From Larus michahellis (Eukaryota > Chordata > Aves > Charadriiformes > Laridae): a stretch of DNA of 64,000 nucleotides. Below, piece after piece: positions 1 to 64,000 of this stretch (positions within the stretch are counted from its first letter, which is position 1; each line of letters begins with the position of its first letter). Under the pieces are notes generated by a model. The model searched no databases. It had not been told where the DNA came from and saw only the letters and a program-made list of their open reading frames with translations. The stretch spans positions 84,056,215 through 84,120,214 of the forward strand of contig NC_133896.1 of NCBI RefSeq assembly GCF_964199755.1, given 5' to 3'. The position numbers were made by a program, and so were the translations under genes.

Positions 1-187
1 TCACTGGTTTCCACTTGGACATTGAGCCATTGACTGCAACTCTTTGAGTGCAGCCATACAGCCAGTTCCTTATCCACCGAGTGGTCCACCCGTCAAATCC
101 ATGTCTCTCCAATTTAGAGACAAGGATGTCATGAGGGACAGTGTCAAACGCTTTGACAAGTCCAGGTAGATGATGTCAGTTGCAGTT
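1..187 (-). mobile_element. CR1 LINE fragment (reverse transcriptase part), cut by window edge
   Basis: Read on the minus strand this encodes a CR1-type reverse transcriptase stretch: [18 protein letters not shown], then a GW..RWI.NWL segment, then RVAVNG and W.PV. This is the region from RT block A (catalytic Asp in LSKAFD) towards the VPQG block. The match fades near base 187. The element continues off the left edge, so its length and 3' end are unknown. Differences from the intact copy at 12.8-16.1 kb suggest another CR1 subfamily. Confidence 0.85.
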
Positions 188-3100
188 AAGAGGCACAATG
201 TACTCCCTGTTTCATTCAGTGTGGTTGTGCTTTACAATTTAAGGAACAGGCAGGCAAGGGAGGATTTTCTGGTTGATGATGTATAGCGTCTAGCTTTTTA
301 GCCAACGCTCTGTTGTTGGACATATGTATTCAACCCTTTGGGGTGTACTTAAAGCCCACTGAGGACACCCAAGACTTAGTCATTGTCTTCAGTGAAATTT
401 AAATGCAGAGTCAGAAGAGGCTATTCAGTCTTGTTTGGAGTAAGCAGGACTGCAAAAACAGTGTGAGATATTTGGGTTGCACTTTAATTCACAAAACAAG
501 TCATATTTTAAAACAGCTAGGGCCTAAACAGTAGACTCCAGAGTGAAACCTGGAAGGAGGAGGTCATGGTATTGGTAGGTCTGGCTCATCGGATGCAGTA
601 CTGTATCTGTGCATTGCAATGGTACCAGAAAACAGTGTAATCTTTGCATTGTCAATGTTTCTTCTGAGACAAAAAAATTAAGGTTTTGGCTCCATGTGGT
701 TAACAGACTTCTCAAGTCAGACTAGCTGGCTGAAGTCCAGCGTGGGTATCTCTGTTCCCCTATTTAAATGTGCCTCTGCCTCTCACCGTGTTACTGTTTT
801 TCAGTGCTATGTTCCACTTCCATGCTTAAAGTACTTTTTCACCTGATAGCCTATTTAAGCAACTGCCACCTCTCACCAGATAGGGGGTAGCTGGGTTTCT
901 GTGGTGGTTGAAATGGCAGCTACATGCAGTACATAAAGCACTCTGAGTTACTTCAAGGTGAAAAGCTCTAGCGAATAGTAGTTTTGTGGCTGCTGGGTGT
1001 TCTTCAGTCTGCAAAGGGTTTCTTTTCACTGTCACTTAGGACATGTGAGCTTTGCAGCTCTCGGGGAGGAGAACAGAACAGGTTTTTCTACCCGTGTTGG
1101 TCCCTGAAGCCCTGGAAAAGAGGTCAGATTTGCTCTGTTGAGCAAGATGAGGAACATCTGCTCCTGGCCTACAGGCCTAGAAAATATGATGGTCCCCTCC
1201 CAAGCTGAGCTGGTCTTGTCTACGGCATGCTGCTCTCCGACAGCAAGCTTCCATAGCACGCTGGTTTTGTACTCATGGTGGTAAACACAGTTGAGCTTGA
1301 CTGCGTTGCTTGTCAGAGTGCAGTATCCTCATTTGGGGGGAGGGGATTGCTACAGAGTTGGAAATTATGCTTTTAATCTCCTAGTAACACCTTCAGGAGA
1401 TGTCGTCCCCTCCCTCCCCTGTTAAGCTTTAGAGGCCTTGTGCTGAGGTGTCATCAATTTGAAGAATACTTCAACATGAAAGATGTTTTTGTTTTATCTT
1501 ACTATATTTAGGCCTTGCACACAATAGGAGTACTAAACTTGGAATGGTTAGAGCATATGGGGGTGTTGATATCTTATATTTAGCTTGATCTGTCAGTTAC
1601 ACAAGCATCTGTCACAGAGGTAGCAGATGGCAAAAAGCCCTAATAGGGTTCAGAGGGAAAAGAACCGAGATCTTGGTTACTGGGGACAGGGTATGCTTAG
1701 GAGTGAAACATGCTTGTGAAACATATGCCTGTTTTCTGCATAGGAGAAAGAATTGGAGTCTGACGTGGCATGATCAGCATGGATCTAGGATGGTGATGAT
1801 ACTAATTCAATGTTTAAAAGCTGGGATGGCTCAAGAATGTCACTTGAGCTGGGATGCCTTTTGTTTCTGGGAGTAGCACGAAGGTACGTGAAAACGTGGT
1901 CCTCAGTCCAGGGAGCTTTGCAGCCTCCTCGCTAAGTGTATGTTGCTCTGTGGCTACAGCTGTTGGAATGAAGTTAAAAGAAGTGTTTGAGAATGTGGCT
2001 TCACAGTCAGCTTATCCTGACTGAATTATAATCTGCTGCCAAAAGGAGCAGTTCTCCTGCCTCCGCTCAGCTAATGTTCCCAACAAGCCCATATCTACTT
2101 GGGTGTTCTTGAAGCTGTGCTGTGAGTCAGATCAGCTCCCCCAGCTTGGCTGAAAATTAGCTTTCGGCTTGCTCAGCCTGCTGATCTGATTATTGTGTAG
2201 CTACGAGATTAGTGGTGCTGGTGCAAGATGGGAGAGTGGGGGAAGAACAGGGTACCCAAAGCTCTGGGCAGGGCAAAAAGTGAGGAGCATTCCTTCTAGC
2301 GGCAGTGCTCTCTCGTGTGGGCTAAAGGTAACCGCAGCCTTGTCTTGAAAATACTCCGCTGAGGCACTGTGGGCATGGCAGAGCAAAAAAACCTGGCACA
2401 AATGTGCATGGGCTGGCGTGGGGCTGGAGCTCGCCTGAGGTACTGTGGTGCTCTGCTCGGTGCTGTGGCGTAGGCTTACCTTGAGCAGCTCGCATGGCTT
2501 TAACAGAACTGTCCTAACTGTCAAAGGAATGCTTTTCCCACTTCACATGCAGATGTATTAAGTGATTCATTGTGGTCATTTTACTTTTTCACTAACATCC
2601 ACTTACTTACTACAGACTCCTTGTATCATAAATTAAGACGAATTATAAATTAAGTTGAATTGGCTGAAAATGAACCATTTCTGGAGACTGCACCTAGTGG
2701 TTTTTCTTCCCCGAGCAAATGCTTTCATTCTCTTTTGCTCAAAAGCAAGCAAAATCCCCAGGATAAATTAGTTGATGTAGCAGACGTAGTATGTAGACAC
2801 CAGCCAGTAAAAACAACCCCTTCTGAAATGCTGAGGCCAGGCAGTCTAAGTCACCTTTTCCCTCTGCTTTCAGTGCTGAACCAACACGCACGGCTCATGC
2901 TTGTGTGCAATTCTACTGGAAGACGTGAATTGGTGTGTACATACAGTGGTAGAAGGATGTACAGACGGACGCTCCATTTGCAAGCTTCTGAGAGAGGCTT
3001 GAGAACTGGGGGGGAGGGGGGTGAGGGGAGAAGGGGAAAGGATGAAGAAGTCCCAAAGCTTTTTGTGTACCTGTTTACTTTAGATGTGCGGTGGGAGTGA

Positions 3101-4913
3101 AATATCTTTAAACAAACAACTTTGCAGCCAATAGAAATGAATCAGTGACTGAATTTTCATAGAAATGCTTCATTTATTATCTGGCTTGTCTCCAGTACTT
3201 AATCAGGGCTTTCTTGGGAAAGGTTGGTTTTGCAGTTAATGTGAAAGCATCACACAAGCAATTTTTGTTTTACTTGCGCCTTTGCCGCATCCTTTCTGTG
3301 CAGTGGCAGCCGTAGGGATCTGTTTAAGTGGGTAGGCTGCTGCTTTCTTTTCTGTTGATGGCAGCATAACCTTTCTGTGCATAAATAAGCGGGAACCTGC
3401 TGAATCTCAGGAGTAGCATTGGCCCCTCAAAGGTAATTAAACTTTTACGCAAGTCTCGAAACCAACTACTGGCGTCGAGAGTAATTTCTCTCCTGAAGGG
3501 GTGCCTGAGACTTTAGGGTTTAGGTGCTTACCAATAAGGATGGCACTCATAATTCTGCCGCGTGGACTAGATTTTTGGTGAGTTACATGGAAGATAAAAC
3601 TTGATGTTGATGAAGGTTCTTCAATGAAGAGCTAAGGTTTTCTGCTGATGTGAAAAGGCATTGCATTAGGTCCTTCCAAGCACGTTTTAATGAGTTTTGG
3701 AATAAAAAAGACTTATCTAGCTTTCTTACTGCCAGTCAGATAATGATCCTTGTTAGATAATGCTGAGTGGTCTGCTTCTGGTGCAAACAGAAACAGGGCA
3801 GCACTTCACTCTCCTTACTTTGATGCATGCAGCTGTCATCTTTGTTCATAATCAATAATGCTGCAGAAGTAGCTGTGCAATTGTTTATGGCTGCACCTTG
3901 CAAATAATAAATATTTTCCCAGCAGCAACTGATTATGTGCACATTTCCAAGTGGATTCAAAGAAATGCATGTATTTAAACTGATAAGTTACTGATAGAAT
4001 CTGTTAATTCAGATACCTGGGAAAAATATTCAAAGCATATTTTTTTCTGGAGTTATAAGTAGAAAAAACCCCAAACCAACTGTTACATACTGTAATTCTG
4101 GTTTGTTAATAACAGCAATTAAGGTACGCAACCAATCATCATTTCTTTTTCTTTGTTTGCACTGGGTTTGCCTCCTAAACTGATAGGCTTGAAAGCAAAA
4201 GACTGTCTTAGAATACTTGTTTCTTCCAGAGTCTCCTTTTACTGAAGAAAACTTTTTTAGCTGACCCCAAATAGTTCAGCAAAAGGAATGTTAATAAAAG
4301 AAATTATTAATAATCCTTAGACCAAATAGACTTTTACTTCAACTTAAATATTATTACAAGATGCCGTAGCTGAGCCTAAGGACAACGCAACATGTTTATT
4401 TGGTAGCTGATTCAACTGTTGGAGTTCAGCTACGTCCAAGGCTTTGAGGAAAATTAATCAAGTAACGGGGAAGAGAGGCAGTCAGAGGGAAGTCTGATTT
4501 TATTTCAAACTCCACACGAACTGTTTTCAGAAAAGGCATAGCCCTTAAATGAATTAATGATTTAACTTTCTATATACTTTTCTGTTTGTATGTTGGCCTT
4601 TCGTACTATGACCTAATCAGCATGCAAAGTTCCTTTTTCTTGAGGTCTGCTGTATGCCTTTATGTCATAGATTTTTGTTCCTGTAGAGGGAAAAGTACTC
4701 ACTTTTGGGGAAGTTCAACCTGAAGTCTGTACACTATTTACATGGCATTGAAGTCATCGAATTAGCAATGTAATGTTGTTGAGGGCTGTGCTGGCTCTCT
4801 GTATGGCTGGATCTAGCATTGCCCACTTTGGGATACAGTGTAGATGCCAGGTGCTTGTCAGCTTTCTTTCCTTGAAAAAAGTATCATCACACTCCTCCCA
4901 CTCCCTTGCATTA
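188..4913. other. Intergenic or intronic DNA, no gene recognised
   Basis: No open frame here has a recognisable domain or convincing splice signals. The longest plus-strand frame (about 2660-3100) is low-complexity at its 3' end and overlaps a G-rich tract. The stretch from 3700 to 4720 is A/T-rich. I see no repeat family that I can name. Confidence 0.6.
3008..3036 (+). other. G-rich tract, potential G-quadruplex
   Basis: Four runs of at least four G (7, 6, 4 and 4 G) are separated by spacers of 1 to 4 bases, which fits the standard G-quadruplex pattern. Nothing nearby suggests a promoter, so a function is not implied. Confidence 0.6.
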
Positions 4914-6237
4914 GCGGGTAAGAAGGAAGACCCAGGGAACTACAGGCTGGTCACACTTACCTTGATCTGTAGGGAAGTGATGGAACAACTCATCCTGGAA
5001 ACTATTTCCAGGCACAGGAAGGACAGGAAGGTGACCAAGTATAGTCTGCATGGAATTCACCAAGGGGATGCCATGCTTGACTTCGTGAAATGACTAGGTT
5101 GGTAGATGAGGGGAGAGCAGTGGATATTGCCTACCTAGACTTCAGCAAGGCTTTTGATGCTGTCTTCCATAACATTCTCACCGAGAAGCTGATGGAGTGG
5201 TCCAGATAAGTAGACAGTGAGATGGACTGAGACCTGGATGAATGGCTGGGCCCAGAGGGTGGTGATCAGTGGCATGAAGTCTAGTTGGAGGCCAGTAACA
5301 AGCAGTAAATGGGTCCAATCCTGTTCAACATCTTCCTAATGATCTGGATGGTGGGGCAGAGTGCAGCAAGCTTGCAGCGAGCTTGCAGATGACACAAAAC
5401 TAGGAGGAGCGGCTGATATACCAGGGGGTTGTGCTGCCATCCAGAGTAACCTTGACAGGCTGGAGTAATGGGCTGACAGGAACCTTCTGAATTTCAGTAA
5501 GGAGAAGTGCAAAGTCCTGTACCTGGGGAGGAACAACCACATGCACCAGTATATGCTGGGGACTGACTGGCTGGAAAGCAGCTTGGCAGAAAAGGACCTG
5601 GCAGACACCAGGCTAAACATGAGCCAACAGTGTACTTCTGTAGCAAAGGCGGCTAAAAGTATCCTGAGCTGCATTAGGAGGAGCATTGCCAGCAGGTCAA
5701 GGGAGGTGATCCTTTCCCTTTGTTCAGCGCTGGTGAGGCCACACCTGGAGTATTGTCTTCAGTTATGGGTGCCCGGTACAAGAAAGACATGGACATGCTG
5801 GATAGAGTCCAATGAAGGGCCATGGAGATGAGGAAGGGACTGGAGTGTCTCTCCTGTGAAGAAAAGCTGTGAGAACTGGGACTCTTGAGAAGAGAGGTCT
5901 CAGAGGGATCTTATCAACTATCTGATAGGATGGGGTAAAGGAGATAGAACCAGGCTCTTTTCAGTGGTGCCCAGTGACAGGACTAGAGGCCATGGGCACA
6001 AACTGAAACACACGAAGTTCCCCCTGAACATCAGGAAAAAGTTTTACTTTTACTGTGAGGGTGACTAAGCACTGGCACAGGTTCCCGAGGGAGGTTGTGG
6101 AGTCTCCATCCTTGCAAATATTCAAAAGCTGTCTGGACGTGGTCCTGGGCAACTGTCTGTAGGTGGCCCTGATTGAGCAGGGGGCTTGGACCAGATGCCC
6201 TTCAGAGGTCCCTGCCAAATTCAGCTATTCTGTGATT
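4914..6237 (+). mobile_element. Degenerate CR1 LINE, 3' portion of ORF2 plus 3' end
   Basis: The piece begins with the CR1 block encoding KKEDPGNYR and a degraded SLT segment. It passes through a recognisable YLDFSKAFDAV block (about 5130-5165) and a damaged ADD catalytic box (about 5385-5400). It then shows the LEYC segment and the C-terminal [13 protein letters not shown] region, and ends in a CR1 3' terminus with a single ATTCTGTG unit near 6225-6235. Its length is close to the matching part of the intact copy, so indels are small. Frames are broken repeatedly: an in-frame TAG follows the DRLE-like block, and a local duplication lies just before the ADD box. It is a dead copy, clearly older than the 12.8-16.1 kb element. 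Confidence 0.9.
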
Positions 6238-8352
6238 AATAGTGAAAATAACCTGATGTTTCTTGTCAGTGTATTGTGAGAGGGTACAATCTGGAAAAAA
6301 GCTTCTGCTGAGGGTGACTGATTTGGTATTTAACTCTTAAATTTCCTCAGAATTGTTCTGTACAGCTCTACAGACAGAAGCCTGAAAAGACTGTAGGACC
6401 ACTCAGTCTGTCGCTGTCACTGACAGAAGATAAAGTTCAGGAATATAGTAGAAATATTGACAGGAGTCACCATCTTAAAAGTAGCAACACGACCTATATC
6501 CCTGTATTAGTCTTCTCTTCAAATCTCTTTTCTTTCCTTTAAGGAAAGAATAGTTTGTAGACTGCTTTTTATGTCAGATAAGCACCAGTACCTGCCTCCA
6601 GGTGAACCCCAGGGTTTGTGAAGAATTGGCTGCAGCTTTTTACCTCAGGCTTAGGCTTTACGGTTACTGTTTGCTGTAGGTCTTTAGCAAATGGGAAACG
6701 CTGTGGGATCTGGCCCCGTGTAAGGGGGGAGCTGGGCCTTAGCGTGCCACTGTGGAAGCCTTGGCTGAAAGTCTTGGGGGATCTGCGGGTACTGCTGGAG
6801 AGCAGGGTTGGAAGACTAATAGTGTCATTCCTCCTCACGTCAGCCTCAGTCAATAAGCTGGTGAGAGATGGCAATTAGTTTATGTTTCTTCTACCTGCCT
6901 CTTGCGTTTGAAGCTTGTAAAACTTCGTTGGATGGTTCAGACCATCCTGCAAATCCCCTTAATTGTAACAGGGGAAAAAGAGTACTAAAACAGCTTCAGA
7001 GGATCTACGTTTTCCTCCTTTTCTGTGGATCTTGCTGTTTGGTTTACTGCAATCAGTTACACCCAAGGGATTTCTGCTTAGCCTAATTGGGGCTGAGAAT
7101 TGAATGTCCTGCCTTATGACTCCCCACCTGCTGCTTTTTAGCAGCTGATAAAGATATACTTAAGGGAAAAATGCTGAATTACAGCATTTTATTAGCTTGG
7201 GATCGGAAAGACCTGGTTATTCCGGGGAGTCCTTCTCCCAGCCAATGTGGGATAATTCCTTCCAGGGTATTCCTCAGACTTTTTAAATAGCTGATGTGGT
7301 GCTGCTTCTAGCTTTTCCCTTTTCAAGAGGTTATTTTCCAGTTCTTACCATTAGGACATTTCTGTTGATGCTTGGGTCACTTTCTTTTTGTACTTAAATC
7401 CACCAGTTTTAGTCGTAGTCCCTCATTCTAATTCTCCATCCTGTGTCTCTCCCATGAGAATCCCAAATGCCTGGAAATGGTTACTGATTTCATTCTTCGT
7501 CACTTGATAGTCTGCCTGACTGTCTAATGATGCAAGATGTATGTAGTGGTGGGTATAACTTGGTATTTTTCTGGTGTTTTCAATTTTCAGAACTGATTAG
7601 ATTATGATACCCTCCTATAGAACATGGCCTAGGACTTTATTTGGTAGTATCATCAAACCGGTTGCTCTATGTATTTCTCTTTTTGTCTTTCAGTGCCGTT
7701 CTTCAGCAGCACTGCTATCCAGTTCTCTTCTTCCCACTGCATATCTACATTTTTAAGTCTTAAATATATCGGAATCCAGCTGTATGCTTGTTAAAATAAT
7801 CTGTGAGGCGTTTGGTGACATTCACTGCATTCTGGCTTCTTGAAGGCTGCCAAAAAAAAAAGTCAGAGCTACAGAAACAGTCAGAGCTGCAATGTGGGTA
7901 GGAAGTTACTTGTATACAGCATGTAGCTAATAAGCAATATTTGAGGATCTGAGTTGGCCAGGGTAGCAGAGTCGTGTTGATTCTGTTGTTGGGAGAACAA
8001 ACAACAGAAAAAGCATCAATCTTGCTTATGTTTCATACCTCTAATTTAGTCTCTGAAGGCCCTTTTGTATCACTTCACTGTCCTACTGGGTTTTGGGGTT
8101 TCCAGTTTTGTGTGCCCTGTGAATGCCATCTGTTCATTATTAAGAATGATAATGGGGCCAGACTCCAAATTAGTAATAAACTATTAGATCTATTAATATT
8201 ACATAATATTGATCTTTTCTATTGTTTGGTAGATAGATAGCAGGCTATGGTCCTTGGACATGATGACTGGTGGTACATTCTCATCATCTTGTCGCCACTT
8301 CTGTAACCCTATTTGCACATTCCAACCTTACAAGTCTCTGGCCTTCTGTCAG
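6238..8352. other. Intergenic or intronic DNA, no gene recognised
   Basis: There are short frames only (a sense/antisense pair of about 90-100 codons near 6570-6880) with no domain or splice context. A short A-run lies near 7851-7861. I see nothing else that can be named. Confidence 0.55.
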
Positions 8353-8475
8353 TTTCATAGAACTGCAGAGAATTCTTGGTTGGAAGGGACCACCAGAGAT
8401 CTCTTGTGCAAAGCAGGACCAACTACAAAGCTACATCAGCTTGCTTAGCTTCTGATCCGGGTATCTTCAAGTATG
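8353..8475 (-). mobile_element. CR1 3'-end fragment
   Basis: On the plus strand it starts with the decayed tail TTCATAGAACT, followed by TTGGTTGGAAGGGACCA and a GCAAAGCAGGACCAACTAC stretch. That order is typical of the reverse complement of CR1 3' ends. It fades near 8475 after a segment resembling the usual TATCTTCAAG region. The internal part of the element is absent, as expected for a strongly 5'-truncated insertion. Confidence 0.8.
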
Positions 8476-11400
8476 AGAATTAAATGTGCTAAATGTTTTG
8501 TCTTTGCGCTGAATTCTCTTGCATCCATGCAAACTGTACCTTTGACTGTCTTGCACTGCGGTGGTCTTACAGCATGGGTAACGTAATCCTTCACATTAGC
8601 ACATCTGAGTGGAGAAACACCAGCAGTGGGGGGAGGGCAAGATCTCCTTTCTGGATATTTATGAGCACTGCACTTGGCTCACTCTAAGTTACCTTTACAG
8701 TCAGTTGAGAAGAAAAGGAATTGCTGAGTGTGATTCACGGACAACCTTAAATGTTGACCCACTTACAATAAGTGGGTCATGTTGTGGAAATGTCTGTTTG
8801 ACTCTGGTGACTATAATGGGAGTTCAGATGACTAGCTGAGATGTTTTAGTGATTCTGTAAATTCCTAGAGATAACCAGGGTAAATCTTACCTCGAGTTTC
8901 TAAAACCTGTTAGAGATTAGATATGGGTTCGATGCAGATTTTCAGCCTCATAAAGACTGCAATGCCTCTGAGCAGGCCCAGGTGACCTGTTAAACACCTG
9001 GGATGCTATAGAGCACAATATTTGAAATGCCTAGAGTCTGATGCAATGATGGAGTAGTATTTCGGAATCATGTTTTAGGTTATAGGCATCTTTTTTTTTT
9101 AGTCTCGCTGTAAACATCAGAGTCCTTTTTGGCTCATACTTAATGGTTCATGGTGCTAACTTAAAGAGATATATGAATGCATTGCTACATGGTGTGTTGT
9201 AAGGATAGATCCGCTAACTGATAGATACCGAAGTGCTCAGTTACTGCATTAACTGAGGCCACAGAAGGACCTGAGATGGAGTGGGTGGTGAGATGGAGAG
9301 GGTAACGTAGTAGAGTTTTCTGTTCTCTAAATCCCTTGTCACAAATTGTGTTAATATTAGATCTCACATTTTGCATGATTCAGGAGAATGCTGTAGGGGT
9401 AAACATTGGCTTCTAGTCAAGCACAAGTGCAACAAGAGAAAGGGTGAAAAGAAAATGTGGAGGAAAGCACTGTGGACTCAAATGTGGACAGCAGAAGGGA
9501 GGGGTTAGATGGTGCTGTTCTCTGACCTTCCAGAGGACCACATAGAAATGAGTCCACCAAGAAAATAATGGGAAGGCTGAGCTATATGCTTTATCAAAAA
9601 TATACCAGAATAAGGTGGAAGAGTGCACGTCTTAAAATAAAAGTCCAGTGAGTATTTTTGCCCAATATAGGGGGCGTGAAAGGGAAGTCCACTAGGGCTT
9701 TGAAATTTAGTAGTAACAAGCACCCACAGGAGCAGAATGTATGTGTACCACTGTATATTAGAGGGAATATACGTCTAAGCGTAGATATGTGGCTAGCTTA
9801 TGTATGTAATGGAGGCTTTGTATGTTTGAGTACTGTCTGATGGAAGTGATTGTTCTGGCGCCTATGAATGAGCAATTCGTCTTTCTCACTCTCTTAGGTC
9901 TAGTTTTTCTCCTGCCATTTGGAGCGTGAAGCCTGGTGATCACCAACTTATGCTAGTGACTTCAACGTATGGGATGGCATTACTGCAGATGAATGAAGAC
10001 ATTAGAATAATTGCTTGCTCTAATCTTGCAATGAAGGATTGGGATATCCTTAAAAAATGCGTTTGAGTAAGTGTAGTCCATTATGCACCATCATAGCTAG
10101 TAAGGTTAAGCTGAAGTTTTTTATGCTGATCAAAAACTAATCCAAGCAGGGCTGCAAGTTGTATGAGTGCTGGATGTGATTTGACAACCAGAGTAACACT
10201 CCTGTATATGACAAGCAAAACTTGCTGGAGTTTCTGGTTATGTAAAATGAGTTTCCAGCAAATGTACAGTCAGTCCCTATCTACCACAGTATATACAATA
10301 CATGAATGGGGGCACCCACTTCCCCAATCTTTTCAGTGCCCCTATAGAAAATCAGTATTTCTTTGACATTCCCACGCTCTGTGTCTTCGTACTCCCCACA
10401 TGCTTGCTTCAGTGGGAGCTTTTTTCCTGGTGGACTTTTCAGGGTTTTCCCTTCTTATGTCATTGGTGAAAATACACTAACGTTTATCCTCTAACCTCAC
10501 ACTGTTCAAGGTATCTCAGTAACTGAGGTGAAGCTGGGTGGGCGGCTTGTTACTTTTCTCTTTGCCTTAGAGAAAAGGAGGGCGCTGTGTTATGGAATAA
10601 AAAAAAAAAAAGAGAGGTTTTTTGAGCTAGTAGGAAATGCTGCTGCTCCCCACTGTTGCACAGAGGTGTACCAGCGTGGAAGTGAGAGGAGGAGAGGTAC
10701 TGATGGTTGGCAGGGAATTATACTGTTTTATCTGAGGAAGAGAGTCATGGGCTTGCTCTGCATTTCCTTTTCCTCCTAGGCACTGTTGTGTCAGTGGAAA
10801 GAAGCAAGAGTGTCATGCCAGAAACCTAGAGGCTTCTAAAGAAAATGGTTTGCCTTGTCCCAACCATTCCTGCTACTGAAGACGGTCTACTTAATGCTGG
10901 CAGCATCCTTACCCCCATATAAAGAGTGAAAACTAAACCCTTCTGCTTTCTCGGGCTTTATCTTTGCCTTAAGTGGGAAGAGGAAATGCATGCAGGACTT
11001 CTGGGGGGAAGGGATGCAGCAAAAGCTTAATGAAGGGAAACTAATTTTTGTACCTCATCCTTTATGGGTTTAGTCCAACTGTTGGGATCACTCTTCTTAA
11101 GGTCTTACTCAAGATCCTTCTCTTCTACAAAACATAGACAAGGTGTCCTGAAAGGTGGATGGAGGTAGTAGGCAGATATTTCATACTGCTATGATAATTG
11201 GAAGAAGTTTCCAGTATATTGTATTGGTAGATAAATTTGTCTGCTACATTGTCCTCATCTCTGCATCACTCTTTAATTTCTGAAGTCTTAGGATGAGTGC
11301 TTAAGAACTACTTTAAGTACAAGAGTAGTCTTTATAGACATTTACACTGGGTTTTGCAGGATCAGGGCCTGAAGATGTAAAGAGCATTGTATTGAAGGTG

Positions 11401-12782
11401 AGGTCTTCTGTGCTGATAGAGAACCTAGCCCAGCAGATACTGATCCTGAGTGAAGTCTTTGGATGCTGCTGCACAGCAAATATATGAATATCAGTTGTTC
11501 TCATGTCTCTCTCATGGTGGGAGAAATGCCTGTAAAATATTCCTTCTTTCTGTCTTTGCAGGAGGTGGAAAGCAGGCAAACAAAAAACGCGTGATTTTTC
11601 GGAGATTTGTAGGGGGTGGAAAAGCAATAACTTAGGGGACAAGCCACAGTCATTGTCACTCCAGGAATTGACTGTTATTAATTGTGAGCTTCTGTCCCTT
11701 ATTTTTCCTTAATAAAGACTCCAGAAGGCTTTTCCACTTAGCGAACAACCTGTTCTACACAACAGGGAGTAAGGAAGATGAATTCATCTGTATCTCAAAT
11801 TTGGATGAGGAAGGAGAGGAACATTTGGTCTGTGGTGAGGGGACACAAGCTGCCTCTTCTAAAATGATCTTCTACAAAGGCCAGTTAAGCAATATGCTGG
11901 GTTTGCTGATTCCACACCTGGAAGTGTGTGTGCACAGTTTTTCTTTTCATGCTGAAAAGTTAACAATTTTAAAAACCGCATTTAGGAAAGTTTGAAACAG
12001 CGTTTGAGATGCGGTCTTTGCTCAAACTCCTTTTGTTCTTGCTATCTAGGTTGCATATTTGTATATGCTGGTGACACGAGTTCTATTTGTTTATAATTTT
12101 TTAATGGATAACCTTAAAATATACTATTACTAGTCATACCACTTTTATATTTAAAAAATAAAATAAATGTTTCCTTCTCTACTATTCTTTCTGTCAATCC
12201 ATTCACCTCCCCTGTGATAGCTAGCTGGCTTGTGCACCATTCAAGAAAGCTGTGGTCATGGGGCAGATTCCGCTGCTCCAACTATCCACTGATATTGCTA
12301 CTTCTTAAGCATGGCTTAGTCTTTCTGTGGTCTGTAGCACTGTGCCTTTACAAGCAGAGATTTTTTTGGTAAGCATCAGCTGTGTTTCCTATTATATCAA
12401 ATTAGCAATAATTTACTTAGGGCAAACATCATGAGTTATGAAGTGGGATTGTGTCTAATTGCGCTGGCCTTCTTCCATCTGGGATTTCACCAGCCTTTTC
12501 CCTATGATCCTTGTTTGATAAAGCTTCCCTCTGAAGTAAAAGCAAGGTCTGGGAAATGGCAAGCTGGAGGACTCCGTATAATTCTCAATATTCTGAACTA
12601 AAGCACCCTGGTGGTGTCGCTCTTACATCCTGAACCTGAAAATCGCAGGAGTCCTATCAACTTAAATGGCACCATCAAATGCCCAGCTCCCTGAAAGGTC
12701 AGGCCATACATGCAGATGCTGTACCAGGGTTTAAGATTGGCATGATAAGATGTTAATTTTGCCTATAGACTGATTAGCATCC
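8476..12782. other. Intergenic or intronic DNA, no gene recognised
   Basis: No exon with domain support is visible. Features worth noting are a perfect 11-bp hairpin at 8755-8779 and A-runs near 10598. An open plus-strand frame near 11684-11995 ends without any recognised motif. Confidence 0.55.
8755..8779. repeat. Perfect 11-bp inverted repeat with 3-base loop
   Basis: TGACCCACTTA at 8755-8765 is followed by CAA and then the exact reverse complement TAAGTGGGTCA at 8769-8779. Pairing does not extend beyond the 11 bp. TGACCC resembles a nuclear-receptor half-site (reverse of GGGTCA), so the arrangement also reads as two everted half-sites. It may equally be chance. Confidence 0.75.
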
Positions 12783-12784
12783 TT

Positions 12785-12805
12785 CATAGAATCATAGAAT
12801 CATAG
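12785..12805 (-). repeat. CR1 3'-terminal octamer repeats
   Basis: On the plus strand there are two full CATAGAAT units plus a partial one. Read in element orientation this is the ATTCTATG repeat that ends CR1 elements and is thought to take part in target-primed reverse transcription. Confidence 0.93.
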
Positions 12806-12843
12806 GGTTGGAAGGGACCTCTGGAGATCATCTAGTCCAACCC

Positions 12844-12859
12844 CCCTGCCAGAGCAGGG
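12844..12859 (-). other. CR1 3'-UTR hairpin
   Basis: CCCTGC and GCAGGG form a perfect 6-bp stem around a 4-base loop, about 40 bases from the element terminus and just after the ORF2 stop. Conserved 3' stem-loops are recognised by the reverse transcriptase in this LINE group. That role here is inferred from position. Confidence 0.65.
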
Positions 12860-12863
12860 TCAC

Positions 12864-15788
12864 CTAGAGCAGGTTACACAGGAACATGTCCAGGTGGGTT
12901 TTGAATGTCTCCAGAGACGGAGACTCCACCACCTCTCTGGGCAGCCTGTTCCAGTGCTCTGCCACCCTCAGAGTAAAGAAGTTCCTCCTCATGTTTAGGT
13001 GGAACTTCCTATGCTCAAGTTTGTGCCCATTGCCTCTTGTCCTGTCCCCGGGCACCACTGAAAAGAGCCTGGCCCCATCCTCCTGACACCCACCCTTTAA
13101 GTATTTATAAGTGTTGATAAGGTCACCCCTCAGACGTCTTTTTTCCAGACTGAAGAGACCCAAATCCCTCAGCCTTTCCTCATAAGAGAGGTGTTCCAGT
13201 CCCCTAATCATCTTTGTAGCCCTCTGCTGCACCCTTTCCAGCAGTTCCCTGTCCCTCTTGAACTGGGGAGCCCAGAACTGGACACAGTACTCCAGGTGCG
13301 GCCTCACCAAGGCAGAGTAGAGGGGGAGGATGACCTCCCTCGACCTGCTGGCCACACTCTTCTTGATGCACCCCAGGATGCCATTGGCCTTCTTGGCCAC
13401 AAGGGCACATTGCTGGGTCATGGTCATCCTGCTGCCCACCAGGACTCCCAGGTCTCTTTCCACAGAGCTGCTCTCCAGCAGGTCAGCACCCAACCTGTAC
13501 TGGTGCATGGGGTTGTTCCTCCCCAGGTGCAGCACCCTACACTTGCCCTTGTTGAACTTCATAAGGTTTCTCTCTGCCCAGATCTCCAACCTGTCCAGGT
13601 CTCTCTGTATGGCAGCACAGCCTTCCGGTGTGTCAGCCACCCCACCCAGCCTGGTGTCATCAGCAAACTTGCTGAGGGTGCACTTTATCCCCTCATCCAG
13701 GTCATTGATGAATATATTGAAGAGGACTGGACCCAGTACTGACCCCTGGGGAACACCACTCGTCACTGGTCTCCAACTAGACTCTGTGCCCCTAATCACA
13801 ACCCTCTGAGCTCTATCTTTCAACCAGTTTTCTATCCACCCCACTGTCCATTCATCTAACCCACACTTCCTAAGCTTCCCTATGAGGATGCTGTGGGAGA
13901 CCATGTCAAACGCCTTGCTTAAGTCAAGGTAGACCACATCTACCGCCCTCCCCTCATCTATCCGTCTAGGCATGCCATCGTAGAAGGCTATCAGATTAGT
14001 CAGACATGATTTCCCCTTGGTGAATCCATGCTGAGTACTTCTGATAGCTTTCCTTTCCTCCACGTGCCTTGAGATGACACCCAGAACGAGCTGTTCCATC
14101 ATCTTTCTAGGGATGGAGGTGAGGCTGACCGGCCTGTAGTTCCCCGGCTCCTCCTTCTTGCCTTTCTTGAAGACTGGAGTGACATTGGCTTTCCTCCAGT
14201 CCCCAGGCACCTCGCCTGTTCTCCAGGACTTTTCAAAGATGATGGAGAGCGGCCCAGCAATGACTTCTGCCAGCTCCCTCAGCACTCTCGGGTGCATCCC
14301 ATCAGGGCCCATGGACTTGTGAATATCTAGATGATCTAATTGGTCCCTCACTCGCTCCTCCTCAACCCAAGGGAAGTCGTCTTCTTTCCCTGTTACTTTA
14401 TTCAATGCCTGGGACTCCTGAGGGCTGGGCCGAGCAGAAAAGACCGAAGCAAAGAAGGCATTCAGTAACTCTGCCTTCTCCACATCCTCCGTCACCATGA
14501 CTCCTGCCTCATTCAGCAGTGGGCCTACAACTTCTCTGGTCTTCCTTTTGCTTCCAGTATACTTGTAGAAGCTCTTTTTGTTGTGCTTGATGTCCCTAGC
14601 CAGGTCTAATTCCAAGGCGGCCTTGGCTTTCCTTGTTTCATCCCTGCACGCTCTGGTGGCATTCTTGTAATCCTCCCAAGGGGACAGTCCCTTCTTCCAC
14701 TTTTTATAAACTTCCTTCTTCCACTTGAGCTTTTTCTGAAGCTCCCTGCTCAACCATGCAGGTCTCCTGCGTCCCTTGGCCGATTTCTTTCTCTTAGGGA
14801 TGCACCGATCCTGAGCTTGGAGGAAGTGGTCTTTGAATATCAACCAGCTTTCTTGAGCCCCTTTGCCTTCCAGAGCCCTAGCCCACGGGATCTCTCCAAG
14901 CAGTTTCTTGAAGAGGTCGAAGTTAGCCCTCCTGAAATCCAAGGTTGTAATTTTACTTCTTGTTGTTGTTTTGTGGATAGTACCCATGATCCTGAACTCA
15001 ATCATTTCATGATCACTACAACCTAGGGTGCCCCCAACCTTAATGTCCTCCACCAATCCCTCTGTGTTTGTCAGTACCAGGTCTAGAAGTGCTCCTCTCC
15101 TTGTTGGCTCCTGTACCACCTGTGTCAAAAAGTTGTCATCAATGCACTGGAGGAGCCTCCTGGACTGTGCATGCCTGGCTGTGTGGTCTTCCCAGCAGAT
15201 ATCGGGGTGATTGAAGTCCCCCATGAGAACCAGGGCCTGCGCTTGCGAGGCTACCTTCAGTTGTCTGTAGAAAGCCTCATCAGTCTCCCCATCCTGATCA
15301 GGTGGCCTGTAATAAACACCCACAACAGTGTCCCTCATATTTGCCTGTCCCTTAATCCTCACCCATAAGCTCTCGACCCGCTCTTCATCCGCCCCTAGTG
15401 AGAGCTCAATGCATTCCAAATGCTCTCTCACATAGAGTGCAATTCCACCACCACGCCTTGCTGGTCTGTCTTTCCTGAAAAGGACATAGCCATCCATGAC
15501 AGCATTCCAGTCATGCGAGTTGTCCCACCACGTCTCAGTAATTGCAATGAGATCATGGCCCCGCAACCGCACACAGACCTCCAGCTCTTCCTGCTTATTC
15601 CCCATGCTGCGTGCATTGGTGTATAAGCATTTCAGAGAGGGAGTTGTGTGTGTAGTTTTGACCCTTGAGATGTGGTGTGCCTTCTGGCTTTCAGAAATAC
15701 TGGCACACTGGCCCACGAGCGCTGAGCAACTACACCCTGGCACCTCACCAGCAAGCCCAGTACCATCCCCACCCCCCTTCAAATCTAG
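12864..15788 (-). CDS. CR1 ORF2 protein: endonuclease and reverse transcriptase
   Basis: This is the replication protein of a CR1 LINE: it nicks target DNA and reverse-transcribes the element RNA. Residues are counted from TTG at 15782. The AP-like endonuclease has Asn57 in TNARS, Glu83 in TETWW, GDFN at 188-191, and the SDH triad end at 256-258. The reverse transcriptase has DLSKAFD at 620-626, [11 protein letters not shown] at 675-685 and the FADD catalytic box at 706-709. A C-terminal region follows with HLEYC and a basic, Arg-rich segment. About 972 residues is full length for CR1, and no key residue is missing. There is no ATG before residue 60. The frame is closed upstream by TGA at 15801-15803, so I begin the coding span at the first -1-frame codon after a slippery heptamer (15788). 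A non-AUG start is the alternative. Many overlapping plus-strand frames are shadows of it. Confidence 0.93.
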
Positions 15789-16085
15789 TTTAAAGCCCTC
15801 TCAATGAGCCCCCATAACTCTTGTCCTAGAACCCTTTTTCCCCTAGAGGTCAAGGTATTCCTGCCTGTTACCAGCAGGCCAGGCGTTTTGTAGATCAGGC
15901 CATGATCAAAGAACCCAAAGTCCTGCCGGCAGCACCAGGCTCGAAGCCAGGCATTGATCTGCTGGCTCCTTCTATTTAGCCCTTCATCATTCCCCGCAAC
16001 TGGGGGAATAGACGAGAACACAACTTGTGCTCCTGATCCCTTGACCAGGTGTCCCAGGGTCTTGAAATCTTTCTGGTCTGTTTTA
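15785..16085 (-). CDS. CR1 ORF1 protein, C-terminal part (esterase-like domain), 5'-truncated
   Basis: The segment reads KDFKTLGHL, then [28 protein letters not shown] and a C-terminus SRGKRVLG...ERALN ending at TAG (15785-15787). This is the C-terminal half of the esterase (GDSL/SGNH-hydrolase-like) domain found in ORF1 of many CR1 elements. The N-terminal part with the nucleophile Ser block and the RNA-binding region is missing through 5' truncation. Where CR1 esterases usually have a D-x-x-H catalytic pair just before the RGK segment, this copy reads [10 protein letters not shown], so the pair seems lost or altered. The last codons TTA AAC TAG form the frameshift-like junction with ORF2. 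Confidence 0.8.
15788..15794 (-). promoter_or_regulatory. Candidate -1 ribosomal frameshift site (TTTAAAC) at ORF1/ORF2 junction
   Basis: In the ORF1 frame the codons are GCT TTA AAC TAG, so T TTA AAC is an in-phase X XXY YYZ heptamer directly before the ORF1 stop. Slipping back one base continues as CTA GAT TTG AAG into ORF2. The -1 frame is closed by TGA at 15803-15801 and the 0 frame by TAG at 15787-15785, so any switch must happen within 13 nt (15800-15788), where the heptamer sits. A G-rich run (six G, T, four G) begins 10 nt downstream and could act as a stimulator. A weak 6-bp stem (TGGTAC with GTGCCA) lies further on. Frameshifting itself is inferred. Confidence 0.6.
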
Positions 16086-16098
16086 CACAATGAACACA

Positions 16099-19000
16099 AC
16101 TGATTTTAGCAGCGATTACAAAACAGCTATTGGCTACGCTTTAGATCCTATTTATGCTCTAAATACTATGAATAAGTGCTTGCCATTAACAGAAAAATGT
16201 ACTGTGTTCTCTCTGATCCTTTGAAAGTGTGTAGATCCTCCCCGCTCCGCCCCCATTTTTGGGTCCCTCAGCACTTGGATATTGAACTTTTGGGAGTGAT
16301 GCTATACTTCACGTATCCTTCTTCTTACAGGCTACGTACTCCTACCTTTCCAACACAAAGCAGTGAAATCTTTCTTAATCTAAATGTAATGCTAAATGTA
16401 GAGGTGGAAATGCACAAGAGTAGAATTATATATAGTTCAGCCAATAGTATTGTTGTAAACTAAATGTATCTAGTAATTATCAGGATGTTCCTATATTAAG
16501 TTTTAGAGATCTCCTGAATTAGCTGTTTAAAAAAAAAAAAAAGAAACTTAAAAACAACATAACATGCACCAACAATGACTGACAGCATGAATGCTCTCAA
16601 GGTAAGTATGTCAGGGGTGTATTGGGAGATTCAGGTTTGGATTTGCAATGGCTTATGGCAACAAAAAAAACCAGTATATGCTGGGCTACAAATTATATAA
16701 ACTTCCTCAGAGAGAAACTAGAAGGAGGCGAGCAGTACTACTGGAAATGGCTCTTGAATGTTGATGGAGACAGTTTGAATCTTCACTGACCAGTGTTCTG
16801 CATAGTTAGGTGTGTTTAAACAAAAATTAATGGGAGTCTTCACCGCCTAAGCAACAATTGAACAGAAACTGAGCACACAGCAACTGGTTTTAGCCCTGAC
16901 GGCACACAGACTAGCCAACAGGAATACAAGCAGAAACAGCAGAAGGGAACAGGTTAGCTGAATTACAGTGGTTCCCATGTTCACTGTTCTAAAGTCCCGA
17001 ATTTTAGGATCCTCACCTGAACAGCAAAGGTGAGGGATTTGGTTTTGTTTTCAATTCTTCATAATGCTCAGGAGTTTGGGAGGAGGGTAGGTGAGTTAAG
17101 GTGAGTCAGACTAGCCTGCCTGTCCCCCTGTGACACCTGCAAGACCTGAACAAGATGAGATGCTTCAGTGCAGAGTGCTGAGATGAAATCAAAAGATGAG
17201 CAAACCCTGCGCTCCAGCCTTTGCTTGTAATCGAGCTGTCCAGTAGCACTGACATCATCTCTTGGAGAAGGAACTGAGAGGAACTTGAAATCCTGGAGAG
17301 TTGAATACACCCCTGTTGGATGGGGCCTTCTGCCCCTCGATGGAGACTAAGATCAAGCTCTTTTATGTACATAGTATTTGAAAAAAAAAAAAAAAAAAGA
17401 AAAAAACACCAACAAAAAAATCAACAAGACTTATGTTTAGAGAGACACTGTTAGTTCTGGGAATGGGAGCACTGGCTTTTTCAGACGGTAATGTGCTCAG
17501 CTCCCTTTTAGTCCTTACACAGACTCTCTCTCCTCTTTTCCCCTTTCTCTGGGCCCATGGGTTTTAAGGTCTTGTGGGACAGAAAACCTTAGTTTAAAAT
17601 GAATACAGCATAGTTTTTTTTCTGAAAACAATCGAGATTCGTGCTACAGATTCCCAGCAGAATGGAAGCATTTCAAACCAAATGAGTTACATTGGAAAGC
17701 AGAAAGGTAGGATGAGGACGTGTAACAAGCATATAGAAGGACTGCATGACAAATGTCTGCATCATCTCTCTTTTTGTTTTAAATTCTGTCATTACTGTAT
17801 TCTGTCTCCTGGATACCGGCATTAGGAAAAAGTGAGTTATGGTATAAATTCTTGGGGTGGGTGGGTAATACTGCATTGAAAAGCTCCACAGGGAAATTTT
17901 GTCTTTATTGTTTGTGTTACCATATTACCAAAAGGCCTTTGGGAATCAAAACATTATTTGTTAGGCACTATATGGAAAAAGTCTCTCCACTTTAAGTAAT
18001 AACCATGTAAAGAACAAGTGCAGTGGAAGAAAAGATAAGAACTGGAAGCAATACTAGGAAAATCCATTATATGTATCAATATTGCATAGAAATCTTGGTA
18101 GAAGATTAAATTGGATTTTAGAATATTTACCTCTGAAGTATATAATGCTGCGCTGAATCTGTGGAGATAGTTCTAGGGAATTTAGCTTTTTGATCTCTCA
18201 CTTTTCTTAATGTAAGAGATATTTGCATTCTACTAGTGCAATTCTTAGGCTCCCTAGACATGCCAGCATGCTAGGGAATGCTGATGGCATCATGGAGAAA
18301 TAGTTGCTTATTTCATGGGAGGAAACTGTCAGAGGAATCATGGAATATGCTGGTAAATAGTACCAAAAAAAAAAAAAATTAAAAAAAAAATAAATATTGA
18401 GTGAGCTGGAAAAAGGTTAGTGACACTGGCAGCTATATAGGTGAGATTCCAATAGGATGCTTTGGCCAATGGTAAAAATGTCTGAATAGAATGGACCGTA
18501 ATTGCAGTTAGTATAAACTTACTGTTTCATCACAGCCATGATCTCTGTGGAAAACATACCTTCATATTATATTAACTTTGTATTTAGACAGTTGTAATTG
18601 AGGCCAGAATGGGATATTATTCCATCATGAAGTTCAGCCTTCTCCCTTCCCAGGATTCAGAGGATGCTGGATTTCTAAAGGACAGAGCAAGAGAGACTCA
18701 TGAAGGGAATGCCGCTCGCTTCATTTGCAGATCAGCGTAACTCTAGAAGTTGTGGTGGACTGACTCTTGCTGTGCACTACTCTACATGCAAGGAGAAGTG
18801 GGTGTGCAGCTTCTGGAGTATGCTTTTTCATTAGCAAGTAGCTTTTTTCTTTTTCTCCAGAACACGCGTGTCTGAAATGAGTCTGAAATAGAGAGATCTT
18901 GATCTAGCTTCAGTCACAGCAAAGCGTGGACATTGTTCCATCACAAACCAGCACTCATTGCCTTAGCGTGCTTGCTGCTGGATTTGGGTCCATACCATTA

Positions 19001-19749
19001 AAATCCACTCAACCTAGTAACTAGGTTTATCTGTTTTGTAGATTATATGGCTGTCCCTGGGAAGAGAGGGAATTGTTTTTCCTGATTATTTAGTTGAATA
19101 CCCACTGTTCTTTGATTCCTTTATTTAGAAATAGGGCATCGCAGTTCCCATAGATTTAAGCAGCTGTCATGTAAAAATCATTAGGGAGTACAAGCAAGTC
19201 TTCATCGCCTGTACTGAGTGGAATTTGATCACTGTTTATTGCATTGACATATTGGAAGAGCTTTTGCTTTTGAATGTGGTTGCTGATTGATGCTGACATT
19301 AGTATATGATTGCCTGTGAAAGTTTCTTGTTATCTCCACAGGATCTCGGTGCAGAAATCATGGCAACAAACACTTAGATAAGTAAAGGGGCTGGCCTTAC
19401 TTTGTTTCTTTAAAAATAAATAAAAATAAAGCTAGGGGTAGAATTAGATGGTGATGAGAAAATCCAGACTGAACACTTGGATGAAATATAAGCAATCAGT
19501 CAGCATGCTTGTTCCCTATATTGAGTATGTGCGTGTCTTCAATGTAGTGAATGACCAAAAAGACTAAGCACGGCTGCTGGGTGCAGAAGCATAGTCAGTT
19601 CCCATCTCTGTGCAGAGGCTGGTTCCCAAACTACTTCCCTTTCCTCCTTTGGAGGGGCAGAGTTGCTTAAGTTGTTTTACAGTTCTTCATACTCTATGGA
19701 CCCTGCCCTTCTGTCTCTACTCCTGGTGGACTCAGAAACGGAAAAATAT
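16099..19749. other. Intergenic or intronic DNA, A/T-rich, A-runs
   Basis: No exon is recognised. Poly(A)-like runs occur at about 16528-16542, 17380-17400 and 18365-18392, without an upstream sequence that I can name as a retrocopy. A sense-independent pair of minus frames near 17068-17372 has no domain. Confidence 0.55.
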
Positions 19750-19882
19750 CGTCCAAGGTGGTAGGCATTCAAAACTCAACTGGACAAGCAGAGCAATCTA
19801 ATCTAGATTTTAAACTGGCCTATTTGGAGCACATGATCACACTGGATACCTCAAGAGGTCCCTTCCCTAGTCTCTCTATGCT
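19750..19882 (+). mobile_element. CR1 3'-end fragment
   Basis: The stretch contains ATTCAAAACTCAACTGGACA, then AGCAATCTAATCTAGATTTTA, and a terminal block with CAAGAGGTCCCTTCC and CTCTATGC. This is the usual order for a plus-strand CR1 3' end. The internal GGTTGGACTAGATGA-type block has decayed to ATGATCACACTGGAT. Confidence 0.75.
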
Positions 19883-21724
19883 TTTTAATATCCAGATGCT
19901 GCTGGATGTACCAACATGGTGGTTGCAAGCCTGTAACATCTTAATGACCCCTGTTTACAGGAAATTCTGCACCTGTTTATCTGGCCAGAATTATACAATA
20001 CCAAAGAGAACTGGGGAATCTATTAAAGTTTCTGTATTTAAACCCTTTCTGGGTATTGCTTCCTTATCTGCTTCCCATATGAAATCAAGACTTTACTGTA
20101 TTGGATGTTATGCCTAGACAAAGCACGTATCTGTGAATGTATATTTTTCTCTTTTCTCAGCTAAAATGTATTCAACTCAGATTCATTCCCTCGGCATAAA
20201 GCTGAAGAAGGCTTCTTCAGCAGCAGAATCCTGCTGGGTAGGAAAAGGGCTGTGTTGCTTGTGGGCTAGAATGCGACTCTAAAAGTGAGAAATTTGAGAG
20301 GGGTCAGATAGGCATCTGGAGAGAAATAGCTATAAGGGTGTATTCCACCACTTTTATTTGTGCTGAGTAAAATTGTTCTCCAAAGATAGCAGTGCATGAA
20401 GTAAAATATTATGTACTGCTACCTCTGTGAGGCCCGAAGGGCTTCAGAACTGTATTAGTCATTCAAAAGAGACCCAGGAATAGATGGTTTCCATCTGTGT
20501 GTCTGCAGCTAAACCGCTTCTGCTGTAATGTGTTTGGGGGAGAAACTTGGTGCCTTCCCACTGATGCCATGGTACTGCTCAGGAAAGATGATTTGCCTTG
20601 TAACAAGGACTCAGAAAAAGTTTAGAATGTGATATTACCTTTGCTTTATGTTATCAGTTTTTTTTCTTAAATCATGCTCTAGTGTGTGTATACTTACATC
20701 TCTATGTAAAAATATATACATTGCTACAATCCATCTGAGTGGGGAAAAGTTCTTATAGAAAACATCACCCACTTACTGCCTTGGGTTAACCCAGAAGGTC
20801 TTCTGTTTTATTCTTAAGTGTGGTCCTTACAACTTAAAACATTTTGTATTTAAGCATCTAAACTTGTTTAGAGTTGCTCAGTAACTGCCATTTGAGGGCA
20901 TTAGGAAAATAAATTTTTTGAGGGGAAATTTGCCGAAACAGAATATTTGAGCATTTGTCTGGAAAAAAAAAAAATCAGTTTGAAGTTAGAAAACATACAA
21001 AAATGTCACCCTACTTACCTTTCCAAAATACTATATGTAGAAACCTGGCTCATGTTGCTTATTGTTCTGTTATCATTAAGTATATGCATATGAAAAGGGA
21101 AAGTAAACTTCAAATCAATATTTTTTGTAGCAGTCTTACAGGTATTGTTAAAATAAATTGAGTTATGTCTATTATTCACAGATATTTTTTTTTTCTAAAA
21201 GCTGAAAATGCTTTACAGATGTCACAAAATGCAAAATCTTCTGGTTGACTGAAACTTGGAATTGTTCCGAGGGGGGGTAAAATACAGCCCCGAAGATCTT
21301 AGCCGTACTGGATATTACTGGAGATGTTACTACAACCATATCAGGGTGAGAGAGTTGCATTTATTTCAGTTGTTACCCATCCAACTTCAGGGGCATGCAC
21401 CCGGGTGAACTATATTTTCTTTGTCATATTCACAAAACAAACTATTCTGTTCCTGTGTGAAGTTTGGGGGTGAACTCCCATCTGTGCAGAGAGGCTGACT
21501 GGGATATAAGATGGGGGTTGAGGACTCTGGATCAAAGCAGGGATGTATGAAATTGGCAGTGTAGGCACACCCTGTACTTACCTGGAATAACTTTTACAAA
21601 GTTCATAATGACAAGCTAGCTGTTCTTGCTCAAAGGCTATATTCTCATTGACCTCTCGGAACAAGAGAAACTGCTACTACTGTGGCTTATGTCAGTGTAG
21701 CTTCATTGACTCCGGTGGTGTAAG
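19883..21724. other. Intergenic or intronic DNA, no gene recognised
   Basis: No supported gene. The stretch 20640-21180 is A/T-rich with several short A or T runs. Confidence 0.55.
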
Positions 21725-21790
21725 ATAAATCATGGAAAGATTTAGGTGGAAGAGACGCCTGGAAGCTTCTAGACTGATCCTGTTCCAACA
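21725..21790 (-). mobile_element. Probable CR1 3'-end fragment next to the LTR
   Basis: The plus strand reads ATCATGGAAAGATTTAGGTGG, AAGAGACGCCTGGAAG and TTCTAGACTGATCCTGTTCC. This resembles the reverse complement of a CR1 terminus (tail, GGTTGGAAGGGACC block, CATCTAGTCC block). It is diverged, so the call is moderate. A second CR1-like piece follows on the far side of the LTR. Confidence 0.5.
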
Positions 21791-22565
21791 CAGGCTGTAA
21801 TCCACAGTCCTGCTCCAGCAGCCAGTGCTGAGTCCCTCTCTCACCCCAGTCTCTCCAGCAGCTGTGCCCAGGACATGCCAGTCCTGTCCCAAGGGCTGGG
21901 CTGAGACCCTCACCCACAGCAGCAGCTGGCACCACAGCCCCAGGGTGCCTGCAGCCCCATCTCACTTCGGTTGCTAGTCCCATGTCTTCTTGCGCCCCCA
22001 GTTGCTGGCACCTCGTCCTTAAGGCATTCACACGCATGGGATAGGCTGTGAGATTGTACAGAAAGACAGTTAAGAAAGGTTTTAATAAGAAGATAGGGCA
22101 GACTGGAGTGATTGGGTGCAGGGCTTGGTCAGACAAATGTGCTGACCAGTGAGGGTTTACATGTGGCTGGCCCGTTTTTATACCTTTTTCTCTCCGTTTT
22201 TTCTCCACTTGGTTTTGCCCCGGTCCCCCTTCCCCATAATGTTCCTGTGGTTTTGCACAGTCCCACAGGCCCACTTCAAATATCCTGAGTCCTGTTCCTC
22301 TTGTTTCCCTCTTATGGTCATGTACCAAGTCCAGACTGGCCCTCGCCAAAGCTGTGTCTGGAGTTCCTTGATAGCCCATCAATTAGTGGCAGAACACGTT
22401 TGGTCTTTGCCAGTGCCTCTGTCTCTCTTGTGCACCTGGTTTGTGCCTCTGCATGTTCTTGCTTTATTAATTCCTCCTTTATTTAATATCCCCTTTGCAC
22501 TGAAAGGCTCCCTGATTGGATAACCTTAATGAAGCCGAGGCTCTCACTTTCCATGTACCCTTACA
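21790..22565 (-). mobile_element. Probable solo LTR of an endogenous retrovirus
   Basis: On the minus strand the segment starts TGTAAGGGTACA at 22565. A TATA box (TATAAAAA, 22182-22175) lies about 380 bases in. An ATTAAA poly(A) signal (22086-22081) lies about 90 bases after it, followed by a C/T-rich and then G-rich tail. This U3-R-U5 spacing is typical of a retroviral LTR. A 231-codon open frame running through it is not a recognised gene. No gag, pol or env sequence adjoins, so this would be a solo LTR formed by recombination. The inner end is uncertain: a TTACA terminus lies near 21796. I found no convincing target duplication. Confidence 0.55.
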
Positions 22566-22670
22566 GTAGTGGCTGCCTGTCTTGTTCTGGAGGTGCAAAA
22601 GTGGATGTAGTAATCCAGAGTGCTTTGCTGGAGCTGAATAGAGAGGCAGAGATTATGTTTTTACCATTTT
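22566..22670 (-). mobile_element. Probable CR1 fragment flanking the LTR
   Basis: The plus strand holds GTAGTAATCCAGAGTGCTTTG and GCTGAATAGAGAGGCAGAGA. These correspond to the usual reverse-complement CR1 block with ACACAGTACTCCAGGTG and CAGAGTAGAGGGG. The match is diverged. With the piece at 21725-21790 it suggests that the LTR landed in, or recombined within, an old CR1. Confidence 0.4.
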
Positions 22671-25600
22671 CACTTAATTACTACTGATTAAACATATACT
22701 TAATATGGTATTCACAGTGTTAGAGTATGAGCAATATTTCAGCGCATTGTTTGCTTAGCTATCACAAAACCTGTTATCATCATTGAACTAGAATTAATTT
22801 CTGGAGCAATGCTCTGGGGAATGATTCTAATGCTATTACCCTGAAAACAACAGCCAAAATCTAGCTAATTGCAGTAGGAGCAAACTTTCAGAAGAGAGTT
22901 AAACGGCACCAGGAATTCACCTGTTTTCTACGGTTACAATCTTGTTATTTCATCTGGTTAGAGAGAATTAACTACTCATTCCCTGGCCAATATACCCATT
23001 ATGGTTTTCAGTAGAAAAGCTCCAACACGGCACTACGTGGTTGCAGGTGACCCAGCACAAGCCCTGTTGAGAACAGTGGAGCTAAGATACTTTCTCATCA
23101 GCACGAATGGAGGCTCAGACTGTGTGGGTTCAGAGGGGTTCAGAGCACTCCTGAGATCACAGGCTAGTACGCGTGTGAAGGATAATCTTCTTTTCCTTCC
23201 ATTGAGATGAGAAACCTCAGTTACCTGAGCAGAGCTGTTAGTACCACTGATGCAAATTCAGAGATTAAAATCTGTCCTTTACAACCATGTGCCTATGTTA
23301 GGGCCAGAAGGCAGTGTGTTTTCCATGTTGAAAGAGAGCCAGAACTGCGCTGCCAAGCTGTAACATTAGAAGAGCTGTAATGAGCCCAAAAGAAGTTGGG
23401 AGAGTATTAGCTTACACAAGTGACCAGAATCTGTAACTGATATGGAACAAAACAGTATTTGTGTCCTCTCCATGCTTCAGGTCCAGCAAATCTCTTCACT
23501 CTCTTAGCAACGGCCAAACTGAATAGACCTGCAGGACCTTTCATCACTTCTACCAATATGTGGCCCTTGTCCTGCTGCTTTTGTCAGCAAAGACTACATT
23601 TTCCATCACTTCTCTTCAGACAGATTGGACAGCCCTTCTTTCTTTTGCTGAACTAATCACCCCCTTGAATGACAAGCCAGCCAGATGGAAGAAAAAAAAG
23701 GAAGGTAAATAGCATATGCCTGAACATCCTGCATGCAGGATAAACACATAAAGGAGACTGGAAACTCCATGGTTTTGACTTCTGAAAATATCTTTATTTA
23801 ACAGGAAGGGGGAGGATTTGACATCCTGCTTTCAAAGTCACGTTGACTTTGAAATGTGTCAGTCTTCATTCCCTTTCAGGGAAGGTTTCTGGAGATCAAG
23901 AAAGAAAACAAGCTTTTTTGGCATATGCCCTGCCTGTAGCTTCTCTTGTTGGTCTGGAAGGCTATGGTACCCCTGTGCCTCTCCTGAGCCATACCTTCTC
24001 TCCCTTGCAGGAGCTGAACTAGGGATGTCCATGGTCTGCATCTGATCTTGCTTCTCAGGTAACCCTGCTGAAGATGAGAATAGAAAACAGCAGAAGACCA
24101 GAGTCCACCCTTACTTTGCTTAAATAACGTGTGGTCTAGGACACTAATCCACCACCCTCTGTGTACTAGAGTAGCGCCAGTAATTTCACTAGGATCTATG
24201 CAGACTGTTGCTCTATGCAGGGCTGCTGGTCTGTGACTGCTTTTGAAGCAAGCCCATTCACTTTCAGGGTTAGGTCAAAGCTTTTTGCCTTGGACTGAAA
24301 GCATCAGGAAGGTGTTTTGTCTTGATCAAGTCCACTGTCCCTGTATAACCTCTGTGTATGATAAACATTGATGTTTATCTGGTATGGTCATTCCAGCCTG
24401 TGCGGATAGACTTAACAAGCTGCTGCCCTTGGTTTACAGGTAGGGAACTGTGGTACAGAGAAAATAAAGGACACATTTCTGGCCCTGTTTCCCTTTGAGT
24501 GTTTAAGGGCATCAGTCCCGTTGGTAAGATTGGTATTCAAAAGTGCTTCAAGCATTAAGAGTCTTAAAAGCCAGTGAAAGACAAAAAGGTTTAGATTTCA
24601 AACTGCCCAAGTTCTAGCTGAAGATTTCAAAGTCTCTCAGGTGCTTCAGGCCTTTGATGATTGCTGAAAGATTGCTTAGGGCTAATTGGTTGAGAGTTAG
24701 GTGCCTTTGAGAATCTTGAAATACACTGACCTCAGTCAAGAATCCGTACCCCGAATCAATAACTTGCCAGTAAAGCATGTATGCTTTTCACTGGATGTAA
24801 TTCAAATAACAGAAAATAATAAAGCAAGGCACCAGATGTCTTAGTACAAGTAAGGATGCCTTAAAAAACAGTTTATTTCTTGTCTGTTTCTCTATAAATG
24901 ATGAAAAAAAATTAGAAGCAAACACTTTACTACTTCAGCTCCTATATTATTTACTGTACAAACGCATTTTCCCCTAAGAAACATAATAATGAAATAGCCA
25001 TCTAAATCAGGCTGTAATTTCAGTTTTCTTCGGAGAAAATACTACCTCTTACAAGCAGCTCTTAAAAAGCAGAGTGGAAAACATAGTGAGTCTCTCCAGC
25101 AGCATGCCCATTTAAGAGTATGTCTGTCTTTTTGTAATAGGCTCATATGATAAGAGAACATGGGATTACTCCACATGTGCTTCCCCATGTCTATAGTCAC
25201 TGATTCTGAGTGACTGATACCACCAAGGTGGCATCTTAGCCTGATGCAAGACATTCAGGATTGAAAGATGCACACTCTGACAATGTGAAGTGATTTCTGG
25301 AAGCCTTTCCGTCTTGGAGGATGTTTATGATGCCATTCAAAATGATCTTTTATCCAGAGAAGATTGTGGCTCATTGCTCACACGTTTTAGTTCAGTCAGC
25401 TTTTTCCTTTTGCACTGGGTACAGTTCTTTTCTGTGTTGAAGGCTCTCTCCAGAGGAAGAACAGGCTTGCTCTTATGCCAGTCTTGTCCAGGTGTCAGGT
25501 TTAGCATCACAAGGAGTGCTTTGATTTATGCTGCTGACACATGATCGGGCTCTAATTAGTTAAGCAGAGTTTAAGCAGGGGAGTACAGTTCCACTGAGAA

Positions 25601-27082
25601 CAAAATCATCATGAACATTTATGCCAGCAGTGATTTTGGGACTCTAAGATTTATCTATCAACATACCTTTATCAGAAATTTGAATTATGTCTGTTTCTCT
25701 CTCAGCTGTATTACTCTTTAATCAGAAGGCTTATGAAGGAGCAACAGTTAGCCTGGAAAAAATCTGTTTCACTTTCAATAGGCGTTGGGTGAAGAATTAC
25801 TCTGCGTTTGAAACCTTCCCCTTTTGTTAGTGTGCGTGTATTTATTTATATTCTAAATCTTGCTTAAATTATTTTATGCTTGTATCTGTTTTGTTTTGGT
25901 GGGTTTTTTTTGGTTTTTGTTGTTGGTGTTTTTTTTTATATGGACCTATCCATGGCTTACAGCAAATTTGAGTGTAGTTATTGAAAAAATAAAGACTTTT
26001 AATCCAGAGGAGAGAATCAAATCTGCACTATCTGTATTTCAGAAGATCTCATTTCTTGGGTCTCTTCCTTTGGAAAGAAGGCATTTAAAGTCTCCAAGCC
26101 AAATAAATACATAGTATTTCCTCTAGACTGAACAACTGCTGCCATATTAAAATCATTTGGGCGAGCAACTTGACCCATATTTGCCCATAGGTAACAATTA
26201 TTGATAAATAGAAATGACTCGCCATTGAAGGAAACCTTGGGCCAGATTCACCCATGACATGAGTAGGCACATCTCTATTAGCATTAAAATACTGGCAACC
26301 ACATATAATAGAAGTGATTTTAGCTTTTATGGTCTTTTTTTGCTTTTTGTGCTGCATATGAGCCAGTGGTTAAGCCCGTCATGCCAGTGGGTACCTAGTA
26401 AGGAGATGTTCTATCATAACCAGTTGCTGTACGAACATAACTATACAACATTGACTTTTACTTGGATAGTACTGCATATCTTGCATCACCTTTTTTGTGA
26501 TACACTTTTATGCCTTTATCTCATCGTGTATGGAAGCTTGTAATCTGATTTTGTCTTGGTTGAAAGAAAAAGAGCTTGTGGCAGCGTGGTGCTTCATTTG
26601 TACCCTGAGAGTTCTGGAAATTATTTCAACCCTTCTAGCTCAACGTTGCTCAAAGTGCATTGCTCATTTTATTCTCTTTGGCCCAAAGAAATAAATCAAA
26701 GGAAAAACTTAAAAAGAAGAAGGGCAACTTAATGTGAATTTGCATAATACTGTTTGTGCAAGACCATCCTTTCTCAGGTATAAGGAGGAGGTCTTTGCAA
26801 ACGTGCCATGTCTACATCGGCTCTGTGTAGCACATAACAACAAGTGTGTCCTGCTGAGATGGGGTTGGGGAGAAGACGGGGAGAAGCGTCTTGTGCATGC
26901 TGAGGTCTGATACGTAGGCTTTCCTCTAATGTGTTTTATTGACATCGATTACAGAGAATGGAAGTTCTGTGTATGCTGTAGTTTCTGTTTAAGCCTTATG
27001 AGACATAAAATGTTATCAATTTTGTTGTCGATATTTTATGCTATTTATAACATTATGTGTGATGGTTGTACATTTAAATTAT
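22671..27082. other. Intergenic or intronic DNA, no gene recognised
   Basis: No exon with domain or splice support. It includes a MIR-like relic at 24431-24475 and a T/G-rich stretch at about 25895-25940. Frames of 80-95 codons occur at 25290, 25860 and 26259 and have no recognisable content. Confidence 0.55.
24431..24475 (-). repeat. MIR-like SINE relic
   Basis: GGTTTACAGGTAGGGAAC followed by TGTGGTACAGAGAAAATAAA matches the reverse complement of the MIR 3' region (TTTACAG, GGAAACTGAGGC, ACAGAGAGGTTAAG). Only about 45 bases are recognisable, as expected for a very old amniote SINE copy. Confidence 0.5.
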
Positions 27083-27465
27083 TATAGAATCATAGAGTAA
27101 TTTGGGTTGGAAGGGACCTTTAGTGGCCATCTGGTCCAAGCACTTGTCAAAATAGGGTGAGCTCCAGAGATCCAACTCAGAGCTAGACTGGTTTGCTCAG
27201 GGTCTCGTCCAGTTGAACTTTGAATACTTTTTCCATAGCTCTCTCGACAACCTTACTCAGTGCTGATCTGTTCTCAGGGGAAGATTTTTTTTCTTTATAT
27301 CTAAGTCAAATTTGACTTTTCACCATCTGTGACTTGCTTCTCATCTGCTGTGTACTTTTGAGGAGAGTCTGGCTCCCTCTTCTCTATAATCTGACAACAG
27401 GTAGTGAGAAGCAGCAATCAGATCCCTCCTCAGTCCTTCTCTTCTGCAAACCAACCCCCTTCAGG
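27083..27465 (-). mobile_element. CR1 3' end, first half of a split copy
   Basis: The plus strand starts TATAGAATCATAGAG, then GGGTTGGAAGGGACC and GGCCATCTGGTCCAAG. It continues through the GCTCAGGGTCTCGTCCAG block to TCCTTCTCTTCTGCAAACC. This is a clear minus-strand CR1 terminus. Its upstream (element-5') continuation is displaced to 28118 by an insert. Confidence 0.85.
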
Positions 27466-28117
27466 TGGGGTTTATTTAATAAGCAACGACTGCAGAGCTC
27501 TTATTCCTCTTGATTATTTCACGTGCTCAGTCACTCTCTTGCTTCCCCCAACCCAATGCTACAATCTCTAGATCTCAACTTTGCTCCCCAGCAGGGAGGT
27601 CACTGCTGGTCTGGGAAGGTCAGTTCCTGCTATGCAGCTCCTTGCATGTGCCAGTCTGGGGGCCTGCTGGTCAAGGTCCCTGGACATCCCCGAGCATTAG
27701 TCTCTGCTTAGCAATCAGATCTCCAGGATTTTCTCCCACTTCTAGGATCTTTCCTCCAATCAAGATCTTCATCTTGTTCTTTCCAAGACCCCTGCTGCTT
27801 TTTGGAAAACCTTATTTTTAGTGGCACATCTTCTTTCTTGAAGTTAGACCCCTGGGTTTTCCAATCTGAATAGCATATGTACAGAACAGCAACACATGAA
27901 TGGCCTCCTAATTGAAGGCTCTGTCTCATGTTTCTTTATTAATAGGAGGATTCAGGATTGTTTTCTCTATGTGCTATCTAAATTTATGATCATCCCTTAT
28001 TGGTTTCAGCTAGCAAGTAGCCAAATTGCGCTTGAGTTTAAAAGCTGAATTTCAGATGTTCACCAACCCACACACATGCAACCAATTATCTGCTGCCTGT
28101 TAGCATTCCCGATGTAA
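27466..28117. mobile_element. Unclassified insertion splitting a CR1
   Basis: About 650 bases separate two parts of one CR1 that normally lie roughly 100 bases apart. The segment has no CR1 similarity that I can see and no protein domain. On the minus strand it has an AATAAA at about 27473-27478, which would suit an LTR or retrotransposon end. I cannot place clean TG/CA termini or a target duplication. Some CR1 sequence at the junction is missing, so insertion with deletion or a rearrangement are both possible. Confidence 0.4.
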
Positions 28118-28392
28118 GCTCTTTTTTCGTCTATGGCAACTGGGGAACCCAAAACAGGACACAGTACTCCCGATGTGGTGAACAGAGGGTAAGAGGCAAT
28201 TTCCTTGACCTGATTTCTGCTTCCTGAGTTGCTATGTAGTTAACCTTCATCACTGCAAGGATGCACTGCTGGCATGCATTCAGCTTTTGCCCACCAGGAC
28301 ACTTGCTTTTAAAAGCTGCTCATTGCTGCTTTGTGGAGTTAGTCTGTTGCAGATGCAGGACCTCACGTTTGCCTATGTGTTAAGTTATAAAA
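28118..28392 (-). mobile_element. CR1 fragment, second half of the split copy
   Basis: The plus strand contains AACTGGGGAACCCAAAACAG, ACACAGTACTCC, a TTGACCTGA..GC block, CACTGCTGGCATGCATTCAGC and CCACCAGGACAC. It ends in GATGCAGGACCTCACGTTTG. These are the successive reverse-complement CR1 ORF2 C-terminal blocks seen also at 13255-13545 in the intact copy. Diverged and not coding. Confidence 0.8.
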
Positions 28393-28409
28393 TTACTCTT
28401 GGCCATAAA

Positions 28410-28546
28410 GATTCATAGTAAAATTTACTTTAAAAGGGACCTGTGGAGGTTATCCTGGCCAACCCTCTCTTTCAAGCTGGGCTAACTTCAAAGCTAGACC
28501 GTGCTAATCAGTGCCTAGCCCAGTTGTGTTCTGAATATCTCAAAAC
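28410..28546 (-). mobile_element. CR1 3'-end fragment
   Basis: The plus strand starts ATTCATAGTAAAATTTAC, then AAAAGGGACCTGTGGAGG, GGCCAACCC and CAAGCTGGGCTAACTTC. It ends in TGAATATCTCAAAAC. This is an independent CR1 terminus abutting the previous copy in the same orientation, so it is a tandem or nested CR1 pair. Confidence 0.75.
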
Positions 28547-31500
28547 TAAAGAAATACGTCTCAAATCTAATGTCTATGGAATACAATTAATTATTTTAAG
28601 AAGGGAAGAAGGTCAATTTATAGGCCAGGATCAGGAAAATCCACTTAAAGATGAGCCAGTAGCACACTGCAGACAAAAAAGATGTACTTGCACAATAGTT
28701 CTGCAAGAATGTTAACTCTTCTGATTGACACCTTCCAATACTACTGAAGAACTGGTTTGGATTGACTCTCAGAGTACCAGTAAATAAGGATGTTTCTTCT
28801 AATTTCTAGCCTTATTTCTAGCAATGTTTTTCTTATCAAAGTTAGATAAAATCAGATACAGTCTCTGGGGTGAAGAAGGGAAACAGATTTATGAGGCATC
28901 AGCCACTCTGCTTTGTCACCCCAGGATGTAAGTAGAAAGAACGCATGGTAAGAAATTTGTCTTGTATTTTATTATTCATCTGAAGTGTTCAATTATTAGT
29001 GCTATGCTAATGAAGTCTCTTTGGATTGTCTGACAGATCTCATGATAAACTCCTTAACAAAACAATAAAACTGGGAGGATATCAATTGGCTAATTAGATA
29101 ATAATCAATATTCAGCAGCAGCAGCTGTGACGAGATTGCAGACAGATACTAGGCTCTGTTCAAGGGCTGGGTACTTTGTTGGTTGAAGTTTCAGGGAACA
29201 TGTTGCCAAAACAATAATAGTGTCATATGACGATAGTTAGGAGAAAGCAACAGCAGCCTAATAGTGATATTAATCTAAACTGAGTACTTAGAAGGGCTTT
29301 CTCCTACATAGATTACTATGAAATAGTTGATCCTGGCAATTCAAATTTTTTCTTGAGATGGGTATTGGACAGGGCAGATATGAAACGCCCTGGGTAGAAC
29401 CTTAAATTCATAAGTCTCAAAGGAGCCAGCAATATGAACCCATGATATATTAAATGTTTAATTATAACTCCACAGATACAAAGCTGATCAAAGTACTCCT
29501 TTACAATCTCAGAGGCAACCAGAGCAGGATTTACCTCATTTAACTGTAGGCATCTACAGAAAAGACATAGCCATTTAATTCTGAGCAAGCTATCTCAAGT
29601 CCCATGATATCCGGAAACAAAAAACAAGAGTTGTCTGTTCTAATGGAAGTGTCTGCATTATGATGGAGATGAGATACGTCCTGGAAGTCTCTGGTTCTGT
29701 TCATTAACTCCAGAAGCCTAGACAGCCACGTCAAGTGCCTGAAGTTGAGAGAGATGAATCTCACCATGATTAACTGTACCACAAATACTAGTGGTAATGA
29801 GAACTTGTTTGGTGGGTCTATTTGTATGGTAGCTCAAATGACACAAGTTATGCTTCGCTTACTGATATACAGCTGAAACTTTGCTTACCAAAATTCAGCT
29901 TATTCCAAACGTAATTTGGAGGTATGCAAGGGTGAGTACAATTTGGCCTTGCATTTCCACTCACTTGCAGTCCATCTTCATTGAAAAGGGTGCCCCCATT
30001 GGCACTGGGTTGGTGAGAACCATACAGTATCATGGACAGGATATTTCCTCAGAAAATTAAGCATGATCCTAAATATTGTTTTAATCACCTAACTGCAAGA
30101 CATCTTCGTGCAGAAAACCCCTAAATTTCCCAGAATTACTTCCCACAGTAGCTGGGGGTGCAGGGTTTTTTCTGGGCTTGTGTGAGGTAAAGAAGCAGGC
30201 AGGAGAAGACAGCGTGGCCTGGATGGTCAGGGCTGTGCTAGAAGCAGCTCCCTCCCGTGTAGTGGAGGAGGCTGTTAAAAAATGCCTCCTGCAAGCTTCT
30301 GCCCCTGGTGCAACTTCTCCTGAGGGTTGTGCTGTGCTGCAAAGCACCTCAGCGATTCTTCTCCTTCCCCAACAGTTTCTGTCAGGCCTGGCTTGCGCTG
30401 TCTGACTCAAGCCCAGAGGAGATGACCACTGCACCTTCCACCTGCCAGCAGCTGAGAGGTCTTCAGTCTGGGCTTGGGTATATGAGGAGCGAACAGCATG
30501 CAGCAGAGAGACGCAGTAGCTCCGAGTTTTGCGACTGTAGGGCTAATGAAAGACTCAGGCTTGAGGTTTGGCTGACAAGTGGAAAATAAGGATTGGGGGA
30601 AAATGAAAAAAAAGTCAAGAAATGGCAGTACAGCAGAAGCAAACAGTTGACACAGCTTATTGCGTCTTAAAGCAGGTTAGTGTTCCAGGGTTGTACTGCT
30701 GGGTGAGTTTGACAGGTTTATGCTGAAAGACACCACTTAGAAGTGTTAACTTCTTTTAGCTTAGCCTTATGGAGCCTTTTCACTGCAGAGTATAAAGCTG
30801 GCTATAGTCTTCATAATTCATTCTTAAAATGTGAGGTTAATGTGTAGCTACAGTGGATATTAAGGGAAACAGATGGAGCAAGGAACACAGTGAATCACAG
30901 GGAATCTGTTCAAGAATTTTTCTCAGTAAGAGAATTTTTCCTACTGAGTCTGCCTTAAATATCAAAGAAATCTCAAGTCACCATATAAATGCCAGTTCTA
31001 CTGTCCCCTGGTTGGTATTTGAAGTTTCGAGCTAAATGTTGAGTTTGTCTGTTCGGGTTGGGGGTTACCAAGGAGAAAAAGAAAATTCATTCTCATTGAA
31101 TTCAAGTTAGATCTTTGTTCCCGGTCTCTCTTGAAAATCTAAGAGTTTGATTTCTCTGGTGACCATCTGGACTATTATGCTTCGTAAACCTTACAGTTTG
31201 GCCATAACATGCAGGTCTGCTTATTTCAGCCAGAAGAAGACACTCCCAATTCCTAACACAAATCATACCTCATATCTAAACTTACAGTAATTCCAGACTA
31301 CCCATCAGCTTCCTGGCCAGCTGCCCCAAGGCAGAGGAAGGCTGTGTGGTTACATAAATAGGGTTGTTGGAAGCATCAAGTGAGGTCAGCTGGCATGGTT
31401 CCCACAGTCAGAAAGCCCAGCCAGGATTTCCATTGCTCTTCAATCAGATAGGATGGAGGAAGAATGGCTCTGATGATCTCAGCTGCAGCTGGGGGCTGAT

Positions 31501-34500
31501 ATCTTTCCAGAGCTGGATAAATAATAAATGGCCCTGGTGATGGATGTCTCCAAAATGTGCTAATAATTTTAATATAATGGAGTGGATGGTATAGGTGTAT
31601 GTTTGTGCCCTCCGCTGGTTGGAGCCAAATGATCTGGTGTTTTTCATTTGTGTGTAAGTGAACAGAAAATTAGGGCCCATTGACAAATTTGTGGTTATCC
31701 CCTGGAGGAAAAGATCAAGGGATGTATCACTACCTCTTAATGTTTTCAAAACAGGTTTGCTTTCAGGAAGTAGAAGCTTTAGCTGAATATCTCTCATTGT
31801 GCTTGGTGAAGAAGTGAATGGATGAAATTGAAGTCTATGGAACATGAGGAGACCACACCAAGAGATCAAATAGTCTCTTTGTGCTTAGATTCTACAGAAA
31901 ATATTTTCCCTGTATTTTCTGTTAAGAGTTTTGAGTGAAACTTTTCTAACCATCCTTTGAACTGATCAAAAAAAGAAAAGTAACTTTTTGTCTTGTTCCC
32001 CATTTTGAGAAAAACATTTTGTCAGCTGGTTTTCATGTCTCTTTTTTCTTCCCCCCCCCCCGCCCCATGGCTCATATTGCAGTAATCTGTACTTTTGGAA
32101 CAAGAAGATCAGAGTTTTGTATATGCCTTTACTGAAATAATCCTCTTGGCTATGATGTGTGGCAAAGTGGCAGGTCTGAAGTCTTTTGTAGCATTTGACC
32201 TCACCTGCTGGGTAAGATGTGGTAAGGAGCTGTGCTACTTTGCGTGGAGCTACAGCAAAGTATCCCCCACTGTTCCCTGTGCAGAAACGAAGGCTTTGCA
32301 CCATGCATTTGGCTAGAACACCAGGCTCATCTTGGCTTACCTCCTCACAGGCTAGTGATGGGGAAGAGTGGATGTGTCTGTGAGTCGGTCCTCCCCTCTG
32401 TCAATTCCACCTCCTTTGTCTTTGGAGTGTGAGCTACAGTCAACCAACTTTTAACCATCTAAACCCCTTTTTGTTCCTCTATAGCAAGGAAAGGAAACTC
32501 AGCTTCTATTTAGAGGGGACAGAAATCTGTGCTGATGTCAAAGTTCGGAGCTCCCATTAGCAGACGTATGTAGTAGTTCACTCTCCAAAAGGCTCTGTCT
32601 GGACTTACACTTGGTTTCTCCTGAGGCAGAAGAAGACAGAATTGACACATTTGCAAAGTCAGAGATGGAATTCTGTAGCTGTTCTGCATAAAGCCATAGG
32701 TTCACTATACTGGGGGTCATGAGCAGCCTGGAGAAGGTGTAGGCAACCTCCTTTCCATGGCGTCCTGTTGGTTTTCTGCGCTAATGTGGTGGCAGAGTGG
32801 AAAACTGCAAGCTGCTGGGCTAGGCAGACAATCCCCTATACGATTCTGAAGCAGGCTGTCTGTCTCTGCTTGTGTGGGGTGTTGGTTCTTTCAGTCCATA
32901 GCCTGAATGGTGGAACCCTCAAAATGAGCTAGTATTACACAGCCCTGCAGGTTTATGTGTCACTATTCAGGACCTGAAATGTGCCGAGTAATCAATAAAG
33001 AAGAAAAAAAGCCTCATCCTGTCCCTGCTATTTCTCCTTGTAGAATATGCTGTGGTGGCATCCAATGAGCCAAAGCATGGGGCTTCTCTTCCCTTTTCTG
33101 TGTGTTGGTTTTCAGCAATGGTGTTTCTGGATACGTTGATACATCTCTGCCACCCTTTATTTCACAAGGTTCCTTCTTTGCCAGCCCTTATGAAACTTGT
33201 GACCTTTCCTTAGTATTTATGTCACTCCACATCTTCTGGGCACTAGCAGGATGCAGTGCAATACCAAGCCTGCTGGTGGTCAGAACCCTTTTTAGACCAG
33301 AGGTGGCAGGAACACTGGGCCTGGTTTACACTGTTGTTGTTTCTGTGACTTGAGCAGAGATGTTGCTTACCCACCTCCTCACCTATGAAGTGATGGGAGA
33401 GTCAAGGTGAGCATTTCTCACGTTCTTTTGCAGATGGGTGTTGTGTGGCATGTGGCTTTGGTACCCTGTGTCACCGTAGTAACAGCAAGTCATTGTTTCC
33501 TGGCAACTGTCAGGGTTGCTAAGAGAAAAATCGGCACCATTTGTAAATCTGACATCTTTGACATCATCTGCTCACATTACATTGGGATAAGTTTGATGGA
33601 GAGAAGAAGACCTGGTGGCTACTCTCATCTCCTTTAACCCATCTGTTTGTTGGTTTTCATAAATAATTACAGTCTCTATAAGGCATTGGAATAGCCTGTC
33701 TGAGAGTCAGGGAACATGGATGCTGTTGCTTGCCCTCCTTGATCCATTCAATAACTAGAGGTAACACTTTCTGCCCTCTGATATAAGATGGAATGAGTTC
33801 TGTGGATAAAAATCACTATCTAGGTGCTAAGTGTTATCGCTGATCTTTGATGCTGTGGTTCCCCAGTACATTTCATAGGTGGCTTCACTGAGAAAGAAAC
33901 TTTCATCGAGCCGTCTACTCTGCCAGTCCTTCATTCTTAAAACATTTTGCTTCATAAACCCACCTGTCCATAGGCCATTGTGTGAAAGCTGTAGTTGAAG
34001 TGGGGAGTGTGTGTATGGGGAGGGGAAAGAACAGCAGATTCAGTAAGGTATTACTCCAGCTTAGCTCTGTGGAATTCAGTGGAGTTATACCAACGCAAAT
34101 CTAAAGCAACACAGTGATGGATTGATAAATCCTATTTGCTTGCATCTGCCCACTCTGAGCCAGAGCTGGAGACATTACTATCTGCTGGTGCCTGCCAGAG
34201 CATGTGCAGAGTGAGTTGTTGTGCTCTCTACGGTGCACAAGAGACAGATGGTGAAACCCACCCATTCTGAAGCATGCCTAGAGAGAGTACGGGTTTTGCA
34301 GTGTCGTGGTGCTGGCAGACAATGCCACAGCAATATTCGTACGTTTTAGAGAATTGGCTAGTCTCAGAAGTGCTATTGTACCAGTATTCTCTTCTGGCAC
34401 CTTTCTGTTCCGCAGCTGCCTGCACAGCTTTTGGCACAAACCACTGATGGAGACTGGGAACTGCTGTGGCTGGACAAGCTCTGTGATTTAATGTGAGAAG

Positions 34501-37500
34501 TGGACTGCAGGCAAGAAAGCCAGGTCATCTCAGCTCCTGAGGTGCTCTTAGGAGAGGAGAAGCAGCGGAGTGATGTTCTTCACCCCTTCTGAAATTACAG
34601 CAAACCCTCCGAGTTAGCACTGTATAGGCAGAGCTTCTCTTGGTTGCGGGGTGGAGGGCAGAGCAGATTAATGGAGAGGATGTCTCCTCTACCCTAAATG
34701 GCTAACATTTCTTTAGCTGTACAAGTGGCGCTTGTGACAAGACAATGAAGCCCTGTGCGCTTTTGCAGAAGCCATCAGAAATCCTGGGGACATTCAGAAA
34801 TGCTCAGTTTTCCACCAGTTCCCTGCAGCTGACAGTACATTTGTGTTGACCTTGGTGACAGCACCAGCCTCACAAATGAAAAGGACATGCATCACTAAAA
34901 GAAGAATTAAATTTGCAACGAATGGCTTGTATTTAATTTTCTGTTACTGTCATTTTTATCTGTCCCGGCTAATCCTCGTGTCCCTAGAAAGCCTGCCCTA
35001 GTGTTCTGTTTCCTGCAGAAGGAACAACGCCTGTGCCCACAGCAGGGGTAGCTTTCTCAGGTCTTTTGTCAAACGCTGTCGTGTACCCCCCGAGCTCCTT
35101 GTTCCTTTGCTAGTGGTGGGGAGCCTGCGGCTCAGTGATGTGGAGTCTTCTGCCTCCTTCTCAGACACAAAAAAAAAATCGGCTCTGACTTTTGAATGGA
35201 GTTTGTAAAAGCAGCATTTCTCAAATGAAATTGTTGTTACCAGTTTAGCAGACAAGGACTCTGTATCGGTGTGAGAAGGTGAAAAAGTAATTTGTTAGAC
35301 TGCAGCTGTCACTTCTGAGATTTTCATCCCTTTTTCTCTTATGTAAGCGTGAGAGTATTACGGACATGAGATATGGGGGTTACAGGCACGTGACATGGCT
35401 TCACACACCTATCTAGACATCCCTTTCAGCCTAGCTTGCGTTAGAAGAGGTGGGGGATTAAAGAACATATCCGTTTCTTGTTTTAATAAAATGTAGGTGT
35501 TTGGCATAATTACCAGTGCAACAGTGACACCGTGGGTGAATCCAGATGTGATTAGTGTGTTATTTTTCTCCTTTTTTTTTTTTTTTTGTTGTTGTTTGTA
35601 TAAAACGCCACTGTGGCTCATTTTTCAGGATTGTGTTATTATTATTTTATAGTGATCTGGTTCGGCTCAGAAATTCCTACCTGGAAAACCTGATAAGGTG
35701 AAGGTGTCCCTTAGGACCAAGAGACAGTCACCTGTAAAGAAGTGGGCTAGTAGTCTGAGCTACCTAGAGATGTTTGCCTGAGTTGCAGAGGCCCGTGATC
35801 TGAGTTTTGGGGGAGAGAAATTATTTGGTGTCAGGCTTTAGTCCTTGGCTTCTGGAGCCAGGCCAAATCCACTTCCTAGAATTAAATCATAGTAGTCGGG
35901 GGCACGATGATAGCTGGAAATGACCAGGTGATCCAGTAGCCTCTCCTGTCCTCCATCAGAGATGAGGAGGAAGAGGGATCAGAGCAACTGGGGAATTGAA
36001 AACGGAGCCCGTGACAGGTGCCACTCGCTGTGCCCCAGTACAAGAGGCTGGCTTACAAAAGAGGGAAGGGCGAGAGGCTGGCTCCTTTCCACCGCGAGCT
36101 CACTGACTTTGTAAGGTCATGGCGGGGCTGCCTTGACTCCCTGTGCGCCGTGCTTTCTGCTGCCCTGCCAGCGCAGCGGCTGCGGAGCTGTGGAGCGGCG
36201 CTTCAATTCAGCACACCAGACCGCAGCCAAGTCGAGATGACTTTGCAGATGCCGGTGTTGCGCATGAAACGACCTGAGATGGGCCATGATGCAGCTCTCG
36301 CGGCAGGACTGGAGCACTCTACCCAGAGGAACAAGGCGGTGGATTCCTCTTCTAAGCGGAGTCCCTCAAAAAGGGTTTCTTTTGCAAAAGGTTTGGGATT
36401 CACGCAGCTGGCCAAAGTGAGAATGCGTTTGTATTTCAGAGTCAATGGGAGTTTTCCTTTACCCTCTGTCAAAAATGAGGGAGACAGAAGAGCTTGGGAA
36501 CCATGAGAAAAATGTTCCCAAGAGCTCTGTGGATAGGAGAGATTTTGTAGCAGCAGCTTGCTCTTTGTATCCCCAAACAGATCTAATCCAGAGAAACCTG
36601 AGCGCAGCAAAGCCTTTTTCTTGGCAGTATCCAGCACCATTTCCTCTCTATGGAAGTACATGGCTCCAGTTCTATGCAGACAAAATGCCAGGGCTTCATC
36701 TGTCTCCCTCTCTTCTACCAGCTGAGAAGCCAGTGAGTGCCTCTCTAATGAAGGATTAACTTTGCACTCAGATATGTGCTCCTTGTGCCCTCCCCACATA
36801 CTTATGCAATCATACTCAAAGCATATTAAGACATGCTCACTGAATAAAGCCAGGTCAGGTGTTGAGGTGTCAGTCTGCTGGCTTATAAGTAGCCCTGGCT
36901 CCTTGGCTTTGACTTGGCTAGCAACAGCAAGGCTGTGCTACAGGTTCAAAAAAGTACGATTGCAAAGGTTTTGCTCCCCACTTCCCATCTGAAGGCCATG
37001 GCTCCCTGAGCTGGCTGGCAGCCTTCTTTTCTCCGTTGTGATCCACATGCAGCCCCCAGCAAAAGTCCTGAGGCATTTAAGCCCCTTAGCGAGGCCGGGG
37101 CTGTGCTAGCTGCCGGTGGGTGGAAGAAGAGCCGGGGAGGCACAGCAGTAGCAGTCCAGCAGCAGGGCTGTTTTGTATGTTTTTGAATGTTCTTGGATGC
37201 CAGCCCTAGCTAGAAAAGGGGACGTGCTGGTTGGGTGACAGGGAAACGGGAATGAAAATGAACTCTGGGCATTTTTTGTATTAAAACATGTCTCCCTAGC
37301 ACTGACTGAACTAATCCTGCAGGACTTGGGGTGCCCGTGTCCCGACAAGCAGGGTTTTCAAGGCAGGTCTGGCTGGTGGGCAGTGATGAATGTGCCCTCG
37401 CTTTGCATGCAGCAGGGATGGGGAAAAGAGCCTGAGAAAAACAGTAGCTCCCGCTGCCAACAGCGTAAGGCAGCTGACTTCTCAGATGTCATGCAGATCT

Positions 37501-40500
37501 GAAACATCAAAGGGGCTTCTCCTGAACTAGCTGACCTTTTATTACATATATCCTTTCGCTAATACCCAGCAAATTATCTTTGCCTTATTTTCGCTACTGT
37601 GTTCTAGACGTGTGGCAACCCCCTTGCTTTGAACATGCTCCATGATGGCAGAGAGCTGGTATTCGCAGTGACTCTGCTGCTGCAGGTGGCTCCCAGTGGG
37701 TGGCGGTTGTTCCTCTCTGAATTTTTTTTTTGCATGTGTGTTCCTGGAAGTGCCTCAAAGCATGTGTCACCACCCCCATGCTTCAATCTATCTGAGCCAT
37801 AGGTGAGCATCAGTTCAGCGGACACCGAGAGAAAGTGGGTTTAGCCCTGTTGCTGTGAATGCAAGAGTTGACCATGCTAATACACGTGGTAGGCTGCATC
37901 CCAAGACCACTGAGGACAGTAATGTCCAGTGGCTTTCTGTCTCCCTTGAGCAGTCTTGCTGGAATCCACGGAAGGGTTCATGGAAACAGATGTGAGAGAG
38001 GTGTTTCTGGGGAATGTGTTACTGGTAACTTCTGGAGATAAACATGATTATGAGATGATGAGATGAAGGAAAGACAGGACAGAGGAGAGAAACCCCCTGC
38101 TTTTAAGTACTGTTCTGCTGTGTCTTAAACATGCTGTCATTGGGCCCATCACGTTCTTGTTGAGAGGCAGCTGCACAACGCTGCCATGCCCGCAGATTGC
38201 CTCTGACTCTGCTCTCAGGGCTGTCTGCAGCATTCTTTTTCCTGGGTCTGCTGTTCTGGTCCTGGACTTTTTCCAGCCAACGCCTCCCACCTGCATTGCA
38301 TTCTGGTATCAGTGATTCCCTTATCATGTTCTAATCTGCTGGAATAATTTGCACCGTGTAAGCAATTCTTGAAATGTGCATAGAGCTTATCCTTAGGGCA
38401 GAGGACAGACACTCACAAAGAATACGAGAATCACTAGAGTAAAAACAGTTCCTCTAGGAAATAAAGGGTAGAAAACTTGTGTAATGTATTACTTGGACCA
38501 TTAGGAAACCCTGGTTTCTAGGAGAAGAGAAGAAGTGAAAGAGGTGCCCGTGTGAGCCTGCCTGCGTTGGCATACTGGCCCAAACAGTGAGGGTCAGCTT
38601 CAGTCTTCAAGAGTCAAGACCCTGGATGTCTGTTGCATTCACCAGCTATCATGTCATGTCAGCCAGTCGCGAAAGCTAGCGGCTTGAGGCTGTGCCTGTA
38701 AAAATGGGTGTCTGGTTCTCTCCACTGTCCTTTTGCAGCCTTCAACATCCATGCAACTTGTGTGTCAAGTCTTTCCATTGTGATCTGAATTCATCCTGCC
38801 TTCATAGTCGGCCCATGGGGAGAATGTTCAGTACTGAGTTAAATTATCCCCCAAACTGACTTCCATCTACTTGAAGAGCCCAACTTTCAATGTGCTTGCA
38901 CAGGTTATCTTCTTTGCCAGCAAACTAGCTTCACTGTTTGAGGGCTGCACTCTCCAAGTGGCACTCAATTAGCATTTTCACTCCCGTTTGATCAATTTGT
39001 TGCTTCCTGCATGGTCTGTCCCTTTCTCAGTATAGAGATGGGCTGCTCAGGAAGGCTGAAGTGCCACCGTGAATGTGCTCATGTGCTACGCGGAGGAGCA
39101 CTGGAGCTGACAGAATGAATAATTCTGTTGGGCATGGCTACAATTGAAAGTACTCTTTGCCTCTTTCGTCTCCTGGGCACCTATTGACTACCATCCCTCT
39201 ACGAGTCTTAAAAGAGGCAGGGGTCCCTACCATACCAGGACCAGTGGATCAAACCCTCTAATTAGCTCTCTGTATATTTTTTTTCCATTTTTCTCAACCC
39301 CAGTGAGTTTTCCTGATTGAAAGATAGGTTTTAATGCTGGACTTAATCCTTAAATAGTGAAGCTGAACATTTATATAGGGTCTTAGTTTCAGGAAGGATG
39401 GCCAGGAACTCTACTGACAGCAAAACCACAGTGATTTTTGTTGTTAGCAAGAACACAAATAATAATTGATTATAGTTAGCTCAGGTTTGCCATCTCAGAA
39501 AGAATCTGGGAGCCACTGGATGAGACAGAAAAATCAGGCAAAGCTGTATTTGTAGAAGACATGCATGAACTGTACGAAAGGTAGCCTGTTCTATATAGGG
39601 ATAGCTTTGCCTAGGCTATGAAATATTATTGAAACAAAATTGGAACAATCCAGTTAGGTCATGCAATGAGATATGTGATTTATGAGGGTAAAATCAACTC
39701 AACATCATCTTAATGACACACTATTAAATACACATTACTAAATTTGATATCTCCAGGAGCACGCTGCCTGAGAGCCAGTGTTCCTATCTAATTAAGTGGT
39801 TTCTACTCATTTTCAAACACATTGCATAGCCATAAGAAAAAGAGTAGAAGCACTGTTTTGGAAGGTTACTCTTCTGGATACAGGTAAAGGTATACAATTT
39901 CCAGAAGCCTCACTTTTGCACAGCACCTTTGTTTTGACCTCCTGAGCAAAGAATGACTGATGTTTTAAGCTAATACACCATATATAAGGAATGGCAGCCA
40001 AAGAGCCAACATATGTTCGCTTCTGTTTCCCCTGCTGCAGGTAAACTAACCTCTGATTGCAGCATGGGTGGTGGCAATGTCTTAAACAATCACAGCTAAT
40101 ATAATGGCGTATCCATGGACCAAAAACATAGCCAAGCACAAACACAGAGTTACTTAGACTTTCCCTGCTGTAGCAAGGAAGGGAAATAGTGTAAGACTTC
40201 CTGTACTTCATCTACCTGAGTTACCTAGATGACCTTTCCAATGCTAATTAAGCTGAGTCAAAGATGTGATATGAATAGTTCTTGAACACAGGAAAAAGCA
40301 ATAAATATACATACAGAGTTCTGAAAGCTTAAATTACTCTTCCTGATGCAGAGAATGTCTGTCCCCTAAGATAAATGCCACCAAACAATGCTGGATTCCT
40401 GTCAAAGTGGCAGCTGATGGCCATTCTGGGAGCATGACTACCAATGGTTCAGCATCTGACATCTTGGCCTGTTCTGCTTCTGCAGGATTCAGGCATCAGT

Positions 40501-42688
40501 TCAAGTTGGCCTCTCTCAGCAGAGCTCATTCCAGGGACTGAGAGGCGGAAAATCCCTTGCATATAACATACCTTTGACACCCCAAACTTCTATCCCCTCT
40601 TGAAAACTGGAAGGTGTCCTGTGCCTCAATTTCTACATACGAGGAGAGAGCTCTTTCCTGTGCTTCTAAGGTTTTGCCCCAAAGACCACAAAGTTCTTCT
40701 GTGCTATTTTGATGGGAATCACGTGGAAACATGACATAGATCTTTTCCTTATAATTGTAGTTTATGATTTCTGTCCTTTTCATGAACAACAGCCAGCAAG
40801 AGGAATGAGCAAGTGGTTTATTGGTATCGAAACTTGCTTTTCTGTTCTTGTGACCATGCAAAATCCATGGGGTGTTGCAGCGCTCCACATCCAAGCAGAG
40901 TGATATCTGGTGATACTCCAGATGATACCTGGCGTGCAGGGGAATTTGTGAGGAATGTCACAGCATCCTAGAAAGCATTCTTGGACCTGCAAAGAGGACC
41001 TGTTCTGTTACAAAGTCAACTGAAGTTTCTAGGAACGATATAATCATGTGAAGGGAGACCAGATTTAAATTACCAAGTCAGTAGATGTCATCTGGAGGAA
41101 CGCAGCTCTGAGGTGAAAACAGATAGCAGTACCAGGGTGAACCAGAGTTCATTTGAATTAGAGGGCACTATGCATGAAATTAACTATGCTTTATGCAAAG
41201 CAGTTGAGTGGATGAGCAGCCAGCAAGCCCCTGTAGAAGTGCAATAGGTAGAAGGTTATGTGTTGATGTCTAAAGCAGGACAATAAGTTATTAGTCTCTA
41301 GGGGCAAACTGTCACACAGACTGAGTTGCTGGGCTGGGTCCAGGACAGACATACAGGAGAGAGGACCACTGCTTCCTACAGCAGAGCGGGCCTGCGTCTT
41401 CTACTGCAGCACAAATACTATATCAGTGTCCTGAAGTGCTCCATGAAGAGGAAGAGGTGCCTTGGTAAAAAGGTGCAGTAGTGGTGGGATTATCATTATG
41501 CTACTGGGTGAGATATGCAGGTCGTGTAAATACGCTTGGTATCAGTGGACCTCCATCCACCTTCTGTTTGTCATCGGCAAACAAACTCACTCCATCTCCG
41601 TTCTGTCTTCATCCCCTTCTCTGATCACGCACGGCGAGTCAAACAGCTTGGTCTGTGCCAGCCTTTGGGTCAAAGTTCTTGAACCCAATATCAGCTCCAC
41701 TGAACGCTCCTGTTAGCCTGCATCTCAGAGCAACCCTCACTGTATGCACTAGACTGTCACGTTCGACGGACTATTTTCACACTAAAAGTCCCCTTGCGTT
41801 AGATTAACAAATGACAAATAAGCTGCTGCAAGTTCTCATGAGAATCCTACAGGATATGCCAGTGCGGGGACATTTTTTCTTGGGGGAAATCCTGTCACCT
41901 TCTATGCATAGAGAATTGCAACAGAAGGGTCCATATGGATTCACAAAGGAAATGCTTCCTGAGCATTTGAGATAGCAACAGCAGACAGGATTCCCTGTCA
42001 GTATAAGCGTATGAATGTCCTCTGCAAGCGCATGAAAGTGCCAGAAGTTCTTGGTGTCCAGTCTTTTCATTTTTATTTTTTTGGGGGGTGACTTAATTTT
42101 AGTTTGCAAGTGCATCAGGTCTCTTCCCAGGCACTGATAGTCAGAAACCCAGGAAGACTGAATGTGATTTACAGTCATTTCCCCATAAAAATTGGAGGGC
42201 CAGCACAATCAGGGTCAAAGACTGAAGTAATAGCAGCTTTCACAGTAACAACCAGTCTTTCATTTCTAGATCACTAGCTCACTAGAGTAGCTCCAGGTAA
42301 ATTACGACAGAAAAAAGTTCTAGGCCAACTAAGCCAAGTGCCAGAAACGCCAGAATGGCAAAAGGTCTGACAGGAAAGAAAGTAGCCATTTCTATGCCAC
42401 CTTCCTCCCAAATATGCTCATAAAAAGCTAAACCAGGAAAGATAAGAATGACTGGTCTTCATTCTGCCTTTACTTAGAGCATCCTTATCTGAATTTAATA
42501 GTTGACCACAACAGCTAATATCAACATGAACAACAGCACAACAGCAGCTGTAGCTTAGATGTTCAGGTCTATATTTCAGGAGAAATCTTCCTGTGGTGTT
42601 AAACAAGCCTTTATCCTTCATTTTCCCAGTTCGCTGTTTCATAATACCAGTAAATGAAGCATATCCTCCTGCTTCATGTGATTTTTAG
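28547..42688. other. Long gene-free stretch
   Basis: Some 14 kb without a supported exon. Simple tracts are present: a C-run at 32051-32061 and a T-run at about 35572-35587. The 28960-29230 part is A/T-rich with homeodomain-like TAATTAG and Sox-like AACAATA words, which could be a regulatory element. Around 36.0-36.8 kb composition is more G/C-rich and carries overlapping sense and antisense open frames. I could name no repeat family here. Confidence 0.5.
36018..36799. other. Overlapping sense and antisense open frames of unknown meaning
   Basis: A plus-strand frame of about 162 codons (36018-36506) and a minus-strand frame of about 198 codons (36203-36799) overlap. Neither shows a domain I recognise, a secretion signal or a splice context. 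The plus frame has a basic Ser/Lys/Arg cluster (KRSPSKRVSFAKG). Both may simply reflect a local lack of stop codons. Confidence 0.2.
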
Positions 42689-42892
42689 ACTGGCCATTAG
42701 GAAGCATTTCTGTACCAAGAGGGGGTCAAACACTGGAACAGGCTTCCTAAAGAGGTGATTGATGCCCCATGCCTGACAGTGTTTAAGAAGCATTTGGGCA
42801 ATGCCCTCAATAACATGCTCTATCTTGGTCAGCCTTGAAGGGGCCAGGCGGTTTGACAAGATCATCATTGTAGGTCCCTTGCAACTGAAATT
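42689..42892 (+). mobile_element. CR1 3'-end fragment, source of the ATTCT array
   Basis: It begins TAGACTGGCCATTAGGAAGC and continues with AAACACTGGAACAGGCTTCC, a degraded PHCLTVF-like coding block and ATCATCATTGTAGGTCCC. It ends in TTGCAACTGAAATT. This is a plus-strand CR1 terminus whose tail unit is ATTCT rather than the ATTCTATG octamer, so a different subfamily from the intact copy. Confidence 0.85.
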
Positions 42893-42980
42893 ATTCTATT
42901 CTATTCTATTCTATTCTATTCTATTCTATTCTATTCTATTCTATTCTATTCTATTCTATTCTATTCTATTCTATTCTATT
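42893..42980 (+). repeat. (ATTCT)n pentanucleotide microsatellite
   Basis: About 17.5 uninterrupted copies of ATTCT (88 bp) lie directly on the 3' end of a CR1 copy. The purity implies a recent, probably length-variable array. The same unit is expanded in human ATXN10 (spinocerebellar ataxia 10). That is a sequence parallel only. Confidence 0.97.
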
Positions 42981-44131
42981 TTTGCTGTCATTGCCTCCCC
43001 TCTGAGTCTGGATAGCGGGGGGAAAAGGGAATGAGAGTCCCAAAGGGCACAGCTGTTCATTGAAACTATGGGTAGCAGATTTCAAGTGAAGCGGCTGCCA
43101 GAGCAGTCCACACATGCCAGGCTGTCAAGGAAGTGCAGCTCAGGAGCGAAGCACATTAACAGCACTGCAGAGGTTGCTTACCCAGCACCTGCCTGCTTTG
43201 AACCTGGCTTGAATCAAATACATGAGCCTGTGAATGCTCACAAGTTCTAAATCTAGTGTTTAGTTTCGAAAGCCCCGTAGGAACTTGCTTTTCCTCCCCC
43301 CTCCACACCTTTCCCCTGTGTCAAGCCTTTCTCCTCAGTGACTCTGCTGTGTGGGCTGGGAGCAGGATGCTGAATCTCTGCTACCCACTCTGCTCCCGGA
43401 TGGGAACAGGAAGGATGCCACCATACCGTCGCTGCCCTGTGCAGGCTTCCACTTCCACAAAAAGACATAAGCTGTGTTTGCATGCAGGGAATCTCTGTGT
43501 TTCCCATGCCTGTTTTGTTCCACACCTAAACCTCTTCCGAGTGTGTATGCTGAACAGAAAGCTGGCAGAAGCAGCACCTCCATCAACTTAAGAAGAATTG
43601 TTCTTTAGTTATATCCATACAGTAAGAAATTGAAGTGCGGGGGAAAAAGTGAAACTTGTCATTATTTCAAGTGTACATATGTTTTACTGCATGGAATCCT
43701 GTTATTAAATAACACTCTCTGTGTACATACATAATAAGAGCGAGTGTATTTGCATGTGTGTCTGATTTTCCCAGCAGTCCTACCGTATTTCTCTTGTCAG
43801 GAAGGCGAATGATCATACTTTGCACTATTTTTTCAGTATATGATGCTCCTGAAAGAGTTGATGCTTTACTTAACTACAATTTGATGTGGCCATTTCTTCT
43901 CTTATAGAAGGCAGAGGCTTGTGTTTTTAAGGCAGTAGCTATGCTGCTTCTTTCATTTCCCCCCATAATTTGCTAACCTAGGGTTATAAGCATTTGGTGA
44001 TTTCCTGGCTTGCAGGATTTAAGCACTGACTATGTTTATGTTCCAGAACATGGGTAGCTCCTGCAAACCCCTTGTTCATCTGCAAACTTTCCGTCCTGCT
44101 TGTTGACAGGTGGCTTTTCACTCCAGTCAAG
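42981..44131. other. Intergenic or intronic DNA, no gene recognised
   Basis: Overlapping sense and antisense frames of 80-110 codons lie at 43253-43591 and have no recognised domain. Nothing else is seen. Confidence 0.5.
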
Positions 44132-44258
44132 GTCTGAGAATCTCCAAGCATGCTGATTCCACGGTAAGTCTGGAATACCCGTTCCAGCACTGCACCACTC
44201 TCACTGTGATTTTCTTTTCCTTATATCTAGTCAGCGTATCCCCTGCTGCAGCTTCTGA
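44132..44258 (-). mobile_element. CR1 fragment from near the 3' end
   Basis: The plus strand has GAATCTCCAAGCATGCTGATT, CCCGTTCCAGCACTGCACCA, CTCTCACTGTGATTTTC and TTCCTTATATCTAGTC. These align in order with the reverse complement of the CR1 region at 12905-12995 of the intact copy. Its own 3' tail is absent. Confidence 0.75.
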
Positions 44259-44576
44259 ACAATCAACACAGATTAAGAATATTTTGACTAGGGTTTCATG
44301 AGTCTGAAATACCTCCATGGCTCTGCTGGAATAATTTCATTTTGCAAAGTCTGAAATACTTTATTTGTATTTGGATCTTTTCTAATGTGTTGAATACTTT
44401 AAAATAAGCTAATTTTAAGTAAAATTTGAAGCTCATAGTCATCCTAAAATTAGGGAAACAACATTTTCACTTTTTCACTTAAGCAAATGTTGTTTTAACA
44501 ATTTCTGAGGATTTTTCCATAAAATTATCAAAGCCAGCCTTTTACTTTTTATATTTTGGTATTTCAGTGTATTGTG

Positions 44577-44619
44577 GTTTTTTTGTTTTGTTTTGTTTGT
44601 TTGTTTGTTTGTTTGTTTT
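44577..44619 (+). repeat. (TTTTG/TTTG)n simple repeat
   Basis: TTTTG units change into about six TTTG units. No adjoining retroelement end was recognised. Confidence 0.9.
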
Positions 44620-46770
44620 CAAAAAGTATGTTTTAGTCAAAACATATCCCACTGTATCAGTTCAGGAGCCCATGGAAATGTCTGCACAATCAGGTACTGA
44701 TGAATCTAATGCTAAGTGTGCACTGGTGGGACATGATCCAAACTGATGAGCTTTGATCCAAACCTGTTAGTCAGTGAAGGTCCAGGCTCCACAGGAAAAC
44801 CTGCTGAGATAGAGATAGCTCTCTCTTCTTTCATATTTACAGTCTAGATTCATTCTGCATAACTATGAACTCTAAGTAGGTTAGTGACTCCTTGCCCCTC
44901 TGTTGCATCTGAGGAGAGAGAAGCATCTAGAAAGGGCAGCTCAGACCTCATCTGACCTGGTTTCCCACCATAGGTGTCTGCCTCCCTGTGATAACTACCC
45001 AAGGATCTCAGCTTGATCCAGCTGCTAATTTAAATGCTTTACAGAGGTGGCAAAAACCCACTGCAGCAAACAAGGGCTCAAACTCCCACAAGGCAGCTCC
45101 CTTCAGCCTATTGCAGGTATTTTCATCATCTGTGTTAAGATTTAGAAGCCGTTCGTAAAACGGACATTAAAGACTTGGTTTGTTGCACAGAGATTGAGGA
45201 ATGAGGGGATGTCTCCAGAGTACTAATGCTTAAGCTAGTACTCTCCATCGGGACAGTATGAACACCTTCCCTCCCAGAGAAGGTGGGCAGAAGCAGAGAA
45301 GGTGATACTTGTGCATCTTTCAGTGGTGGTTTGAGCTCACTTTTCTAAAGGATATTGGTGTGAACATCCATTTTCTGTGAGAAGGCTTTCCAGAAGTGCT
45401 AAAGCAAGCTTGTTGCAGAGTTGGTGGTGATAATAAAATTTGGGACGGCAGGTTTCATCCCCAGCCCTGGTTCCTGGGCTGTTATCACCTCCTTTTCATC
45501 TGATGGCTCCCCACGTTTTTTCAGCGTAGCGTTGAGAGGGAAACAATTTGCAACTGAGTCGCACTGAGGCGTTCTGCCTCCATCACCAGAAGGCTTAGTT
45601 TTGCTTTTTATTAATTACAGGAGTTGAGTGACTGCTTAAAATGCAACAGTATGGCACTGGTGTCCTGTGAAACATATGCGCCCAGGAGAAAGGTCTGACC
45701 TGAGCCTCAGCTGGTGTCCCCTGACGTCAGACCGACTAGACCTGTTTAGAGCCGCTGAGGGAGCTGGTCTCTTGTGCGCAGAGCTAAGCTGTTTGCTAAA
45801 GGGCAGCCTCGGCTAGGCTGAAGGACTTGTTTTGGGATGAGAGAATGGATAGTTCCGTACTTCCCACCTATTCTTTTGCAATGTTTGCATCGGCTTACCG
45901 ATGTGGTCTTGAGAAAGGGAGAAAGCAAGCCTTCCCTGATGACTCCAGTGGTGCATGTATTCTTTAGCAACCCTAGAAAGGGAATGCTGGCTTCCTACGG
46001 TGAAAATTTCCATGAGTTAGAAGCTGATAAGTTTCCCAGGGTCACCGAGTCCTCTGGCTCTTCTGCTTTGTCAGAACAAGTAAATATACAACTGTGCCAG
46101 GGACACTGAGGCTTAGATGGTCTCTGTTCCCTAGAGTTACTGCACCAAATCTACAGCTGGGGAAAGGCAGCATAATTCTGCTTTGCTCCGTTCTCCTGTT
46201 TGAAGCTTCAGCCCTGAGGATTTGTTTATCAGCGCTTCAATATGCCAATACGCCATATTTCAATATGAAAATTCAGCATGTTACAATGCTAACTGGAATG
46301 ACGTTTAATTTTAGAAGACACCTCCTTTCTGTGTGTAGGAAGATGGGATTTGCTGTGCGCTGAAGTGCACAATAAGGCTGTTATCGAACATTCCCATGCT
46401 GGTGTGAATTAGAAGCAGCACAGTTTTAAAATCAGCAAAGCTGCACCCACTTAAAACCAGTCTGCTTTCAAAGTCTTTACAGGGGCATTTTGCACGCAAG
46501 TGACCAAGTACGTATTAAGGGTCATCTTTTTTCTGGAGCCACATCGTTTTATATCAGCTGAGAACCTGACTTTGCACCTGTATTCTACCAAGTGTGCCAG
46601 ATTTGCTATGCGGTTGTGCAGCAAATGCCTAAAGACTGGTATGGTACCTGGAGCAATGCATAACAGGACTCAGATATGCCCATGACCAAGCAGAAAAAGT
46701 CACTTTCTGGGGAAGGACTGTGAGGGAAGTCACTCATAGGGAGAGGGAGGACTTTTTGGATCACTGCTAA

Positions 46771-46789
46771 GGGGAGGGAGGGAAAGGGG
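46771..46789 (+). other. G-rich tract, potential G-quadruplex
   Basis: Four runs of three or four G are separated by one to three A, within a longer purine-rich stretch (46730-46805). It is not linked to any gene I can see. Confidence 0.5.
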
Positions 46790-49700
46790 AAGGAAGGGAA
46801 GAACGGCCCATGAAGCTTTCCATGACAGGAGCTGTGCGAGAACTAGTGCAGAGGAGGATGAGCCACCTTCAGGCTTTGGCTTGGGTGGCAAGGGAGGCAA
46901 TTCCACCCCCCAGACTCCCCCTTCTTTTGCTTTATCACTGCTTTTCTGCTCTCAGACTCTGCTGTGACCCCCGATTCTCCGTTCAGAGAGGGATGGTGGC
47001 AGTGCCACACATGTGGGAAGAGCAGAGCAGGGAAGCACAGCGCCTGCTGTGGGGGGTCTCAAAGCCATGCCTTTTGCTGGGCTTTCAGTTGGCTGTTAGA
47101 GGGCTGGCCTAGGGGCTGTGGGTAAGTCTGACTCTCCCATGTTTTATGTAGTCATTTTACACCCACAGAAATGGGGGAGGAAGCACCAGCAAATCAAGAA
47201 ATCTCCATTTCTTTACACTAGACTTTGCTTGCTTTGCATTATATTCCACGGAGGGAAATTACTGCACAGAGCCGTAAGCAGAGACCTTCAGACCCTCATG
47301 TTTTCAGTACTGCTGCTGATATACAAGACTGGAGGCAGCGAAAGGGACGTTTCGCCTGACTTGAACTATCTAACACTTAGGCATAAAGTCAGTTAATTGT
47401 CTAGGCTCTTTCTGTTGTTAGTAAAAAAGCTAGGCACTGCTAACGGGTGATTCATGCCGCACTATGGTAGATCTGACAGATAGGCACGGTGACTCACCTC
47501 CTAATAACCCTAGTATGCCTCCGCTGGCTGTGGGTTTGCTGAAGACATCTAAATTCCAGGTGGGTAAACTTAGGTGAGATGAATCTTACCTCAGGAATCA
47601 TTTTTTGCTGCCATCTCTCACCTTCCTGTGCAAACACTTTCAGTGAAACATGTGCGGTGACTTGTGAAGAAATAGGCTCTTCAGTATGAAGCAGAACCTC
47701 CGAAATGAATATTGTGAAATGTCAGTGGCTCTACCCACGTACCTATGGCCAGCTTGTAAGGGAGTAACGGTTAGACCTGGAGTTGGCAGCCTGGAGCGTG
47801 TCAGCAGTAGAAAACCACCAGTCCGAGTGCTCGGTTTGTTTTCACCCACAGAGATTCAATTACAGGCTGAGATCTCACTGGTTCCTCTGAAATCCCCAGA
47901 AAAAAAATAAAAAAATTATTTATACCCAAGGAAAATATTTCCCTATCAGAGCAAAGCAGACTGATTAAATGGCCAAACCAACATGAAACAAAAAAACCCC
48001 AAACATTGTAAACAGCACTATTGTTTTGGAGATATCCATCTCTTATTAGAAGAAAAAAATATTTATCTGATAGCATTAAATATAGCCTTTATACATAGGT
48101 GAGGTACTTTTTTCAGACTACCAACAACAGGGAAGATGTCAGATGTGCTGTATTTGCAGATCAAATGCGCAAACATCCTAGATGTGAAGATTTATTCCTA
48201 AATTTCCATTTATTCCAAACTTGAAACTAGCTGGCTGGGTGTCTGTTCAGTAGATTCCAATCTGAGCAATATTACACATGAGTTTTAAAGAGAGCTGAGG
48301 AAAGTTTCTCACATGCATAAATAGTATCTGATTTGATTATTAAGGGTCCTCTCATATTAAACCACTGAGTAGTTGCTTATTTGAACTTGCTCTGTCATTG
48401 GCAGAGAGTTGTCTTTGGAAGTTGAAATTAAATATGTAGAAACTTCTTTAAAAACATTATGCAAATTTGTACTCACAGTACTGTTGTGCCACTGGCAGAT
48501 AATGTGGATTTTGCCAAATGCACGGCACATTACAGGCCTCTAGTGGTAGAAATAAAAATATATATATTAGGATCCATCTCTGTAACAGTTCCTGATGGTA
48601 CTTATTGCAGTCTTACTAAATTGCATAATGCTTTCTGTTTATAGATTTGGCCTGCTAGTTTGCTCACTTGAGGGATATGGAAATTCTGCAAAGCTCAGAG
48701 GTGTCAGTGACAATTTTCTGTTAATCTGAAAACCACAATAAGAAAGTAAACTAGGTTGAAAAAGAGAAAAGTACATAGAGTATGTACGTTTGCTACTACT
48801 CTTGCTCAATTTCAAGGGGTATTTGCAGTGCCCAGACATGGCAGAATGCAAGCCCTCCCTGTGAGTCTGGCAGGTTACAACCATGCCACACCATATATGC
48901 TGAGGCTCAAGCCTTAGCACTGCTTTTTCTGCCAGGTCTGTGCATGCACAGGGGCCTACCAGTACATCTCAAAGCCTGGCCATTGCCCGGTTGGTATCAC
49001 CTCCCTGACAAATTTGAAGGTGTTAGTTGTCCAGAGGCATCCTCCTTTCAGTCCTTGTCAAGGAGCATACCATCCTGCCAGGCTGATCTGGCAGCATTTA
49101 ACACTTTATTTGCCCAGCGCAAATTTATTTGTCTTGCACAAAGTACAAGACAGTGACTAATCAACTCCCAGAAGGTTCTTCGGTGGTTTGTCTTGGGTTT
49201 TTTTGAGAATTACAAATTTTCACTAATATTGAGAATAACACTCTCAAACGTGGCTTCAATTCTAAGAAAAACATGATGTGTGAATTTATACCTCCCAAGG
49301 CTGGACTTCTGTACCGTTTCCACTACCTTCTTTCTTCTCAAGCTTGTGTTCAAAAGGAGCTGAGAACTGCAGGTGAAGAACAGGAAGAGAGATGATTTGG
49401 AGGATGTGAAGGTAATGATTCCTGTGTTTTGGATAGTATTAAGAGGAAAGTGATAATGAAACCTGAAGAAGATTGGAGGTGTTGGGGGAAATTATGTCTG
49501 CTTGGTAGAACAGAGATAGGAATACTTGCACATATTAAATGCTGATGGTAACAAGGCCAGCGGTTGTTATACAGTGTCTCTAAATGGAAGAATTTCAAAA
49601 TTGTGCATAACTGCTAATGAGCTAGTAAGGCTCGCAGGTTGCCTGTAATGAAGTTATCCCTGTTTTATAGGAGTGATACCAAAGAAAGCGTAAAGGTAAA

Positions 49701-52700
49701 CACAGCCCTGCTCACACAGGAATAACTCAGAGCTGTGGGCTGTACTGTGTCCAGTGAACTGGACTGACATGGTATAACCAGGATCTAGGATCTCCAAATG
49801 CTGGTGCATGCCTCAGTCTCAGCATTCTACTATATTTATAAAGGAGTTAATGGTTCATTAAATACTGTTGATAGAAGTACTATATGTAAAAAAAATGAAG
49901 AGTGTCAGAAGAGACTGAAGCTAGATAAACTATTCCACTCTTTTTCCCACTTAGGTGTTCTTTATTGGACAGTGGGATTCATCACTGGTCACTGCATTTT
50001 AGTGAAGTAGGCAAATTTGAGAGGCTTCAGAAGAGAACATACTCGGAAGTGAATACGTTACTGTAAGATGCATCCTCTTGTGCTTGAATTTCTTCAGATC
50101 CTCTTATCTCCACTTATCAGGCAGGGGAGGAAGTATCTACGTTGTTGAAGTTTGTCAGGTAGAGTAAAAAAGAACTTGCTCATCCTTTTATTGCTTTCTT
50201 TTGGTTTTCTCTGTTACACTCCTTTATCCTGTCCAGGGGATGCGTGAGTTTGGTACACAGAGCACCCACATTTCTCAAACATTCCCACTCACGATCCACA
50301 GTGAAATTCTAGTGACATGCAGCCACGAGCTTGGAAACAATCGCTCTTTGTGTTACCTGTTTGTAGCTATGTTTGAAGACAAGTTCAATGTCTTTGGTGG
50401 CTGTCCAGTGAGATGAAATTCGGTGACCTACTGGAAATCATATACAGTTCAGGAAATTCTGTGGGAAAAGGGAAAAGTCCTACCATACTATTAAGTAGTA
50501 CCTAGTTATGATAAAAAACTTCCTTCACTTATCCCAGTAGCCCAGTTGCAGGGCATCCTGCCGTTATTGCTAAGCCAACTCACACCAACGTTTTAAAGAG
50601 ATTGTTTTTGTAGCAGATCCAGCTGCTTAATGTTCCCAAGTACAGAAGAAGAGACTGTCGTGTCTGAGACACGAACAAAGGCTCATGGCTACATGGCAAA
50701 AAAAAAATGCTCAGCTAATAAAATAACTGGCATCAGTCCCTAGTCCACAACTGAGCCCTGGCATCTATGGCTGACTTCCAAGTAGCTCACAGGGAATGAA
50801 TGTTTGCCTGAGATCTACATGGTAGCTCTGATAATCCATTTAACTGATATGTAAGGGACCCAACAGAAGCGATTTCCTGATACTGCCAAGGGGCAGGTTA
50901 TTCTATTAATTTAGGACCACAACTGGTCTATCCTTTTTATGACTAATCAGTGCCTCTCGTGGGAGTGGAAACCTGCTTGCCTCCCCTCCACTGCTGAGTG
51001 AACTCCCTTGATGTATCACCACGTTCCCAGAATGACTGCAAGCACTTAGATGTCACTTTAGGCCCTTCACTCGTCACCTTTTACTGTGGCAGATGTTGTT
51101 TGGCTAAGCTGTTACTCCTGGGGAACAGGGCTGGGCAGACAAGGCTGTGAAATCCCAAAGCGAATCTATTTGTAAGTGGGTTGAGAGCGACCTACTGATG
51201 AATTATGTGGAGGGCGATTATGACACTGCACAAACCAGCCTAATCACTACTTCTGCTGGAAACATGACTTCACTATCAGAATCCTAAATGCATACCTTTG
51301 GATATGCTTTTGCAGGGAGCAGCAGGAAACCTTTAAATCTGTGCTTCTGCCTTACCTACTTAGTATAGAAATGGAACTATTAAATTGGGCTTTAGCACAT
51401 TATTCTAATTTCAGTGCACAATTTCTTTAGTTCAAAGGAAGCCCGTGATCCATGTGAACATTTTTTGCAGAAACAGGTCCTTTTTATTCTATCTGCTTTC
51501 TTTATATCATTCATTTGGGCATTGCTTGCTATACAGTCATTATATCATGTTTTAATTATCTAAATCTCTTCATGACAAAAAGGCTTCCTTGATATGCTAG
51601 GCATGAAGGGAACAAGTTGTACACCATCCACTTTTTTAACGAACAAATGAGACCGAGGTATGTGATCTGCATGCTCAGAAATAGTCTTTCTTTCCAACAT
51701 CAGCATCTGCTTTGTATTGCATTGTATCTCCTGTGGCAGAGATCAGCATTTTCCTCTCAGGAGGGTAGTGGGTTGTCTTCCAATTAGGAGTGTACACTAT
51801 CATTAAGAGTGTGTTTCCTATACTGGAATATAGAAGATTGTGTCCCAAAGCACTGTAAGGCAACAAGGGCAAAACTGCAAGTCCAGGAGCACTTACAATC
51901 CTGACTTGATCAGTTACAAACTTCTTACAGTAGTTAAAATAGGAAGGAAGACTGAAGTATATTGCAGCTTGAGGTACACTGAGCTACCAAAGCAGGATGG
52001 CTAGTCTACATCATCACTCAGGATTTGCCTGATAGCCTGTAAATATGACAAGACCTATGACTATAGGCTAGGTTAACATTCCCTAGTATGTAATGCTATT
52101 GAAGGGCAATGGAAAGCAGGAAGTTTCCCATTGCTGCATACTGCAGCAGGAGGAGAGAGAATTCCTGCATTCCTCTGGCTAATTTGTTGTCACCTTTATG
52201 AGGACTGTACTGGCCAGCAGCAACAGTGACATTAATGATGCTACCCATGAACATATTGTCTTTTATCCGAAGATCTTCCAGCATATGTAAACAGTAATTA
52301 AGCTCCATAACACCTCAGGGAGTCACAAAGGATTCATGTCACTTTTAGGATGCAGCTCTGCAGCTGTTTGACTGCATATGGCCTTACTAGTTATTGATTG
52401 ATTCACCACGAGCCTAAGGAGTCTGCCAAAACTGGAGTCACAACTGCATCCGTTTTCTGCAATAAATGGAGGGGGAATAGCACTTTTTTTCCCCCAGTGA
52501 TCATACACACTGTTTTCATTGCTGTGAAAGCAGTGTATAGAATCCAGCCCAAGTCCTCTCCAGTTAGGAAGTTGCCACTCTTTCAATTTGAAGGAAGGTA
52601 TGATGCCTCAGTAAAGATTTCATGTCACTATGCCTTTTGTTATGAGTTATATTAACTCAAGACAAAGTCTTCTATTTCACATAGGCCATGCATAGATAGA

Positions 52701-53588
52701 CGCTAAGGACGGGCAATAACAAAACTGAAACTTTTTTGCTATTGTAAATATAAGGCAATTTCAGGAATGTGTCTGCTGTATTCCAAACAGTAATTGCATT
52801 AGATGGACAGAGATCGGAACATTATGTACTACCTATTGGCTACACAATCCACCATTAGAAATTGGAAAGTTGAGTTGTTCACTTTCTGACTCCGATAAAT
52901 ATCTGCTCTGTTTGGCTTCCAGAACACCGCGAGCAGATGTACCAGATCATTAAAGGTGGAAAGAGGATTTTGCATCCTCAGTTTTTATTGCTACTATAAG
53001 TACTTTGGTAGTCACTGCATGGGGAATTGGACCCTGCACATCTTGCAATCTGCATGTTAGACACGATCAAGTGCTTTTCAGACATGGGCAGGATAAAGGT
53101 AGGAGTAGGCAAAATGGAAATAGAAAGTAAAGTCGTAAGAGTTAGGGAGACATCCTGGTTTGGCAGTTGCCTGTTGACCACCACATGCCAGCAATTTGCA
53201 GGCATTAGTGTGAAAGATTTGAAGATGAAAAGGAGCGAGACATTTCCATGAGGAGGTTTCTCGAGGTGTAAGGCTGAAACAGAAGGGGATGAAAGCATGG
53301 TGGCATCACAGAGAGATTTAGGTAAGACTAATTTGATGTAGACATCTTTGCAGAGGGAAGATCATATGGGTATCTGCTGGGTGAACAAGAAGAGGTACAG
53401 ATGTCTTAGACTTTCAGAATCCCCATGAGGCTGACAGATGTTGGTATGGCAATTCAGAGCACCTGATTTCAAAACCAGAATACATTTTTTGCTTCTAATG
53501 CCAGTATTTCAACTATGAGAGCAACCTCTTTCCTGTAGTGGGAACCCCAGTCATTTTTAGGTAGCCCACACAAAATCTGTGCACCGTT

Positions 53589-53712
53589 TATACCTCTTGT
53601 CAGCCTCTGAAGTAGCATCTAGTATGACTGGCATGTTTGATCAGGTAGGTCATATCTCTCTTCAGCCTCTGAAGTAGCATCTAGTATGACTGGCATGTTT
53701 GATCAGCTAGGT
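53589..53712. repeat. 62-bp tandem duplication
   Basis: Two adjacent 62-bp units, 53589-53650 and 53651-53712, share a 44-base identical core (from CAGCCTCTGAAGTAGC to GTTTGATCAG). They differ at a handful of bases near their ends. Each carries the same TGATCA and CATCTAGTATGACTGG words. The few differences imply a fairly recent duplication. Confidence 0.92.
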
Positions 53713-55454
53713 GCACATAGTGGAGGAATATCAGAAGGCACGGTACAGGCAGAAAAAATTAAAAAATCCCTTCTCCAATGGCAGTGGATGCTCAGTTGCA
53801 ATTACTATTATGTACTTTCCCTTTGAAAGGAACAGCTGGTCAGAATTAATTTCTCAGTTCACTGCGGTTGGTTGTTTTGTGTGAGAGTGAAATGTAAGAA
53901 CAAAAATTCTTAAAAGAATTGAAACATTCAAGTATTACAAAGAGAGAGGTTTATAAAGGTTTTGTATCCCCTTGATTTCACAGGGGAAAACAAGAAATAG
54001 GGCTCATCATTCCAGATCAGACAGTATGGTGGTGCAACCTGCCCTCCACCTCTCTTGGCCACTTGGTGCTTGGTGTGATTCCCCGTCCCTGGGCCACATA
54101 TCAACCTAGAAGTCAGGCATGAATTGCAAAAGACAAAGGACCAGAGTGTTAAGGCACTCCCTTAACGCACCTGGCTTCTGCTTCCACTATTCCTTAGGAA
54201 CGGTAATGGCAATCAATCACCCCCTGACAGCCTAGTACATCTCTACCTGGATCATGGCCAAAGGGAGGTGATACCAGAACTCCAAGATCTAGCAAGCTCT
54301 GGACTTGCACAACTGATGGAAAGTACCAGAATATTCCATTGTCTGAGTTGGGCTGGAGTAGAAAAATACCTGACGAAAGTCAATTATCTCCCTATAAGTA
54401 GCTATTCTAGAGAGACCCTTTGAGCTCTTCTGGATCACAGCAGGCTGTGATCAGCATCTCTCCTGAGTAGGGATGCTGCTCAGGTGGATACCTGGAGGAT
54501 TAAAATGCCGGGGCAAGTCAACCCTCGAGTCTCAGTTATTGCCTGCTGAGGAATGCTGATGCATTGTGACTACACCAAACTTGAAGATGGAAATTTTAAC
54601 TGTAGGCTAGCCTCTATTTCATCCACCTCTCTATGTACACATTAGCTCTTATGAGCATGGATGTTCTTATACTTTACTGGATCCAAATATCTCTCTGTGC
54701 CTCCGTAAAAAGGGGCACCTGTTGCCTAATTGGAGTCGTCTGTTGCGAAGGGACCTTTGGTCCTAGCAGTTAAAAACTCCTATGTGTGTGTGTGCACGAC
54801 CGCTCAAGTGGTGTGTGTTTGTATGTTTGTGCTCATATGTGTATGTATTGATTTGGGAAACCTTATAGTAAGTTAGTGTGAATCACATCACCAGTCACAG
54901 TCCAACTCTGAAACAATACCGATTCAAGACACAACGAAAGGTCAGTAGATTTTGAGGTGAAAGTCAAAGGTTTCTGAGTTCTCTAGGCCTAGAAGTTGTT
55001 TGGGAATGCACTTTTGGAGACGGGTCTGCTTCAGGCTCCAACAACCAACACTGATGCTTGGTCACAAAAGCACATAATGAGAGAAGATTCTTACCTCAAA
55101 TAACTGGTCAAGTAAGTAGGTAAGACTGACAAAAGGTGGGCATAGAAGCAACAAGGACTCAATTCAGATGCTGACACATAGGTATCTATTGCCTCTGGAG
55201 ATGCCTTAAGATAGCTCTGATATCCATGTGGAGCTCCCAGATATGGCACAGAACCTGCAGGAATCCTTTGCAGGAGCAGCAGGAGATTAGGTGAGGTACC
55301 TTAGGGCACGCTGAATGTCAATAGGTTCCTATGTGTGGGCAGCTGAATCAGTCCTTACAGCTCCCCTAAATATAATAGAAGCTAAATCAGATGTAGATAC
55401 CTATAGGTAGACACCTAAATTTTGTATCATCTTGTAAGATGATTGCCATCTGAA

Positions 55455-55525
55455 ATCAGTTGTCCAAGGTCACAAAGACAATAGCCTCAGAGCCAGAAGC
55501 AGAACCCTGTTCTTGCACCCAGATG
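55455..55525 (-). repeat. MIR-like SINE relic (core side)
   Basis: GTTGTCCAAGGTCACAAAG, then CTCAGAGCCAGAAGCAGAAC and CCTGTTCTTGCACCC, follow the reverse complement of MIR (TTGCCCAAGGTCACACAG, CAGAGCCAGGATT, GAACCC). Very diverged and not contiguous with the next relic, so probably a separate copy. Confidence 0.45.
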
Positions 55526-55579
55526 GGCAGAATATGGCTGATATGGCTGTACACTAACTGCAGGTCACCTTCACCATGA

Positions 55580-55645
55580 TCCTATGAGATAGGCAAGTTT
55601 TCCTTCTATTTTACAGATTTGGAAACTGAGGCATAGGATGACTCT
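55580..55645 (-). repeat. MIR-like SINE relic (3' side)
   Basis: ATCCTATGAGATAGGCAAG, TATTTTACAGATTTGG and GGAAACTGAGGCATAG match in order the reverse complement of the MIR 3' half (CCTATGAGGTAGG, CATTTTACAGATG, GGAAACTGAGGCACAG). The characteristic AAACTGAGGCA word is exact. An L2-type tail is the alternative reading. Confidence 0.6.
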
Positions 55646-58600
55646 TCTGAGATGACAGGGTATGCCTCATATATTGTATGCAGAATAATGAAACTGAAAA
55701 ATCTATGCTGGTAGAATTAAAATGCTGGGGTTTAAGACCATAATTTACGCAAGAGCTGCTGTAATCTTCCAGTCCTCTGCATAGAGACAGGCTGCTCAGT
55801 ACCTCTGCCAAAACCTTTCTTCCTGTAATCTGTGCTAAACCTTCCAAGGTCTGTGCAATTGGTTGCATGGTGTGTAAGTGAGGCAATCAAGAAACAGAAT
55901 CCTTGTGCCAGAAGGAGCTTCTTCCTTCAACTGCTTCACTGTGCATCTTAAGGGCTTCTGTTTGCTTTAAATATATATGGGTTTGGATTTTTCATGCACA
56001 AGACCTTTGTGGACTGGACCCAAATATACTGAAAAGTTTGGTTAGGTTTTCAGAGTGGTTTAATGATGGTTGATTGTCACCTGAAATCACTGTATTTCTC
56101 CAGAAACATATATGAGCTGGTAATTGCATATTAGCAAAACAAACTGAGTCATTCAATTATTATTCTGTAGGAAACTCTATTGCTGTAAAAACACCTATTA
56201 TTATGTTACCCATTGTTGAGAGAATACTCATAAAAACAGCTGTTATTTATTTCTGTTGTTAGCAATTGAAAGTTGATGTGATTGTTAAAGAGCGTGAAGT
56301 AAGGGAGATTACATGAACCTTCCTCAACAAATAAGCTCATGAAGATGCCATTTCAGGAGTTCAGAGCTTTCTTTGGAGGATGGTCTTGCCAAGGAGTAAG
56401 GTAGTGCTTCATCTGCTGGTAGTGTTGACAATCTAATCCTGTCCTTGAACTTCTTATTACTTAGGTACACCCACCCTAGGAGGTATGTTATTCCATAACT
56501 ACCTGTAGACCTTGCTTAGCAAGAGTGCAGCTGTAGATATGAGCTGAATGAGAGATTTGGGTTCCTTCCTGTGCTGTGGCATCTGCAGCTCTGACATTTA
56601 CATCTTTTTGAAGCATTTTTCCAGCTCCAGGACCCTCCATGCTAGATGAAGCTGGTCATGAAAGTGCCACCAGAGATGTATGCTGCAAACTAGTGGCGTA
56701 CATCTTCCTTTGGACTTCATTCCTGATCAGGTGGCATCAGTTTCATACATAAGTTACAAGTAATTTTAAATATCTGCATATAAAACACTGATATGAATAT
56801 CTGCATGCATAAAACACTTGAGAGATTTGGTTCAGTTTAATTGCATATGAGATGAATTTGATGCCATTCGAGTTTTCCAAGGGCCAGGTATATGCAAATT
56901 TTAGAAGGTATCTGGCCACCTCAGATCTTTAAATGTGTGCTGGTAGCTAAGGTTGTGGTGCCTTAACTGGTTAGATATTCTTAGACCCAACTTAAAATTC
57001 CTGCTGCTATTATTTGGTGTTTTGTTGATTTCAGCAGGCTGGCGATATCACTTGAAGGTGTGTTCTGCTACAGAAGAGATCTTGTCTGTCACTGCTTTCA
57101 CTATCACCCCATGCATCCCTGCAGTTTAGAAGCTCATATAGAAAGTCAGTTTGCTTGATTGGTAAACTTAGTCATTTTTTTTCAGGAAGATTTCTTGTTG
57201 CTTATTGGTGTTGTATGAGCGTGGCTTATACCTTTGTAACATTGTGGAAATGAACAGAAATGGGATATCGGATCTGAGACTTTCCTGCCCTATAGGACTT
57301 GGCCTGGATTCAGCGGATAACTGAAGTAATAACATATCAATGGTTCAAAGATCAGATAAGTTAAAAATAGGTCTTAAATTTGGTGAAACAGTTTGATTAA
57401 TAGCAAGAAGCAGTTCTCATTTTTCAAGCAATTTTATCTATATTAAAAGAAACTTTTTAGGTGGGTAAGTAATTTTGATCAAAGAGAGCTAAATTGCTAT
57501 TGCTCACAGCTACAAAGAGCATTGCTACAAGAGATGAGGTTAGAACCCAGTAGGTTTTGGACTTCGACAAAGTACACCTCCTTCATATGAAGTGCCGGTA
57601 GGAAAAGCAAAGCACCCAGGCCTATCAGATCTGATAAGCCTCTGCTGTGGTGTTGAGAGCATATCCATGACGTAGCCTGGATATCCAGATAAAACTGGCC
57701 CACTGCTCCTTGTTTTTTTCAAGTGTTGAAACAGGTTTGTTTTGTTAATTTGTGCTTTTAGTACAGTTTTCTTCGGAAGGAACAGCAATCAGAGGACCAA
57801 ATCACAAAACCTGCATTGTCTAGAAGCTCTCAGAATTGTTTTACTGTTGGTATTTGTTATCGGTAATGATTTTGTGGCAAACACCCATGCTACATGCAGG
57901 AGATGCCCAGCTTTTAAAATAGTTAGAATATGCAATCTTTTAAATTTCTGATTGACTTATTTGAGCTGTCACATATTGTACATAACTGAGTTGCTTATTA
58001 CTGTGGCATCCATGTTCCTGCAATACCCTTTTTTTTTGACAAATCACTGAATGAAAAACCCAATTCACTTTGGCATTCAGAGCTCCCCTGATACTATTTC
58101 AGTGAAGGAGCAATGTTTTTTCTATTGAGTTTTGGCTGAAACTGAAGGCCCCAATGGCTTTTGTGTGTGGTCCCCACAGAGCTGCCCTCACAGTTGTACT
58201 CACATCCATCAAAGGACGCCCATTCTCGGAGTGTAAAAGTACCATGTTACTGATGTCATATCTCCATCTGCCAGCCATGCTAGTGAACACCCGCAACAGT
58301 ACCACTGGGAATACTTCAGGAACAGGGCAGGTTTTAAAAAATGAAATACGGTTCATGTTTGGTTTTTTTTTATCATTTCAGTTCACATGAACAAATAAAA
58401 TACTTTGCCCCAAATGCAATGTGTTTGTGAAAATTCACTTCAGCCAAATGTTTTTCACCAGGGTAAAAAAGTTTGATGGAAAAGTTTGTGTCTGTAATTC
58501 CGAGTCTTATACATCAATTTAAATAGTTCAACAAACATTACTTAAAGTTACCAGACAGGAGTAATAAAATACAGTCCCATCTACAGATAATAGACAGGTA

Positions 58601-59899
58601 GAAAGGGCTGGTCTGATTTATTACCTCCATTGATTCACACAGATAAATAATCAAATCTTTTTAAGGATTTGGGCACCAAAACTTTAGAAATTAAACCTGT
58701 TGGTTAGTGAGCAAGTACAAACTTCAAGAAAGGGCCTTCATAGGAAGCTCTGCAAAAAATGGTATGTTCACTATCATTGTGTCCCTGAACCTGAATCGAC
58801 AATCTGGATCAACAGAAAAAAAAAACCCAATATGTCACCAAAGGTCAGTCAAACCTTATCCTAAACTGGGTTGCCCTTCTGAGGCCCCCACCCCTACAAC
58901 GCAAAGCCTACACCCTAAATAACCTTTTCCAAAAGTATCTGTTTAATTTCTTTCATAGTTGCCACAAGCCATGGAAACACAGTAGTTGTCCATCAGCATC
59001 AACAAGTGATGTGTTTCAACGAAAAACTACCACCACGTGGCATGTCTAATTATCCTGCTTTCAAAAGCTGATCTTTGGCATTTTGCCCTTCAACAGTATT
59101 TGTGATGTATCTAGTGACAGACACAACGCAGTGGTACACGGCATGACGCTACCCTCTTTTTTTCAGAGTTCTGCTAGTAAAATGTGCCCACTGGGAAAAT
59201 AAGAGGGCGTATCTACGCTGCAGGTGCAGGTGCACTTCAGGTGACCAAGCAGAACCCCATCATGTGGCTTTGCATTATTTCCTGGTGGGATGGGGCCCAG
59301 GTGCTGGTTCTGCGTTGGTACCTCCACGTGGGACTGACTCACATGCACTGCAATTACTGACTTGAGCCACTGCCGACTAAGGCTCTCTGTGTTTTTCCTT
59401 GATATGGTTGCTGGAGATCACGAAGGGGGAGACTGTCAAACTCCTCACGATTTTTTCATATATCTTTAAAAACAGTAAACGTGACTCCCCTAGAGACAGA
59501 GGCTGGATACGGAGGGGTGACTCCAGCTGACTGTGCTCTGCCCTCCCAGAGTGAGTGAGTGGATGGGTGTTCCCACCATTCTCTGCTCCCTCATTTTATG
59601 GTTTGGACTTACTTTGAATGCACAAAAGGCTCATTGACAGCCCCTTGTGATGGGCTGAAGGAGTGCTCCAAACAGACTGTTTTCCAGGGTCTTGTCCAGG
59701 CATGATTCCTCATCTTTTACTATTTGAAACGCTGTCATGGCATGTCCTGAAGAAAACTGCAGAAGAAATGCTGGCCTGGCTCCCACTTGGCCAGGCTCCC
59801 AAGCGTGACACTAAAGGTCAGTGGTTCACTCCTGGGGAATCCCAGTCCTCTTCCGCATTCGTTTTCCTCCTCTTTCCGGTCCCCTAATCTGATAAATCA
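55646..59899. other. Intergenic region upstream of the elongase gene
   Basis: No supported exon. An A/T-rich part at 56080-56330, with runs of TTATTATT and TAAAAAC, might be regulatory but shows nothing specific. A minus-strand frame at 58099-58356 followed by a GTGAGT donor-like word was considered and not accepted. Confidence 0.5.
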
Positions 59900-60267
59900 T
59901 GTGGGGAGAGGCAAGAGAGGGAGGGGGAGGAGTATGTGATGTAACCTCCACTCCGGCAAAGTTACGAGACAACACCACGGTGCCTGCAGCTCGCCGCGGT
60001 TTTACCAGTGGGTACTGCTGGGAGACCCTGAATCGTGCTTAAGAGGTGTGAAGACCCACCACCCCTGCGTGAGACCCAGCAGGTGACGTACTCACCTCAC
60101 CTGCAGAGAAGAAAGCCGAGGAGAAAGGCGCCTGCTTTTTTGAAGCTGCTTAATTGCAGCTTCTTGTTTTGCTGCCTGCCACATGCAGCCGGAGTGAGAG
60201 AAGCAGCGGCTGCGTGCTGAGGACGCCCCTGAAGAAAGGGAGGCGCGAAGCCAGCTGCACTGCTGGG
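59900..60267 (+). promoter_or_regulatory. Probable promoter and noncoding first exon of the elongase gene
   Basis: G/C and CpG content rise here relative to the flanks. A GGGAGGGGGAGGAG tract (about 59918-59931) resembles an Sp1-type site, and GGTGACGTACTC (about 60082-60093) holds a CRE-like TGACGT. A perfect 8-bp hairpin GAAGCTGC/GCAGCTTC spans 60142-60163. The stretch ends at a strong donor, CTGGG|GTAAGT, with the last exonic base at 60267. The next good acceptor (TTTCTTTCCAG|AA) lies directly before the coding ATG exon. I infer a 5' UTR exon ending at 60267. Its start cannot be fixed and no TATA box is obvious. Confidence 0.55.
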
Positions 60268-61875
60268 GTAAGTCTGTTCCCGCTTCCTGGGTTTCCCCCT
60301 TCATTACAGGCTGACAGCTGGGGGGAGGCAGAGGAAGCGGAGTGGAGTGAGCTGGAATGCGTATGGATTGTTTGAGGGCATGTTAACCGTATGAAATCCC
60401 TGCTGGATTGACTCTGAGCCAGCTGATAATCACTGTCTAATCTCTCTGCTGGCAGATTTGGCCCGGATTACAAGGGCGTGTGTCTCTGTGTCAGGATGCG
60501 TATGAGATGTGTTTGTGCTGAGGGTCTCGGGGTGCGTGTCAGAGAAACGCACCAAAAAGGGGTTTGACTGCAGTGATTGACTGCCGGAGAGAAATTTGGG
60601 CAAGTATGCTTCTGTCACCCACATGGTGCTGTATCTGCGGTCGCATGCCAGGCTGTGAGGTCTGCAGCCAGGGGGGCGTAGGTTTCGTTGCGTGTCACGT
60701 TTCACCAGAGTGAGTCTGTATACAACTAGGATACAGCAACGCCTTGTTAATTTGAACAGGTTTTATCCAGATGTGCAAAGTCAGAAGTACAGTTGGTAAA
60801 CGGTGCCAGGCACGCTCTATGCATTTGTAGTTCCAGCAGAACTATGGGGTCTGGGTGTTAAGAAACTGTTCATATTAATAAGGCTCCACAAGACACATTT
60901 ATACCAGTATAAGAGGCCTTATATTGGGCTACAGTTTTCTCTGCTGTGTATTGCACAAGCAGTAGTGCTGTTGCAGGAGCCCAGTGGGCACAGGAGAGTA
61001 GGGGACAGGTGCAAAGGAAGCGCGGCTACTCTTGTACTCAGCAGTCTGTTAGAAGTCAAAGGAGAAAATGTGCTTTTCTCTATACTGGGAGGAGATGAAA
61101 CTGGAAGGAAGCTGGTCCTGTGTATTTGCTAACGGACAGAACTAGGGCAGATAACACAAGCTGTTGAAAGTAACCGCAGAAAAGTGTTTTCTAGGTGAAC
61201 TTCCAAATGCCATTAAGAAGATCTCCCTGCTAAAGGAAAGAAGGGAAGAGGAGGAGCATCGTATTATATATGAGTATTCTAATTTCATATACTATATTAT
61301 AGAATATATACGAGATGAAGCAAAACAAACTTAACGTATAAACCAGGCCTCAGAAAGCCAAATAACCAACGTAACTCAGTTAACATCTCTGGAGTTGCAG
61401 CAGTACTGAATTAATCCCAAACTGCCTGCTAGCAGTGCGAATCTCCAAGAACGCCTGCAGAAGGATGCAGTTATGCCACCCGGTGTGTGTCCTTGTGTGA
61501 ATGTTGTGCCTACACTGCTTTAGGAAAAAGTGCCACGTGACCAATTTCCCAACATGGTACACAGAGCTCTTGGCTCTGGTATTTTGCAGGCAGCTACTCA
61601 GAGTATTTTTAGAGGCGAAACTTCAACAAAATATCAAAAGCTGGAAATAGAAGTTAAGTAGCTAATCATTGCAGGGTGTTCTCTTCCTTCCTTTTTTAAA
61701 CCTGACCCTAATTCTGGTACGAAATTTAAATTTCTACGGAGAGCAAACTATTTTCTTTTCATTAGCTGTAATCCTGAGCCTTTGTCTAAGGAGGCTCCTT
61801 ATTCAAGACTCAGTCAAGGCTAGGATAAAAGTGGTTAATCTGATCCTGGAGATGCTAATTTTAATTTCTTTCCAG
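60268..61875 (+). other. Intron 1 of the elongase gene (inferred)
   Basis: It runs from GTAAGT at 60268 to a pyrimidine tract and TTTCTTTCCAG ending at 61875. An A/T-rich patch lies at 61262-61312. No repeat family is recognised inside. Confidence 0.5.
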
Positions 61876-61883
61876 AACTTGTG

Positions 61884-61941
61884 ATGGCTTCAGTTTGGCA
61901 GAAAACTCAGCAATTCTACAACTGGATCATTGAAAATGGAG
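61884..61941 (+). CDS. ELOVL-family fatty-acid elongase, first coding exon
   Basis: The exon spans 61876-61941 and the ATG at 61884 has a favourable context (G at -3 and at +4). It encodes MASVWQKTQQFYNWIIENG plus the first base of an Asp codon. The acceptor TTTCTTTCCAG precedes it and GTAGGT follows. The spliced codon G|AT makes ENGDPRT with the next exon, the usual way an ELOVL N-terminus runs into its conserved DPR segment. ELOVL enzymes are ER-membrane 3-ketoacyl-CoA synthases that condense malonyl-CoA with an acyl-CoA. A short lumen-side N-terminal exon of this size is normal for the ELOVL1/4/7/8 group. The paralogue cannot be fixed from 19 residues. Confidence 0.85.
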
Positions 61942-63408
61942 GTAGGTGTAAATGCTGTCTTAAATAGGAATTTCCACATAAATAGCGTGAACGTGAAGAA
62001 CAACCCTTGAAGGACCACGATCCTCATATGAGCACACTTTTTTACATATGAGCACACTGAAAAGAGGTTGTAGAGAGGTGGGGGTCGGTCTCTTCTCCCA
62101 AGTAACAGGCGATAGGACAAGAGGAAATGGCCTCAAGTTGCACCAAGGGAAGTTGAGGTTGGATATTAGGAAAAATTTCTTCACTGAAAGGGTTGTCGTC
62201 AAGCTTTGTAACAGGCTGCCCAGGGAAGTGGAGGAGTTGCCATCCCTGGAGGTATTTAAAAGACATGTAGATGTAGTGCTGAGGGACATGGTTTAGTGGT
62301 AAATTGTCAGTGCTAGGTTAATGGTTGGACTTGATGATCTTAAAGGTCTCATCCCAGCCATAACAATTCTATGATTCTTGACACAGCCCATAACAGGAAT
62401 AGTAAAGAACTGGAAGGTTTAGAAGGGATGGGGAGTAAGAGAGTCATGTGGACAGGGGTGGCATTTAAAAAAAAAAAATACCCTGAGGTCCATGAGCTCA
62501 CCATTGAGCCAAGGACCAAAATTCAATAGAGGACTTCTGCGAGGATCCCAGGCCTAGAACAGTGAGAGGGGTCTAGGGCTTGGGGCTGGCAGGTCCAGAA
62601 GCAAAGGGAGATACTGAGGGAGTTTAGCAGAGCAATGACCAGAATGGGAATAGGAGATGAAAGCATGAATGGGAACTGTGATGTTTTTGCAGATACCATG
62701 TATCCTGCAGTTCTGTGTGTCAGGGATGAGGCAGGTTTAGGAGGAGGTGGCATGACAGAAAATCTGTTGATCTTTCCTTTGCTGTAGGACTGAAGAGCAG
62801 TTTTAGCAGGGAAAAGTGTTTTTCCTGTGTCATTTTCCATTGAAATGGCGTGCTTTTAATAGAGTCAACCCTATGAGGAGATGTGAAAATGAAGGGGTGG
62901 AAAATTTCAGATGTCTTGAGCATTGTGGGGCAGGAAGGAAATAACACCAGTCATTGAAACAATTTTATTGTTCAGCTGTAAAGATTTACACTCCTGAAGC
63001 GCCAGAAACCGTTTGGTTTGTTCTGTGCATCCCTGCTGCTTGTCTCTTGAACTACTTCTTTTGCCCATGTGTGTGGGACAGTCTCGCAGCCTGTGGTGGG
63101 GGCTCCAGGTCCTGACAAGAAAGGTCTGTTCCTTGCTGTGCTGCAGAGGGCTGGTGCTCAGCAGAGCAGTCTTATAGTATTCCAGTCCCAAACTGAATGT
63201 CGTGCTGAAGCCTTTTAGCACAGTCTGGCACATGGAGCTCCAGGGGAGGAGAAGGACTGTGGTACTGCCTTGTACAGACACGTGAGACACCAATTTTCTT
63301 CCTGCCAGAGAGCATGCCGCAGAGACCATGCTAAAGGGAAGTAATTAAATGTATTTGCCCTACAGCGTATGTGATGTGCCAGCTTTGCCTGTGTGTTTTG
63401 CTTTTCAG
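61942..63408 (+). other. Intron between the two elongase coding exons
   Basis: It runs from GTAGGT to GTTTTGCTTTTCAG (ending at 63408) and contains a sense-oriented CR1 3' end at about 62059-62379. A 14-base direct repeat (CATATGAGCACACT at 62025-62038 and 62045-62058) lies just before the CR1. Confidence 0.8.
62059..62379 (+). mobile_element. CR1 3'-end fragment in the elongase intron
   Basis: Sequential CR1 blocks are present: GAGGTGGGGGTCGGTCTC, AGGACAAGAGGAAATGGCC, TTAGGAAAAATTTCTTCACT, AACAGGCTGCCCAGGGAAG, ATCCCTGGAGGTATTTAAAA, GTTGGACTTGATGATCTTAA and a terminal TTCTATGATTCT. It is well preserved. One frame of 82 codons (62048-62296) is the end of CR1 ORF2, not a host exon. Confidence 0.93.
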
Positions 63409-63621
63409 ATCCAAGGACAGACCCGTGGCCTCTGGTCTACTCTCCACTTCCAGTCACACTTCTCTTTGCCTTCTACCTCTTTGTCGTGGCGCTGGGGCCC
63501 TTCTGCATGCGTCAGCGGAAGCCACTGAAGCTGCGAGGCCTGCTGATTGCCTACAATCTAGCCATGATGACATTATCAAGCTACATGTTTTACGAGGTGA
63601 GGAGACGGGATTGGCTCCTAG
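63409..63621 (+). CDS. ELOVL-family fatty-acid elongase, second coding exon
   Basis: These 213 bases encode 71 residues bounded by TTTTCAG and GTAAGC, and phase 1 matches the previous exon. The segment holds the family-typical DPRTDPWPLVYSP, then a first membrane helix (LPVTLLFAFYLFVVALGPF). A basic turn follows (MRQRKPLKLRG), then a second helix (LLIAYNLAMMTLSSYMFYE). The LGP..M..RKP..LRG..I.YN pattern is diagnostic of ELOVL proteins. The catalytic HxxHH box lies in later exons beyond the window. By memory the wording is closest to ELOVL4 and the fish-described ELOVL8, and less like ELOVL1, 2, 5 or 7. The family call is firm and the paralogue tentative. No damage is seen, so this looks like a live gene. 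Confidence 0.93.
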
Positions 63622-64000
63622 GTAAGCATCCGGGAAGTGTCTGAAAGCCAGAGCCATTTCAACAGCTTTTGCTGATGGACTCTAATGAAGGGAGTGGGAG
63701 CTGACTTGGACATGTCCAGGTTTTGCTACAGGAAAAGCAGTATTGCCCCGTTGAAAGCATTATTTCCAAAGCATACCTCATTTCCTCTCATTTCTCAATC
63801 TTCCTCTCATTCATAAAATTAACACTGAAAGGTTCCCGACTGAACGAGTTGAAAGTTGAGATCTCCCTGGTAGACACAGAGCATACAGAGGATGTGGAAA
63901 CTCCTCATTTCGTCTTGGGTCTGGCTGGTGAGGGACACATCTCTGAGAAAGAGAACTGCTTTTCTAGACTTACGCAGTCCTCCCCGAAAGTGCCAAGCAC
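63622..64000 (+). other. Start of the next elongase intron
   Basis: It begins GTAAGC. No further ELOVL exon (the expected Y-S-x-x-C type segment) is seen before the window ends. Confidence 0.7.

Follow-up and report, generated by a model that had tools for sequence, protein, structure and literature searches.

A probable -1 ribosomal frameshift site at the ORF1/ORF2 junction of CR1 retrotransposons

Results

A CR1 copy with overlapping reading frames

CR1 elements form one of the major LINE lineages in birds and other reptiles. The window analysed here, a stretch of 64,000 nucleotides from Larus michahellis, carries a CR1 copy on the minus strand. Its features are listed in Table 1. The encoded ORF2 product has an AP-type endonuclease and a reverse transcriptase. 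Its relatives are LINE proteins from birds and turtles; we take these to be CR1, although the records themselves say only reverse transcriptase. Typically, short ATTCTATG-type repeats close CR1 elements at the 3' end, and 5' truncation is frequent. The window copy fits this pattern, with two ATTCTATG units and a 5' break at position 16074. The remaining piece of ORF1 matched Lipase_GDSL_2 below the cut-off (E 0.052), and PF13472 is present in some homologous ORF1 proteins. A phmmer search of solved structures, with the endonuclease piece, gave no match. The ORF2 protein of L1 was matched by profile, with an alignment that starts only past the endonuclease Asn. Presumably, this Asn is catalytic, as in AP-endonuclease-like LINE enzymes.

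Table 1. Features of the CR1 copy, in window positions
Feature	Position	Strand	Basis
CR1 copy, 5'-truncated	12785..16074	-	98.4% identity to full-length sister L119 over 16074-12792
Two ATTCTATG units at the 3' end of the CR1 copy	12800-12785	-	Read from sequence
ORF1 C-terminal part (esterase-like), last letters A-L-N-stop	15785..16074	-	Reading frame; homologous ORF1 proteins
Slippery heptamer T TTA AAC, in ORF1 phase	15788..15794	-	Sequence; conservation counts
ORF1 stop TAG, adjoining the heptamer	15785..15787	-	Sequence; TTTAAACTAG exact in 107/118
TGA closing the ORF2 frame, two codons 5' of the heptamer	15801..15803	-	TGA at the same place in 117/118
G-rich conserved stretch GAAGGGGGGTGGGGA, +14 to +28	15766..15780	-	Conservation high until +29, dropping beyond; candidate non-structured stimulator
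ORF2 linker without ATG, -1 frame, heptamer to endonuclease	15636..15794	-	Comparison of related copies suggests purifying selection
ORF2 (endonuclease, reverse transcriptase), 978 codons from stop to stop, -1 frame	12864..15800	-	RVT_1 3.7e-31, Exo_endo_phos 3.8e-13
ORF2 stop	12866-12864	-	Sequence
Codon of the endonuclease Asn (residue 62, counting from stop to stop)	15615..15617	-	Invariant in 12/12 aligned ORF2 proteins
First in-frame ATG of ORF2, 3' of the endonuclease Asn	15603..15605	-	Sequence

An earlier note, made from the sequence of this DNA alone, had proposed that the junction between the two ORFs is a programmed -1 frameshift site. Its reading of the minus strand was correct apart from residue numbers. 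ORF1 ends GCT TTA AAC TAG, with TTTAAAC in the ORF1 phase, and the -1 frame is open for ORF2. Since ORF2 is closed upstream by the TGA, the two frames of the window copy overlap by 13 nt. Note that the overlap is longer in subfamilies G and H, so this length is not general. A run of six G, T and four G starts 10 nt past the heptamer, also as described. The first in-frame ATG does follow the endonuclease Asn, as the note had it, although the residue numbers it gave were about five too low (the Met is residue 66).

On sequence identity, the window copy is a member of a young family. A 361-base junction query, compared with the 1.4 Gb genome, returned 40 scored places among 1198 candidates, all 99-100% identical. 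Three full-length sisters were examined. In two, both ORFs are open; in the third, ORF2 is broken. Each open sister has an ORF1 of 374 amino acids and 976 open -1 codons, counted from the heptamer, with the first ATG at codon 63. Hence, the family has coding-complete members that lack any AUG from which a full endonuclease could be started.

The heptamer is conserved at CR1 junctions throughout the genome

Loci should not be picked by the heptamer itself, so we searched the genome with an ORF1 protein query cut before it, and read 110 of the 150 places listed. Eight further loci, of 40, were taken from the junction DNA search, the query of which spans the heptamer. Among the resulting 118 junctions, TTTAAAC is exact in 113 and TTTAAACTAG in 107. 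The upstream TGA is present in 117; the phasing of 40 loci with a motif that includes TGA slightly favours this count. For the first 58 loci, the heptamer was located where extrapolation from ORF1 predicts. The majority base accounts for a fraction of 0.994 across the heptamer of these 118 junctions, compared to 0.850 from -60 to -10 and 0.879 from +10 to +29. Several loci lie within arrays, and these counts are therefore partly non-independent.

A second sample was obtained with an ORF2 protein query (24 of 150 places read, L122-L145). A junction was present in 19 of the 24, and TTTAAAC in 17 of those 19. Four of the five loci lacking a junction match no junction query, and the other, L138, starts inside the junction, past the heptamer. 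With both samples pooled, TTTAAAC is exact in 130 of 137 junctions, and each of the seven misses differs by one base. The heptamer, its phase, the -1 relation and the stop are kept in every subfamily read in the Larus michahellis genome. Subfamilies G and H do not have the upstream TGA at this place. TTTAAAC occurs once on the coding strand in each of the two full-length copies scanned. Another slippery heptamer with the correct phase lies 48 nt upstream; it was discarded, since a ribosome shifted there would be halted at the TGA. Collections of viral and of bacterial and archaeal contigs were also searched, and contained no related junctions or proteins; the nucleotide evidence is thus that of one genome.

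Conservation of the junction exceeds what ORF1 coding needs

Logically, the heptamer might be conserved for the sake of the protein. Function of the ORF1 C-terminus, RALN, combined with shared descent, would then explain the conservation, and the slippery appearance would be incidental. To compare codon use, we took 14 subfamily representatives, with the remaining codons of the last 100 in ORF1 as background. When two representatives share a residue, they use the identical codon in 314 of 327 comparisons (96%) for A-L-N-stop, and in 4007 of 5997 (67%) elsewhere. Of 98 four-codon runs, A-L-N-stop ranks second in codon identity. As this explanation would allow, DNA conservation is high in parts of ORF1, and one of the 98 runs is slightly more frozen. 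However, TTA encodes just 25 of 279 Leu residues elsewhere in ORF1. The earlier note considered a chance fit to the slippery pattern unlikely, and the numbers bear this out: given A-L-N, the probability of GCT TTA AAC is 0.010, from codon usage in ten ORF1 copies. Moreover, a role for the ORF1 terminus leaves both the open -1 frame and the expression of an AUG-less ORF2 unexplained. We consider it an improbable account.

A natural control is provided by the chimeric subfamily D', which has two junctions: its own, at the ORF1 end, and the relic of another subfamily's junction, inside the ORF2 linker. The live junction reads TTTAAACTAG in 12 of 12 copies, and the relic in none of 12. Instead, all 12 relics read TTTAAGC, with no TAG after. 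In the parent-like subfamily G, TTTAAACTAG is present in 11 of the 12 copies shown. The contrast, seen in one lineage, has the direction predicted by function at the ORF1 end. Codon freezing, junction counts and the relic control all indicate conservation of the site, at the nucleotide level, beyond coding need.

Proteins from other species were compared at the protein level only, using 147 ORF1 sequences (27 from one search and 120 listed, of 162, from another). Leu-Asn is the end of 94, from many birds, turtles (Pelodiscus, Macrochelys, Chrysemys and Pelusios) and a snake (Erythrolamprus). Among the other 53, three hold A-L-N but continue past the stop (P0143, P0144 and P0160). Five reach the end with other residues (P0137, P0220, P0222, P0233 and P0256; KALK, CSLS, TASN and, twice, RALR). 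The remaining 45, taken as a group, end sooner or diverge ahead of that point. A-L-N is invariant in 17 chosen ORF1 proteins that are 34-58% identical to the first; since these were picked for an A-L-N end, the comparison shows divergence elsewhere and gives no unbiased rate.

The ORF2 linker is open and, in the window clade, lacks an ATG

If ORF2 is entered from the heptamer, the linker leading to the endonuclease should be readable in the -1 frame. In 14 pairs of intact representatives, this frame is free of stops from linker codon 8 to the endonuclease, and the other frames have 1-10 stops per linker. Codons 1-22 have no -1-frame stops in 12 representatives. Linkers are 54, 62, 76, 88 or 112 codons long, and all these differences are whole codons, so the frame is kept. 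At 65 of 78 loci the -1 frame of the linker is open. At the other 13 it is broken, as expected for decayed copies.

Next, consider where ORF2 could start. The window clade has support of 100/99 in a tree of 19 copies, and there is no Met before the endonuclease Asn in any of its 30 open linkers. In the counts by subfamily, A and E are pooled, because these labels were swapped for many copies. A linker Met is present in 11/12 for B, 4/4 for C, 11/11 for D and 8/8 for D'. An in-frame ATG lies 2 nt past the end of ORF1 in D and D', and at linker codon 22 in B, C, D and D'. The cross-subfamily comparison proposed in the earlier note gives a split answer: TTTAAAC and the -1 relation are conserved, and the missing early ATG is a property of the window clade rather than of all subfamilies. 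Similarly, an in-frame ATG near position 15782, which the note said would refute its proposal, is found in D and D'. This counts against an AUG that is always missing, and not against the reading of the window clade.

The same figures bear on whether a dead copy, no longer translated, has simply lost its ATG. The window copy is 5'-truncated, as a dead element might be. The 30 clade linkers without ATG mean that this is not a loss in a single copy, as the earlier note had allowed, and both ORFs are open in two of the three full-length sisters. For the family, this explanation is contradicted, and we regard it as extremely unlikely.

A separate start of ORF2 deserves fuller consideration. Ribosomes leaving ORF1 could reinitiate at a nearby AUG, at either of the two places above; in the ATG-less clade, a near-cognate codon would take over this role. 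AUGs do occur where reinitiation would need them, and SART1, in which the ORFs are reportedly coupled at UAAUG (stop-start), sets a precedent. Furthermore, 54 of 65 open linkers have a CTG at the residue preceding the KC of the endonuclease. However, this codon reads GTC in 8 of 8 D' linkers. By inspection, none of the near-cognate codons common to the A and E linkers shown combines a -3 purine with a +4 G. The 30 ATG-less linkers belong to a young, expanded family with a conserved endonuclease. Also against a separate start, the frame 5' of codon 22 has no stops in 12 representatives, and the synonymous sites of the heptamer are frozen. On balance, a separate start is unlikely. A calicivirus-like reinitiation motif was also considered and rejected; the required TGGGA is not constant across the aligned junction columns.

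Selection on the linker was assessed in several ways. Between the two branches of the window clade, dN/dS in the -1 frame is 0.22 and 0.25, and within one branch it is 0.32. Within family B the ratio is about 1, from 8 changes. In the first 28 codons of the window-clade linker, amino-acid changes are fewer than in randomized sequences (P 0.014 and 0.038). In the latter half of that linker the same randomization gave P values of 0.20 and 0.14, which are not significant; over its whole length the values were 0.008 and 0.016. With seven window-clade sequences, 7 of 21 pairs had P<0.05 and 20 of 21 fell below the random mean; note that these pairs are non-independent. For codons 3-22, in 12 representatives, pN/pS is only 0.72; the other two frames give 0.83 and 0.79. 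Selection at the protein level is thus modest, and the linker is probably translated but weakly constrained.

Protein models of ORF2 give a further view of the linker. Of the 120 listed, 19 contain SFKLD(S/L)K, which is the -1 reading of the junction. All are from one stork, Mycteria americana, and all enter the linker at this single point (SFKLDSK or SFKLDLK). Models from a duck and a turtle have their first residue 15 and 24 positions ahead of the YTNA motif, which counts against entry from the junction. The shared entry point could reflect splicing, in which an exon further upstream that contains an AUG is joined to ORF2 at the AG shortly before the heptamer. Indeed, AG occupies -5/-4 in 11 of 13 representatives. 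However, the models are gene predictions with variable upstream parts, and the AG belongs to an ORF1 Arg codon, with no clear pyrimidine tract 5' of it. A spliced RNA would also be unable to serve as a full-length template. Splicing is, hence, a very unlikely route to the ORF2 protein.

No conserved RNA structure was found 3' of the heptamer

Sites of -1 frameshifting usually, though not universally, have a 3' stem-loop or pseudoknot. At the CR1 junction, nested folding revealed no conserved hairpin 3' of the heptamer (mean z +0.46, +0.22 and -0.20; alifold -1.3 kcal/mol). Four control windows in ORF2 gave z of -1.05, -0.78, +0.15 and -0.98 and are, if anything, more structured than the junction. 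Neither a gain in G-quadruplexes nor, by a simple H-type scan, pseudoknots above the level of shuffled sequences were detected there. These folding, G-quadruplex and pseudoknot tests do not support the G-run as a conserved structure. They leave the adjoining stop, the G-rich stretch or a factor as candidate stimulators.

Discussion

We consider it likely, from the sequence comparisons, that the junction of the window CR1 is a programmed -1 ribosomal frameshift site, giving rise to an ORF1-ORF2 fusion. Conservation of the heptamer, phase, frame relation and stop favours the fusion that the earlier note proposed, and the early ATGs of other subfamilies weigh against it. In the mechanism that we envisage, most ribosomes would terminate ORF1 at the UAG, and a minority would slip, at U UUA AAC, into ORF2. 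The tRNAs on UUA and AAC would re-pair with UUU and AAA while UAG occupies the A site. The slow UAG, perhaps with help from the conserved G-rich stretch, may stimulate this slip instead of a pseudoknot. The endonuclease-reverse transcriptase would then be produced as an ORF1-ORF2 fusion, and a low efficiency of slipping would set a low ratio of ORF2 to ORF1.

A more general version of this proposal is, in our judgement, evenly poised. This would hold that CR1 makes its enzyme by a retrovirus-style -1 frameshift at UUUAAAC-UAG, that this ten-nucleotide signal predates the split of turtles, birds and snakes, that the abutting stop drives the slip with no pseudoknot, and that the AUGs of some subfamilies are dispensable. 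We found no description of frameshifting at the CR1 junction in the available text of open-access literature, including PMC4255032, PMC2734521, PMC4120745, PMC2881922, PMC1925062, PMC1947958 and PMC5135761; early CR1 papers lie outside this scope and may hold an earlier remark. What would be new is a frameshift at the CR1 ORF junction; frameshifting at the same heptamer in viruses is already known.

How LINEs produce ORF2 protein at a low level is a long-standing question. To our knowledge, the answers available for LINEs are AUG-independent initiation, in L1, and stop-start reinitiation, in SART1. If our proposal is true, CR1, a LINE, shares a gag-pol-like solution with retroviruses, and the real N-terminus of the CR1 ORF2 protein is an ORF1 fusion.

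Coronaviruses such as IBV resemble CR1 in the heptamer, U_UUA_AAC, in its phase and in a -1 shift into the polymerase frame. In coronaviruses the heptamer is followed by a pseudoknot. In CR1, by contrast, UAG abuts the heptamer and no conserved structure was found. SART1 resembles CR1 in its tight ORF1-ORF2 coupling, but reinitiates at an AUG, which the window CR1 clade does not have in place. One review (PMC5009743) covers several other systems. It ranks U_UUA_AAC among the shiftiest heptamers. It states that gag of HeT-A, a non-LTR element of Drosophila, requires a frameshift, and that the route by which TART produces its polyprotein is unknown (PMC5009743). Both are non-LTR elements, like CR1; however, the HeT-A frameshift concerns Gag, and neither case involves the CR1 ORF1-ORF2 junction. 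For human L1, the same review describes ORF2 as made without need of its own AUG, with the ORFs a few nucleotides apart, and favours novel initiation over a slip (PMC5009743). L1 thus illustrates a LINE ORF2 that is independent of its own AUG, but the ORFs of L1 are separated whereas those of CR1 overlap.

Results

Subfamily D' of CR1 looks like a chimera of two CR1 subfamilies: one supplies ORF1 and the linker, and the other, fused to these in frame, supplies the junction and ORF2. Here, the linker is the stretch of the -1 frame that runs from the heptamer (T TTA AAC) to the endonuclease. This reading is drawn from twelve individual genomic loci: L039, L047, L048, L060, L068, L070, L071, L075, L086, L087, L088 and L115. 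In subfamilies G and H, loci L122-L137, and locus L142, most copies have an ORF2 frame that is already open well 5' of the heptamer, giving an ORF1-ORF2 overlap of more than 13 nt.

The linker is also found in database proteins. In 19 of the 120 listed, all of them gene models from the stork Mycteria americana (P0002, P0005 and P0013 are examples), varied upstream parts are joined, immediately ahead of the heptamer, to the CR1 linker. These fusions are probably annotation artefacts.

In the genome searched, copies of the young CR1 family, to which the window copy belongs, are repeated at short spacing on the small contigs C366, C305, C192 and C479, as if in tandem arrays. Separately, contig C38 (26.9 Mb) holds many CR1 places among the matches listed for the ORF1 and ORF2 protein queries. 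The window itself contains a second, older CR1 copy (see table), comprising only the 3' part and lacking the ORF1/ORF2 junction.

Location of the additional CR1 copy
Feature	Window position	Strand	Identity
Older second CR1 copy	4917-6218	plus	~71%
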